DNA from: Marvania coccoides
Lineage: Eukaryota > Chlorophyta > Trebouxiophyceae > Chlorellales > Chlorellaceae
Direction of reading: 5' to 3'
DNA length: 64,000 nucleotides
Assembly (NCBI GenBank): GCA_963854735.1
Contig: OY978107.1
Coordinates: forward strand, 441,501 to 505,500
The translations under genes were made by a program, and so were the position numbers. Each line of letters starts with the position of its first letter. The stretch's first letter is position 1. Under the pieces are notes generated by a model. It was not told the DNA's origin and did not search any database. It worked only from the letters and a program-made list of their open reading frames with translations. Shown here piece by piece: positions 1 to 64,000 of this stretch.

Positions 1-1876
1 AAATTGCCGATTGAATTATGGATATGGATACACTACGGCATTATGCTCTCCTACCCCCTCCAGCCCCCTCAATACAAGCCCACCGGACACCCCAAGCCCA
101 TCTGATTTCACACCTTCCGTCGTCATTCCCTCTCCCCGATCTACCGTCAGAATTGGGGCTGCCGTGGGGGGCGCGATAATTGGGATTCTGAGTGAGTAGT
201 ATTTTTTTCATATACCCAGTGTACTCCGAGGATAATTAATCTCTTAGCTATTAAGTAATGACTTATGTCTCTCAAGAGCGCTCCATGCATGCAACGTCTT
301 GCTTCCTTTTGTGCATTCCAGTTTTGGTGTAAAGGACCCTGATCAGCGATTTTCTTTTGCCCTCATTTTTCTATATATTATTACTGTAGGCATAGGTGGA
401 GGCATCGCCACATTAATTGTGCGCCGTAAAAACAAGAACAAACAGCCTGACCCCGTAATAAACGAAGAGTATTTGACGTCGCCATCAGCAGCGCTGAATG
501 ATCTGCCGCCCCCACTGACCAGTGATGAAGGACCCACCATCTCCAACAACGCGACAAAAGACGACAGTTACCTTTGGGCTACATCACCACCGGTTGAAGA
601 TGGAGGAGAGGGAAGAAAGACAAAATTCTCGCCTTGCGACACTCCTGCCGCAGCTGAAACCAAAACAGCTGCACTCGCAGCTGGAGGCGGCATGTCTGAA
701 GCAACAGCTGCGCACTCACAACTTTCTGCTTCGACCTCCATGGCCTCCATTGAGCTGTCCAGTTTGGGACAGCGGAGCGCAAGCCTGGCTGCTCCTCAAG
801 ACCCGCTCCTTCAGTACGTCAACAGCCAGCTTTCTACAGCCAGTGGCAGATCATCTGTTTCAAAATTCTCCACCAGCTTGGAACTAAGCTTCAAAGACCT
901 CCAGGTTGGAGCCTTGCTGGGGGAAGGCAGCTGGGGACGTGTGTTCAAGGCTACGTACCACGAAACCAGCGTCGCGGTGAAGGTTCTTCTCAGCGAAGAC
1001 AAGAAAGTCACCGCCGACAACGCTGCTTCGCTGCTGAGCATGTCCGCTCCGGTTCTTGAGCGCCTGAAGCAAGAAGCTTCAATCATGGCAAGCCTCGCAC
1101 ACCCTCACGTTGTGCAGTTCATCGGCATGACGACTTTTCCTCCTGCATTGGTGCAAGAGTACTGCGCGCGTGGGTCCGTGCTGGGTGTGCTGCAAGCCGC
1201 GGCCGCAGACCCTGCCGCCGCTGCTGAAATGACGTGGAAGCGACGTTTAGGCGTCGCTATTGGGACAGCGAAAGGGGTGCTGTTTTTGCACGCCCGCTCT
1301 TCCCCCATCGTGCACAGAGACTTGAAGAGCGGCAATGTGCTTCTGAGCCACAACTGGACTGCAAAAATCGCAGACTTTGGATTGGCAAAATGTCTCGAGG
1401 GCTCCGCCCGGTCGGCCTCCTTGACAGCGATGAACCCCCGGTGGCTGTCTCCAGAGCTGCTGCAAGGTGGATCTGCAACGCCGGCAGCCGACGTTTTTGC
1501 ATTCGGTGTCTTCCTTTGGGCAAGTTTTATTTTTATTTTTAAATTCATTCTTTGTGAGTTTCAAAGATAATTATCTTATTCAAGCATGACTTAATTATTT
1601 TACAATTCATTGCAGGAGCTCCTCACCTGGAAGCTTCCTTGGGGCTCAACGAGCCCTTGGACCATAGTAGGGTCTGTATGCAGGGGGGAGCGCCTGCCCA
1701 TTCCGCCGACGCCTTCTCTGCCTGGTCCAGAATGCGGCTGGCCAGGGCTGCCGAGGTACACTGACCTGCTGCAGCGGTGCTGGACTCAGGAGGCGGACCA
1801 GCGCCCAGATTTCAAGCAAATAGTGGAGGAGCTACGGGCGATGGCGCCGCCAGGGACTGAGGAGATGCATTTTTAA
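1..1876 (+). CDS. Transmembrane TKL-type protein kinase, 3' part
   Basis: The gene enters from the left edge; visible exons are about 1-191, 390-1519 and 1616-1876. The first exon encodes a Ser/Pro/Thr-rich stalk, then a Gly/Ile-rich membrane helix split by an intron (phase 1), then a basic stop-transfer (RRKNKNK). After about 150 residues of low-complexity linker comes a kinase domain: glycine loop GEGSWGRVF, VAVKVL lysine, HRDLKSGN catalytic loop, DFGLAK metal loop, SPELL in the activation segment, and a C-lobe ending in RCWTQEADQRPDF. All catalytic residues are present, so it should be an active Ser/Thr or dual-specificity kinase of the TKL (Raf/MLK-like) class, probably a receptor-like kinase whose ectodomain lies outside the window. 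The last intron (1520-1615) fits only as GC-AG: FLW must join ELLTWKLPWG, and the donor there reads GCAAGT. What it senses is unknown. Confidence 0.85.
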
Positions 1877-2221
1877 GTATTTTTAAAGTAAATTTGAATA
1901 TATTAATATTTTTAACCTTTCAAGACCTTGAATAAAAGCTCTACCTCCTATCTTACCGCCATTTGCATTACAAATTCAATTGCCAATTAGCCTGCGTACA
2001 TATTTTCAGGACTAAGCACGTCCACCGCCATTAGTAGCGACCCAGAGCGACCTGGCATCATGTTTAGTAATCCCTCTTATCGATGCCGAATTTCTTTTTA
2101 CTTCTTTTTTATTGATTGTCCCTGTAGTGCATCACAAATCCTTTAGCCAGGGGTTGATCAACTCATGAGTTACAAAATGTAGCCCGGATTTAATAAAAGT
2201 AAAATGCTTTACTCTTGCGCA
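1877..2221. other. AT-rich spacer after the kinase gene
   Basis: The 3' flank of the kinase gene. It is AT-rich with an AATAAA-like stretch near 1931. I see no convincing exon, RNA gene or repeat before the dispersed repeat that starts near 2222. Confidence 0.6.
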
Positions 2222-2600
2222 AGGTTTCAAGTTTTCAAGGGTTTTACATATGGTTTAACGTTCTCCTACAGAAGGCGCTCCTATAGAGACCTGCAAGGCG
2301 ACGTGCCACTCCCCGCCACAGTAAGGCGGGGTCCTTCTTCCATCCGTGGCATCTACCTCAGGTCCTGGGGACGTACGGATACTTTATTACGCCGATACTG
2401 CACCGTCGCCCACAATGTACGGCTCTGGCCCCTGCCTTCCTGAGTCCCCCAACAGCGCGACCGACATGAATAAAAAAAATGGGTGGAAAGCAGGACTTTC
2501 CGGACGGCAAGGGGCCCATCCGGTTTTTGGTTCGCTTTTGGGCAATGCTGGCCCGCCCAGCACCCCTCCCATCTACAGCGTTCACTCAACCCCTGGCATA
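2222..2600 (+). repeat. Dispersed non-coding repeat, copy 1
   Basis: This segment is nearly identical to 7466-7830 across the body: GACCTGCAAGGCGACGTGCC, the CCCGCCACAGTAAGGCGGGG palindrome, through to GTTCACTCAACCCCTGGC. It starts with a TTTCAAG/GGTTTTACATATGG block also seen in the other copies. There is no long reading frame conserved in coding style and no obvious terminal inverted repeat, so a SINE-like or other non-autonomous element is the best guess. Confidence 0.8.
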
Positions 2601-2950
2601 AAGAGGTAAACCTGGTGTAAAAATGCGCTTGTTGCTTTCTTTGCCAGCATGAAAGTCATGGATATATATTATTTATTACAAATCCAGCAAATGTATATAT
2701 TTCTAATAGAAGTATTGGACAGCAGCCTAAGATGGTTTAAGGTTACGCTGGTTGCCGCCGGAAGCATAATTTCCCGCGCGGTCGCACACTTGAAACATCG
2801 CGAAGCGAATGTTATTGTTGAAAGGGAAAGGAGTAGGGTTTAAGAAGCTGTTTGGCTTGCGGAACACCTGCAAATATGCATGGAAGAAAATCACCCATTG
2901 AATCAGCAAGACTCGTTCGGAACGTTGAAAGAAAGAAAAAAAACTCTAAA
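2601..2950. other. Spacer between repeat copy 1 and the secreted-protein gene
   Basis: AT-rich sequence downstream of the repeat and downstream (3') of the minus-strand secreted-protein gene. No coding region is supported. Confidence 0.5.
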
Positions 2951-3807
2951 TCAGCACCAACACACCTGGCCCAGCAAGAATCCTGGTGCTACTTGCCGAA
3001 TTTCATCCCTGGTGCCGCGAACGAGCTGTGCATATGCGTTCATAGTTCTTTGCAACGCCGAACTATTGCCGGTCACCTGCGCAGGCTCAACGTCATCATA
3101 GTCTATGATCCACGCTGATCCCGTTTTAGTCAACAGGGGTCTCGTATAGAAAGCATCCCACCAAGACAGGCCAGTGGAAAGTCTCCCAGGGTACTGTTCA
3201 AACACCGGCGGCGCAAATGTGGTCCAATTGAAAGCGTCCACCACGTTGACGAGCCCACCGATTGAGGGAAGCGGCGTCAGCAAGTTGAAGACGCTGGAAC
3301 CCCCATTGCGAATGCATTTGCCGTTCCAGGCTCCCGACCCAAAGCGCGATGCCACCGCAAAAGAATCTTTGCCCACTCTGCAATATTTCAATGTTTATTG
3401 CGTTTATTGCCTATAAAAAGGGGGAAAATCAAATGATGGAAGCTTGGGCGCTGCATATCTCACATACATCCCAGCACGCATCCATCCATGGGGATTCTAG
3501 CGTCGCTTCGCGGTGGTCCGCTCGCGTTCTTGTAGACCTTATCCCAGTAATCATCATTGGCAAGGGAGAGTGTTTTGCAGAGGTCTTGGTAGCTGGCGTA
3601 TCCAGCCGGCAGCGGATATGGAGTACATTGTGGCTTGGTGCGGCTCTGGCGGCTGCCGACGAGCCGATCAATGACATCTCCTAAAAATATCTGCCCAAGC
3701 TCAGCGATGGTTCCTTGATCTAAAACAATGTTCTGGGCTTGTGCTGTGGCCAGTAAAAGCACGAGATGTAGCACGCATACAGCGCCTGCCCGCAAGATTG
3801 CATTCAT
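2951..3807 (-). CDS. Secreted protein of unknown function (256 aa)
   Basis: Two exons on the minus strand, 3807-3464 and 3377-2951, joined in phase 2 (donor GTGAG, acceptor TTGCAG), giving 256 residues. The start at 3807 was chosen because it gives a clean signal peptide (MNAILRAG, then a Leu/Val-rich core ending ATAQAQ). The mature part carries several Cys, potential N-glycosylation sites (NAS, NWT, NSS) and a C-terminal stretch GTRDEIRQVAPGFLLGQ. That last feature resembles the 'R..PGLYLG' signature of DUF4334-like proteins, but this is only an impression. It is likely exported or lumenal. Its start lies 414 bp head-to-head from the TLC-domain gene, so the two may share a promoter. I cannot assign a reaction. 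Confidence 0.7.
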
Positions 3808-4221
3808 TTCACCCGTTTTGGGTTTGCTTATTAAACTAAACCAACGCCCGAAAATGTTTTGATGGAGGCAGGCAGAGTAAACGAAACAGCAAAAAGAAGA
3901 GGTAATCATAGGCCCGAGGCGAGGTGGGACTTCGGTCAAGCAAAAAAAAATGGTCAAAATTGCGCCCATTTGTGCCAAATTTGATCAGATCGCGTGATGA
4001 TGAAAAAACTCGAGGATTCTGCTCTTTTCATGGAATATTTATAAATTGATGGAGAGGCTGGGCTCCTCGCCCCGCTGTCCGGAAATTTTTGAGCCCTTTA
4101 TTCAAATTTAATGAACATTTTTTTCCGTCCCAGCCTCCCGCTGCATATGAACGCGGGCCAATTTGTGCATGCGCATCATTGAAATCTCAGCTCCCTATCG
4201 TCCAATCGTGCCCGTGCGACC
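3808..4221. promoter_or_regulatory. Divergent intergenic region, secreted protein / TLC protein
   Basis: These 414 bp separate two start codons pointing away from each other and so must hold both promoters. No TATA box or known operator could be assigned with confidence. Confidence 0.4.
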
Positions 4222-5411
4222 ATGCAAGTAAATTATGCCCAGCTTCCCGTCCCTGTAGTTGCATTTTGCAGTGGTCTGCTCTACACGAGCGCCTTGATCA
4301 CCTGGCGTTCCCACTCCGAGAAGCGCTGGAAACGGTCCTACGCCTCCTTGTCGACTGTCGAGCAGCTGGAATGGGCAGGCAAGGCGCCTTCCACCCTCCA
4401 TGCCCTCGTTTTATCAGCGACCTGCATTTATCTCTTCCTCATCGAGGATTTTTTCAGCGATAGCAAGGTACGAGTCTTTAAAAAGCTGCTTAAAAAACGT
4501 GCTGCTTGGCATCTTACCGCATTGCTCTCACATCATCCCAGCCTTTCCCTTTCTCCAACCCTCATTTTCTCATTGCTGCTACCCCTGTCTCCCCCTTTCA
4601 GAAATCGTCTATGTCGCTGCTGCTGAGGACTTCTCCTGTTTCTACCGCCGGTCTCGCCTTCTCTTTTGGATATTTCATAGTCGACATCGCGATGCTGGCC
4701 ATCCACTACCCTTGCGTAAGTATTTTACAGGCTTTATTTTTTCCTACCCATACCGCAAGTGATTCCTTATCTATTTGTGCAGTTTGGAAACGTAGCAATG
4801 GGTGCGCACCACGTGGCAGCCCTGGCTTCTGTGGGCGCTTCTACCCTAACCGGACAGGGCCATGTTTTCACTCTGTCGCTGCTAGCGACAGAGCTCACAA
4901 CCCCGCTGGTGAACGTACGATGGGTGCTGGACAAAGCGGGGCTCAAGCAGCACCCTCTGTATTTAGTAAATGGCGTTGCAATGATGATATCATGGTTTTT
5001 TGTTCGGGTGATTTTTTTGGCTCTCTACTTTTTTCCTTTAGCGTGGAGGCATGCAGAAGAAGCACGTACGGTGAGAAATATACCTTGGGGAGGGTTAACG
5101 AAATTTAATTGCAACATGACGTATAGCTGTTTGAGTGGGTTTATCTGCAGCAGAAAGAACGTTTAGCAGTAGCTGCATTAAGTTAATCAAGAGTTAATCC
5201 AATTCTTTCTCTTATTTTACAGGTGTTGCACACCTCTTGCTACATTTTGTTGCTGTCTGTGCCTCCGATGCTGCTCACATTGAATGTATTTTGGTTCTGG
5301 AAGATTTTCAAAGGGGCACGCTCGCTCTTGCTGCAGACACATGGGAACGTTGAAAAAAAACTAGAAGTTCCGGCGGTTGATGCTGCGAAGAGATACACGA
5401 AAGATGAATGA
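4222..5411 (+). CDS. TLC-domain (TMEM56/TLCD4-like) membrane protein
   Basis: Four exons, 4222-4467, 4602-4715, 4783-5070 and 5223-5411, all joined in phase 0 with GT-AG borders; 278 residues. The order of features matches TRAM-LAG1-CLN8 (TLC) proteins of the TMEM56 type: an N-terminal helix, a WAGKAPSTLHALVLS segment, an EDFF loop, DIAMLAIHYPC, the conserved double His in MGAHHVAAL, then helices containing TTPLVNVRWVL and LNVFWFWKIFKG. About six to seven hydrophobic segments are visible, and the basic/acidic tail ends KRYTKDE. TLC proteins sit in the ER or other endomembranes and act in lipid metabolism or lipid sensing. Ceramide synthase itself is less likely because the Lag1 motif was not seen. 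Its exact substrate is unknown. Confidence 0.8.
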
Positions 5412-5929
5412 CATAAGATGTTCATTGGTGTTGATTTTATCTCCTGATATGATAATGTTTTACCTCGACTTACCGTGCCTTAATTACCACATATAATTTT
5501 TATTTTTGGAGATACCAAGACCTTTCTTTTACTACTCTCGTTGCTTTCATTCTCTCCCCTTGTTCCTATACATTATGTTAGTGCTCTCGGAAGGAAAGAT
5601 CTCTCTCTCCCCGAAATCTCTCGGTTTCTCTAGCTTGGACGATTTTATTTGTGTGGAATGAAGATAAAATATTGCTAAGCCCCCCTTTAACCCTATTTAT
5701 CAAACTCGAACCGCTCGGTTAGTTAGGAAAACCGAGCGGTTCGAATTTATTTCCCCCCTTTTGCCAAGCTTCTTTGTTTTTGATGGCGAATGATAACGCA
5801 GTTTTCGTTTTAGCAGGATATAAAGGCCAAGACTGAGCGATGGCTCTACGAAATGGAGAGATGGGGCATGAAATAGTTAGTCGACTGTTATTAATGATAC
5901 TTTCTTTTGACTACGACGTTGGATGCTTC
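5412..5929. other. AT-rich spacer with a fold-back
   Basis: The 3' flank of the TLC gene. Apart from the inverted repeat at 5706-5744 nothing can be supported. Confidence 0.5.
5706..5744. repeat. Perfect 15-bp inverted repeat (hairpin)
   Basis: The left arm TCGAACCGCTCGGTT (5706-5720) and the right arm AACCGAGCGGTTCGA (5730-5744) are exact reverse complements separated by 9 bases. It lies about 300 bp past the TLC gene stop. It could be a fold-back transposon remnant or a structured RNA end. No T-run follows the right arm, so it is not a classical terminator. Confidence 0.85.
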
Positions 5930-6235
5930 ACTTCCCAAACAGCCAGGGTTGAGTGACCTCACGTAGGAGAGAGGGATGCTGGGCGACCCAGCATTGCCCA
6001 GGCGTATACCTTGACCGGACGGTTCGCGTTCTCGCCGTCCGGAGCGTCTTGCTTTGCACCTGTGCTTGCACCTGTACCAGTTTTGCACCTGCTTGCACGT
6101 CAGTCGTGCCGTCGGGGACTCAGAAGGCAGGAGCCAGATCCTTACATGTGGGCGGCGAGCTGTTTATAGCTTTTAGAATGGCGCTGCTGTGTCGTACGTC
6201 CCTAGGAACTGAGGTTGATCCGGCGGGTTTGTCTT
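5930..6235 (-). repeat. Dispersed non-coding repeat, copy 2 (inverted)
   Basis: Read on the minus strand it carries the family's 3' end (GTCACTCAACCCTGGC) and the internal block CGCGAACCGTCCGGTCAAGG, and reaches back to GATCAACCTCAGTTCC. It is closest to the 7018-7330 copy, with which it forms an inverted pair about 780 bp apart. It seems to lack the family's first 100 or so bases. Confidence 0.7.
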
Positions 6236-6659
6236 TTTTTCTTGCGACCTGCAAAATTTGAGCTGGTAATTTCAGGAAGGACGAAATAGGAAGTGAATAA
6301 TAAGGATGTGCACACTGGTTACCAGGAAAAAATAAAAAGGGGGGAGTGGGGGTTCTACAAATACTCTGAAAGAAGTCGAAAAAAGCTGCGTCGTCGTAAA
6401 CGTCGCAGCCTCATCATGCATGCAAAAAATTATCAGAAAATTAGAAAAAACTAATACTCAAAATTTGATTACATGCGCGGTTTCAAAGTGCACGTGTTTT
6501 ACCGCTTCAAGCAATCAGCGTAAAAAGAATGACAGCCGCCACGGCAGCCACCAAGCCGGTCAAGCGCTTCGAAACTGCTCCAGAGGGCGCCGGCGCGGGG
6601 CTCCCCCCCGAGATTCAACTACAACGGCGCAGGTGCGTGCCGCCTCGCCTGGGATGTCT

Positions 6660-6932
6660 CTAAGAAACACAAAAACATCCAGCGCCATTGCCGCCTTCAG
6701 AATGCATAATAGTCGTCGTTTTCCCATCCGCAGCGATGGTGCGGATCTGGCATATGTAGCCTGCCGTAATAGTGCCGTTGGTCCACCGCCGCTGGAACTT
6801 GGAAACGAGGTTATCAGTGTCCGCGTCGATGCATTTGTGGCCGACTACAATCGCTCTCGTGGTGAAGGCGTCGAGAGGGTCTGCCAGATAACAGGCCTGC
6901 GCCCACCCCGCCGTTCCCCACTCAATACCGTT
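6660..6932 (-). pseudogene. Orphan coding-like exon between inverted repeats
   Basis: On the minus strand a CTGCAG acceptor-like site (6938-6933) is followed by 90 open codons and a stop at 6660-6662. The peptide begins NGIEWGTAGWAQACYLADP and includes VGHKCIDADTDNLVSKFQ and a Gly/Cys-rich end (GAGCFCVS). It reads like real protein, but no upstream exon or start codon is evident, and it sits between inverted copies of the dispersed repeat. It may be a gene fragment carried or trapped by the repeats, or the last exon of a gene I cannot trace. On the plus strand at 6529 a short frame (MTAATAATKPVKRFETAPEG) runs into a possible donor, so the strand of the true gene is not certain. I do not recognise the product. 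Confidence 0.35.
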
Positions 6933-7017
6933 CTGCAGTCGCGTTCGAAAACTAGGACAAGCGGTCGGAAAAAGCTCGCAAAAATAAAATAAAATTGAAA
7001 TCTATGTGGCTTATAGG

Positions 7018-7330
7018 TTTCAAAATTTCAAGGTTTTACAGATGGTTGAACGTACACTAATGTGTTCACTCCTATAGAGATCCGCATGACGACGTGCCAC
7101 AAACCCCGCCACAGTAAGGCGGAGCCCCCCTTCCCTCCGTCGGATCAACCTCAGTTCTAGGCTCTGGCCCCTGCCCCCGAGTCCCCGACGGCCCGACCGA
7201 CACAAAACAGGTGCAGAGCAAATACAGGTGCAAAACACGCACACGTGCATGCAGAAATGCAAGGCATGCAGGACGCTCCGGACGGCGAGAACGCGAACCG
7301 TCCGGTCAAGGTACACGCTATAAATGTGAA
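7018..7330 (+). repeat. Dispersed non-coding repeat, copy 3
   Basis: It starts TTCAAAATTTCAAGGTTTTACAG and shares with copies 1 and 4 the blocks GACGACGTGCCAC, CCGCCACAGTAAGGCGG and GGCTCTGGCCCCTGCC. It shares the GGACGGCGAGAACGCGAACC block with copy 2. It appears to end near 7330, before the family's usual 3' end. Confidence 0.7.
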
Positions 7331-7382
7331 GACAGAAAACAAGGTGGACTCGAGGGAAAACGATATATCACCGCCTTAACTG

Positions 7383-7443
7383 CCCCCAGCTTTTAAACCC
7401 CAGCTTTTAAACCCCAGCTTTTAAACCCTAACTAAACCCTAAA
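7383..7443 (+). repeat. Short telomere-like tandem (AAACCC/CCCTAAA units)
   Basis: Three copies of CCCAGCTTTTAAA are followed by AAACCCTAACTAAACCCTAAAC. The latter resembles two or three degenerate units of the plant/green-algal telomere repeat CCCTAAA. It is too short to be a chromosome end and is better seen as interstitial sequence. Confidence 0.5.
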
Positions 7444-7465
7444 CTCCATCCGGGTAACGAAAGGC

Positions 7466-7830
7466 AACAGTTTCAAGGTTTTACATATGGTTGTAACGTC
7501 TACTATAGAGACCGACCTGCAAGGCGACGTGCCACTCCCCGCCACAGTAAGGCGGGGTCCTTCTTCCATCCGTGGCATCTACCTCAGGTCCTGGGGACGT
7601 ACGGATACTTTATTACGCCGATACTGCACCGTCGCCCACAATGTACGGCTCTGGCCCCTGCCTTCCTGAGTCCCCCAACAGCGCGACCGACATGAATAAA
7701 AAAAATGGGTGGAAAGCAGGACTTTCCGGACGGCAAGGGGCCCATCCGGTTTTTGGTTCGCGCTTGGGCAATGGGCAATGCTGACCCGCCCAGCACCCCT
7801 CCCATCTACAGCGGTCACTCAACCCCTGGC
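7466..7830 (+). repeat. Dispersed non-coding repeat, copy 4
   Basis: Nearly identical to copy 1 (2222-2600) over about 330 bp. It begins TTTCAAGGTTTTACATATGG and ends GTCACTCAACCCCTGGC, followed by an (AT)n run at 7840-7851. The close match to copy 1 points to recent spread or gene conversion. Confidence 0.8.
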
Positions 7831-8061
7831 TAAAAGGGATATATATATATAACCCTGGTGTACTCACAGAGATATGTGGTACCCGCCCTGTGTACCCGTC
7901 CGATGAGACTACGATACCGTGGGGAAGTGATGCATCTGACGTCGCAGTGCAGTAAACAACCAAAGTTTACGCACTGGCAGCTACCATGAGCTAACTAGTA
8001 GGGAGCGAGAACCAATGCATAGAAGTTTAGGAAGATCTTTGATGTAGTAAAAAAAAGTATT

Positions 8062-8172
8062 TGGACGAGGGAAACCTTTGAGTAGGAACTGTGCATCTAC
8101 CAAAGGCGTCCTCCCCCTGGGGTCTCTCTTTAAATCTTATTTCTGTTGAGAAATAAGACTGAGCTTAATTAT
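8062..8172 (+). repeat. Left arm of a 110-bp inverted repeat pair
   Basis: This stretch (from TTGGACGAGGGAAACCTTTG to the end of ACTGAGCTTAATTAT) is the reverse complement, with a few mismatches, of 11699-11816. It holds an internal palindrome, CTTATTTCT-GTTG-AGAAATAAG. The two arms bracket about 3.5 kb with a pair of EF-hand membrane genes. They could be terminal repeats of a transposon, or two independent insertions of a short element. Confidence 0.75.
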
Positions 8173-8516
8173 CCTCGGTTCTTATCGGGCATATGAATAC
8201 ATTACAGGGTACATTCTGACAGAGATTTGAAAGAGAGAAAAAAAGGGTTGTGAGCTCCATATTTAGGGGCTCGATTGCTGCCCGATATGCTTCAGCAACT
8301 AAATATACAATATCGACAGAAAGAAACTCTGGAAAATGTGTGTCGCGTGCGTTTGTTGAATTTTCTTCTTCTTGACGCATACATACATGAGGAGAACAAT
8401 CTTCTACACTTGCTTCAAAACATTCAGCAGTTTTACCTCGTATCACGCGTTTAAATTTGCATACACTGTGTATCATTCAATCAACGCACAGGGTCTTTAT
8501 CCTCGGTTTTCCGGTT
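8173..8516. other. Spacer inside the inverted-repeat bracket
   Basis: A minus-strand open stretch (8476-8165) exists but lacks a recognisable domain, splice context or start signal. I treat it as non-coding or decayed sequence. Confidence 0.4.
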
Positions 8517-9440
8517 TCACTGCCGACGCCTACGCCTAGCATCATCGCTCACTCGAGTAACCCTCCCCTCGAGGATGGCGATGGTGGTGCCGTTGCTGCG
8601 CGCCCCCAGAGTGCGCCGCCCCAGCCCCCCAGGCCCTTCAACAGTGGTCGTGCCGTCGGCCAAAAAAGTGGCCATGCTGCCGGCCAAGCTACTGACCTGG
8701 AGGCCACCCTCGCCCAGCAGCGCAACCTCGCCCACCTGCCACACCGCGTAGGGCGCTCCAGGCTCGGCGTCGGCGATGATGAGGGCGCGCAGGGATGCAA
8801 GCTGGTGCTGGACTTCTGCAGCAGAGCCATTGCCAGAGTACAGTGTCTCCACCCAGCTTGTCAAGCGCGCCTTCTGTATTGTTGTGGTGGTGGCTACCGG
8901 ACCGGCATCGCTACCTCGCACCACCAACGCGCCCGTCTGGGGGTCCACCGCAATCTCAGAGGACTGGGCTTGCAGGGGCTGGCCTGTGGACTTGTCGACC
9001 AGAACATAGGTGTTGGTCACTTTGGTGTCTTTGTTGAGGGCGACCATCGCGTAGGTGAGCCCCGTGGAGGCAGCCACGGCCAGCACTGCAATGACGCCCG
9101 CCAAAATGGCCCCCCACTTGAAAAACGTGCGCTGGCGCTCAGCTTCAAGCAGCTGGGTGACGGACTCGACGATTTCTTCGACGTCGAGCTGGCCATCACC
9201 GTTTCTGCGAGGAGAGTATGTTGCGAAAATTTAGAGATGTGGGGCAAGAAGAAGAGGGCGCGGAAGTTGCCCGGGAGTTGCCAGATGCCTTCCATGCATG
9301 CCGCTAGACATGTAAACCAGGACAATGAGCTCTCGTACGCACTTGTCCAGTCGCTGCAAGCGGCTTTTATACCGAGCAAACTGGGGTGCCATGGACCCGC
9401 TCATTTTGAGAGCCGCAGGGGCCGCCATCTCGTCAGCCAT
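8517..9440 (-). CDS. EF-hand single-pass membrane protein, paralog 1
   Basis: Two exons on the minus strand, 9440-9343 and 9204-8517, 786 bp, 261 residues. The intron splits the EF-hand loop: RLQRLD joins to KNGDGQLDVEEI, giving a D-K-N-G-D-G-Q calcium loop near residues 33-42. A short amphipathic helix (LLEAERQRTFFKWG) and one membrane helix (LAGVIAVLAVAASTGLTYAM) follow, then NKDTKVTN and about 180 residues of soluble domain, ending in an Arg-rich tail. The protein is probably anchored with the EF-hand on one side and the large domain on the other. It pairs with the head-to-head gene at 9662-10696, which has the same intron position and order of domains. The family is unnamed to me; a calcium-responsive membrane or surface protein is a guess. 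Confidence 0.75.
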
Positions 9441-9661
9441 TGTGATTTGTATTTGAACAACTGCAGAAAATACTTCTCTAAATTTAGGGCCGTTCACAAC
9501 CCTGACGAGCCTGAAGACAAAATCCCGAATTTTGTACCGTATATGGACATTTTTTGGTAGTACCGTGCAGTCGAAGAAGAGGGAGTCGAAGAAGAGGGTG
9601 CAAGTCTCGGCTATTTATACACTCGATTGTACTCCGAAACTTCTGGCATTGCGTGGCAACC
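9441..9661. promoter_or_regulatory. 221-bp divergent promoter region of the EF-hand paralogs
   Basis: It lies between two start codons of paralogous genes that point away from each other, so both promoters must fit in 221 bp plus the 5' leaders. A GAGTCGAAGAAGAGG-type tandem duplication occurs at 9574-9600. Confidence 0.5.
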
Positions 9662-10696
9662 ATGACTGCAAGCTGGGGGGACATTCCTGCGAAGGATTTG
9701 AATCGCTCAGACACCCTTGTCAATCGATTGGACAAGTAAGTTGCTGGATTCATTATATGGCAATCCAAAGTTTGCATTTAGGGTGCCTGCGCCTGATGGC
9801 GTCATTCCCAATATTATATGTAGCTATTCACATGTGTCGAATGGTTGTATTTTGGAAGCAAACCCGATTGTATTTTGCATTTCGCAGAAACGGGGATGGC
9901 CGCGTCACCATCGACAAGGTCTGCAATGTCATCGACGAGATTGTTGCGCAGGAGCGCCAAACTGCGATCTTCAAGCGCGTCGCCTGTGTGGGTGTGCTCA
10001 TAAGTTTGCTGGCGGTGGCGGCCACAGCCGGTCTCACCTACGCCGTGGTGAAGGGCAGCAAGGACACCGAGATCACCAACGGGGTGCTGGTGGCCAAGGG
10101 AGGAGACACGGTGATGCTGGAGGCGGCCGACATGACGGTTGATGCCGACGGCGTGCTAGTCAGTCGACAGGAAACAGCTGGAAGCATAGGTTGGTTATTT
10201 CGGCCCACAAAAAAACAGAGCAATTAACGTGGTTTCTCAGTAGCTCAAGCACCCTATTCTGCAGGCACATCTTCGGTGGTGCTGGAGCAAACCATGGCGA
10301 GCTTGGTGCAGAACCTCCAGAACGCCTCCGAAGACGAGGCCCAGCACATGATGACCTCATTGCGTCAAGTGGTCGTGCCCGGTCCCGTCCCTGGGGCGGC
10401 ATACGCCATTTGGAGGGTGGCAGAGGCCGCTGTCCTGTCTGGTGGCGAGCTCTTTGTAAGATATGAACTATTTTAATTTAGACAGCGAAAGCTGACGATC
10501 GAGGATTTCTTGATTGCGATAACGCATATTGACACTTTATCGTTTTTATTTTGTGCAGATCAAGAGCGCTGCCGGGCACAACCTCACGATTTCTTCCAAC
10601 GGTACTGCCATGGCAATGACCAGCGGGGGGCCTGGCGGGCGACGCCGCCTGCTTCAAGGGTATATCGTGTTCAGCGGAACCGTGTACAGCGAGTGA
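9662..10696 (+). CDS. EF-hand single-pass membrane protein, paralog 2
   Basis: Four exons, 9662-9735, 9888-10189, 10265-10455 and 10559-10696; 705 bp, 234 residues, all GT-AG and in phase. The first intron interrupts the EF-hand at the same codon as in paralog 1: RLDK then NGDGRVTIDKV. After AQERQTAIFKRV comes one membrane helix (VGVLISLLAVAATAGLTYAVV), KGSKDTEITN, and a soluble domain that includes PGPVPGAAYAIWRVAEAAVLSGGELF, matched by PGAPYAVWQVGEVALLGEGG in paralog 1. Both end with an R-rich 'RRRLLQ/GRRTLG' region followed by a short beta-rich tail. The two later introns are absent from paralog 1, so either they were lost there or gained here after duplication. Confidence 0.8.
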
Positions 10697-11084
10697 GAAT
10701 GAGCATTTTTTTAATTTAAATGTACAGCGAACTCTCGTCCTCTGCCGTGACCTTTCCCGGGATTTGTTTTGCGCAATTGGAGGGTAGGCCATATAAACGA
10801 CATTACCGGGGGGATTCTTCTATAGAAAAGGGGCCTGGAGGCGTGCCCGTGCCCGTGTGGCGGGCGCTGGAAAAGCTGTTGGGAGAATGCTGGTCTCGTG
10901 CACAATTTTATTTGCCCCTGGCGCATTTTTATTTTCATTATTATTTTTAGAAGTATTTTTTTTTTTTGCTTGTTTGCCTCGAATCTAGCTGTAATGCATA
11001 AAAATTAAGGAGGAAATGCTTATTGGTTTTTCTTTCTTTTATCATCTCAAACTTATTTTTCATTATTTTTTATTTTTATTTTTG
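10697..11084. other. Spacer after EF-hand paralog 2
   Basis: The 3' flank, becoming very T-rich from 10920 on. Nothing coding is supported. Confidence 0.5.
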
Positions 11085-11178
11085 TTTTCTGCTTGCACTT
11101 AGGCGCCAGTCTGCTACGGGGCCTTAGCTGCCCTTTTGTGCGGACTTTAAACCCTGTAATGTATGTATGTATGTATTA
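11085..11178 (+). mobile_element. Severely 5'-truncated LINE 3' end
   Basis: TTTCTGCTTGCACTTAGGCG..CAGTCTGCTA..GCCTTAG..TGTGCGGACTTTAAACC..TGTAATGTATGTATGTATGTAT matches, on the opposite strand, the 3' end of the LINE remnant at 16855-17690. Both end in the same short (ATGT)n tail. A copy holding only the last 90 or so bases is what incomplete target-primed reverse transcription would leave. Confidence 0.75.
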
Positions 11179-11610
11179 TATAGCCGCAAACGCAAAAGCA
11201 GCAGTTGATATTTTTTCATGGAAATAAAAACGAGTTTTTACACTCGGTAATTTTTAACATCTTCACGGAGACTGAAAACACCGTGGGGCTCGCGTTGAGC
11301 TCGAACCTGGCCGAAAAACTAGCCAGATCTGGAAGATCTACCTAGGATGTCGGCCGTCGGCACCATCCTGCGCCCTCCGTCTTCCGAGGGCTGTCTACGC
11401 GTGGACGTTAAATGGCGTGGGGCGGCAGTGCGGCTGGCGCTCGAACCTGCCGACATACTAGCAGCGGGCGGCGTGGAGGTTGGAGATCGGCGCAATGGGC
11501 ATCCAGGGCGAGAGCTGCGGCTGGCGTTTGGGCGGAGCTACGGCTGGCGTTCAGCGAGCGGCGGTGATGCGGCTGGTGACCGGCGTTGATGACCTGCATG
11601 CATTTGCTTT
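11179..11610. other. Spacer with a GC-rich island (11280-11590)
   Basis: A GC-rich stretch with repeated GAGCTxCGGCTGGCGTT-like units (11510-11556). An open frame at 11347-11589 would encode an Arg/Gly/Ala-rich 80-mer starting MSAVGTILRPPSSEG, but nothing supports it as a gene. Confidence 0.4.
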
Positions 11611-11668
11611 TCATAGGGGCGATTTATCGCCCCTTTAGTCACCCCTTTGGGGTCTTCGTTTTGTTTTG
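11611..11668 (+). repeat. Short direct repeat with palindrome, copy A
   Basis: TTTCATAGGGGCGATTTATC followed by GCCCCTTTAGTCACCCCTTTGGGGTCTTCG and TTTTGTTTTGTTTT. It is repeated at 13102-13160 with a few changes. It contains the stem GGGGCGAT-TT-ATCGCCCC. Confidence 0.7.
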
Positions 11669-11698
11669 TTTTTTATGCCCAATGATAAGCACCCAATG

Positions 11699-11816
11699 AT
11701 AATTAAGCCCAGTCTTATTTCTCAACAGAAATAAGATTTAAAGAGACCCCAGGGGGAGGACGCCTATAGTAGGTACACAGTTCCTACTCATAAAGGTTTC
11801 CCTCGTCCAGTCACTT
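11699..11816 (-). repeat. Right arm of the 110-bp inverted repeat pair
   Basis: The reverse complement of 8062-8172 with a few substitutions and a short indel, including the same CTTATTTCT/AGAAATAAG palindrome. It closes the bracket around the EF-hand gene pair and the truncated LINE end. Confidence 0.75.
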
Positions 11817-12259
11817 ATCGAGTGTACCACACAATCAAAGACCTGATATCTATTGAATGCCTGAAGCCCGTGGACTTCAAAACCCTGTCATACATTAGTA
11901 GTATTAGTATTTTACATTAGTAAATGCCTAAGGAAAAAAACAATAGCTCAAGAAATGATGACGATGAGGGTGCTACATGCCTAAGTCGCCGCAGGCGGGA
12001 CAGGGGATCGAAATCCCGGGGCACTCAAAATATTTAGAATAAAAATATAGAAAATGACGGATATACCGGATATACTCCAATCGGGTGCTACCCGCCAGGG
12101 ACACAGAGAATGGGTCATGTGTTTCGCAGATACGGAAAGTAAGTCTTGCAAGGGGAAAAAGCATGTTTGATTATGCAGCCATGGTTCAAAAGAATAATCT
12201 ATACTATGCAGGAAGGGAGAAAAGCAGCAGGTCGCAGCAGGCGGGTCAAGCAGTTGAAG
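11817..12259. other. Spacer with a weak tRNA-like T-arm
   Basis: No firm gene. The stretch near 11977-12028 contains GGGGATCGAAATCCCGG, which resembles a tRNA T-arm, but the remaining arms do not fold as a tRNA. A fair splice donor (GTAAGT at 12138) exists but I could not link it to a downstream exon in frame. Confidence 0.4.
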
Positions 12260-12686
12260 CGATGATGATTTCTCTCGAGGACCTGCAGAAAAGAGGGGTT
12301 CTTCAGCTGCCCCCTCCTCCGCCGCTCTAGAGAAGCAATTGGACCACTTGGGCGGGCTTCTGCAGCAGAGGCGTGCGATCGAAGAGGCCCGTCACCCTGA
12401 AAGGGCAGCAGCGTCCCTTGAAGGCGCAAGAAAGGCACCGCTGCCGCCTCAGGCAGCAAAGCGCTCTTCCGCCGCGCCTGCAGCTGCCGATGCTGCTGGA
12501 GGGAAGTCCCCTTTGCAGCTGGTGTCCCAAAAGCGGTTGAAGAATGCAGCTGGAAAGGTCACTGGGGTCAATTTGGTGCTGCGATGGGATAAGAAAGAAA
12601 GAAGCGAGAGTGAAATCGCCAGCAGACTGTTTAAACTGAAGGACGCTGAGCTGGACTGGGAGGTGGTTGAATTCGCAAATAAATGA
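12260..12686 (+). CDS. Unknown gene, probable last exon or fragment
   Basis: An open frame from about 12260 to the stop at 12684-12686 encodes roughly 140 residues. They begin DDDFSRGPAEKRGSSAAPSS, then an Ala/Gln-rich middle, then a compact end: LQLVSQKRLKNAAGKVTGV, LVLRWDKKERSESEIASRL, LKDAELDWEVVEFANK. The composition and the charged, regular C-terminus look like real protein. No start codon lies in frame upstream without a stop, so 5' exons are missing or untraced. It lies in the repeat-rich block and may be a gene fragment. I do not recognise the family. Confidence 0.35.
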
Positions 12687-13101
12687 CCATACCCGCGAAG
12701 CGCTGCTCTCTGTTCATATTTTGAATCGTACTTTTTCTTCGTATACCGCGAGGGGTATAAAATTCATACAGAGCAAGACATCGAGCCCTGGAATGGAACA
12801 GACAAACTAGACCAGGCTTTTTGTCTGGAGGGTTGTTGTAATCGTTTAACGCTAGGCAAGCTGTTGATTGAGGCAATGTCTCCTCCGGGAAACCATCCTT
12901 CTCTAGGAAAGAAAAGGATGATCTAGCTAGCACACTTTCCATGCACCGCCTTGGGAAGACTATGTACTCCTCACAGCCTACAATAGCAGCTTAATATCCA
13001 CTCGAAGACACCTGACCTCTCGCCTCCCTCATGCCCCCCTACCTCCACCTCCACCCCCACCTGCCCCAGCATCAGGGATCGGCTAAAACCTCACCCCCCC
13101 T
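12687..13101. other. Non-coding spacer
   Basis: The 3' flank of the preceding exon, with a pyrimidine-rich CCTCCACCTCCACCCCC tract near 13040. No gene is supported. Confidence 0.5.
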
Positions 13102-13160
13102 TTCTATAGGGGCAATTTATTGCCCCTTCAGTCATCCCCCTTGGGGTCTTTGTTTTGTTT
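13102..13160 (+). repeat. Short direct repeat with palindrome, copy B
   Basis: TTTCTATAGGGGCAATTTAT followed by TGCCCCTTCAGTCATCCCCCTTGGGGTCTTTG and TTTTGTTTTGTTT; it matches 11611-11668. The hairpin stem is kept by paired changes (GGGGCAA-TTTA-TTGCCCC). Confidence 0.7.
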
Positions 13161-15635
13161 TGTTTACTGAAAAGCAGCCGTGCGCGTGTTTGGCATCCCA
13201 GGAAAATGCTGCTAAGCTGGGATTTGTACCTCCACCACAGAAAGAGCAGCCCGTATATATGTGAAACGAGCTTCATGTTGAACAACATGTCTGTGCCCTC
13301 TGCATTTCCATTCTCAATTCGCTGGAGGCCGACGCAGCCACTGCTTGCTGTTATAAAGTTGTTGGCGCCCAGTCAGACGCTCGCTCTAGCCACCATTCCA
13401 GCGGAAGAATCGTGGCATGCATTTTGAATGGCTAAAATTTGAGCTCCAACTCCCAGTCTCGCGAAAAACTCGCTACTTTGTGTGCATCTATGATCACATT
13501 ACAAACCCAAAGGCATTTTCCCCCGTCTTCTCGCCTGAAACACACTTGTTTCAATTTGGGCATGCTCGTCGTTTGAAAAAAGAGAGGAATTCCTACAAGT
13601 AATCCGTCCACTTTGTGTGCATCCCATTCAAACCTCAAAGGGTTTTTGCTCCCGCAGCGATGGCCTGTTCGCGCTGCTTATTAAATGGAGAAGGTTATTG
13701 TCGACAAAAGTACGCTTGACGATTTCCCGCGCATGCCCGATGCTCGCCGGGAGCCGCAGTCAGCCGTCGCGTTGAATCCGATCTTGGGCCCGATCTCCCA
13801 AACTTTGCGCTGCCGGCGCGCCTCTGCCTCCCCCTCAGAGGGAGGTCTTATCTTACAGGGCTGCTGGTGCGCGTGATCGCATTCCAGACTCCATTTCCCG
13901 CCGGGGCGCCCGCCCTTTCTTTTCTTCGCCAGCCTGGGAACCGCGTAAAATATTTTTTGGCTAAAGTCTGAAAGATCTGAATCGCAGAGCACAGTGAAAT
14001 CTTTGGCCCCTGCCTTAGCAATCACTAAGATACAAGCGCCTTTTCAGGTTTTCCCCTGGTGAATTCTCAGATCCGTTTGTCGTTGAGAAATCTGGTTGGT
14101 ATCAGTAATGCAGCCAGAGAACACTGAAAATTGTGTACGTGCAGACGCTTCATCCTTGGGTACCTTGCGAATCCAATCTCTACGAACGATACCGTTCTCT
14201 TTCCCAACTGGGTACTTTCTGAGATTGTGAAATCTGAAGGGATGGTCGGAAAAAATTATGTCGGGCTTTATTGCAGACTCCCATCGGAGGTGAGGGAAAC
14301 CACGTCGGGAGAGCATCAAGGGTGTATTAAACCGTTTCATCAGCCATATAGATGTGGAAGCAAGTATTGGGGCCCTCTCGCATATAGCTTTTTTAATAAG
14401 GGGAACTGCATTGCCACGCCGATTGCAGACCCAACTGTGAATTATTTAGTGCTCGCAGCCGCCCAGGACACATGTCATTGGGATTCATCCCCGTGATTGC
14501 ATAGAGGGCATTTGGGGTTTATCGATGTGTTTGCGAAGGCTAGGCGAGCACATATTACTAAGCGGTTGGTTTTAAATTTTGCACACCAAGCATTTCAAAC
14601 ATTGCCGGATTGACGTATTGGTTGGACAAACAAGCCTTGTTTGTCCAAGCTGATTGAGTCATACCAAGTACACTCGATACATTAGAAGTTTCAGTCCATG
14701 CAGACGAATAATTATTTATTTATTTTCTACAAGCATCTCTGATTGCCACGGAAAATTTCCAGGCCATCTATCTGTGAATGCAAATTCACTAATATAAATA
14801 TATTGTCGGAATCTGATCACCAGTGTTATCGTTATCAAGCTGTTCTGTTCTGATCACCAGTTCAATTTGGTTAGTGAACTCTTTAGGGCTAGCCAAAAGC
14901 TGCCTGTGAAGTCCACCAATCCCATTATGGGGTCCTCAGGGATCGCGCCGTTTCCTCGTTGCCGCTGTCATCAGGCGGCCGCCAACAACGTGCACACTAG
15001 GCGTGTTACCTAGCAATCTCGACCAGCAACTACTCTCTCTCCGCCACATATTATTATCGTCAACGGCGGCGATTAGGATCTTATTTATCTTATGGGTTGC
15101 TGCTAAGGCAGACAGCAGACCGTGATAAAAACATGCGAAGGCTGCGGTGGATTAAGATATATGAAAGCTAGTCCTGGAGCAGCCGCTTCAGCTTTTTCGA
15201 GCGCTGCGCTTAAGAAGCCTAATTCTCAACTGTGGGCACCCCTTTTTCATATATTTACGTAATGGTTCAATTAAATATCTTAGTTTTATCCTCCGGCTTG
15301 ATTTTTGCTCACGCGAGGTTTACCTTGTATATAGACCACAGTGGGATCAGATGATCCATGCGGAAAACCCCTGCGCTTGGATTCCATATTCATTTTCTTC
15401 GGTAGGCAGTTTACACGGGTTTGGTATATGTAGAATAAGTTCTACATTAGGCTCCATCCAAGGATAAATTGCCGCAAACTCTCGCTATCCTGCAATTTCG
15501 GGACATTGACCCTAGAAGCTGTTTTCTGCTCATGTTTAGTGGGGGCTGCTATAATGAAGTGTTATGCAAGGGGACAGCTGATATAATAGAGGGTTGTTTG
15601 GGAACGTTTTGAGCCATTCCATATGCCGGCGGCAA
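13161..15635. other. Gene-poor 2.5-kb stretch
   Basis: I found no multi-exon model here. Several open frames of 100-120 codons (for example 13681-14025 minus and 14131-14496 plus) overlap on both strands and show no known motif. The GC-rich portion at 13700-13960 is the most gene-like by composition but gives no coherent protein. Probably decayed or intergenic sequence. Confidence 0.45.
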
Positions 15636-15757
15636 GGTTTCAATGTTTACAACTGGCTGTTACGTCCACTACCTTGGGTGCTCCCAATGAGACCTGCAAG
15701 CGGACGTGCCACAGTAAGACAAGGCCCCTCCCATCCGCAGGGCTCCTGGATTTATTG
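15636..15757 (+). repeat. Dispersed non-coding repeat, copy 5 (partial)
   Basis: AAGGTTTCAATGTTTACAACTGGCTG through GAGACCTGCAAGCGGACGTG and CCACAGTAAGACAAGGCCCC matches the first third of copies 1 and 4 with many changes. It is the most diverged copy in the window. Confidence 0.6.
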
Positions 15758-16854
15758 GCAGGACCATAGCTTGCCTCTCTGTGTGGCTTTTGTTGCCGTC
15801 TCTGTGCGGAGTCTGAATAGATATTCATCTATTGTTTGTAGTTTGCATCTGAAATTTTTCAGTGCCCATGACAAGTTTGACAAACCCCAGCAAGTCCGTT
15901 AGAACAAGCGCTCCGCTTGCGTTTTCCCCATCTAAGGCTTGCCAGGACCTTAAAAAAAAAACAAAATTGTTGGCGAAAGGAACGAATGGACTGGGCTTAT
16001 CGGCCTAATGAGAAAAGATGTTATGGAAAAACATATCACGGCACACGTTTTATTTCTACATACTTATATATCTCGTCCATAGAATAAGTAAGATGACAAC
16101 TGATTATAATGGAGCGCAGCACAATGAAATGATGACAAAATACTTGATGATGTCGTATTGGGATTTAAACCCTGTAATTCATGCCCTGTAATGTGTGAAA
16201 GTATTGGTCTGCTAAGCTTAAAGACGAAGCATTCAGCGAGAATAGAAGAAAGACAGGCTTATTTATTATTGAAACGTGTATCAACAAGTTCACATGCCCG
16301 TTGTACCCCTGTGTCTAAGTTTGCATGCTCGGCAGATACAACAAAGCAATTCGAAGGCACCAGACCAGAATCACTAGGCGTTTTATTTATGATAGATTTT
16401 CCCAAGCAAAAGCAATTTATGTAGTTATTACTTCAGCCACGCAATTTTCGGTAAAATGTACAAACGACGAAACAACTCTCGGCTGTACTTACGTCCAATT
16501 GATTAGGAATCGTAAACGCTGTCATTGCTCTTTCTCATAAAAGTGACAATAATATCGAGGTAATAATATAATAGTGTTTGCCTTCGTAACGATAACAGAA
16601 CTTATGTTATGCTGGCTAGCTAGCCTATGATGTACCTTCAGTCCCCACTGAGGATTCTGGGAAACGCGGTATACGAATGGATGGATAGGAAAGGAACACC
16701 CGAAAAATCGTCGGGTGGAATTCACAACAGTGGTTGTTCGTTCGTTCACCTGGTGTTTGTTGTAAACGCTGTCGAACAACATGGACGGTCCTGTCCGCGT
16801 CCTTGCCTGAATGCGGCGCTGCTTTTGCCCATAATTAGATGAGCTAATACATAC
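15758..16854. other. Non-coding spacer
   Basis: AT-rich. A GTAATTCATGCCCTGTAATG segment at 16174-16195 echoes the LINE tail motif CCCTGTAATGT but is too short to call. No coding region is supported. Confidence 0.4.
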
Positions 16855-17690
16855 ATACATACATTACAGGTTTAAAGTCCGCACAAAGAAGCAACTAAGG
16901 CAACATAGCAGACTGGCACCGAAGTGCAACCAGAAATAAGAATAATAAATAGATGAATGAAAATGATAATAAAGAAAGACCAAAGAAAAACCAACCGCTA
17001 AAAGAAACAGAGAAAAAAATAACAAAGGAAAAGAAAAGAAAAGCTTATATCCAACCACGCAGCTTCTCGTACTCGCCAGCGTCATGGCTGGCTTTAATGA
17101 AAGAAGCAACCTGCTTCGGAGCTTGCTGCAGAAACTGAAAAAGATTCAAAGGAGAATAAGGGGAAGACGAAGAAGAAGATGGCGCGTCAGGGAATAAAGA
17201 TGGGTAGGATGCACGCATTGCTACCAACGAAGGGCATGTGCAATGAAAAACCATGTGCTCTTCGTCCTCGCAAGAACCAGAAGCACACAAGCGGCATGTC
17301 CGATGCGAATGCGGCCGCCCAATGTAGCGCCCCGTCTCCACCCCAAGATGATGCGAGCTGCATCGGAATCTTGCCAAAGAGACCCGCCGCGGAACCGAAA
17401 GGACAGAAGAAAGGTACGGCTGCAAAATATAAGAACTCATTGTGGTATCACCGCCTCGTATTGTTGCCTTGTAAAAGTCAGTTCTCGTCCCCGATTGTTG
17501 ACGGTAAAAATCCATGTAGCGTTGGCGCATGGCCGCCTCTGCCAGCCTGGGGTTCGTCCAGGTCGTCGCTCCCCGCGGGCACCACGCCGCTTTCCGCCAC
17601 ACCGCTTTCCAGACCTAAAGCGTCGATCAGGCACAGCACTTGCGCCGCCCAACAGCGCTGCGAAGATGAATGGCAACAGTATATTCAGTT
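16855..17690 (-). mobile_element. Decayed non-LTR retrotransposon (LINE), RT C-terminus and 3' end
   Basis: On the minus strand 17602-17045 encodes the C-terminal part of a LINE reverse-transcriptase polyprotein: NPRLAEAAMRQRYMDFYRQQ, PRRVSLARFRCSSHHLGVE, and the Cys/His knuckle CRLCxxGxCEDEEHMVFHC typical of the end of LINE ORF2. Just upstream (17603-17690) the frame is broken by stops and shifts, and the RT catalytic core is missing, so the copy is 5'-truncated and dead. The 3' untranslated part ends in TGTGCGGACTTTAAACC and a (TGTA)n run at 16850-16865. The family has a second, shorter copy at 11085-11178. Confidence 0.75.
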
Positions 17691-18131
17691 CGCTTTTTTT
17701 TAACTTTGCTAACGGAACATCTCAACCTCCTCCACTCAGAACTTAATAGCAGAAACGTGAATGGACGATTTCATTTCGATCCCGCTCCAATACACCGTTT
17801 CGCTATCCCCCCAAGTAACCACATCAATCTTGTTGCAGAGAATCATGACAGAGATGTTTGCTTTAAATCACGAATAATACATTATATCAGGCCCGGCCAG
17901 GGCAACTATTTAAAACCTCAAGCAGCACACCACAACAACAGAAAATATTTTAAGATTTTAAGATTTTAACCTCTCTACTTTACTTTAGAATAATTCCTTT
18001 TCATTAACTACCGACACACGAACCAGCCATTTCATTTCTTTATCTGTCTTCTTCACTTCACGATCAGTTAGTTATCTTTGTTGTGTTACATCATCATCTA
18101 CTTTTTATTAATGGGGTTTGATCATCACTGC
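17691..18131. other. Spacer downstream of eIF4G
   Basis: AT-rich. It contains GTGTTACATC at 18082-18091, which on the minus strand reads TGTAA about 45 bases past the eIF4G stop and may be its poly(A) signal. Confidence 0.5.
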
Positions 18132-21100
18132 CTACAAGATGTCTGCAAGGTCATAGTTTGCCACGAATTCAGCAGCTGCCTTGTCTGTGGCGCGATCATC
18201 TCGAGGCATGAAGGCCTTCCAGTCCAAGCCCGCGCTCTTCCAAGCCGCTGTCGTCTCCTCTGCGCCCTTGGCCTCCTTCAGTCCTCTTAACATGCCTCCA
18301 AGCACCTTGAGCGCGCCTCCGCTGGACACCAGCATCGTGTCTTCGCCCTCCGGCGGCGGCTCCAGGTCCGCCTCGACGATGTGCTGGCTTATGACTGCAA
18401 GGTCCGCGGCGTCATGTGCAATCATACCGCACAGCAAGTCGGCCACCTGCTCCGGCGCTTTGGGCACGTCCACGGTGAGGTCGTCCAGGACGTCCAGCAG
18501 CTGGCGAGCGCCTTGCTCGAAATCGGCACTTGCGACGAGCTTCTCGTCACTGCACCACAGCAGAGGAAGAGACATTAATAAACATTCACTATAGGTTATA
18601 CGAATCGTTGATGCATACGTATACATCTTCATGAAGCCTTTATATGTTATAAAATATTCGAACAAGCAAAAAAGAAAACGGGATGCTCACCTTGCGCCCT
18701 TCAGCAGCTCCAGCACGTGCTCCCAGGAGGTCGCCTTGCTTTCCAGACTAATGATCATGATAGATTCCACAACTGTGACCATCTTGGCCTGCGCGTCGAC
18801 AAGCTCCTTGAGGCACAGCAGCGCCTCCTTCACGTCCAGAGTGTTGAACAGCTCAGCCAGAAGGCCCTTGACCTTACTCTTGACGGCGTCCTCAGACAGC
18901 GCCTCCATCTCTTTCTGGGGCTCCGAGGAAGACTCCTCAGCCGCAGGCGCCTCAGCAGCCTCCTTGGGAGGCAGCGCAGCCTCCTGTCGCTCGGCAGGAG
19001 CGGCGGGTGCGGCAGCAGGCCTACAAAAAATGACATTAAGGCGATCAAGTCAGCAACAATTGGGTGGGATATACGATGGGGGTTTGTGCCCGCACAAAGA
19101 GTCAAAATAGCCCACATAATAGAGCTTTTTGCGTGCCATTGTGCAAATGGCAAATCGATTTCGCAAAGTTAAACCAAAGTTTGCATCTCCACAGAATTAA
19201 GGAGTGCACCCTGACACTAGCTTTGCGTTGCAATTAGAGCAATGTATGAAGAATCTCATCCCACTTACTTTGCTGCCTGGGGTGCAGGGCGGCCACCCGG
19301 TCTGAAGCTCTGCGCTCCCAGCGCGTCCTGGCTGCCCACCCGGTTCATCGTCCTGATGGGGGCGTCGATCCGGTTGTCGTAGGGAGGGCGACTGCGGCAA
19401 GGAGAAAAAAAGAAAGGGTTTCAGCTTAGAACAACAGTACACTGAGCTTATTTATTTTACTGGTGCTCGGTCAATTCTATTACTTACGTAGGAGGGCCGC
19501 CGCGAGGGGCGTCGCGTCCGCCACGCGACTGCTGCCGATCGAGCATCTGCGACCTGCTGCGCTCCATGGCCGCGTCACGGTGAATCTCCTCGATGGTCTT
19601 GGGCCCTTCTGTTTTTCGCCGCAGCACCCAGTTGTTCCTCCGCAGGTCAATCAGGTCGTGCAGCATGAAACGATGCCGAGAATCCAGGGCTTCGTTCTTC
19701 GACAGGTCTAGGATGCGTTTGAAGTAGACCTCCATCATGTCCTTGGTCAAGATGGTGGTCACGTTGCCCTTCTCATCGGCGCTCTTCAGGCTGCGCTGGG
19801 AGGCGTCCATGGGGCGACCCACGGTGGTCAACAGCTTGCACAAGCACTCCACATCCTCGGTGCGAGGGTTCTCCGTCTGAAAAGCAGTTGAAAAGAGCCA
19901 GGGGAAGTGTGAGAGTGGCTGAAACGTTTAGAGCTGCTTGACTTTCCTCGGTTAAAAAAAAACTAACCTCTTCCAGCAGCTGCTTGATGCAGGAGTGCAT
20001 CACCGTCTCCGTGAGCACGCCAAACCGGTAAAGCTGCCCCACGAAAATGATGTTGCCCAGCATGCGCTTCCGCGCCTTCACCTCCGCATCTGCTGCCGCC
20101 TTGTCCCGCCGCCTTGCCTCCAGCAATGCCTGCTTCGCCTCGCGCTCCTGACGCTTCTCATCAGCGATCTCCCCTTCCTCTAATTCCACAGGTGCCTCCT
20201 CTGCCTCTGCTTCGACCTCCTCCTCTTCCTCTTCCTCCTCTTCTGCCACCGGCTGCAGGTGCGGAAGAAATGAGGGGAATGTTAAAAAAACAGCGTCTAA
20301 TATCAATTAATTAATCTAATTACGTTGCTTACCTCCTCCACTTTCTCGTGCGCGCGTTTCTCGCGCTCTGCCACGGCCTTCATGGCCAGCGCGCCCGTCT
20401 CAAACTCCTCTTGGCACTTGTTCAGCAGGGTGCGTCGGAACTGCACCGGGTTGCCCTCATCGTCCAGCAGCTCAGGCAGCGCAGGGTTCAGACTGCAATT
20501 CAATGAATTATATAAAGCGTCATTTAATGGGGTTTAAAGGCATAATATACGATTCTTAATTCTTCGTCTAATTTAACACTTAAAACATAAAGTTCTTATT
20601 TACCTGGCCACCAACTTTGCATACAGCTCTGAGAAGGTGGTCTCGGTGAGGGCCTTGTCGAAAATCTGGGCGATGAAGCCCTGCAGCGTCTTGGCCTTCT
20701 TTCGCTCGTTGATCTTCTCCACGATCTGCGCCGTGATCTTCTCAAAGTTCTGCGGCGTGATCTTGTTGAGCATCGACTTGAGCGCCTTCTGGGCCTTCTC
20801 CTCCTCGGGGTCCTCGGTGATGACGTTGCCAATCTTGTAGGCGCTCTCCGTCTTGTGCAAAGCAGGCACGGGGCCGGTGGGCATGCGCATGCCGGGCGGG
20901 GGGCCCCGCCCGCCGTACGCCATGCCAGGCATCATGGGAGGCAGCGACTTGCCGCGCTCCCAGGTGTCGCCGTCGATGCCAGACATGTTATGGCGACCAC
21001 CACGACCGCCACCACCACGTCCGCCGCGGCCAGCGCCGCCGGGCGGACCGACAGGGGGGCCGCCGGGCTGCGGCCGCGCAGACTTCCAGTCCCGATCGGG

Positions 21101-23444
21101 AGGTCCTGCTGAAGAAGATGAAAAAACACAGAAAATGTGATTTAATTAGAAAACTGAAATGATAAACATTGCAGCGCTGAATGAAGATGCTAAGCTCACC
21201 ACTACCACCACCACCAGGAGGCCCTCCACGGCCGCCGCCACCGCCGCCACCAACTACTCCCCTCTCTCCGTTGTTGTACAGCGCGCTCAGGGTGGCAGTC
21301 TCGCAGTGTGGGGGCAGCGTGATGTTGGCGTCTCTCACGCTCAGCAGAAACTCCTTGGAGTATCTCATCCTGCCAGTGCCATCGTCACCTTCAGTCAACT
21401 GCGGCAGCGCGCTGGCCTGCACCTCTGCCGACCCAGAGGGGCTCAGCACAGAGGTCGCCGCCTCGCTGTCTTCCTGCGGCGGCGGAGATGCCGCTTTGGG
21501 CTTCTCCGCAGGTTCAGGCACAGCTGGGGCCTCTGCTGACACAGCAGGCTCCTCCACTGGCACCGCTGCCGCCTTGGGAGCGGGGGCGGCAGAAGCGGCA
21601 GCAGCAGAAGCAGTGACGGCGGCGGCGGCAGCAGCGACAGCAGGAACAGGCACTGATACCGCCGCTGGCTTTGCCTCAACCTCGGCTGGCTTCGTTTCCT
21701 CCTGCATAATTGGGTGAATGTGCATCACAATTCAGGACAAGTTTAGGCATTAAGTGGCCGAATTGCCAGACATGTGATCCTAGGATGCAATGTACGCAGC
21801 GATATGCACACGCTGGAGACCATTAACAGGTCAGCACGCCGGCTTAATTACTGCGATATAGCGTCACGAAAACCGTCCATTTTTCATACCTTGACAGGCT
21901 CCGCTGCAGCTTGCGTCTTCTTGATTTCCACAGCAGCAGCAGCCTTGGGCACCTGAGCAGCCGGCACTGCTGCAGGGGGCGTCACTACCGCAGGCTTGGC
22001 AGGCTCCTCGCTCTTGGGCTGCTGTGCCACGTCCTTGAAGGATTTCACAGCAGCAGCAGCAGCTGGAGCTGGAGCTGGAGCTGGAGCTGGAGCTGGAGCT
22101 GGAGCTGGAGCTGGAGCTGGAGCTGGAGCAGCAGCGGGCTTCTTTTCCGCCTCCTTCGCCGGTGGTTTGGCTCCTGCAATGTCCGCCAGGTTGAGCACCT
22201 CGTGCGTCTCAGGGTTTTCAATGCGCAAAATTTTCTTTTGGCGAGCGGGCGGGGGAGTCACACTGCCAGTTTTCACCGGCAGCGGCGACGTGGGGGCGGC
22301 GCCGTAGGGCGGGCCCATCGGTGCACTACTACCGCCGCCGCCTTGGGCGACCTGCGCCATCGTGGGAGGGCCACCCTGCGGCCCTGCACCGGGCACGCCA
22401 CCGCCAGCCTGCACTCCCGCCGGGCTGCTGTACGAGCCATATCCCCCCTGCTGAGGATACTGCGCACCTCCTCCATACTGAGTATTGTACATCTGGAAGG
22501 GAACGCCTCCCATCCCCATGTACTGCGCAGCAGCGTAGGGGTAGCCAGCGGCACCAGGGTAAGGCCCTCCCGGCTGCATGGCGTACGGCCCACCCTGCGT
22601 CTGTATCTGAATGCCCGGTATTTGCTGCGGAGATGGCCCACGCTGGGCCTGGTTTGCGTTCCTCCCGCCGCGCTGCTGGTGCAGCGGTGGCTGCTGCTGC
22701 TGCTGGTGGTGCGGCGGCGGAGGCACCTGCTTGGGCGCTGTGGCTGCCGCGTAGTTGATAGGCTTGGGGGGAGGGGGGGCTGCAGCTGCAGGCGGGGGAG
22801 GAGCCGCCTTGGGATTGACAGCCTCGTTGACGTCCACAGTGCCAAACTGAATGACCTGGGAGGTAGGTGCCACGCCAGCAGGGAGTTTCACGCCTGATGC
22901 GGCGGGCGCCGCAGGCGCCGGGGCAGCAGGAGCCAGTGCCGGCGCCGCTGCAGCCGGCTTATCCTGCGGCAGAGGGGGGTTGCCGTTGGCGGGCTTTGCC
23001 TTGGCGGCGATGTTGGCCCACGAGGTGACTTTGGGGCCGCCTGCACGGATGAATTGCATGCCAAAGTGAGTTGAAGGTGAAACCCGAGGCCAATTGAGCC
23101 TGTGGTGTGTGTCGGACAATAACAAGTGGGGTGGGATGATGTGCAATCTTGCTTAGCGTACCGTTGGGGGCCTGAGAGGCGGGCGCGACTGCTTTTTGAG
23201 TTGCGGGAGGCTGAGAACTGTATTCCAAGGAAGCAAGGAGAGAACATTGTCGGGTGTGCGAGTAAAATAAAATAACTTTGATGAGTTGCATCTATGCATT
23301 TTTGCCGGCGCACCTTTGCTTGGCTGGGGCCGGCGCCGATTGGCGTCCAGGCTGTTGATCTCCACGCCCATTGCCCGCAGTGGCCGAGCTTCGGGCCACA
23401 GGCGGCGCAGGCTCAGAGCCTTTTGCCGGAGGCTGCTGGGACAT
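18132..23444 (-). CDS. eIF4G: Translation initiation factor eIF4G
   Basis: Eleven exons on the minus strand: 23444-23314, 23217-23162, 23040-21890, 21701-21200, 21108-20604, 20492-20333, 20252-19968, 19876-19488, 19391-19269, 19020-18691, 18549-18132. They add up to 4050 bp (1349 residues) with every junction in phase. The N-terminal third is low complexity (Pro, Ala, Gln, Gly), with a long (PA)n run encoded by 22066-22130. Next comes a canonical eIF4E-binding motif, YSKEFLL, near residue 560; an RGG-rich patch (RGGRGGGGRGGR) near 640; a MIF4G domain from about 700 to 1000 (KITPQNFEKITAQIVEKI, FIAQIFDKA, FRRTLLNKCQEEF, GQLYRFGVLTE, RRNNWVLRR); and a C-terminal MA3-like helical region from about 1145. 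It scaffolds eIF4E, eIF4A and eIF3 on capped mRNA. An acidic EEEEEEE stretch opens exon 7. Confidence 0.93.
22066..22130. repeat. GGAGCT hexanucleotide microsatellite in eIF4G
   Basis: About ten perfect GGAGCT units on the plus strand, AGCTCC on the coding strand. They encode alternating Pro-Ala in eIF4G. The perfect unit suggests recent slippage and likely length variation between strains. Confidence 0.9.
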
Positions 23445-23785
23445 ATTGCCCCTTCTCGGATGTTCTATGTTCTCTGTTCTCTGGATATTTCAAGTGGCCT
23501 AAATGTTGAGTTTAAAATGGGTTAATTTTTTAGCTGTAATGCGAAGGAAAAATATATTTATCTCTAGCCGAAAATGAGTTGTTCAAAAGAAAGAGTCACG
23601 CTCTGTTGCTGCTGGTTGATTGAATTTACATCATAATAATATTATTTCGAAATTTCGAATCGACATTCTCGGACTTCCAGAAAGGCCGCTTCTGGTCATC
23701 ACCCTCTCTCTTTGTTTTTGTGTTTCATTTTAAATAATTTATTCCGAGGGACTCGCTGGCTTCATTTCAGAGGGAAGCGATTGTC
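23445..23785. promoter_or_regulatory. Divergent promoter region, eIF4G / TerC
   Basis: These 341 bp lie between the outward-facing starts of eIF4G and TerC. The interval is AT-rich; no specific element can be named. Confidence 0.45.
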
Positions 23786-25117
23786 ATGAACACGCGCCTG
23801 TGGGGCGGCAGACCGTGCGGCCGTACCAGCTTGTGCCTCCCAGCCTTTAGGGGAAAGCCTTGTGTGGCAGCAGCAGCAGCTCAAACTCAGAGCCCCAGAA
23901 AACGGGCACGCCTGCAGCCCAATCTGCAGCTGGTGAGTAAAAACCAATCTCCAATCCCCAATCGCCCGCGATCTCCAACTTCACCCACATTTCCCCCGGT
24001 TCAGGTTTGTCACACGCCGCCAGCAATTTTGCCGACGAGAAGGCACCTTCTGGTGGCCCAGGCCTCGCGCGATGAGTCCACCGCGAGCATGGATGAGGCA
24101 GAGAAGCGACAAGAGATTCAACGGATCGAGATAGATGAGCCAGCGATGGAGCAACGGGCGGAGAACGCAGCGCTGACGGTGGCAGCTGCTGTGGCCTTTG
24201 GAGGCGGCATCTGGGCAGTGCTGGGCAAAGCCAAGGCAGAAGGTACGAAATTTCAGGTTTCTCTTCTTCTTCAAGTTCATTTACATGTCAGAATTCGCCA
24301 TAGTTTGGAAATTGCCCGTTTGCTCATCACGGCTTCTGAACTAATAAACTCTTCTAAATTATTTTTTCACTGTGCAGAGTACTTTGCCGGCTACCTGTTG
24401 GAACAGTCGCTGTCGGTGGACAATTTGTTTGTGTTCATCCTGGTGTTCAACTACTTCAAGACCCCCATCGAGTACCAGAACAAGGTGCTTACGTACGGCA
24501 TCGCCACCGCCGCTGTGCTGCGCCTCATCCTCATCGTGCTGGGCGCTGACATCGTAGAGACTTGGAAGCCAGTGATGCTCGTCTTCGCGGGCATCCTGCT
24601 GTTCTCCTCGTTCAAGCTACTGTTTGAGAGCGGAGAGGACGAAGACGACGGCGATCTTTCCGACAACGCCATCGTGCGCCTCTGCCGCTCCATGTTCACC
24701 TTCTCCGACGCCTACGACGCCGACAACTTTTTCACCACCCTCGCAGACGGCACTCGTGCGGCCACCCCCCTGCTTTTGGTGCTGCTAGTGGTGGAGCTCA
24801 GCGATGTTGTTTTCGCCGTCGATTCCATTCCCGCAGTGTTTGGAGTCACCCTGGACCCCTTCATCATCTATACCTCAAACCTGTTTGCCATTCTGTCGCT
24901 GCGGGGGCTGTACACCTTCGTGGCCACCTTCATGGGAAAGTTACGATTCCTGGACAAGGCGGTTTCGCTGGTACTGGGATTTGTGGGCGTGAAGATCATT
25001 GCAGAGTTTGCGGGGATGGATGTACCTACTGACCTGTCGCTGGCCGTGGTGGGCGCCATTCTGGCGGGCGGTGTGGGGTTCAGTCTTTTGCTGCCAGGAG
25101 AGTCTGCCAACAGCTAA
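23786..25117 (+). CDS. TERC: TerC-family membrane protein, plastid type
   Basis: Three exons, 23786-23932, 24005-24242 and 24378-25117; 374 residues. The N-terminus (MNTRLWGGRPCGRTSLCLPAF, basic, Ala/Ser/Gln rich) looks like a chloroplast transit peptide and extends to about residue 75. The body holds the TerC signatures: EQSLSVDNLFVFILVF, TPIEYQNKVLTYGI, an acidic cytosolic/stromal loop (ESGEDEDDGDLS), VELSDVVFAVDSIPAVFG and TSNLFAILSLRGLY, with seven to eight hydrophobic helices. In plants the plastid TerC protein sits in thylakoids, helps insert membrane proteins and is needed for thylakoid formation. The wider family handles Mn2+ or other metals, and the intramembrane acidic residues needed for this are present. 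It is divergent with eIF4G. Confidence 0.9.
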   Translation: MNTRLWGGRPCGRTSLCLPAFRGKPCVAAAAAQTQSPRKRARLQPNLQLVSKNQSPIPNRPRSPTSPTFPPVQVCHTPPAILPTRRHLLVAQASRDESTASMDEAEKRQEIQRIEIDEPAMEQRAENAALTVAAAVAFGGGIWAVLGKAKAEGTKFQVSLLLQVHLHVRIRHSLEIARLLITASELINSSKLFFHCAEYFAGYLLEQSLSVDNLFVFILVFNYFKTPIEYQNKVLTYGIATAAVLRLILIVLGADIVETWKPVMLVFAGILLFSSFKLLFESGEDEDDGDLSDNAIVRLCRSMFTFSDAYDADNFFTTLADGTRAATPLLLVLLVVELSDVVFAVDSIPAVFGVTLDPFIIYTSNLFAILSLRGLYTFVATFMGKLRFLDKAVSLVLGFVGVKIIAEFAGMDVPTDLSLAVVGAILAGGVGFSLLLPGESANS

Positions 25118-25438
25118 TTTTTTTGCTACTACTATCGAGGCATGAATGATAATATATGCTCTGAAGGAGGGGTGCTCTGGAGTGTTTGCACTCTATTCTG
25201 TTTTTTTACTTCCTCCTTCGAATTGAATGATTTTTTAGACTGTATTCAATTTTGATTTTATTTTCTTGCACACTGATGGCGTGCTGAGATTTGCGCTTCC
25301 TGCTGCTAACCCTTTCTTTCTCTACCTCAAAAATCAGTTTTTTTTACTTAATTAAGATTTCCATACTATAAAATGAGATAATAAGATATCAACAGTCGGT
25401 GGCTTCAAAAACCAGAGCACCAGAGCTCTTCTCATTAA
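25118..25438. other. Convergent 3' spacer, TerC / DEK
   Basis: AT-rich 3' ends of two converging genes; no other feature seen. Confidence 0.6.
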
Positions 25439-27280
25439 TCACTCTACTGCCGCCTCTTCCTGCTTGGGCTGCTCCTCTTCCTCAGCGACAGCCTTTTCAG
25501 GCTCAGCAGCGTCCTCCTCAGCAGGCATTTCCTCAACCGCCTCGGCCCTTGCGTCAGCCCATGCAGACATCAGCTCCTTGATTTCTTTCTTCCTAGACTT
25601 GACAGGGAAGCCATAAGTCTTCGTCATCGCAGCCAGCAGCGTGTTGGGCGTCACCCCGCCCAGCTCCTCTTCATTCAGACTCTCCAGGTAAGCCTCCACG
25701 TCGGCTTTCAGCTTCTCAGAGGTCAGCTACAAGAAAACGTGAATTATACAACAAATTTATATTTCGGTATTCATTTAAGCATCTAAAAAGGAGCGAAAAA
25801 AATTTCTCGATCGATATTTACCTCTGCAGCGGGGTCCTTGGGTGACTTTTTGGGTACAGCGGGTGACTTTTTGGGGGTGGGGGTCTTCTTCTTGGGAGTG
25901 GGCTCTTTCTTCTTCTCTTCAGAATCCTCCTCCTCCTCCTCGTCGTCAGTTTCGTCGTCAATCACCATCGGTTTGGCAAAGGCAGCAGGTTTCTTCTTTG
26001 AAAAGGCAGCCTCCTCCTGCTCCCCTGCGCTCTCCTCCTCCTCACTGCTGTCCTCCTCACTGCTGTCCTCCTCGCTCTCTGCGGCTTTCTTTGCCTTTTT
26101 CTTTGCAGGATTCTTCGCTACGGACCCCTTCTTCCCATCCTTCTCCTTGGCCGCCGCGCGCTCACGCTTGCGCTTATCCTTCTCCCTTTTCGCCGACTCC
26201 CGCGCCGCCAGGTCGACCTCGCTGAGCTGCGAGGGTTTCTTGAGAAAGTCCAGCAGGCGGTCGATCTTGGCAGCCTTATCGCCCGACCCACGCGTCACGT
26301 CCATGGTGTCCATGGCTTTGTGAATCAACTCCAGCTTCCACTTGCCCAGGGTACCCCTGCGCGCCTCGATCTCCTTGTCCTCCTGCCCCTCTTCGAACTC
26401 AAACCCGGCAAAGTCCAGCACGCCCTTCTTGCGCAGGTGCGCCACTCCCTTGCGGCGGAACAGCAGGTTGTGCAGCCCCTCGACCAGCTCATCCTTACCC
26501 TTGATTTTGGACATCTTGAAGGCCACTGCAAATAATAATAAATAAGAAGGTTTTATTATTATGGAATTATTTACTTTTTAGTATGGAAAGCGAAAATAAG
26601 GAAGAGGTTTGTTCGGTTGAGCTCTTTCCAATAAAGAAAAAATAGCATAGGAATATACAGATGCCACATACCATTGGGGATGTCGCGGAGCTTGGTGCCC
26701 TTGCCGTGCATGACCTTGGGGGTGTCAGCTTTGGGAGTGCCAAATGAAAAGTGCTGCACCGACTTGCGCTCGCGCTTCACACGTCCGTCGCCTTCAGCGG
26801 AGGCGGGGGTGGGACCTGGGGTGGCCTTCGCCTTGGGGGTGCGATTGGACTTCTTCTCGGAAGCAGAGGCAGCTTCTTTCTTTTCCTCTTCCTCACCAGT
26901 AGGGGGCTCATCATCGGCGGCAGAGGTCACGGCTTCTGCAAGAATTTGTGTTTTTTCCAAAGGTTTGATGTTGAATTGCTTTTTAGCTGTTAAAACGTTT
27001 TTTGTTGTTGAACCCTTGAGTCGGCTTGAATTATAAATTCAATTACCATTCCTTACCAGGCTTCTCGATCTCCATCGCAGCCTCCGGGGCTTCAGCAGCG
27101 GGCGCGGCCTGCAGATATGCAGAGTACACAGCGACGGTTAAGATCTGAGGCGCGATGGCAAATGCGCTTTGCTGATTTTTTGAAAGTGAAGAATGATCGT
27201 TCGTTTCGTGTTCGAAACATCACCTCCTCAATGACCTCCTCCGGGCCAGGGCCAGGGGCAACGGTTGACTCTGGTTCCAT
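25439..27280 (-). CDS. DEK: DEK-domain chromatin protein
   Basis: Five exons, 27280-27224, 27108-27057, 26935-26672, 26525-25822 and 25726-25439; 1365 bp, 454 residues, all in phase. After an acidic N-terminus comes RKSVQHFSFGTPKADTPKV and a SAP/DEK-N type region (KMSKIKGKDELVEGLHNLLF, RKKGVLDFAGFEF, GTLGKWKLELIHKAMDTMD), then a long basic/acidic linker with Ser-Glu-Asp CK2-like clusters (EEDSSEEDSSEEEES) and PTPKKKTPTPKK repeats. It closes with a DEK-C domain (DVEAYLESLNEEELGGVTPN, then TLLAAMTKTYGFPVKSRKKE). DEK proteins bind DNA structure and histones and shape chromatin, mRNA splicing and repair in the nucleus. The domain order is as in plant DEKs. Confidence 0.88.
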
Positions 27281-27573
27281 TGTTAATAGAATATAAAAAT
27301 TCTCAAGGTGGTTGCAGAAAAATACAAAGAAAAAGGCTTTTTCACTTTTTTTAATTGATTGCAATTGCTCTTTCGCGACTTGTCGAAGCAACACGATGTT
27401 GCTTAATTTTTTAAACTAAAGGCTTTTCAAATTAATTATACGCATCGATATGCTCTGCATCGTTCGCAGACGCATTTTTTTGGCCGAATCCCGTCGCCTA
27501 TTGTCTCCGTGCTGCCCACCGGTTGGCTGAAGTTGGCCTGCGCTTGAGCCTGGGCGGCAGGCAGAGGTAAGCT
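27281..27573. other. Spacer upstream of DEK
   Basis: AT-rich 5' flank of DEK; it holds the DEK promoter but no recognisable element. Confidence 0.4.
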
Positions 27574-27928
27574 CTACATTACGCCAGGAACCTCGACTTT
27601 TTCTTCGGGGGTGACAAACTCTGATCGAGTTGGCTCCCCGACCTTCTTTGTCTGCCGCTGGTGGGATGGGGGGCGGGGGGGGGGGGGGGGGTTCGCGTAG
27701 AAAAAGTTGATCAGCATCTGTATGAAGAAGTTAACAAACTTCATGAAGGCTGCTGGCACGGGGAAACACAAAAAGCACCAGAGAGAGTACGTCGAAGAGA
27801 AAGCGCATGCCCGCCTTCATGACCTCCTCGAAAAACAGCACAGTATCCAGCGCAAAACGAGCAACGCTGACAGCCAGCAAGCAGAGGAAAACAAAGTTAA
27901 AGTGGGGCCATTTCTGAAGAGCCAGCAT
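27574..27928 (-). pseudogene. Small membrane protein gene with an apparent frameshift
   Basis: On the minus strand 27928 opens with MLALQKWPHFNF and encodes two hydrophobic helices (FVFLCLLAVSVARFALDTVL and MRFLFDVLSLVLFVF). Near 27771-27755 the frame that makes sense switches by one base into VPAAFMKFVNFFIQMLINFF, then a Pro-rich run and a polar tail ending EEKVEVPGVM. No intron with usable borders bridges the switch. Either the gene is broken or there is an assembly indel; a run of about 18 G at 27673-27690 just downstream shows the region is hard to sequence. The real start may be upstream, since the open frame extends to about 27988. The family is not recognised. Confidence 0.45.
27667..27690. 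repeat. Poly-G homopolymer run
   Basis: GGGCGGGGGGGGGGGGGG-type run, read as poly-Pro in the minus-strand frame. It is prone to length errors and polymerase slippage, so any frame crossing it is uncertain. Confidence 0.9.
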
Positions 27929-27971
27929 CGTGATGCCGTTGGAGCGTCTATGGCGGTGGGGGAAAGTTGTG

Positions 27972-28006
27972 TCGTGACCGCCCCCCACTGAGTGGGGCGG
28001 TCACGA
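27972..28006. repeat. Long near-perfect hairpin
   Basis: TCGTGACCGCCCC..CAC (27972-27988) pairs with GTGGGGCGGTCACGA (27992-28006) around a TGA loop with a two-base bulge, a 15-bp GC-rich stem. It sits just 5' of the small membrane gene on the minus strand. It could be a fold-back element or a structured leader. Confidence 0.8.
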
Positions 28007-28538
28007 TGGATTTGATGCCTACGGTCTATTTTCTCGACAATTCAGTGCGTTCTTTCTTTTCCTCTCCCTTATTTGTTGGTTCTGATGGAGAGGGCGGCGC
28101 GACGACAGCGCCTGCCTCCTCGGCTGTTGAGACTTATTGTGGGGAGGTTTCTATATATATATATATATTTAAATAAAACAACTTTGGTACTTGATAATCT
28201 ATCGCTTTGACTAATTGAACATTAAAAACCCTTCACAGTGTTAGTATTTAATAACACCTAGAGAGGTGAAGAAACACCGAGCGGCGAACGGGGGCTGGGT
28301 TACACATCCATGTGGAGGAGAATGCAGGCCGCCAGGGGTGGCTGCTGTGCAATTTGCTGGGTCTGTTTTTTCTTTCGGCTGAGAGATTTTTTCGTCAATG
28401 AGCAGATTCGCTTGCGCGCAATTGCGCCCCAATCTCGAGAGCTCTGTGGACCAGAAATACTGTTTTTTTTTTCTTGTTTTTTTAAAATACTTAATAAAAA
28501 TGAGCAACGCTACATAAACACATACAGCCCCAGCAATC
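28007..28538. other. Spacer upstream of the RRM gene
   Basis: It contains an (AT)n run at 28157-28170 and T-rich tracts. A minus-strand stretch near 28128-28030 reads AEEAGAVVAPPSPSEPTNKG after a weak acceptor and might be an upstream exon of the small membrane gene. I could not join it in frame. Confidence 0.4.
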
Positions 28539-30563
28539 ATGCACACACATTATTGCGTGCGCCTGAGAGGACTTCCGCCACGGACAAATTTTTCCGAATT
28601 GAAGGCCTTTCTCAGCCCCATTGACGTAGATGAGGGATCCGTTCGTCTTCACTCTAAAGAGCGTCGTACTGGCGAGGTGAGGGCACCCAGATGACACTCC
28701 AGCTTTTGCGTGATTCATTGAATGATTGATTCAACACAGGGGTCTGCTTTCCCTCCCTTCCTTTAGTTGGACCCCATCTCCTTGTTTTTCAATCTCCAAT
28801 GGCTAACCGTTCTCAGTTTTCACCCCACATTGCAGGCCTTGGTGGTGTTTTCAAACAACGACGATGCCACCTCTGCACTCGGAAAAGATCAGGACTTTTT
28901 CAACGAGGAGCGATTTGGACAGCGCTTCGTGCGCGTATCGTCCGCAGGGGAACTCTCCCCAGAAGAGTCAGCGTGGTTGGCTCAGGTCCAGCAGCTCCAC
29001 TCGCGCCCGATGCCTTCCGACGCGGCAGTCAAAGTGAACGGTCTCCCAGCCAACATCAGCATCCCTGAGGTGGTTCAGCTGTTTTACGGCACCCGTGCAT
29101 CGCATGCTGGCACCGTGGTGAAGCGGAACGCCACCCAGGCCCAAGCTTTTCTGGATTTCGGGGATCCTGAGCATGCTGCGCGTGCGGTGACCACCTGGAA
29201 CGGCACCGTGATGACCACCCACGCTGGAGTGTTCCCTCTCTCGGTGCAGCAGATTCCGCGGCATGAGTGGGCCGCAGCGGCGGCAGAGGCGGCGGCAGCC
29301 GACGAAGCGCCGCAGCCAGCAGCTGCGCCGGGGGGAGATGCGGTGCTGAGGGTCCGCGGGCTCCCCATCCGCGCGGCAACCGCAGACGTTGCCGCGTTTT
29401 TCAGCGGCTACAAAGTGTGTCCTGGCGGTGTTTACGTGCAGCCCATCAGCGAAAATCGCCACTCAAAGGTGGCGTACGTGGAGTTTGAGTCCGCAGCGGA
29501 AGCGGCCCGCGCCATGGCAGAGAGGGACCACCAGCCGCTGGGCAAGGCGTTCGGGGAGCGCTACTGCCTGGTCCAGCGAGCCACTCGCGCAGATATGCAA
29601 GCAGACGTGGCGCGTGTCGCCTCCCTGGGCGCTGCGTCCACCCAACCCCGCGTCCACGCCACCACCAGCATTGCTACTGCCACCCACGGAAACGGCGGCG
29701 TGACCAGCACCGGCACTGCCCCTTCCAGCGCTGCCACTGCCACCACCAGTATGTCCCACCCGTACTACTACGGCATGGCCCCTGCTGCTGCCACTGCAGG
29801 GGGGAGAATGCCCGCTGCTGCCGCCGCCGCAACCTACATGATGCCGGGGAGCTACGGGGCACCTGCTTGGCCCGGAATGCCAGGCATGCCGCCTATGATG
29901 GCCACCATGCAAGCCATGCCGTTCTTCGTCCCAGGCATGCAGGGGTACCCCGGCATGGCGTGGCCGATGCAGATGCCGGCAATGCAGGCTCCGACCACTG
30001 TGGCCGCTCGTTACATGGTGCAGGACCTCACTACAGGGCAGCGCGTCTACCTGGACCCGCGCTTTAACCACATCTACCCTACAAGTGCGGGTGGAATGGC
30101 CGCACCTGCGCCCACGATGATGGGGGGCAGCAGCGGCTTTAATCAAACCAGCGGAGCACCTGTGGCTGTTGTCCCTGCGGCTCCGGCTGTGGCGGACCCC
30201 ATTGCCAATGGCAGCGGGTCCCTGACCGCACACCCGCCACTCGACGAGCTCAGCGGAGGAAAACTGCTCTCCGTGAGGGTGCGAACTGGGCGGAGTGCTG
30301 CCGCAGGCGCCACTGAGCGGCGCAGCAAGAGCAGCGAGCCCACAGAAGAGCGCTCTGGCACCGATTCTGGCAGCAACGAAGGGGGGAGCGACGATGGGCG
30401 GTCTGTGACTGCTTTTGAGCACCAGCGGGGCAGTACGGAAGAAGCTGCTGCTGCTGCCACCGCAGCCACCGGCCTGCTGGGCCTAAAAAGCGGCGGCAAG
30501 CGGGTGTCTGTCGACCTGCCCGAAGACTGCCGCCCCCAGGCCAAGTTTCAGCACACCGAATGA
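28539..30563 (+). CDS. Triple-RRM RNA-binding protein (ESRP/hnRNP F/H-like)
   Basis: Two exons, 28539-28676 and 28836-30563; 1866 bp, 621 residues. The first exon is short and easily missed: ATG at 28539 gives MHTHYCVRLRGLPPRTNFSE, and the splice rebuilds a complete first RRM (VRLRGLPP ... ALVVFSNNDDATSAL ... RFVRVS). RRM2 follows at about 120-200 (AVKVNGLPANISIPEVVQLF ... AFLDFGDPEHAARAV) and RRM3 at about 225-310 (AVLRVRGLPIRAATADVAAF ... AYVEFESAAEAARAM). The 'V-R-GLP' RNP2 form is that of quasi-RRMs in ESRP, hnRNP F/H and Fusilli. The C-terminal half is Ala/Met/Pro/Gly-rich (MPGMPPMMATMQAMPFF) and disordered. It probably acts in splicing or mRNA fate in the nucleus or cytosol. Confidence 0.85.
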
Positions 30564-31193
30564 ATGATCTCACGAAAAAAAAAATGATATTAATGAATAT
30601 TCTTTATTTTAAGCCTTTAATGTGATGACTCCCACACGCAAAAAAACAATCCATGTTACTCTTCATTTCGTTCAATTGGGAGCTTGATGTTTCTAGAAAG
30701 GTTGGGGTCCGTCTGTCCCTCTTATCGAGCGGGGCTTTTTTTTCGCATGCAAAATGAAGGCATGTGCTATGCTCTTCTACTCCCGCTAATGGACTGACGG
30801 ACCAATATATCTGATATTTTATTTTTATATTCTCTCTTTATTTTATACACTATGTATTCAATTTTGTTTCGTATGTTCATTCGGGTTTTTTCGTTTTTCT
30901 TCTTCTCCTCAAGCATATATCCTAAATGATAGTTATTTTCATTACAATAAAGGATTTTCTCTATTTCGGACTTTAATTATCATTTTCTCCCTTTCTTTTT
31001 TTAAGGACATATAATGCATGCTGCTATTTTTTGTCTCTCCTTTTTTTTTCTTTTTCAGCGCCGAAACATTTCAAATTTCATTTAAGCCGAGCAGGCAAAA
31101 CACGATACGCCACTGTAAAAAAAACCCATGAATCATATCATTTTAAATAAGTCGATTTTCAAAGTTAAAAAAGTCTTTGCACACTAACAAAAT
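30564..31193. other. Convergent 3' spacer, RRM gene / APS kinase
   Basis: 630 bp of T-rich sequence between two converging genes. No coding, RNA or repeat feature could be supported. Confidence 0.6.
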
Positions 31194-32099
31194 TCAAGGC
31201 GCCTTCATGTGGCCCTTCTCTTCCAAGTAGCTGATAATCGCGGCAGCCATGTCCTCCGCGGACGCCATGTTTCCAGCCGCGTCTTTGGCGTCCAGCACTA
31301 GCTCAGGGCTCTCGGGTTCCTCATAGGGGTCGTCAATGCCGGTGAAGTTTTTGATCTTGCCGGCGCGGGCAGCCTTGTACAGCCCCTTAGGGTCGCGCTG
31401 CTCGCACACCTCGATGGGGATGCGCATGAACACCTCCACGAAGTCGCCGGGCGCCACGCGGGCGCGCACTTTCTCGCGGTCGGCCCTGTAGGGCGAGATG
31501 AAGGAGGTCAGCGTGATGACGCCAGACTCGGCAAACAGCTTGGAAACCTCGCCGATGCGGCGGATGTTCTCCTCGCGGTCGTCGGCGGTGAAGCCCAGGT
31601 TGGAGTTGAGACCGTGGCGCACGTTGTCTCCGTCCAGCAGCACAGTCATCTTGCCCCGCTCCGCCAGAGCGTGCTCGAGGGTGCAGGCAACGGTGCTCTT
31701 GCCGCTTCCACTCAGGCCTGGGAGGGAGGGGGGAGCGGGATGGGGTGGGAGGGTTAGAGGGAAGCGAATCAGCGCAGAGGAGGTGTGTGACAAATTGTGA
31801 GGCAGCGGCAGTTGAGAGAGTCTACTGCCAAGATGAGAATTAGGAATCAGGCGTGGAATTTAAAGGCACCCACCGGTGAACCAGACGACGACTCCCCTCT
31901 GGCCCATGATCTTCTCCTTGGTGGCGCGGGGGACCATTCCATCGTGAAATTTGATGTTGGTTGCTGCACCCACATTGTACACAGAGCTGGTCATGCCGGC
32001 CGCCTGCTCCAGACCGTGAGCCTCCTGCTGCATCATCGCACCGCCAATTGAACGGAACAGCTGCGAGCTCTTGCGCAGGTTCCTTGTCAACGCAAACAT
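31194..32099 (-). CDS. APK: Adenylyl-sulfate (APS) kinase
   Basis: Two exons, 32099-31874 and 31717-31194; 750 bp, 249 residues, split inside the P-loop codon (FTG joins LSGSGKST). It phosphorylates adenosine 5'-phosphosulfate with ATP to give PAPS, the sulfate donor. Motifs: P-loop [61 protein letters not shown], and the substrate lid [20 protein letters not shown] with [11 protein letters not shown]. The first 35-40 residues ([17 protein letters not shown]...) are basic and Ser-rich, as in a plastid or mitochondrial targeting peptide; a plastid site would match plant sulfate assimilation. There is no fused ATP sulfurylase. It is head-to-head, 188 bp away, with a plastid membrane protein gene. 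Confidence 0.93.
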
Positions 32100-32287
32100 T
32101 GCTGATCAAGAGTTTTCTCTCAAAGAGAGGGGGCAGCGTTTGTTGTTGGCGAAACTAATAACAAATGAAAGCGGTGAATTGCGATGCGTGCAAACTTCAA
32201 AAATCAAATTTTTGTAGGAAAAATTCTTTCCAACAACTTTTTCGACTAGCTCCTCCGCAATGGGTTTTCATTCAATTAACAAAACCC

Positions 32288-33232
32288 ATGAATATGCAGA
32301 GTTCGCTGTGCTCAGCGTCGGCGCGTTGCGCCACTTTGCCGTTCTCTCGTAAAATCTTGTCCTCCAGAAATTTCCATTTCCATTTTGAGCCCAACAGGCC
32401 CCGGCGCCTTGCAGCTTCAAGTCACCGCATCGTGTGCTCCTACGGCGGCGGGGATCCAAGGTCCAGAGGAGAGCAGAGAGTTCGGCGAGACCCGCAGCGT
32501 GGTCGACCTGTTGGGCGTTCACCGCCTTCTCGACAAGTAAGGATTTAAATAGTTAAAATTAGCCGGCCACCTACAAGGAGTAAATGAAACTAGCCAGCCA
32601 CCTACTCGGCGGGGAAAACCATTTTAGTGTCTCTTTCCTCCGTCAATTGTGCATTTGAAAAAACCACTTTCTCTTTGCAGAAGGTGGAAATCACGGTGCG
32701 AGAGTATGCAGTTCCGGCCATCGTGATGGTGGGCGCAGCAGCCCTGCTGGGGCCCATCCTCGGCGCCATGGTCTTTGCTAGCATCGGCTTCACTATGGCC
32801 ATCGCTGCCGCAGTCGCTGCCTTCAGCTTGAGCTGGTTTCTGGTCCCTCTTATGGCAGGGTTCTTCCTCGGTATTCCTTTGCTCTTCGGCGGCGGCCTGG
32901 CAGGTGTTTTCGTGGGAGCTGGGGCGCTGCTGTTCTTCCCCACGTTCATTAAGCTCGGCTTGGTGGGCGCAGCCATCTGGCTGGGAGCGTCCATCGCTCA
33001 AAATTTGTGGTTTTCGTCTCAGCCTAACGATGGCGGGTATTCTTCTTTCTACGACCAGGAATCTAGGGGGGATGTGGACCCCAGGAACGTGATTATTGAT
33101 GTGGACGCTGCTTCCGCTTCTGGGGACTCTATCGTGGACGAAATGGAGGAGGAAGCACGGCAGCGGCAGCAGGAGCTCAGAGAGTTCGATGAAATGCTGC
33201 GGCGGCGAGAGCAATTCCGGCGAGGAGGCTAG
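32288..33232 (+). CDS. Predicted plastid multi-pass membrane protein, paralog A
   Basis: Two exons, 32288-32536 and 32681-33232; 801 bp, 266 residues. The first exon encodes a Ser/Arg/Phe-rich transit-peptide-like region (MNMQSSLCSASARCATLPFS ... RIVCSYGGG). The second has about four hydrophobic helices (AVPAIVMVGAAALLGPILGA, TMAIAAAVAAFSLSWFLVPL, GIPLLFGGGLAGVFVGAGAL, KLGLVGAAIWLGASIAQNLW), an acidic motif DVDPRNVIIDVDAAS, and a charged coiled-coil-like tail (EMEEEARQRQQELREFDEML). The 'DxRxVxIDV' motif and layout match paralog B at 36046-36991. A caution: in exon 1 the +1 frame reads EESREFGETRSVVDLLGVH, which also looks protein-like, but only the chosen frame joins exon 2 in phase. The function is unknown. 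Confidence 0.7.
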
Positions 33233-33506
33233 TTCTTTACCTAACGTTCAGCTCAAAATCAATTATTATTATTTAGTTTTCCTTGTATTCGACAGCAAAT
33301 TTGGAATATTTTTTCCCCTTGAAGAAATGAATTATTTCTTCCCCAATTTTCACCCATTCTTAACTCTTCGAAAGTCTCTTCTATTTTCATCACTTTCTCC
33401 TCGCTCAAATCATAAGAAATGCATCCATAAAAACGTTTTCAAAAACCCTGTGTGTAAAATGTTGCTATACTTGAATCTGCCGAGTTAAGAAAGAATTCGC
33501 TCCTCC

Positions 33507-34663
33507 TCACCGCTCCAGGATGCCCTTGACGTACTCCATGCCCTTCTCCACCAGCCCCAGTTCCCGCCTCAACCTGTCGATCTCCTCCTCGTCTCCCTCC
33601 ACCACGATATCAGTGGTTGAGTCATCGTCAGCAGTCACCATCTTCACCTTGAACTCCTCTGTTCGGTTGGCGTTCTTCAGGTAGTACGCCCCCGCGGCAG
33701 GGCTCACAAGGCACATTGTGTACCACCAGTTGCCGGCCCAAGGCGCTGCAATGCTGAGCACGAGCGCGGTGCTGCCCAGGCTGATGAAGGTGTAGAGCAC
33801 CAGCGCAGCTGCTTGACCTGATAAAGAGGGCGAGGAATGCAAAGATGTTAGCAAGGCCAAGAAATATATAGAAAAGCGGATATTATTTATTTTTCTTCAA
33901 AAAATAAAATAAAAAAAAAGAATTTAATACGTAATATTCTACTCACTGACGCTGGCTTTGTATTTGCCCTCAAAGGTGATGACATCCCCGGTATTTTTAA
34001 CGTCGTAGTTGTAGTTTTTAAAGTAGCTGAAGATTTGCTTGGCCCGCACGTCCAGAGGCACCGCCCCCTCCACTGCAGGACCTGCCACCTCGAAGGTCTT
34101 CCTCTTGACCTTCGCCTTGGGCGCGCGCTTGATCAGCGACCACAGACCTGCAACACAAAAAAGAGGGGAAGAGAGTAAAAAAGGACTGGCAAAAAAAAAA
34201 CAGACAGTGAAAATTTCAAGTTTTTTTCTCCATGACAATATAAGCCAAAAAAATTAGGTTTGAAGCGCTCTCCCTAGCCCCCCAAAAAACGTGAAACATC
34301 TAAAATAACTTCATAGTGCAATAAACAGCCAGCACTCTGATTTTACTTGCCAGGGAGGGTGATCACGAAGAGTCCCAGGCTGACGTAATAACTGGAAGCA
34401 GGAGGGGAGCCCACAGGAGTGTCGACCGCTGCAGCCGCTGGGAGCGCAGTCGTCAGCATCCAAGTGGTGAGGCTGGCGATGGCGGCATCGGGGAGAGGAG
34501 GGCGGGTCTCTTCAGGAGCTCCGCCGCTGGCTTCCACACGCACAAACCGCTGCGCTCCGACGATGCGGCGATGGACCACTGCGCTGAGTTTGGGTCGGAA
34601 AGAGCTGGTCTTCACCCCGCTGGCGGAGCCCACTGCTGAGGTCCTCAACCCAGCCTTCAACAT
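33507..34663 (-). CDS. CCB1: CCB1-like plastid cytochrome b6f haem assembly factor
   Basis: Three exons, 34663-34351, 34147-33947 and 33817-33507; 825 bp, 274 residues. An N-terminal transit peptide (MLKAGLRTSAVGSASGVKTS, RRIVGAQRFVRVEASGG) is followed by a helix (YYVSLGLFVITL), PGLWSLIKRAPKAKVKRKTF, AKQIFSYFKNYNYDVKNTGD, ITFEGKYKAS, two helices (ALVLYTFISLGSTALVLSIA; TMCLVSPAAGAYYL), and a soluble tail EFKVKMVTADDDS...ELGLVEKGMEYVKGILE. This order matches my knowledge of the CCB1 protein, one of the factors that attach haem c(i) to cytochrome b6 on the stromal side of the thylakoid. The first intron (34350-34148) only joins LP to GLWSLIK if the donor is GC (GCAAGT); the nearby GT would break the frame. 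Confidence 0.7.
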
Positions 34664-34980
34664 TATTTTGAGATTGAAATTTCACCACAAAAAGTGAATG
34701 CAAGACGAAGGCCGGGCGGTCAATCGGTTAATAGATGTTTACTTTTTTACAATTAAAATTATTATCCACAATGTGCTGCTAGAATTTCCACGCATTTGGA
34801 AACGAGTGGTGCTCACAGGAAAGTCGACAATCCTGCGCCGCCACGGACCTACCTGTTTTTTCAATTAAACTATTAAAATAATATTTCGAAAGATAGCAGT
34901 GACCCAAATCTTTACACCGGCTGTACATATAGGGAGCCTGAATTTTTTTTGCATACATTTTTTGGAAAAAGCTTGAAATA
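34664..34980. promoter_or_regulatory. Divergent promoter region, CCB1-like / lysine-rich protein
   Basis: 317 bp between outward-facing starts; AT-rich with no assignable motif. Confidence 0.4.
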
Positions 34981-35620
34981 ATGAGCAAAAAAAACAACAG
35001 GACAACACGAAAAAATGCCCATGACTTTGCTATGCGACGTGAGTATGGGTATTAATTATAACTTACGTAAATTTGTTATCTTCTTGCGTCGGCGCTTCCC
35101 CTTCTCCTCCATTTGAAAAAACACCCCAACAATACTGTTAATGAACATGCAGGAGAGAAAGAGGCGCAGGACAAAAAGATGAAAAAGGCAGAGAAGAAGA
35201 AGGAAAAGGATATTCGAGAAGCCACCGCTGTCGTTGACAAGGAGACCCTGCCTGACGCTGGAGCCCCAAGCGCCAAGCTGCACTCGGTCGCAGGAGTAGA
35301 AATGAAGCGGAAGTTCAAGAAGAAGGGCCTCAGAATCCGAAAGAACGCGAGCATCAGGTAATTTTTTCTTTTTCTTTTTACCCTTTTTTTTATTTCTTCA
35401 CAATGCTGGCCTTTTCAACTTACGCATGGCATTTTCTCCTCAACTATGCAGAGGAATCCGCATCAAGGACGCCAGCAGCAAGCAGAAAGTGAGGGAAATT
35501 TTGGCGGCAGAGGAGGCGATGAAGATGGTGGTTGACGTGCAGGAAGAAAAGAAGGCAGCGAAAAAAGGGGCGACCAAAAAGAAGACAAAAACGTCTACTG
35601 ATGCCATGGCCCTTGACTGA
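34981..35620 (+). CDS. Small lysine-rich, probably nucleolar protein
   Basis: Three exons, 34981-35038, 35153-35357 and 35452-35620; 432 bp, 143 residues. The start at 34981 was chosen because MSKKNNRTTRKNAHDFAMRR joins exon 2 in phase 1. The protein is highly basic, with KKMKKAEKKKEKDIREA, a central conserved-looking block MKRKFKKKGLRIRKNASIRG, RIKDASSKQKVREILAAEEA and a KKGATKKKTK tail. This composition suits a ribosome-biogenesis or nucleolar protein, but I cannot name the family. Confidence 0.75.
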
Positions 35621-36045
35621 TGGAGTATACACATGTTTTCACTCAGATATGGCTAGCTTCATGCAGTTTCTGCCTTTTGGGAAAATTAGTTTGGCTGAGA
35701 AACGGCTTATTTTACTTGTACCACTTTCAAAGCAGTATATGCGTTGTACTCTTATTATTGTTACATTTAACCATCCATTGCTTATTTCAAGCAAGCGAAT
35801 GGCTGTTGAAGAGCGCATGGGGCGCCATGGGGCGGCGAGAGTTGAAGGCAGAGTCGTGCTTAACTAAAAAGCAGAATCTTCTTCCGCGCCTGATCATGGG
35901 CTTGCCTACCAGACCCTGTAGCGCTGGGAATAGCAGACTCTGAGAATTGCAGCTTTTACAGCTTGAATTTTGGTGGGTCAGAAGTCCTCCGCAATTTCTC
36001 GACAATTTTATAATTATTCTCAAATTTATTTATTTTCCTACCACG
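35621..36045. other. Spacer upstream of plastid paralog B
   Basis: Open frames on both strands here show no motif or splice support. It includes the 5' leader and promoter of the next gene. Confidence 0.5.
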
Positions 36046-36991
36046 ATGAAGTCAGCCATGATGTCAATGCAGCAGCGGACGATGCAGGGCAGCAATTCCT
36101 TGAAAACATCGAACATTTCTCGAAGCCACTCCCCACATGTCGCAGCTTTTCCGCGGAATCGGCCGTCATTGCAGCTTCGTAAACCATTCGCAACACAACA
36201 GCTGTCCCGGAAAGCGCTGCCTGTGCTCAAGCGAGACCGCTCTGCCACTGTGGCTGTGCAAGCTCGGCAAGGCAGTGGCGGTGGAGGGGGACCTCAAGGC
36301 ACAGGAGTGCAGCTGAATCTGCTTCCGGTAAGCAGCTCAAATTTCAACAGGCAATGCCTCAATGGACAGCACAGCAGTACCTTGACTTTTGGGGAGAGAG
36401 TTTTTTTCCCTTCTCTCAACGCTCTCCTTTTCTTCTTCTCTTCTCTTCTCTTGTGATTCTTAAATCCTTCTCGTGTGTCTCGTTTTGAGGAATCAATGAC
36501 TTACACGCGCACGCCCTTCTTTCTTTTTCGCAGGCGGTGGCTGGAGCGGGTATTCTCTTAGTCGCAAGCACTGTTCTTGGGGGCGGCGCTGCAGTTTTTG
36601 TCGGCCTTCCGCTTTTGGTCGCCGGCGCTGCTGGAGCTCTGGGCTTCTTGACTCCTCTCGCAGCCATCCTGGGTGTAGACGTCCTGACAGCAGGCGGCCT
36701 CATCGCCTTCGTCACTGTCGGCGTCCTCCTCATTCCCGCTTTTTTGAAAATTCTCTTTCCGTTGATAGGGGTTTTGTTTCTAGGCTCCTTTGTTAACGCC
36801 ATCTTTAACCCTAAGGAGGAGCCGGAAATCGACGCCCGGGACGTCACAATCGACGTGCAGGTGAGAGCACTTGAGCACTAACCCCTGTCCCTAATAGTTT
36901 TTCGAAATTCTGCATCTCCGTTGCCTTTATTCTCACTTGTATTGCTTCAATTTCTTTGCAGGCTGAAACAATCGACATCGACGTCGACTGA
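36046..36991 (+). CDS. Predicted plastid multi-pass membrane protein, paralog B
   Basis: Three exons, 36046-36327, 36534-36860 and 36962-36991; 639 bp, 212 residues, phase 0 throughout. The first 75 residues are Ser/Arg/Gln-rich and transit-peptide-like (MKSAMMSMQQRTMQGSNSLK ... ATVAVQARQG). The membrane part has about four helices (VAGAGILLVASTVLGGGAAV, FVGLPLLVAGAAGALGFLTP, LTAGGLIAFVTVGVLLIPAF, KILFPLIGVLFLGSFVNAIF), followed by the acidic motif EIDARDVTIDVQ and a final mini-exon giving AETIDIDVD. It shares its order of features and the DxRxVxIDV motif with paralog A (32288-33232), so the two seem to be diverged duplicates. A thylakoid or envelope location is inferred; no function can be assigned. 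Confidence 0.75.
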
Positions 36992-37226
36992 ACTTCATTT
37001 ACAGCACCACCATAGTTTTCAAACATTTCATTTCATGAATATACATATCACAATATTTTTTTTTCCAAAAGACTTTTCATGTACCCGAAAGAAAAGAAAC
37101 GAGTTGACTTTAATTGTCGTACCATTTTTTTTCCAACACCTTTCATATCCGAAAAACATGCCGAAAATGATGTAATAAACGCACATTCTCACTTCAACGC
37201 ATACACAAAAAGCGACGCGCACTCAA

Positions 37227-38441
37227 TCAGTGCTGCAGCGTCACGTTGCGGCCCTCCACAGACACGTGGGCAGCCCTGCCTGCGCCTGCAGGTTTTTTCA
37301 TCGTCTTCAGTTTCTTCGTCAGCTTGTGCTCCCCCGAGACCTTGCCTCCAGCGCGCTTCTCCACCATCACCGCCCGGCTCTCCGGCCGCTTCACGTAGTC
37401 CAGCGACGCTGCCTGCGGGATGGAAGCGTGGAAACGGTAGCCAGGTTGGCCGGGGCGGAGCGCTGCCACCCCGCCCTCCAGCTCCTCGCCCCCCGCGCCA
37501 CCGTCGTCATGCGCCACCTGCTGCGCGCGCTGTCGCTGCTGCCGCGCCTGCAAGATGCGCTCCATCTCCTCCTGATCCACGGAAGGCCCGCCCCGAGGCG
37601 CCAGAATGGGGCGGCTCCACTTTTCCACCAGCTCCCGCGCCGTGCGGCGGTTTTCCGGCGTTTCTTCGGGCAGCTTGGACAGGAACATGACCACCTTGCC
37701 CAGGCCGCTCTGTTTCAGCTGCTCTCGCCGGTCCTCAAAGGAGCAATCCACAGGGAGGCGCGTCAGCAGCGTCAGCACGGCGCTGCGCACTTTGCTGTTG
37801 GGCAGCGTGCCCACGTTGGGCATGGGTTCGATCCATGACTTCAGCACGCCCAGCAGACCGTTATCCAGCAGGTCGTTGTGCAGCTTTTTTATGGAGAGCA
37901 CCTCTTGCACCCGGCCCAGCAGCCGCAGCTTGCTCACGGCCGGTTTTCCCGCCTCGCATGCACGGATGTCCGCTTCCACCGCCACCTCCATCTGCGACAA
38001 CAAGTTTTCCACCGTGGCGCGCGTTTCTGCGTCCTCGCCCGACTCGTGCCGCCGCCGTTTGCCAAAAATTTTATCAAATTCGTCCTCCATGTCGTCCTCC
38101 ATCGCTTCCTCCGCCTCGTCAAATGTCATCCCGCCCGGGCCTTCCTCCGGTTCGTCTCCAAAGTCGATTCGCTCCTCAGGCGCCAAGCCAGTGTCGTCGA
38201 TGAAAGCTCGGTCAGCTTCGGTCACCGCCAGGTTGCCCTCCTCTTCCTCGTCGCCAAAGTCGACTGCGGCAGCCCTGGAGGCGTCCTCAGGGGCCGCTGC
38301 AGGGGCCTCCTCATCTTCGCTCTCGTCACCGAAGTCGATGGCCTGGGCCTTGGCCTGATGCTCTCGCTCCGCGGCCTCCTCCGCCTCCTGCCGCTTGCGG
38401 TTGGCCAGATCCAGCAGCTTGGAGCGCTTTTCGTCGGCCAT
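37227..38441 (-). CDS. IWS1: Transcription elongation factor IWS1/Spn1
   Basis: A single uninterrupted exon of 1215 bp, 404 residues, notable here because almost every neighbour has introns. I chose the start MADEKRSKLLDLANRKRQEA at 38441; an in-frame ATG-like extension upstream is unlikely. The N-terminal 150 residues hold repeated acidic 'DFGDE' motifs (AIDFGDESEDEE, AVDFGDEEEEG, RIDFGDEPEEG), which resemble the acidic Spt6/histone-contacting tail. Then EFDKIFGKRRR, and a TFIIS-N (LW) domain at about 200-285 (LLDNGLLGVLKSWIEPMPN, SAVLTLLTRLPVD, KVVMFLSKLPEETPENRRTA, LVEKWSRPIL). The tail is basic. IWS1 binds Spt6 and RNA polymerase II during elongation in the nucleus. It is head-to-head with Snu23, 260 bp apart. 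Confidence 0.88.
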   Translation of the reverse strand: MADEKRSKLLDLANRKRQEAEEAAEREHQAKAQAIDFGDESEDEEAPAAAPEDASRAAAVDFGDEEEEGNLAVTEADRAFIDDTGLAPEERIDFGDEPEEGPGGMTFDEAEEAMEDDMEDEFDKIFGKRRRHESGEDAETRATVENLLSQMEVAVEADIRACEAGKPAVSKLRLLGRVQEVLSIKKLHNDLLDNGLLGVLKSWIEPMPNVGTLPNSKVRSAVLTLLTRLPVDCSFEDRREQLKQSGLGKVVMFLSKLPEETPENRRTARELVEKWSRPILAPRGGPSVDQEEMERILQARQQRQRAQQVAHDDGGAGGEELEGGVAALRPGQPGYRFHASIPQAASLDYVKRPESRAVMVEKRAGGKVSGEHKLTKKLKTMKKPAGAGRAAHVSVEGRNVTLQH

Positions 38442-38701
38442 GGTGCGCGTGCGGGCGGTTTTCTCGCGAAATTGGTGATTAAAATGTTTTTTAGGTGCTG
38501 TTTTCAGGACAGCTATCGAAGCTGAGGCGTTGCGTAGGGACGTTGCGCTGTGTGGCAATTATAATAAAATGAAATAGACAGCTGTGCGAGGCGGAGAGGC
38601 TCTTAGGTGCTTTCGAGGTACACGGTCTGTTGAGCACTAAAATTGATGCCTGGAGCGCATACAAATTATAAATAAACTCTCTATAAATCACCAGAAATAC
38701 C

Positions 38702-39555
38702 ATGGCGCCGAAACAAGCCTCAGGCGTTGACAACACCTTCCGCAAGACATGGGACAAGGCTGCATTTGCCGAGAAAGCCAAGGAGAAGGAGAAAAAGGCA
38801 AGGGAAATGCGGTAAACATGAAGTTTAAGTATGCTGGAGCACCCAGTTCTCACCCCAGCTGTTGCTGTGTGCAGGAGGACAAAGACGACTTGGACCCGCT
38901 GGCGGAAGCAAGGAAGAGGAAGCGGCAAGGTAAGTAGTGCTGCTGCACAGGGCCAGAGGGCAAGCCAAAGACGATACGTTCCCCTCACACCAATATCCTT
39001 CAATTTTTTTAAATAATCTCTCTAACCTTCCAATATTTCCGTGGTTTGTGTCTTTTATTATTTGCAGAACGGGACCCACTTTACCAGGGCCTCATTGTGC
39101 AGCGCGCCAACCTCAAGGCGCGAGACTTCCAGATCGACCTCGCAGCCAACCTGCACAAGCAGACGGTGCACTCCGTGGCAGGCCCTTTGAGCAGCCAAGC
39201 GGGGTACTACTGTGAGGTTTGCGACTGCGTTTTAAAAGACAGCATGGCGTATTTAGACCACATCAACGGCAAGTGGCACAACCGCGCGATGGGGATGAGC
39301 ATGCGGGTGGAGAAATCCACGGCGGACCAAGTGCGAAAGCGGTTGGAAGAGGCAAAGCGGCAGAAACGCAGCGGCGGAGCAGAAGGGAGTGGGCGGGATG
39401 AGGAGGATGTGCATGTGCCGGATGGGATGAGAAAAGAGGAGCTGCAGGCGCAGGAGAAGGCGGCGGGGGAGAGCGAAGAGGAAGAGGAGGAGACAGCGGA
39501 AGGCGATTTAGCAGCGATGATGGGATTCGGGGGTTTTGGAGGCAGCAATAAGTGA
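38702..39555 (+). CDS. ZMAT2: U4/U6.U5 tri-snRNP protein Snu23/ZMAT2
   Basis: Three exons, 38702-38797, 38875-38929 and 39068-39555; 639 bp, 212 residues. It opens with SGVDNTFRKTWDKAAFAEKA, then LIVQRANLKARDFQIDLAAN, a U1-type C2H2 finger (YYCEVCDCVLKDSMAYLDHI, NGKWH), the conserved MGMSMRVEKSTADQVRKRLE, an acidic stretch, and the C-terminal AAMMGFGGFGGSNK, as in human ZMAT2. It acts in spliceosome B-complex activation. The first intron is odd: the obvious GTAAAC donor at 38812 gives the wrong phase, whereas a GC donor (AAG|GCAAGG, 38798) joins EKEKK to EDKDDLDPLAEARKRKRQ in phase. I prefer that model. Confidence 0.88.
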
Positions 39556-39724
39556 TTACAATAAAATAAAGTTTGCATCAAACTGGTCGATCATCAAAAA
39601 TGAGTTCGGAGAAAACTGTTTCGTATAAAAAAGCATTGAAACATGTGTGGGTTTGGGGGCAGTTCAGATGTAGTTTAATTGTCGGGAGTTTGCTGCGGCG
39701 GCATCCGTCTGCTGGCCAGGCCGT

Positions 39725-40250
39725 TCAAGGGGAGCTGCGATTCAGTTCGGGTGCGACAGTAGCAGTTCCCTGCTGCTCTTCCACGTCTTCGCCGTCTTCT
39801 GCTGACCCATCCAGGCGAGAAACAAAACCAGCGTACTGTTTCTTGGCGAATTCCCGCCTGTCTCCGTCGCAGTCAAACATTCCACCCTTGCACTTGAAGT
39901 CCATAGCATCATCGCGCTCCTACAGGTAGATGAAAATCTAGTTGAAACACAATTTTGACGTTTCAGTCATTCAAAAAAGCTCCTACCTCCATCTTCGCCT
40001 TGACCTCTGGGTTGGCATATGTGATTTCCAGAGCGTTTACCGGCGTTGGAGCGAACAGTAATGAAGAAGATGCCAGGAGGGCAGCAGCACTCACGGCCTG
40101 ACGGGCCGGGGAGATGCAAAATCTCTCGGTGGGGGCTTGACAATGAACCGGAAGGGTGCGATGTGCATATCCATTATAGCACCTAGGGTCTGCGGCCCGC
40201 TTCTGCGCCCGTACCCCAGCTGAAAAAGCCGGAACTGCTCTCAACAGCAT
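39725..40250 (-). CDS. Small predicted thylakoid-lumen protein
   Basis: Two exons, 40250-39987 and 39919-39725; 459 bp, 152 residues. The N-terminus has a transit peptide (MLLRAVPAFSAGVRAQKRAA) followed by a lumen-type signal (ARQAVSAAALLASSSLLF ... PVNALE), which is a bipartite thylakoid import pattern. The mature part is short: ITYANPEVKAKMEERDDAMD, then FKCKGGMFDCDGDRREFAKK, QYAGFVSRLDG and an acidic, Gln/Glu-rich tail. Two Cys in 'CKGGMFDC' could form a disulfide, and the tail is disordered. I do not recognise a named family; it could be a small photosystem-associated protein. It is head-to-head with the NHA antiporter, 301 bp apart. Confidence 0.7.
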
Positions 40251-40551
40251 CGCAACTTAAATCTCTTTAACTGTCAGCTCAAATACGCAGAATAAATATG
40301 TTCAGTTTTTTTTAGGAAGTGGATATTCTACTAGTCTAATTTTTTTTCAAGTCCTCAGGGGGATGAGGAGATTGGATGAACACCATTTTTATGGCGACCA
40401 GAACCCTTTTGCAAGAACTCTTGTCCCTCTATGTGGCCCATAATGCATTATATATTTTTTTTTCTATACACAAACATACCAACACCCCAGGAACAGGCGC
40501 GCAACGCACACAAACACGGCTGAGCAGCTGGATCTCTGCCTGAAAAGAGAG

Positions 40552-43009
40552 ATGTCTTCGGAGGCCCCCGCCAGCGGCCAGGAGACGGGCGGCGTGGCCG
40601 CACACACAGCATTCGCAATAGGAGGGACCAATGACGAAGGCGCAAAGCAGTCCCCGGTGTCTCCTTTCGCAGTGGTCCAGCGCCCAGGGGCGGCCGCCGA
40701 CAATGCAGGCCTCAAGCCTGCAGCCGACGCGCCCCAGCCCTCCCGCGTGGCGCAATTCATTAACAAGTACAAGCGCCAGCAGCTCGGTCAGTAGTCTCCT
40801 CGTTCCACACAAAAAACCATCTACTACCGAACTCCCTGGTTCTGTCCCCCCGCCCCTCATAAAAAACAGTCCCTACTACGTCTAAAATCCCTTATTTTTC
40901 GTGTCCCCTGCAGACACCGCCATCGACCCTTCTTTTGTCGTCCTCTGCGTCGTCGTTTATGGCGCGCTGTTCTTCTCCATGGGCGATGCTTTCTTACCCG
41001 GACACGCCACCTGGTGCCTGCTCCTCATGTGGGCCTGCTCGCTGCTGGGCGCGATGATTGCGCACCAGATGTATCTCCCGCGCGTCATCGGCATGCTGGT
41101 GGCCGGAATGCTGCTGCAGAACATCCCCTGGGCGGCCATCGACGCTTTTCCGCCCAAATGGGGCACCCAGCTGCGGGCGGCTGCGCTGGCCACCATCTTC
41201 CTCCGCTGCGGCCTGGAGCTGGATTTTGGTACCATGCGACGCTATAAGTACCCCGCAATTCGTCTGGCCCTCATCCCCGGCATAACGGAGGCACTTTACG
41301 ATGCAGGCCTCGGCGTCGCACTTTTCGGCATGGACTTCACGCTGGCGCTGACCATGGGTTTCATTCTGAAGGCGGTAGGGCCGGGGCTAGTGGTCCCTGC
41401 GATGTTCCGGCTGCAAAAGTCAAAAATGGGCACAGATCAAGGCATCCCTGCCATCGTCGTTATTTCTGCATCCTTCGATGACATCGTGGCTATCACTGGC
41501 TACGCCATTTTCAGTACCATCGCCATCCAGCCGTACGGAGATTCAAGCGACGTGGAAACCGACGCAGCTTGGAGCATCGCCTCTGGCCCCCTGCAGGTCG
41601 TTTTCGGCATCCTCGGCGGGCTGCTCGCCGGCGTGGCGATCGGCGCCACCCGCGTCTGGAACACCCACCCCAAGCGCTTTGTCGCGCTGTTCTTCTCCGG
41701 CATGCTGCTCATGTTCTTCCTGGAGTACCACAACCTGCTGTCTGGCGGCGCCCTGGGCGCTCTTTTCACGGGACTGGTGGCGTCGAATCTGTGGGAGAAG
41801 GGACAGCCGCGGTTTGCCTCGCTGGGGCCTTCCTTCGTGTACTCCCCCGAGTGCGAGCGCTGGATGAGCGTGATCTGGCGGTGGGTGATGGAGCCCATTC
41901 TGTTTGTGACCATCGGTTCCACGCTAAATTTTGCAAAGCTGGCGTCGGGAACCATCCCCAAGGCGGTGTGCATCGTGGTGACCGGCTTGATTGTGCGCAT
42001 CATCTTCACCTATGGCGCCATGAACGGCTTTGGCTACTCCGTCAAGGAAAAGCTTTTCTTCGCCGTGGCTTGGACGCCCAAAGCCACCGTGCAGGCTGCC
42101 CTGTCAGGTAAAAAGCTTACAAAATGTATACTTGGCGTTTTAAATACCTTCTTTTTATCATTTTACTTTTCGTTGTCGATTAACACATTAATTTTAATTT
42201 TTTATTTCTAACTGGTTTCCTTTTTATTTCCTGCTTGCACAGCCGCACCTCTGACCTTAATCATGCGACTCAAGGTAGGCGCCCCTGACTATGACGAGTG
42301 GGTGGCGTGGGGCAACGACATTCTCACCACTGGGCTATTTGCTATCATCATTTGCGGCACGCTGGGTGTGCTGGCCATCCACGTGCTGCACCCGATGCTG
42401 CTCAAGCCCGCTGCCAAAGAGGACGATGAAGTCGGCGATCATGAAGACGGGCAGCACGACGGAGGCGCCTCCATATCCCATGGAGCAGGCGGTGAATTTG
42501 CCGGCGCTGCTATTGCCGTTCCCAGGGAGCAGTCGATCGACAGCCGGCCGTCGTCCCCAGGCTCCCACCGCCACCGCTCGATATCGCGGTCGCGCATTGC
42601 GGCTTCATGTGGTGACGTTTTGCACGCGCAGCAGGCTTCGGATCTGAAGCGGGTGGGCTCTGAGGGGCCGTCCCGTGCCGCCAGCCCCTCGCCGCCGTTT
42701 GCCGCGCTGGTGGCAGGCGAGGATTTAGCGCTGGTGGCGGAGTACATCGAGTCCATTCAGAACCTCACCACTGCTGTCAACGCTGGCGACTCTCGAGACG
42801 ATGTGATGCGGCTGTCGCAGCGGGTGCAAGACATGCAGCACCGCATCGAGAGCGAGGTAGGCTACCGAGAGCCGTCCGTGCGTGAGCTGTTCAGGACGGC
42901 GTCGATTCTGCGGGTCAGGCCGGCTGCCGCCAGGCTGCAGAGCGGGCCCCGGCTGTCGGGGTCATGGCTCAACCCCAAGGCGCCTCCTCCTGGCGATGAC
43001 GCGGTGTAA
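40552..43009 (+). CDS. NHA/SLC9B-type monovalent cation/H+ antiporter (CPA2)
   Basis: Three exons, 40552-40786, 40914-42107 and 42243-43009; 2196 bp, 731 residues. A disordered N-terminus of about 80 residues precedes some 12 helices. Motifs: MYLPRVIGMLVAGMLLQNIP (inverted-repeat start), RAAALATIFLRCGLELDFGT, GFILKAVGPGLVVPAMFRLQ, the ion-site double Asp in ASFDDIVAITGYAIF, LEYHNLLSGGALGALFTGLV, and AWTPKATVQAALS as in animal NHA/SLC9B proteins. The long C-terminal tail (about 240 residues) is Ser/Arg/His-rich with RSISRSR-type sites and is probably regulatory. These proteins exchange Na+, K+ or Li+ for H+ at the plasma membrane or on organelles. Ion choice and location cannot be read from the sequence. 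Confidence 0.87.
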
Positions 43010-43882
43010 AAAATTCTTTTGGTTTTTTTCGTTTTCGGAGGGCAAAGCGCTGGAGGAATATCTGTTTTTTCTTCTTTTCTTAACTCTTTAGCCTTTAGCT
43101 GAACACTTCCACTCAATTTTTCCTAATACTTTTGTTTACTACGTCTACTCGCTTTCATCTTTAGTATTTCATCATTTCTAGAGACAAGGGGAATCTCTTC
43201 TTCACATGCATTTTGTATGTATGCTGCATTAAAGTGAATTTGAAATTCAATTTCATGTTTAAGGATTATTTACGTATGTAATGTAACGTTCATTTTCTTC
43301 ATTTTCAGTGCCTGGAACTGTTGTGCACACCGCTGGGGTGTACTGCATACATATCCGTAACTATAGAGAACAGATAAAGGGGAGCAGCTTGTAAATATAT
43401 ATACATATATTGGCGTTACCTGCTGCTTGCGCGCGGGGGCGATAATGCTCTCTCGCTCTCACCCATGTTCCCTTTGCAGCCTGCGGCAGCCTTGGCTCTT
43501 GTTTCGTTTCCAGGGTGTCCTGTTCGTTTCTTAAGCCAGGCTGGCAGCGCGCAAAGTAAAAAAAAGCGCGCTCTGCCGTATTTTCAAATATTATTTTTTA
43601 AGCTAAAAACCAGGAGGTTCACGAGAATTTATTTGTTCTATCATTATAACATCGAGCCCCTTGCTTGAGCGACCCTCCAGGTGCTCTTTTTACAAGCACA
43701 AGGAGATCTCATACCCTAGCCCTAAACCTTTCGACTCGATTTCGCACGAATTCCTTGCAGAATTTGACCCCATTTATCATTTCTGTGTTGCGGTTTTAAG
43801 AAACCCTTGCTCTTAGCTCCTTTTGTGTAAAAAGAACATCTTTCTCTATCTCCTCTTCGACGGTACTTTGTTTCTTGCCACT
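43010..43882. other. Spacer between antiporter and Rh genes
   Basis: 870 bp. TGTAATGTAACG at 43278-43289 gives two TGTAA motifs that could be the antiporter's poly(A) signal, though it is 270 bp past the stop. The rest is AT-rich with the Rh promoter at its right end. No gene is seen. Confidence 0.5.
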
Positions 43883-45333
43883 ATGGAGGAAGCAGCTGAA
43901 CTGGGCATGACCTTCCTGCCCCACGGCAAAAAATGGGACCTCAAGGGGTTCTCTTTCTCTCTCACCGGCCTCAGCGTCGTGTTGTTTGCGTTGCTGTCTC
44001 TTTTCTCCGAGTATTCGTCTGAGGCTGCCACCGATGCCCACGTCGACCAATACTACAGTTATTTGTCCGACGTCTACCTCATGATTTTTGTCGGTTTCGG
44101 TTTTTTGATGACTTTCTTGAAGAACTACAGCTACTCGGCCGTCTCCCTCAACTTTGTGACGTCGACGCTCGTGATTTTGGAGGCCATCGTCTTCATCGGC
44201 CTTGCCCAGCAGGGCTGGGGCGTCATTTCCATCGACCTACCGCTGCTCATAGATTGCGCGTTTTGCTCTGGTGCCGCCATGATTTCGTTCGGCGCTGTCC
44301 TTGGCAAGATTTCCCCCACGCAGCTCATCTGGTTGCTGGCACTGGAGGTCCCAATTTATGCCTTTAACGCCCACTACGTAGCTGATTACCTGAAGGTGCT
44401 GGATGTCGGCGGTAGCATTACCATCCACGCATTTGGGGCGTTCTTTGGGCTGGCTGCGTCGCTTGTGATGTGCCGAGGCCGCGGCGGAGGAGACAACCCC
44501 AAAAACGGGGCTTCCTATACGTCCGACATGACGGCAATGATCGGCACAATCTTCCTCTTCATTTTCTGGCCCTCCTTCAACGGTGCGCTTGCTTCTGCGC
44601 CGGGCGAGCACAAGCAGCCGCAGATCTATTGCATTATGAACACAGTCATAGCTCTGCTTGGGTCTGCCCTCGCCGCCTTTGCCTCTTCCGCGCTCCTCGC
44701 CGGCAAACTCGACATGGTGCACATTCAGAACGCGACACTGGCTGGCGGAGTGGCCATTGGCTCCGCAGCCAACCTGCACCTGCCTCCCGCTGCGGCGCTC
44801 GGTGGCGAGTTTATTTACAATTTATTTTCATTTCTTTCTCAAACTGATAAATAAACTGGCGTAATGCTACTCATAAAAAATGCATGCTTGAACGGTTACA
44901 CTGCTTGAATCAAAATCAACCAGCACCCAACTCCAACAAATACTTTTTTTTTTATGCAGTCGGTTTGGTCGCTGGCTGGTTCTCAACGGTCGGCTACGTC
45001 ATCGCATCCCCCTTCTTCGAACGCAAATTTAAGCTGACCGACACCTGTGGAGTCTTCAACTTGCACGGCTTCCCAGGCATTCTTGGCGGCCTGGCGTCTG
45101 CAGCCTTTGTGACTATATTTTACTCCGCGAACAAAGGACTGATTGTGCACGGGGCAAAGGCGCAGCCCATGTACCAGCTGCTGGGGCTGGGAATTACGCT
45201 GGTAGCTGCCACCCTGGGCGGGATTGTTTCTGGTTTGATTGTGACTCACATCAACCTTCAAAAGCAGAGCCTCGACGAAGAGGAGCTCTTCGAAGACGCT
45301 GTATTCTGGCACGAGGTGGAGCACGAAGACTGA
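43883..45333 (+). CDS. RHP: Rh-family ammonia/CO2 channel
   Basis: Two exons, 43883-44801 and 44960-45333; 1293 bp, 430 residues. The start at 43883 gives MEEAAELGMTF; an upstream in-frame start at 43823 is possible but encodes an odd leader. Rh signatures: HVDQYYSYLSDVYLMIFVGF, GFLMTFLKNYSYSAVSLNFV, ISIDLPLLIDCAFCSGAAMI, IHAFGAFFGLAASLVM (first pore His), SDMTAMIGTIFLFIFWPSFN, IQNATLAGGVAIGS, and FNLHGFPGILGG (second pore His). Both His of the twin-His pore are present. About 11-12 helices and a short acidic tail are visible. In Chlamydomonas Rh proteins are linked to CO2 handling; elsewhere they carry NH3. This is distinct from the AMT branch. Confidence 0.9.
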
Positions 45334-45900
45334 AGTTTGATTTATATACATTCAATGAACGATTCCCCCCCTTGGCTTGTTGTACTCTTAGTGAATTATA
45401 TTAGCAAATAGCGTCCTTGTACTTCATTGCCTTGCTTGTGAATTTTTAATCCTTGTCCTCCTAGATGCTTCAAATCCATATAAACTACTCTCTTCCTGTT
45501 TCATGGCAAATCGTGTTTGAAGAGATGTTCATCTCCATAAGCTGTAAAACTGCAGTTTCAACGAAACGAGGGGAGCCGCTGGCGGTGAACATAAATTGCT
45601 GTGGTGGAGCGCCGTGCTGAGGCCAATAGTACTGCATACTGCATTTGAGTGCAGCCATTGCCAATGGCATGCCATATGGTGTTGCCTTGCGCTGGAACCA
45701 GCAGCGACGTCGGTGCTGAGCAGGTCCATTAGATGCTCTTTCAATGGTTGTTAATGTGGTGGATTTAATTTTAATTTTAATATTCATAATAAAAAGTGTA
45801 GAATTCCCGCTACGCAGCTCTATTTACTTTTGATTGCGCAAAGGCAATAGTTTGATTTTCAAATTCGGAGTTTGATCTAGGGAGCCGCAAGCGAAGGGAA
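45334..45900. other. Spacer, Rh channel / FEN1
   Basis: AT-rich 3' flank of the Rh gene and 5' flank of FEN1. Open frames on the minus strand at 45485-45787 have no motif. Nothing else is supported. Confidence 0.55.
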
Positions 45901-47580
45901 ATGGGAATTCAGGTACATTGTGATGAAAAATATCGTCTTCAATGCCCCATTCTCTGCAACATAGCGCAACCTTGTCCTCACAAAATTGACTTGTTTTTTA
46001 AACAGGGGCTCACCAAGCTGCTAGCGGACCACGCCCCGGAGTCGGTCCGTGAGCAAAAGTTCGAGAACTACTTCGGGCGCAAGATTGCTGTGGACGCCTC
46101 CATGCACATCTACTCTTTCCTGGTGGGTCATACTTTTTCCGCTCGTCAGTTAGTTAGGTGAATAGCTTATATTACGCCTTACTTTACACTTCACAGGTGG
46201 TTGTAGGGCGTACAGGTGACCAGCTGCTGACCACCGAGACGGGAGAGGTCACCAGGCAAGTTTTCGAATTTTATCATGGTTTTTTCTTCTCGCATCGAAC
46301 GCTCAAATTTTGAAAGTATTTTTTCATTCTGACCCTTCTCAAATTGTGCAGTCACATCCTCGGCATGTTCTACCGCACCGCCCGCATGCTGGAGGCCGGC
46401 ATGAAGCCCGTGTAAGCTAGTATTAAAGAAATATTCCTCAATTCTTTTCCCACCCACCAAGACCTATAGTTTATAGTCATTTTCCCCCTTTGGAGAACAC
46501 AAAGTTGCACCCCAATAAATGATATCCCCAACCCCTCTTAAAATGCATTGCAGCTTCGTGTTCGAGGGCAAGGCCCCCGAGCTGAAGCGCGACGAGCTGG
46601 CCAAGCGCTCAGCCCGCCGTGAGGGCGCCACCACCGACCTGGAGGCAGCACGCGAAGCAGGCAACCACGCCGACGTCGAAAAGTACTCCAAGCGCACGGT
46701 GCGCGTCACGCGCGAGCATAACGAGGAGTGCAAACGGCTGCTGCGGCTGATGGGCGTCCCGGTCATCGAAGCGCCCTCCGAAGCGGAAGCGCAGTGCGCC
46801 CAGCTGTGCAAAGACAGCCTGGTGTATGCCATATCCACGGAGGACATGGACTCGCTGACTTTCGCCACGCCCAAGCTGGTGCGCAACCTGATGGCGTCGC
46901 AGTCGCAGAAACTGGCGCCCAAAGAGTTCGACCACGCGGCGGTGCTGGAGGGGCTGGGACTCTCACAGGTAAATACCATTTTATTAATTCATGGTTTGGG
47001 GTTGAAAGCCTTTCAAATTTGGGTTATTTTCATCTAATTTGGTGCGAAACAGCCCCCTATAATTAATAATCTCTGACATTTTCATCAAAATATTCAGGAC
47101 GAGTTCATCGACCTGTGCATCCTGTGCGGGTGCGACTATACCGACAAGATCGGGGGAATCGGCCCCGTGCGTGCGCTGCAGCTCATCCAGAAGCACAAGA
47201 CCATAGAAAAAGTGCTGGAGGCGCTGGACCCAACCAAGTACAAGATTCCTGAAAATTTTCCTTACGAGGAGGCGCGGCGGCTGTTCAAGGAGCCCGACGT
47301 ACTTAAGGGGGAGGCGGTGCCGGCGCTGAAGTGGAGCCTGCCCGACGAGGAGGGGCTGGTGAAGTTCCTGGTGGAGGAAAAGAGTTTTGACGAAAAGCGG
47401 GTGAGGAACGCGGTGGAGCGCATCAAGGCGGCGAAATCGAAGAGCAGCCAGGGGCGGCTGGAGTCGTTCTTCGGGCCCTCGAAGGTCGTGCACTCCACGA
47501 GCGGGGCCAAGCGGAAGGAGGAGCCCAGCAAGGGCAAAGGCAAGGGGCCGGCGGGCAAAAAAGGGAAGAAGGGAAAATGA
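45901..47580 (+). CDS. FEN1: Flap endonuclease 1 (FEN1)
   Basis: Six exons, 45901-45912, 46006-46122, 46197-46255, 46352-46411, 46554-46968 and 47098-47580; 1146 bp, 381 residues, the usual FEN1 length. The first exon encodes only MGIQ. FEN1 trims 5' flaps in Okazaki-fragment maturation and base-excision repair. Motifs: [15 protein letters not shown] (Asp of the N domain), [35 protein letters not shown] (two Glu), [10 protein letters not shown] (two Asp), [20 protein letters not shown] (Asp and H3TH), and a PCNA-binding box QGRLESFF near the end, then a Lys/Gly tail. Odd points: the conserved VFDGK is VFEGK here (Asp to Glu at a metal-site position), and intron 3 (46256-46351) fits only as GC-AG (donor GCAAGT). 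Confidence 0.93.
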
Positions 47581-48302
47581 AAGGAATGTATGAATAGGAT
47601 GACTGAGAGTGACCTAAGAGAGACAGAGTGTGTGGGTGCGCTTGACCTGACTGTAATAACGAATAATAATGAATCAAAAGAAGCGATCGGAACAAAAACA
47701 ACGAAAAGCATGAAATGACTTTCTTCTTTTTCAAGTTGGTTCGTTCAAATTTTCAATTTTTTAATTTTGTCACTGCGTGAACCGGGACCCATACTCCATC
47801 AAAAGCTTTATGTATTGAAAAGAAACAATCTTTATAGCTTTCCGCTGCTGTTGCGCAGGCTATCGCTGCTCGGAGAGATCGAAGGTGAGCAAGAAGAGGT
47901 GGGAAGCTGGGTGAACTGCGACAATACCTGGGCACGTTTGGCTATAAATGATTGCATATGTTTCCCTCGTTTGTGGGCGGTCTTGGAAGCTTAATCCATC
48001 GAGGCCCTGAGGCTCCCTCACATTCGGCGGACTAGCAACAAGGCACTCCCTCACGCTTCGTTTCTTGTCGCGCGGCACCCATTGCACAGTTGTCCACCTT
48101 TCCTGTTCTGGGGAGCAGCGAGCTTGATCGAATTTGTCGATGGCGCGGTAGTTAGTTAAAAATTGGATGGTTGCAACCATAGCAACCGTCATCTGGGGTT
48201 TCGGTTTCGTGCGCACGCGAATCGTCATTTAACAGCAACCCGTTTTTTTCCTGCAGGCTGAGACGCGCCTCGCTATTTCCCCCATAGTGGCTCTTGCTCA
48301 AC
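47581..48302. other. Spacer, FEN1 / first LysM gene
   Basis: CTGTAATAAC at 47651-47660 is a TGTAA motif 70 bp past the FEN1 stop and may be its poly(A) signal. The remainder is the 5' region of the LysM membrane protein gene. No further gene is seen. Confidence 0.55.
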
Positions 48303-51126
48303 ATGCCAGGCCCGCTGTTGACGCTCCTCCTCGTGGCAGTCCTCGCGACCACCGCGTGCGCTCAGGGGAATAAAAATGCCAATGAAGCTGCAGCTAAGCC
48401 TGCAAACGTCACAAAGTCGTCGCCGTTGTCAGGTGAGCGGCGAGAGCTCAAATTCAAACTCTCTCGCCCAAACGCTGCTGCACTTAATCCTCTCTTATTT
48501 CGTTATCTTTTATATAATCTTACCTCATATTCCACTGCAATTTATTATTACGCTTTAAAACCCCGCTTTCTAACGAGTTTTTCCTTTTCCCGCAGCACCA
48601 GAACTTGGCACTGTTCTGTGCCGCACCCACACAGTGGCACCTGGGGACAACCCCCTCACCCTGGCGCAGAAGTACAACGTGGAGTTTGACGATGTGGTCG
48701 CCGCGCTGAGAGAGTGCGTCGGCTACACCGACACTTTCTTAAACGTCGGCCAGGAGGTCTGCCTGCCGCCCTACTTCCCCGCGTGCAAGAACGTCGACTC
48801 CGTCACCTCCCGCCGCCCCAACTGCAAGGTGTACACCGTGCAGCAGGGCGAGACCCTGGCCATGATCTCCTCTTCCCTGGGCATTGATGCCGACGCCCTT
48901 GTGGAGCTCAACGGCGCCGGAGAGTTGCAAACCGGCCAGAAAGTGAAGCTCACGCCGTGGCACCCGGGCTGCCCCGACCCCACCGAGATTCGCAGGCCTT
49001 CCTGCCGCCTCTACAGCGCCAACGCCGGAGATTCGCTGTCCAAGGTCGCCACCGGCTTCCAGGTGCCTGTGAACGAGCTGATCGCCGCCAACCCCGGAAT
49101 CACCCCCGACATGGTGCTCGCGGTGGGCCTCCCCCTGAGAATCCCGCCCTTCCCCAACTCCTGCGGCACTGGCACCAAGGTAACCACCTTCCCGACTGAT
49201 AACATCAAGTCTTGCCGCGCCTACGCCGTAACAGAGGGCGATTCCATCGCTTCCATCGCGCTGGCATTTGGATCTGTTGGTGCGGAGATTGTGACCCTGA
49301 ATCCCGAGCTGGTTGACCCTTCCCTGCTCACCGTCGGCGACTCCATTAAAATTCCGCCCTGGGACGATTCCTGCCCCGAAGAAGGCGTCCTCGTGAGCCC
49401 TGACCAGCCCAAGACCCCCAGCGTGCAGCAAAAAACCCCGCCGCCTGCTGGCCCCTCCCCCCCTCGCCAGGGAGTGCCCTCGAAGGTCGTTCAAAATCCC
49501 CCGCCTCCCCCGGCCCCCGTTGCAACCCCCCCCCCCTCCGACGTTGACATGTACCAGGTCAAAGTGGAGATGCACATCACGGAAACCACCGAAGCCGACT
49601 TTGTCAGCCAGCAGCAGACCGTTGTGGACATTATTGCCCGCGCAGCCGGAGTCCCGCCGGCCAATGTCACCGTCACTTTTGTGCTGCCCGCCACCTCCGC
49701 CTCCCGCCGCCGCCGCGCGCTGCTGGCGGGCGAAGGCGTGGAAGTGCAGTGCCTGGTGTCCGGCGACCCCGTTACGATCATCGCCAACCTGCAAGCCACG
49801 CAGGCGGCGGGCACGTTGGAGGCGGCTTTCCAGCAACAAAACCTGGTGCTGGAGGACCTCACGGTGATTGATTCTGCGGGTACCGTCACCGAGATTGTGG
49901 CCCCGGAGGCTGCCGCGTCTGCCACTACTGAGGGTTCGTCGTCGGTGCCTCTGGGAGTGATTGTTGGCGCCACCGTTGGCGGTGTTGCCGTCATTGTGGG
50001 AGCGCTCTCTGTATGGTGCTGCCTCACCCGAAAGGGCAAGGGAGACGACGACAGCGAGGATGGGGGCGAGGTCGCCGACGTGGAGGCCGGCACAGTTGAC
50101 GTTTTCACCGACACGTTAAAGAATAAAGCGGCGCTGGAGCAGCGGGCGTTTGACAAGACCTACCGCCCCCGCAGCCCCACGCGCAAGCCCGCCGCCGACG
50201 CCTCGCGCGCCTCCTCCCGCAGCCAGTCGCGCAGCCCCTCCCGCAGTCCCGCCCGCAGCCCTACGCGCACCCCTACTCGCGCTGGCGCCTCCCGCAGCGA
50301 CCGGGCCCTGCTGGACGCTCTCAACCCCAACCCCATTTCCCCCCCATCCCTTCGCAGCGTGTACAGCGGCGGGTACGTCATCCCGGCGTCCATCTCTCAG
50401 CCCGCTTCCGTGCGCCGCCAAGTCCCAGTGGAAATTCCCCGCCAGCCCAGCTCCGATGCTGACTCCATGCCTGACCCCAACGACGACCGCAGCCCCCCTG
50501 GCTACTCCGGGGAGGGGCGGCTTCCCCGCGCGTTCAATGCGGACCTGGTTGCCCCCAACGTCGCCATCCTGCCTGAAAATCTGCCGATGGTGGTTGAGGA
50601 GCTGGCCCCCGCTGCCTCCTCCCACTCGGTATCCAAGCCTGCCGAGCCCCTCGATAACTTCGTCGACGCCCAGGAGGAGCCAGATGTCCTAAACCAGGTT
50701 GCGGAGAAGCTTGCAGAATCGCAGCGCCGCAGCGTGCCGCCGCTGCAGCTGCCTCCCGCTCGCCAGAGCTCTTCTAAGACCGCTGAGAGCAGGGTCACGC
50801 CGAAAAAGACGCCCAGCAAGGTGGCGCGGGCTGTCGAAACCACGCCGTACCGAGGCCGCCAGTCGACTCCCGTCCGGCAAACAACCCCCGTCCGCAGCCC
50901 CTACAGCATCGGCACCTCTGCATCAGGGTCGCCTGCCTCCCCCTGGCCACAGCCTCTGCCCCTCCCCCTGCCCGCCTCCGACCGCAAGCGCGGCTCTGGC
51001 AGTGCGCTGAATGGAACTTACGTCTCGCCCTATGCTCAGCAAAAGACTCGCACGCCGTCGCGCAGCCCCAGCCGCAGCCCCAGAAAAGAGCACCAGGACC
51101 GTCTCAAGTCCATGATGGAGGGCTGA
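48303..51126 (+). CDS. LysM membrane protein with extracellular LysM array, no kinase
   Basis: Two exons, 48303-48432 and 48596-51126; 2661 bp, 886 residues. A signal peptide (MPGPLLTLLLVAVLATTACA) is followed by four LysM-like repeats over about residues 50-300, each ending with a Cys: HTVAPGDNPLTLAQKYNV, YTVQQGETLAMISSSLGI, YSANAGDSLSKVATGFQV, YAVTEGDSIASIALAFGS. Next come a Pro-rich hinge; a separate 120-residue domain (MYQVKVEMHITETTEADFVS ... SRRRRALLAGEGVEVQ ... LVLEDLTVIDSAGT), like the small alpha/beta modules found in algal surface proteins; one membrane helix (LGVIVGATVGGVAVIVGALS) near 490-515; and a 360-residue cytosolic tail rich in Ser/Pro/Arg (RSPTRKP, SRSQSRSPSRSP). LysM modules bind GlcNAc polymers. 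Unlike plant LysM receptor kinases there is no kinase domain. Confidence 0.88.
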
Positions 51127-52031
51127 AAGAGCTTCCTTCGTGTGGCGGGAGAGAGATAGCTAGCCAGCGAATGAGTCGAGCGGAGTAATAAATAATAAAT
51201 CATTTTTGGATTTTTCTTTTTTCATCTTCTTTGTTTCATGTGGAATTTAGACAAGGTGGAATGCCTTTGCTTTTTAAAATGTTTTTTCCCCCGTCGAATC
51301 CACACAACACAACTTGCTAATTTACTACCTGTATCCTCGGCAAACGACCGCCCCACCAGTTTCAGACATGAAAAGGTTTTCTTCTGCCTTTCCCTTTCTT
51401 TTTATTCCACTGCATTCCCTCTTTGTAAACATTAAGTAATGCTATAGATTGTACGTTTGTTTTTGCTAAGCTGCGGGCGGGTATTTGAGCCGGCAGGTTC
51501 GGGGCCCATGCAGAAGGGGGGGGAAACTTCTCAAGGCAGGGTGCACATTCCTGGCATTAACAATCAATCAATAAAAGGAACATGGAGATGATATAATGGC
51601 CGTGAAATTCGAGTCAAGGAAAAAGCAGTTGTAGCACATTGTTTTGGACTGTCCCCCAACCACCAGCCGCGTTGCTTAATGCTCATGGCAATGCCGCTCT
51701 CAATTTGTTATTGTTTTGTAGCTATCTAAAAGCGGAAAAGCCATGGATTTGGTCCGGTTGTAGGCACCCTCGGTGCATTCAATTAAAATTTAGGTAAAAG
51801 ACAAATGTATAGCTCTTCTTTATTTTTTACTTTAGCAGCATTGGGAAGCCATAGATCTACTTTATCCGATCTGAATTTTGCATTTTGGAGCTTCTTTTCT
51901 CGTCCACGCGTACAATCATCTTTGTCTCTTTTCCGCTTAATTCTATGGCTTTCGACCCTTAATTTTATAGTCTTCTTACGATTAACCTCATTCCGATCTC
52001 AAAAACGCCGCAGAGGAGAGCTGGGCCCCCA
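51127..52031. other. Spacer between the first and second LysM genes
   Basis: 905 bp, AT-rich. TTTGTAAACA at 51422-51431 offers a TGTAA motif about 300 bp past the stop. No coding region is supported. Confidence 0.55.
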
Positions 52032-53514
52032 ATGAAGCTTTTTCTGCTTGCAGCGGCGCTTCTTCTGAGGAGCTTCACCTCAGCCCAGAGTAAGCTTTGC
52101 TGCTCAATTAAATTTTCATTCATGCAGCTTGCTTTAACTTGACCTCCCCGACCTCATTTCTCTACCATTCTGTCGCAGTCTGCTCTAAGTACGTCGTGCA
52201 GCCTGGCGACGTCGTTACAACCATTGCCGATAAATTCCAGATTTTGTCAGGTACGCAGCTCATTGGTAAACTCAAAACCTCTTCATTATACATACAATCT
52301 AAAATTTTCAATTTCTATTGTTTTCTTTATTTGCAGATGACCTCATTGCCTCACTTGTGGCATGCGGCCAAGACCCAGAGGTGCTCCAGGTCGGCCAGGC
52401 GATTTGCCTGCCTGGGTCTGACCTCCCTGGCTGCGCCAACGTGATAACCTACGAGGGAAAAGAGGACTGCAAGATGTACGTAGTACAGCCAGGCGATACC
52501 GTCGGCTCTGTGGCAGAATCCCTCGCTTTATTCGACCAGGAGATCGTCAACCTCAACGACGACCTCCTCACCAGCGAATTTTTGCAGCCAAACACGATCT
52601 TGAAGCTGCCTGTGTGGCCACAGTCCTGCGGCGACCCGCAGAAGTCCGAGGATGAATGCCGGGTTTATATCGTGCTGGAGGGCGACACTGTCTCCACCAT
52701 TGCGACAGGATTTTCGATTTTAGTTGAAAAGCTGCTGGCCGCGAACCCCGGCCTCGCTGCGGACTCTGTGCTCCAGCCCAACCAGCCGATTCAGATCCCG
52801 CCGTTCCCTGCCACGTGCGTCGGCGTGCCCACAACTTTCCCTACTGAAAACACCGTCAGATGCCGAGGGTACCGCGTGGCTTCCGGTGACAACCTGGACA
52901 GCATTGCCCAGGCAGTGAGTCGCGGAATTTCTCTTTGAAAATAAATTCAAAATAAATCCACCAGTTTCCCACACTGGTATCATTCTCAATTTCGTTATTT
53001 TTTCCAGTTCAAAACGAGCGTTAACGATTTGAAGGCCGTCAACCCCGAGCTGGCTGGCGGCGCCTTGGTGCAGCCTGGTTCAGTGTTGAATTTGCCGCCA
53101 TATGACAGCTCTTGCGTGCAGCCCATCTTGGTGTCCTTGCCTGGAGGTGAAAGCGACGATGCAAACAGGCCGCAGACCCCCCCCAGTTATCCCGCGTCAA
53201 GCCCCCCGCCACCCACAATCAGCGCTGCAAGCCCGCCCCCCGAAGTGGAAATTTTGCCGCCGCCTCTAGCTCCACCCCCGCCCGCTCCTTCCCCCAATCC
53301 GTCAATTATCGTTCCCACCGTCAACACTACCTCAACCCCTTCCCCAGACCCTCCCTCCCCGGTCGAAAACGCCTCGCCACCGCCGTCTCTCTCAGTTGAC
53401 GTCTCCTCGCCTGTTGAAGGCCCACCTCCTTCCCCTCAAAGCGCGGCGCAAGTTAACTGCAGCACCGTCGTTTTCTTGGTGCTGGTCGCGTTATCTGCCG
53501 CTGGCGTTGTCTAA
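52032..53514 (+). CDS. Secreted LysM protein with Pro-rich tail, probably GPI-anchored (1)
   Basis: Four exons, 52032-52089, 52179-52250, 52337-52914 and 53008-53514; 1215 bp, 404 residues. A signal peptide (MKLFLLAAALLLRSFTSA) leads into four LysM-like units: KYVVQPGDVVTTIADKFQ, YVVQPGDTVGSVAESLAL, YIVLEGDTVSTIATGFSI and YRVASGDNLDSIAQA, spaced by paired Cys (CGQDPEV, CLPGSDLPGC). A long Pro/Ser-rich hydroxyproline-like stretch follows, and a hydrophobic end (CSTVVFLVLVALSAAGVV) with no basic tail, which suggests a GPI signal. It would display LysM modules on the cell surface or wall. Its exon phases and repeat order match the next gene, so the two arose by tandem duplication. Confidence 0.87.
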
Positions 53515-54679
53515 CAACTGTGGGAGATTGAAAGGAGTAGGTAGGGCGGTAAAAATAGTTTTTGGAGCCCAGCAAGCGCTGAAGAAGGCTTTTACAGATG
53601 TTTATACAATTAAATTTTATGGCGGCGATCTGGTGCCTAATATGAGTTTGCGGTGCTTGATGCCGTGAGACAGAGGCTCGCTAACAATTTTTTTGGCGTT
53701 GTCGTCAAAATTGTTTATTATATGAAGCTGCTGGTGCAGCCTCCTCTCACTGATGGATGTTGGAGCAGGAGCAGAAAATTGTACGCTCCGCTGCTGGCCC
53801 TTCTCTTTGAGCTGTTCTGCCGTTTTTTTAGGGGGCAAAGTAGCAATGAAGACGGAGGCTTGCGTTGCGTTGACGCGACTCATGGCTGCGCTTGAAAACT
53901 AAAATGAACTCTTGAACTATGGATACGTAACTCATTGATATATTTTTTTCTATGCTTCGTATACTTCTACCAATTATGCTCAACAGTTAAAAATAATAGC
54001 TTTGCAGGACCGATATGGATGTAAATGTCAATATTCTTCCGTAATATAGCTGCTGACATAGCAACTCGTGCTGTGGTGCGGAGATAAACATCCCAGGGCG
54101 TATACATATCGTGTTGTATAAGCAAATGAGCTTGTGGGTTCCCCAAGCTTTTGCCGCGGGTTCTCAACGGGTATTGTTAAAATGAGCTTGGTAGTGCAGG
54201 TAGGGGCGACGGGTGCTGGAAAAGCCAGACTTCGCTTTCGGGGGAAGGTCCCACATGGCAGCGAGTGCTGGACTTTGCCCACCTTCTGGACATGATGGGG
54301 AAAAAAACGTGTATATTACTGTATGTCTGCCCCTGCTGAGCATGCTGGTCCCGTTTGGAAAAAGCAAAAAGAAAGATTTTTAATTTTCCCGCGGCCGGGT
54401 TTTTGTAAAAAAAATGCTCGTCTCGCCTCCAAAATCATTTATCTTTAAAGTTCGTAGCTGGTTGCCTCACGGCGGATTACAAGGTGCAGGTGAGATTATA
54501 TTCCAACTTTTGACGCGCACGCGGCTCCTCTCTCAACCGTTAGCGTGTTGCGTCACACAGCCCTGTAGCAGCTCAATTGACAGCACCCGTGGCTTGTAAA
54601 GCCTTTTACCAGTCTGTTCCTGACTCCGCCGCCCCCTGGCGTTCTCTGTTGCTGCAGAAAAAGTGGTGGAGAGATCAAC
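53515..54679. other. Spacer between the second and third LysM genes
   Basis: Apart from the small minus-strand open frame listed separately (53617-53883) nothing is supported. The right end holds the promoter and leader of the third LysM gene. Confidence 0.45.
53617..53883 (-). CDS. Hypothetical small protein (88 aa)
   Basis: A single open frame starting MSRVNATQASVFIATLPPKK with a polar middle (QQLHIINNFDDNAKKIVSEP) and a basic end (GIKHRKLILGTRSPP). It could be a small organelle-targeted protein, since the first 20 residues carry few acids. It lies between two LysM genes on the opposite strand and overlaps the probable 3' untranslated region of the upstream one. There is no family match and no splice support, so it may be a chance frame. 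Confidence 0.3.
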   Translation of the reverse strand: MSRVNATQASVFIATLPPKKTAEQLKEKGQQRSVQFSAPAPTSISERRLHQQLHIINNFDDNAKKIVSEPLSHGIKHRKLILGTRSPP

Positions 54680-56232
54680 ATGAAGTTCGCTCTCTTTGCC
54701 CTCGTCGTCCTGCTGGGCTTCGCCAGCACCTTGGCGCAGAACACTGCCCCGAAAACAGGTGAGCTGCGCTGACTGATTGCGTATCTGGCAGGACGATGAC
54801 CCAACGGTCCGGCGATTTTGATGAACATGCGTCAACCAACCCGTTGACGGAGCCCATCGAGCGCTTTTTGCTGACAACTGTCCCTTTCTCTTAATGAATT
54901 TAGTCTGCCCCAAGTATGTCGTGAAGCCGGGAGACTCGCTTGCCACCATCGCGACGAATTTCAGTATCACACCCCGTGAGTTGACCTTCTTACGCGCACG
55001 CGGCCCTTTTGCAAGCTTACTCACCCCATTCCCCTATCATCTTTTTCTCTCTAGCCACCCTCCTCGACGCGTCTCTTGCTGCCTGCGGCCAGTCCGCCGC
55101 TCTGCTCCAGATCGGTCAGGAGATCTGCCTGCCAGGTGCCGACAAGCCCGGCTGCCCCAACGTCATTGCCTTCGATGGCAAGCAGGATTGCAAGGCCTAC
55201 ATCGTGCAGCAGGGTGACACCATCAACTCCGTCGCCGAGTCTCTTGGCATCTTCAACCAGCAGCTCCAGGAGCTCAACGCCGACGTCGTCGCCGGCGGCA
55301 TCCTGCAGCCCGGCAAATACCTCAAGCTGCCCCAGTGGCCCCAGACCTGCGGAGACCCCAACAAGTCCGGCGAGTCTTGCCGCGTCTACATCGTCCAGGA
55401 GGGAGATTTCATCTCCGGCATCGCCACTGCCTTCTCGGTCTCCATCGATGATCTCCTCACGGTCAACCCCACCCTCGCCAACGGAGCTGCCACCATCCTG
55501 CAGAAGAGCCAGCCCATCAACATTCCCCCTTTCCCCGCCTCTTGCGGCGCCGGTATCCCGACCAAGCCCCCCACCAACACCGTGATCAAATGCCGTGGCT
55601 ACCAGGCCCAGACCAACGACGATCTGAACACCATTGCCACAGCAGTACGTCCCTCTTTTAAATTTCCTCTTATAAAGCTCAAAATAATTCACTTAAATGC
55701 TGTATTTTTCTCCCTCGCACGCCCACCACCTTATTATTCCCTCGTCCTCTGTTCTTTTTGCTTGCAGTTCAAGACCACCGTGTCTGAGCTGTCCAACCTC
55801 AACCCCGAGCTGGCCACCGCCGGCATCGTCAAGCCTGGAGACGTCGTCAAGGTGCCCCCATACGACTCTACCTGCACCGACCCCATCTTGGTGCCCCTCC
55901 CCTCCAGCAACACCCCCCCGGCCCCCGTGACCCCCCCTTCCCCTGTCATCCCCTCCCCTCCCCTCTCCCCCGTAATCCCTTCCCCGTCTCCCCCCCCTGT
56001 GGTGCCCAGCCCGCCTTCCCCCGTCCCCAGCCCCCCCGCTATCGCCCCCTCCCCTCCCATCGTGGCGCCCTCCCCCGCGCCCGTCCCCTCTCCCCCCACC
56101 GAGGAGGCCTCTCCTCCCCCCTCCGAAGTGGTGGTGACCTCCACCCCTCCCCCCCCCGTCAGCGGAGCTGTCAGCAGGTCCGGCGTGGTGGCTGCCGTCG
56201 CCACCGTGCTGGCCGCTGTGGCTGCCTTCTAG
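54680..56232 (+). CDS. Secreted LysM protein with Pro-rich tail, probably GPI-anchored (2)
   Basis: Four exons, 54680-54758, 54904-54975, 55055-55644 and 55768-56232; 1206 bp, 401 residues. Signal peptide MKFALFALVVLLGFASTLAQ, then four LysM-like units (KYVVKPGDSLATIATNFS, YIVQQGDTINSVAESLGI, YIVQEGDFISGIATAFSV, YQAQTNDDLNTIATA) with Cys pairs as in its neighbour (CLPGADKPGC, CGDPNKSGESC). Next comes a Pro-rich (PSPP) tail of about 100 residues, and a C-terminal hydrophobic GPI-like signal (SGVVAAVATVLAAVAAF). Exons 2 and 3 have the same lengths or nearly so as in the gene at 52032 (72/72 bp and 590/578 bp), with identical phases. Its codon choice is more strongly C-ended than its sister's, which hints at higher expression. 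Confidence 0.88.
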
Positions 56233-57193
56233 GGCGGTGGAGCGCAAGCGGATTATAAGAACGAGCGGTGCTTATTAGAGAGTGAACACAGTATCAGTAT
56301 CAATGACAACGATTATCTCAGCGGTACAAACCTCCAACATTTACTGTCGTCTTCGTCATATTTATATCCCTTTTTTCGTAAACGTTATTTTTCGCTTCTT
56401 TGATGTCTTGGTGCTCTGACTTGAAGGCGGCGGAGCACGTCGTGGCAGAGACACTTTTTGTTTGATAGAGGGCCAGGAGTTTGTATTTGGACTAGGTTAT
56501 TTATGAGGAGCGGTGTTCCAAAGAATCAAATTTTCTCGGCATGGGTAATTATTAGGTAGGATTGTCTCATTTTTAGCTTATATAGGCACGCTGTAACTCC
56601 CCAAGAATAAAGCATTAAATGAGAGAAGAGGAATAAGAGCTTTGTGTTTGAAGCAGAAACAGCAAATTTCCCGGCTTTGAAATTGGATATGGTGGGATAG
56701 CTCCAGGAGGAAATGCACTTTCCCCTACGAGAAATATAGGGGCGCTGCAGAGGCGCCCTCGCTTAGCATGGAGCAGCTCTCTTCTTCCTTGCTAGCTGGT
56801 ATTGGAGCATTACAGTCGGACGCGCGTTGGACCGCCGCTGTCACCTGCTGCTGCTGCTGGCTTTTCATGCAGAAATTGCATGCGGCCTGGGCCGGCCACT
56901 GAAATCTTGGGAGCGGTGCTGGGTGCGCACTCTCGCTGGGTCTGCACCTCTTTTAGCTTTTTTGAGCTGCTGCCCACAATCCTCAACTGCTGCACGGACT
57001 TTCCAACCATTGAAATTTCTCAAATTTGCAACGCGTCCTCGGCTCCACCGCATATTTATTTTTATTTTTGAATACGTAAATCTGCAAGTAATTTCTTGAT
57101 CGTTGCGGGACGGTGCTGTTTGCTTGAGGCGACGGCAATTTCGTTTTTCTCGCGGCGTGTGGAGTAGTTTGCTCTGCGCAGCGGGTCTGCAGA
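56233..57193. other. Spacer, LysM / chitin synthase
   Basis: 960 bp. CTGTAACTCC at 56590-56599 is a TGTAA motif about 360 bp past the LysM stop. Open frames around 56802-57099 lie on both strands and show no motif; they probably belong to the chitin synthase promoter and leader. Confidence 0.55.
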
Positions 57194-60100
57194 ATGGCAG
57201 ACCCTCGCAAGGCTGCTATGATGGAAGATGCCGGCTCAGATGTGATGGAGGACGTGAGAGGTGCGTGCGGGCAATACTGCTGAAATCGAATCCCTTGAAG
57301 CAGCATTGGCTTGCAAGCGACCAGCGGGCCGGGCTGCCGGTGTTGGAATTAATTCCTGCATATTTCATCGGCACTGACCAGACCAGCGCCGCGGCGAGAT
57401 CAATGCGGCTTGCGTCACTGATACTAACTGTCTCTTGCCTTTGTTTCCGCGTGTGCAGCCGAGGAGCTGCCCGACCTCCTGGTGGCCAACACCGACGTCA
57501 CTATCCAAGCCCCCATTGACGAGTACTACCAGAACCTGTCGGTGCGGCTGGAGGAGCTGAAGCGGGAGTTTACAAAAATTGAAGCTCGGGCAGGCCACGA
57601 GCAAACTTTCGAGGATTACATCCAGGGCGACAGGGAGTTCGCTGAGGGTGTGCAGCAGAACAGTCAGCGCTACTATGATGCGCTCAAGGTGCTGCGCGCA
57701 GACACACAGGTGAGATCTCCTCCATATTCAATTCAAACTCATTTTTTCAGTGCCCAATTCGCACCCACTTCGCCCTCCAACCCCTTCAATGTAACCCTCT
57801 CTTTCCCCTCTTCCAGATCTTCTATCCGGTGCCCAGTGAGGTGTACCGCGACGAGTGGGACGACGTGATCATGGACGACACCATGGAGTATACTCACTGC
57901 CGCTACACCCCCGTGGTCACGGAGGACCCCCGCGACTTTGGCATCGACGGCTACACGCTGCGCCTGCAGCGCGAGGACCGCCGCATCCGGCTGCTCATTT
58001 GCGTGACCCTTTACAACGAGGATCAAGACACGCTGCGCAAGACCCTCCTGGGCATTTGCGACAATCTGGAGGTGCTGTACGAGAAGTTCACGCTGGCGGA
58101 CGGCCGCAAGGGCATGGACTGGCAGGAGGTGGCGGTGGTCATCGTGCAGGATGGCCTGCAAATGGCCGATCAGTCGATCGTGGCGGCGGCCACCGTGCAG
58201 GGTTTTTTCTCGCCCGTGGTGCTGCAGAGCGAGGTGCTGGGCACCCCCACCTCGCTGCATCTCTTTGAGTACACCGCGCGCTACAAGAAGCACGCCGGTA
58301 TCGAGAACTACCCGCCCCTCCAGGTAAACAAATATAACTAAAGCAACCGCTGGCATCAACACACTCCTGTTTTTTTTGCTTACATTTTATTGAAATTTAT
58401 TCTAAAATGTCCCTTATAAACTCACCTTTTTCCTTCTCCCTCCTAATTTATCAATCCCTGCAGGTCATTTTCGCCACCAAGACCCAGAACAAAGGAAAAC
58501 TCGACTCGCACTGCTGGTATTTTGACGCCTTCTCCTACCTCATCCAGCCAGACTACTGCGTGCTGTTCGATGCGGGCACCCGCCCCATGCCGTCCGCCCT
58601 CAAGGCCGTCTGCACGCACTTCCAGCGCTACCCCAACGTGGGAGCCCTCACCGGAGAGCTGCGTGTGGAACGCCCCTACCGCACCTTCCTCGCTTCCGTG
58701 CAGTTTTGCGAGTGGAAGGTGTCCCACCTGCTGCAAAAGCCCATCGAGTCGGTGTGCGGCTTCCTCACGGTGCTGCCTGGCGCCTTCTCAGCCTTCAGGT
58801 GGCTGGCGGTGGACGGCGAGCCGCTGCGGCGCTACTTCTACGGCCTCTACTCCCAGGCGGAGCTCAACGCCTTCGAAGCCAACATGTACCTGGCCGAGGA
58901 TCGCATCCTCTGCCTGGAAATCGTGGCTAAAAAGGGCGCGCAGTATCGGCTGGAGTACGTCAAGGAGGCAGTGGCGGAAGCGGATCCGGTGACGAGGCTG
59001 ATCGGCCTCATGAAGCAGCGCCGCCGCTGGTTGAACGGTACCTTCTTCGCAATGCTGTACGCGCTGGGCAACTCCGGCCGCATTTGGACGGAGTCGGGGC
59101 ACTCCTTCCTGCGGAAGATGGTGCTGACGCTGGAGTTTATCTACCTGACGACCGTGACGGTGGTGGGCACGTGGTTTGGCATCGGTATCTTCTACGTCAT
59201 GCTCACCATGCTGCTGCAGGTGGCCTTTGACGGCCCCGGGTGGCTGGTGGCTATTGGCTATGCGGTGCAGCTCATGTACCTCTTCCTGCTCATCATCCAG
59301 CTCATCGTCAACCTCAAAAACAAGGTCGAGGCCGTGGAGAAGGTGAAAACCGCGTTTTTTTGCATTTTTGTCTTGAAATTTTATGCTTTTCTGCCTTCCC
59401 CCCCCCCCCCCTTGTTCTTTTTACGCCCACCCCCTTTTACCTCCCTTTATATTTCATTGCTGAAATTATCTTCCATTAATTAACGTTTCTGACCATCATT
59501 TTCTTTCTTCCTCTCCCTCCCACAACCAACCAACCATCAGATCCACACCTTCTGCGCCCTCTACTTCTGCCTCTACATGCTGGTCTTCACCGGCGTCACC
59601 ATCTCCTTCTTCGTCACCTCCAGCGACTTCTCCTTCGCCGGCATCTCCTCTGACACCCTGGGCCTGCTGGTGCTCACCCTTATGTCCGCCATCGGCGGCA
59701 TCCTGCTCACCGCCCTGCTGCACGGAGACTTAATGTCGGTGCTGTGCGCTGGCTTCCAGTACTGGATCATGCAGCCCGTCTTCTACAACATGCTGCAGGT
59801 CAGTAGAAATCTCCTTGAAATTTCTTAAATCCCTGTATATTTTCCTCTAAAAACACGCTGCTAAATAGATCAGTAGTCCCTGAAACACATTTCCACTTTC
59901 TGAGTTATTTTGTACTGACAACGTCAATTTCCCCCTCCCCTCTTTCTTCGTTAGGTCAACGCCTTCTGCAATGCTGACGACATCTCCTGGGGTACCAAGA
60001 ACCTGGACAAGAGCGGCACCCACGAGGCCGTCAAGACGCAGTCGAAAAAACTGGCCTACCGCGTGCGCCCCACCCAAACCTCCCGCGCCTTCTGGAAGGC

Positions 60101-61067
60101 CATGAACGACCTGCAGTCCCACCTCGTCGACGAGCAGCAGGTCAAGCGCTACAACGCACGCAAGGAAGCGAAACTCCGCGCCTTTGCCTCCTACCTTCTC
60201 ATCGCGTGGGTGGGCTCCAACGTCATCCTGGCCGCTGTCATTCGCCTCATTTCCAACTACGAGTGGGAGGTGTGCGCGGTCACCGAGTCGGAGATGGCGG
60301 TGTCCGCCATCCGCTCGCAGGCGGACGACTACGACAAGGCGCTGGCCATCGCCGACCTGGTGCAGACGGCGGTGACCATCCTGCAGCGAGGCTCCCAGCT
60401 GTACCCTTTCAACGGCCTGCAGGGCTTCCCGCAGCAGTACCCCATGCTGGTGAGCGGCGACGCGCAGTCCGCGGCGCTGCGCGGCGCCCGGGTCACGGTG
60501 CTGGCAAACGCCACCGAGATGTTCTCCAACCTGGACCAGTCGATGCCCAAATTCGAGGAGTGGCTGGCGCAGGCAATGGGCATCAACGCCTCCGCCACGC
60601 TGGCCGAGTTCAACCAGATTTGGCTGCCTATGCCCAGTAACACCACTGGGTTTGACACCACCATCACCTGCAAAAAGGAGTTTGGCTACAAGTACTACCT
60701 GCAGGCGCAGTTCCTGCTGCTCATGTTCATCATCATCTTCCAGGTGGGCGGCTCCGTGCTGTTTATCATCTTCACCTGGTGGCGGCGCTTCACAGCGGCG
60801 GCGTTCGGCGCGGGGTCCAACAACGCGCCCTCCGGCGTCGACGCTGACGGCAAGATCCTGGACACGGACGATGAGGACGACATCGGCAGCGACTTTGAGG
60901 TGGCAATTCAGCCCAGCAATGCCCGGTACATTGCAACGCAGCGGAGGGTGCCGTCTAGTGATGAGATCGACTCTGCCACAGACAGCGGCTCGTACACCCC
61001 CACCTCCATCAACAGCGGGCACGGCGGAATCCGCCGCCGCGGCGGATCGCCTCGCTACGTCGACTGA
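57194..61067 (+). CDS. CHS: Chitin synthase (family 2 glycosyltransferase)
   Basis: Six exons, 57194-57260, 57459-57709, 57817-58323, 58464-59342, 59541-59798 and 59955-61067; 3075 bp, 1024 residues, all GT-AG and in phase. It polymerises UDP-GlcNAc into chitin and extrudes it through the plasma membrane. Motifs: LLICVTLYNEDQDTLRKTLL (donor site), VVIVQDGLQM, VIFATKTQNKGKLDSHCWYF, the metal-binding LFDAGTRP, TGELRVERP, FEWxx-like FCEWKVSHLLQKP, GAFSAFRW, the catalytic EDRILCLEI, and the product-channel QRRRWLNGTFF. Several helices follow (LEFIYLTTVTVVGTWFGIGI; LFLLIIQLIVNL; YFCLYMLVFTGVTISFF; LGLLVLTLMSAIGGILL), and an additional C-terminal part with two helices around a 170-residue loop, ending in a Ser/Arg/Gly tail. 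There is no myosin motor. It lies directly after three LysM genes. Confidence 0.93.
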
Positions 61068-61871
61068 GTGTGCGGGGACGATGTGATGTGTGGCTGCACA
61101 GCTGCAGCCGCAGATCTTTTTGCTTTTCGCCTTTTTCCACGTTTTCTCTTTCTTTCTTTTTCTTTTTCTTGCTGTGCACTTTTCCTGCCTTGACATCGCC
61201 CCTCTTTTTTCTTCTGCATCATCATAAGAAGCTGTCCTCCTCAAAATCAATGAGCACCGACTGTTTAAAACCCTCTCTTGCATCATCGATATTTCTTCTT
61301 TCTTGGCTTTTGTTAGTTGGGCAGGGATTGGTGGCGGCGACCCTCATCCCCATTCTGCTGCCGTCCATCTCCTCTCTCCCCATTTGCCACAATTGCTCTA
61401 CCGCCATTATTTTGTCATTAAATATCTTTTGGGGGGTCTTTCTTCAGCTCTTTCCCCTCTTTTTCATAGTTTAGCTCTCTTCTACTATTAACACACCGCA
61501 ACTTAATACTAGGTTGATCTCTGTTTGATTATCACACGCTGTCGGCCAAACTTTTCAAAAATAATCGCAAGCTACTCAACGAGGCCACAGGCTGCGGGCT
61601 GCAAAGCCACCCTCGGCCAAAAACGACTATTCATTTATTTGTTTGTAAATAATTCCACCGACAAACAACAATAATACTCCAGAGATCTTTTTCAGAAATA
61701 GCGCTTCTGCGACGCCGGAGCAGCATGCCTGTACTTCTCCGCTCCAGCGGCACGCACCCTCAAATCGCCCCTCCCCCTCTCTTTCAAACTCTCTGCCCCT
61801 CAAATCATTCCATATCATCATTATTTCGGTCGGTTATTTTACAAATTTATTTTCACATTTAATTTTCCAAA
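61068..61871. other. Convergent 3' spacer, chitin synthase / RPS11
   Basis: Pyrimidine-rich just after the chitin synthase stop. On the minus strand ATTTGTAAAA near 61848-61839 is a TGTAA motif about 25 bases past the RPS11 stop and is a good candidate for its poly(A) signal. No gene is seen. Confidence 0.6.
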
Positions 61872-62727
61872 TCAGAAGCCGCTGAATCCCTTCTTGGCGC
61901 CGGACCCTGCGGGGATCACGCGCAGCACGTTGAACCGCACGGTCTTGGACAGCGGCCTGCACTGGCCGATGATGACGGTGTCGCCCTCGTGGCAGCGGAA
62001 GGCGGGGGAAATGTGCGCGGAGATATTGGTGTGGCGCTTCTCGTACCGCTGGTACTTCTGGATGTAGTGCAGGTAGTCGCGACGCACGACGATGGTGCGG
62101 TTCATCTTGGTGCTCTTCACGCGACCGCTGAGGATGCGGCCACGGATGGAGACATCGCCGGTGAAGGGGCACTTCTTGTCGATGTAGTTGCCCTCAATGG
62201 CCTCCTTGGGGGTGCGGAAGCTCAAGCCAACGTTCTTGAACCACCGGTTGCCGCCCTTTCCGGGCTTGCCGCCTTTCCTGTTGGACACCTTCTGGTAGCT
62301 GCAATAACGAGCGAAAAGAATGAAAGAGGTGAGAGACGTGTCTTTGCGGCGTATTCTGACCCCCGCTCCAGTCCTTGCTCCATTTTCTCCTCTCCCCATC
62401 CCCCAAAATAAGGCCTCCATTTTGATTGCGCACAGCCGCCGAGTTGCACCGCATCGCGTATCTTTCCAGCTGCTACCTCCGAGCCGCATCAGCCCAGCCG
62501 CTGCGCTGCCGCACGCTGTTCAAGCGCCACTCCATCGCATTTTTAATTCCATTTTTCTCGCCACCCCCTCTGCTTCCATTCATTTTGAAAAACCACTCAC
62601 CCTCGGCTGATGCCAATCTGCTTCTGGAACGCCCTCTCCGTCTGCAAAGCACACCAAATAAATCTTAATTAAATTCATGTCTCATTTTGGGGGGTGCGAG
62701 TCTCTAAAAATTTACCTGGTCAGCCAT
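61872..62727 (-). CDS. RPS11: 40S ribosomal protein S11 (uS17)
   Basis: Three exons, 62727-62716, 62641-62601 and 62298-61872; 480 bp, 159 residues, the normal length. Exon 1 encodes only MADQ and exon 2 [13 protein letters not shown], a split often seen in ribosomal protein genes. The rest is classic uS17: [80 protein letters not shown] and [20 protein letters not shown]. It sits at the base of the 40S subunit and contacts 18S rRNA. It is divergent from the unknown gene at 63017, 289 bp apart. Confidence 0.96.
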
Positions 62728-63016
62728 GGTGCCGTTTCACGCAAATTTGAACGAAACGGGCGCGTTGATGGCTTGTAAAGAGGGCTCCTCACGAAAAATA
62801 TCGAGTGTAAAGGGAGGCGGCCTGGGATTAACGAGCTCCTTTCTTTTTGGTCTCCGCATTCAAAGCCAAAATTAGAGGTTTTTCAGAGCTCTGCACCATT
62901 AATTCGCGTCGATTTACGTCAAACACACTCCCAAATGGGTCTCTGACACACCAACTTACGCTGTCTCTCCAACTTTATTATCCCAAATCCTTGATCTCCA
63001 CCCACACCTTAAAAAA

Positions 63017-64000
63017 ATGGGCAAGGCGGACCGGGTGCTGTACTCCTCGGCGCGGCGGCTGCTGCAGGCCTTTGATCACGCCGGAATTCCCTTCACTGGG
63101 CCAGCAGGCACCGACTTAACGTGCTGGGACCTTCGCCCTGTGGCCGCCCTGCAGTCGTGGTTCCGCACCAAAGACGGCGCAGGCCCCTCCTTTGAACGTA
63201 CGTTGCTGTTTGCGACAGTAAATTCTCTTTAATGAGGGGATAAAATGCAAAAATAAAAAAGCAATGCGATATTTTGAAATTTTCCAACGCCTTTTCCGTC
63301 AGGTGATTTTCCTGTCATAAGTATGGAAAAAAGGGGGATTCTTTCTCCGCATCACTGCGTCTTACAACGCCGTTTACTTTTGACTGCAGTTGGGGTGCGT
63401 TTGATAGAGCGGATGGACTCCCAGCTGGCGGTGCTCCAAGGCAGCGAAGAAACCACCAGAGAGGCCAGTAATACTATTATCTACCCTTAAAACACTTGAT
63501 ATTCGCTAAAATTAACAGTTTTTTCCATAAAAATACTAATAAATGCAGGGCTTCGCTGGGTGGGCAAATTTAATGAAGCAGTATGGTGGCCTCGCCACCG
63601 CAGCGCAGGCTGCGGCAGCATGCGAAGCAGGTATGGAGCTGCTGCGCGCCCAAATTGAAGAGCTGACGGACCCGCTGGGGCTGGACAGAGATTTTGCAGC
63701 GCTGCAAGAGGGCGCCAGTACCGCTGATGAAGAACAAACGATCAGCAGCGTTTCTGAAATTGCAGATGAAGTGAGACAACGCCACCCTGCGCTGTTTTCA
63801 GCGAACGTCGAGAGCAGGAACTCGGAGGAGCGGCTGCGCGCCCTCTCACACGTCATTTACCGCGATTTAAAGTTCAAATACGACCCTTTTGAGTGGGTTT
63901 ATGAGGGGCTCAAGCCGATGCTGCTACCGGAGGTGCTGAAGAAGCGAAGAGGCGCCCCCGCGGCGCTGGCGCTGGCGGGGGTGGCGGTGGGGCGGGAGCT
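63017..64000 (+). CDS. Unknown protein, 5' part, runs off the window
   Basis: Start at 63017 (MGKADRVLYSSARRLLQAFD). Visible exons are 63017-63197, 63390 to about 63463, and 63549 to the window edge. The protein reads HAGIPFTGPAGTDLTCWDLR, then LGVRLIERMDSQLAVLQGSE, then GFAGWANLMKQYGGLATAAQ, an Ala/Glu-rich helical stretch, and KFKYDPFEWVYEGLKPMLLP. Between exons 2 and 3 the obvious GTAATA donor at 63468 gives the wrong phase; a GC donor (GAG|GCCAGT at 63464) would restore it, but its match is weaker than in the other GC introns here. The family is not recognised. Confidence 0.55.

What the first reader, a model, noticed from the sequence alone, without database searches (positions are those of the whole stretch)
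48303..61067. Three tandem LysM surface-protein genes next to a full-length chitin synthase
All four genes are on the same strand in 13 kb. LysM modules bind GlcNAc polymers (known for peptidoglycan and chitin), and the enzyme next door makes such a polymer. Clustering of synthesis and binding genes in a photosynthetic alga suggests a dedicated chitin wall or surface module, or a receptor system tuned to the cell's own chitin. This is an inferred system, not a described one to my knowledge.
Basis: partly seen in the sequence, partly recalled or inferred. Interest (0 to 1): 0.78.

Follow-up and report, generated by a model that had tools for sequence, protein, structure and literature searches.

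The report
Algal chitin genes with LysM receptor
In a small green alga, genes for making, trimming and binding chitin lie near each other on one chromosome, and one binder has been copied onto a kinase, giving a LysM receptor kinase of a sort so far reported from land plants and their closest algal kin.

Summary
Three LysM surface-protein genes (48303-56232) and an intact division-1 chitin synthase (57194-61067) lie in tandem on the + strand. The alga is a chlorellacean. In a Picochlorum-like contig mis-binned in a bacterial MAG, the order FEN1-like, LysM1, LysM3-type, CHS, uS17 is kept.

The neighbourhood continues past the window. A fourth LysM gene (C11:530884-534138) is a LysM receptor kinase: its ectodomain is a recent copy of LysM3 (dS 0.10, dN/dS 0.24), joined to a transmembrane helix and an intact Raf-like kinase domain. 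Next come a membrane chitin deacetylase with a LysM (C11:537.9-540.1k) and a GFAT (C11:546-548.7k). Deacetylase and GFAT are neighbours in the relative too; the receptor kinase is missing from the matching gap there.

Most likely this is a chitin/chitosan wall module with an independently evolved wall sensor. Chitin binding, co-expression and sensing are inferred. Unrelated flanking genes keep their order as well, so synteny does not prove a functional cluster. Division-1 CHS in Chlorella and Picochlorum is published; searches showed no LysM receptor kinase in a chlorophyte.

The parts
48303..51126 (+). LysM1: membrane LysM protein, exons 48303-48432 and 48596-51126, 886 aa: signal-like N-terminus, 4 LysM, Pro-rich linker, juxtamembrane module with an Arg-rich stretch, TM 491-522, long Ser/Arg/Pro-rich tail without a kinase
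   Evidence: the 4 proteins found by search have the same layout and conserved YxSPYxQ tail motifs
52032..53514 (+). LysM2: exons 52032-52089, 52179-52250, 52337-52914, 53008-53514; 404 aa, LysM repeats, Pro-rich linker, hydrophobic C-terminus (GPI-like)
54680..56232 (+). LysM3: exons 54680-54758, 54904-54975, 55055-55644, 55768-56232; 401 aa; parent or sister of the receptor-kinase ectodomain at C11:530884
   Evidence: LysM fold in the model, mean pLDDT 66 overall
57194..61067 (+). Division-1 chitin synthase, 6 exons (57194-57260, 57459-57709, 57817-58323, 58464-59342, 59541-59798, 59955-61067), 1024 aa
46519..47577 (+). XPG/FEN1-like nuclease (two ORFs): conserved housekeeping flank, not part of the module
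   Evidence: PF00867; same place in L040; the name FEN1 is my reading
61872..62519 (-). ribosomal protein uS17: conserved housekeeping flank, not part of the module
   Evidence: PF00366; same place and strand in L040

Best explanation
This is a chitin/chitosan cell-surface module of a chlorellacean green alga. GFAT raises hexosamine flux. The division-1 chitin synthase polymerises and exports chitin. GPI-like LysM2/LysM3 and the membrane protein LysM1 hold the polymer at the surface. A membrane chitin deacetylase docks on it through its own LysM and trims it towards chitosan. In this lineage the LysM3 ectodomain was copied onto the cytoplasmic half of a Raf-like TKL membrane kinase, giving a receptor (LysM4) that reads the same polymer that LysM3 anchors, that is, a wall-state sensor. 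Shown by sequence: gene order, domain anatomy, catalytic motifs, kinship, the ectodomain copy and its constraint. Inferred: chitin as ligand and product, surface location, co-expression, sensing.
For: LysM x4 + TM + kinase in one 846-aa spliced gene, with stalk, TM and kinase N-lobe inside one continuous exon. Kinase motifs GMGSFG, AAVKLL, HRDLKSPN, ADMG, APE present. LysM3/LysM4: 296 codons, dS 0.096, dN 0.023, 15 nonsynonymous: 20 synonymous, P 5e-5 against neutrality. Deacetylase: the 2 PDB sequences matched are chitin deacetylases, 5zns (3.7e-37) and 5z34 (3.4e-36); fused to LysM; its stalk, juxtamembrane and TM part matches that of LysM1 (27% over 269, 6e-10, partly Pro-rich). GFAT: GFAT1 chains at about 1e-134. 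CHS: the 6 solved sequences matched are chitin synthases, best 1e-98. LysM3-family profile: top PDB hit is Ecp6 (9e-13), with CEBiP at 1e-3 among 19. LysM1, LysM3-type, CHS, LysM-deacetylase and GFAT all lie within about 46 kb in the Picochlorum-like contig, without LysM2 and LysM4. LysM1- and LysM3-type proteins share a longest-contig length of 31172 in another source.
Against: The FEN1-like gene, uS17 and other unrelated genes keep their order too, and the region is a patchwork of conserved blocks, so proximity may be inherited synteny. CHS and deacetylase are about 35 kb apart with unrelated genes (kinases, a trehalose-phosphatase) between. Other pathway genes are elsewhere: UDPGP-family matches on C2/C5, GH18 on C7/C8, a second GFAT on C12, and 6 of the 7 deacetylase-domain matches on other contigs; no GH19 match over cut-off. 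GNA1 and PGM3 were not searched. LysM also binds peptidoglycan; the profile's second PDB hit is bacterial LytE and the fold search matches both kinds. The kinase has DMG in place of DFG. The deacetylase's first exon was not found. No expression, binding or wall-chemistry data.
Confidence: 0.55

Rival explanations
1. Microbe-sensing set: the LysM proteins, including the receptor kinase, detect foreign chitin or peptidoglycan (fungi, bacteria), as CERK1/LYM proteins do in plants; nearness to the chitin synthase is incidental.
For: LysM is a generalist GlcNAc binder; the family matches bacterial LysM as well as Ecp6 and CEBiP; receptor-kinase layout as in plant immune receptors. LysM genes are listed as candidate receptors in the infected alga Graesiella emersonii (PMC8657485, passages).
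Against: An immune receptor for chitin in a cell that makes chitin would be triggered by itself (inference); the LysM-carrying deacetylase and CHS are within tens of kb in two genomes; LysM4 shares its ectodomain with a GPI-like, probably structural neighbour.
Confidence: 0.25
2. Neutral neighbourhood: the LysM genes are a tandem family that happens to lie beside CHS; conservation reflects general synteny between related algae.
For: Unrelated flanks conserved in order; tandem duplication explains the LysM array; the chance figure was computed after the fact.
Against: CHS, LysM-deacetylase and GFAT lie on the same ~60 kb in one genome and ~46 kb in the other in spite of rearrangements; 5 of 7 LysM loci of the genome are here.
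Confidence: 0.18

Closest known systems
Plant LysM receptor-like kinases (CERK1, LYK, NFR)
   Same: Secreted LysM ectodomain, one TM, cytoplasmic kinase
   Different: Four LysM, long Pro-rich stalk, kinase closest to Raf-like CTR1 (1e-47) and to a large kinase family of this genome (62-64%); recent local origin from LysM3. PMC6362431 (passages) retrieved no lectin receptor kinases from its four chlorophyte genomes, gives Chara as first LysM-RLK record and notes LysM-kinase proteins in bacteria
GPI-anchored LysM proteins (LYM, CEBiP) and fungal Ecp6
   Same: Several LysM modules, cell-surface layout
   Different: Four modules with a Cys before each, Pro-rich stalk; of 44 database hits to LysM3 the close ones are unnamed but for one Picochlorum protein, and the last ten are weak (25-33% identity)
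Division-1 chitin synthases of fungi, oomycetes, Chlorella, Picochlorum
   Same: PF08407/PF01644 core and catalytic segments; PMC5122149 places Chlorella and Picochlorum CHS in division 1 (passages)
   Different: C-terminal extension of ~270 aa without a convincing Pfam match; two algal subclades
Chitin deacetylases 5zns and 5z34 (insect, recalled)
   Same: NodB/CE4 domain over ~310 aa with the motif set
   Different: LysM, Pro-rich stalk, juxtamembrane module and TM attached
Chlorovirus polysaccharide genes
   Same: GFAT adjacent to a GlcNAc-containing polymer synthase (hyaluronan synthase) in PBCV-1 (PMC5408694, passages); CV-class CHS colocated with a polysaccharide deacetylase in viruses and fungi (PMC5122149, passages)
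   Different: Viral CHS is division 2, the algal one division 1; no LysM set in the passages seen

Membership tests
LysM receptor-like kinase (streptophyte LYK) | LysM ectodomain | tested here: met
   PF01476, 4 stretches, 5.5e-30
LysM receptor-like kinase (streptophyte LYK) | single TM between ectodomain and kinase | tested here: met
   hydropathy peak 368-394; no dedicated TM predictor used
LysM receptor-like kinase (streptophyte LYK) | kinase of the RLK/Pelle family | tested here: not met
   best PDB chains CTR1 1.1e-47, then TAK1 chains at 1e-31; best 60 of 2348 seen; no tree with RLK/Pelle references was made. So it works like a LYK but is not filed as one
LysM receptor-like kinase (streptophyte LYK) | chito-oligosaccharide binding | not testable with these tools
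   needs protein
Division-1 chitin synthase | Chitin_synth_1N/1 domains and catalytic segments incl. QRRRW | tested here: met
Division-1 chitin synthase | makes chitin | not testable with these tools
   needs assay
CE4 chitin deacetylase | NodB domain with DD, HxxxH, RxPY, DSS, LxH motifs | tested here: met
   PF01522 6.7e-9, 5zns 3.7e-37, motifs (motif names recalled; the MT1 motif reads THDD)
GFAT/GlmS | SIS pair and closest to eukaryotic GFAT | tested here: met
   PF01380 6.2e-60, 7ndl 8.4e-135, NF001484 over cut-off, TIGR01135 399 bits, under its cut-off of 418; the query was the 3' ORF only
GPI-anchored LysM protein (LYM/CEBiP) | GPI attachment signal | tested here: inconclusive
   hydrophobic C-termini of LysM2/LysM3 by hydropathy only

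The most novel reading that the evidence does not exclude
A chlorophyte has independently evolved a LysM receptor kinase, by copying the ectodomain of a chitin-anchoring wall protein onto a Raf-like TKL membrane kinase inside its own chitin gene neighbourhood, so that it monitors the alga's own chitin/chitosan wall. This would be convergent with plant CERK1-type receptors and would show a route (binder first, receptor later) by which LysM receptors can arise.
Probability: 0.4. Interest if true: 0.85.

Novelty: new variant of a known kind. Interest (0 to 1): 0.7.

Why it matters
[quoted passage not shown] other receptor kinases are known in chlorophytes (PMC10868138). A chlorophyte LysM kinase with a different kinase family, whose copied part is still 92% identical in DNA to its neighbour LysM3, would show that such receptors can arise by ectodomain copying, and gives a system in which to ask whether LysM receptors can serve as sensors of self-wall chitin. 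The linked CHS, LysM-deacetylase and GFAT also make the question of chitin/glucosamine walls in Chlorella-type algae testable gene by gene.

Tried and rejected
Viral origin: IMG/VR scans with relatives' CHS and LysM proteins and with a LysM alignment found no relative; phage collection no match. The chitin-synthase matches on C7 and C4 are a different, Chitin_synth_2-type pair (about 24% to the window CHS), not duplicates of it. GH19 chitinase as part of the set: one sub-cut-off match only. AlphaFold of the CHS C-terminal exon: mean pLDDT 50, not interpretable. Fold search with the LysM3 model: chitinase, receptor, effector and bacterial LysMs match alike, so it does not decide the ligand. First Pfam scan of the LysM4 3' ORF gave nothing because the kinase is split by introns; the spliced protein does match. 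Blanc 2010 (PMC2965543) is not held. Literature searches for CHS with LysM or deacetylase in green algae, and LysM kinases in chlorophytes, Trebouxiophyceae or Chlorella, showed no description of this arrangement in the listings; the library lacks most subscription papers. Gene order in named Chlorellaceae could not be read: no eukaryote genome collection was searchable.
Full report
What is in the window. The window is G000:C11:441501-505500, from a 22.46-Mb genome in 15 contigs. Pfam finds LysM in the first three and Chitin_synth_1N, Chitin_synth_1 and Chitin_synth_2 in exons of the fourth. LysM1 is a membrane protein with a long tail and no kinase; LysM2 and LysM3 end in a hydrophobic stretch, GPI-like by hydropathy only. 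Flanks are an XPG/FEN1-like nuclease and ribosomal uS17.

Which organism. CHS relatives are 82% (an unnamed cluster of 79), 65% Chlorella sorokiniana, and 54-55% Micractinium, C. vulgaris, Parachlorella and Helicosporidium; then, among the best 120 of 3838 listed, come fungi, oomycetes and unnamed rows at 31-40%. A tree of 37 chosen rows puts 17 rows, including all the named green algae, together (100/100), with the window in a subclade that also holds C. sorokiniana (82/97); the program warns of long branches outside this group. The LysM3 search gave 44 hits, one named Picochlorum sp. BPE23 (61%) and the other close ones unnamed. So this is a chlorellacean near Picochlorum; the species is not known to me.

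The neighbourhood in a relative. One scan of GTDB contigs with the CHS alignment returned 3 loci: two matches at 23-26% in other MAGs, and L040, on a 603,575-base contig filed under a Crocinitomicaceae MAG but with algal genes (CHS 93% to the 79-member cluster). Its order is FEN1-like, LysM1-type, LysM3-type, CHS, uS17 (minus strand), then a relative of the gene at window 63.5k, as in the window, with one LysM gene fewer. Its LysM3-type ORF reads, by eye, like P0147, which is 94% identical to the Picochlorum protein P0123. LysM1-type P0167 and LysM3-type P0152 share the longest-contig length 31172, suggesting one contig in another sample.

Past the window. I read C11 to 555500. At C11:537.9-540.1k lies a polysaccharide deacetylase with LysM; the only PDB sequences it matches are two chitin deacetylases, it carries the expected motifs, and its second half resembles the Pro-rich stalk, Arg-rich juxtamembrane module and TM of LysM1. 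Its first exon was not found. At C11:546-548.7k lies GFAT. On the relative's contig the deacetylase (64.6-66.9k, with two LysM stretches) and GFAT (67.7-69.9k) are neighbours again, and CHS is at 107.6-110.7k. Between the two blocks are unrelated genes, including a trehalose-phosphatase. The C11 region maps to the relative in at least three blocks, one inverted, so there has been rearrangement, but unrelated genes are conserved as well. I therefore count synteny as support for an old neighbourhood, not as proof of selection for clustering. Of the genome's 7 deacetylase-domain matches, 6 lie on other contigs; a second GFAT is on C12.

The LysM receptor kinase. The LysM gene at C11:530884-534138 (L023:5384-8638, 8 exons) encodes 846 aa: signal-like N-terminus, 4 LysM, Pro-rich stalk, TM 368-394 and a complete kinase. 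Half of the last LysM, the stalk, the TM and the kinase N-lobe lie inside one 384-codon exon, which argues against an assembly chimera. The kinase is closest in the PDB to CTR1 (1e-47; best 60 of 2348 seen). In its own genome it has many relatives (146 matched stretches, its own exons included; the best other loci 62-64% identical on C12, C13 and C3). One relative on C2 aligns through the TM as well (43%), and 17 stretches, its own included, match the TM-juxtamembrane-kinase query. The ectodomain is a copy of LysM3: 91.7% over 1438 bp including introns, introns 138/145, 69/77 and 121/123 identical, dS 0.096, dN 0.023 over 296 codons; the excess of synonymous change (15:20 against 3:1 sites) has P 5e-5. 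Similarity fades beyond about 170 bp upstream of the start codon. In the relative the matching gap (C6 about 62.2-62.7k) has no room for the gene, and the kinase query finds only a 25% match in the 400 kb held; the rest of that alga's genome was not seen. Gene conversion between LysM3 and LysM4 would also lower dS, so any age read from it is a minimum.

How it probably works. Precursor supply (GFAT), synthesis and export (CHS), anchoring (LysM2, LysM3, LysM1), trimming (LysM deacetylase) and, in this lineage, sensing (LysM4). The ligand is inferred: the LysM profile's best PDB match is Ecp6, but a bacterial endopeptidase LysM is second, and structure matches do not separate the two kinds.

Against known systems. 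Division-1 CHS in Chlorella and Picochlorum is published (PMC5122149, passages). LysM proteins occur in chlorophytes, for example Chlamydomonas (PMC6362431, passages), a GH19-LysM in Trebouxia (PMC12712428, passages) and one LysM protein in Prototheca (PMC7941945, passages). PMC6362431 says no lectin receptor kinases were retrieved from its chlorophytes; PMC10868138 (passages) lists a few receptor kinases in chlorophytes, none LysM in the passages shown. PBCV-1 has GFAT beside hyaluronan synthase (PMC5408694, passages), a parallel arrangement. Searches whose listings showed no description of the present one.

Verdict.

Noticed in passing
L040 (JAGYIR010000010.1:97597-120675) and L053-L072: A 603,575-base algal (Picochlorum-like) contig is filed in a Crocinitomicaceae bacterial MAG in GTDB.
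   Followed up: yes
G000:C7:659163-660624 and G000:C4:2184387-2185866 (L028, L029): Two further chitin-synthase-like genes of the Chitin_synth_2 type, much alike by eye and only ~24% like the window CHS; product unknown.
   Followed up: partly
window 59955-61067 (CHS residues ~755-1024): Algal CHS carry a conserved C-terminal extension between two hydrophobic stretches with no convincing Pfam match; structure model of low confidence.
   Followed up: partly
G000, e.g. C12:986398, C13:921260, C13:916685, C3:7402, C3:14534, C7:631-643k: Large expanded Raf-like kinase family, some in pairs with equal or near-equal scores (C7:631k/641k, C4:1873k/1884k), one on C2 with a matching TM; possibly a wider set of algal receptor kinases.
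   Followed up: partly
window 299-1570: Another kinase of the same family, 38% to the LysM4 kinase.
   Followed up: no
L027:3943-5124 (-), G000:C1:3037958: A further extracellular-type LysM gene with a hydrophobic stretch and short tail, away from the cluster.
   Followed up: partly
L021:1405-3107 (C11:506.9-508.6k): Weak GH43-like ORFs just downstream of the window (below the curated cut-off).
   Followed up: no
L040:5581-7641: The relative's LysM1 has three LysM stretches and, from its ORFs, a shorter tail than the window's LysM1.
   Followed up: partly
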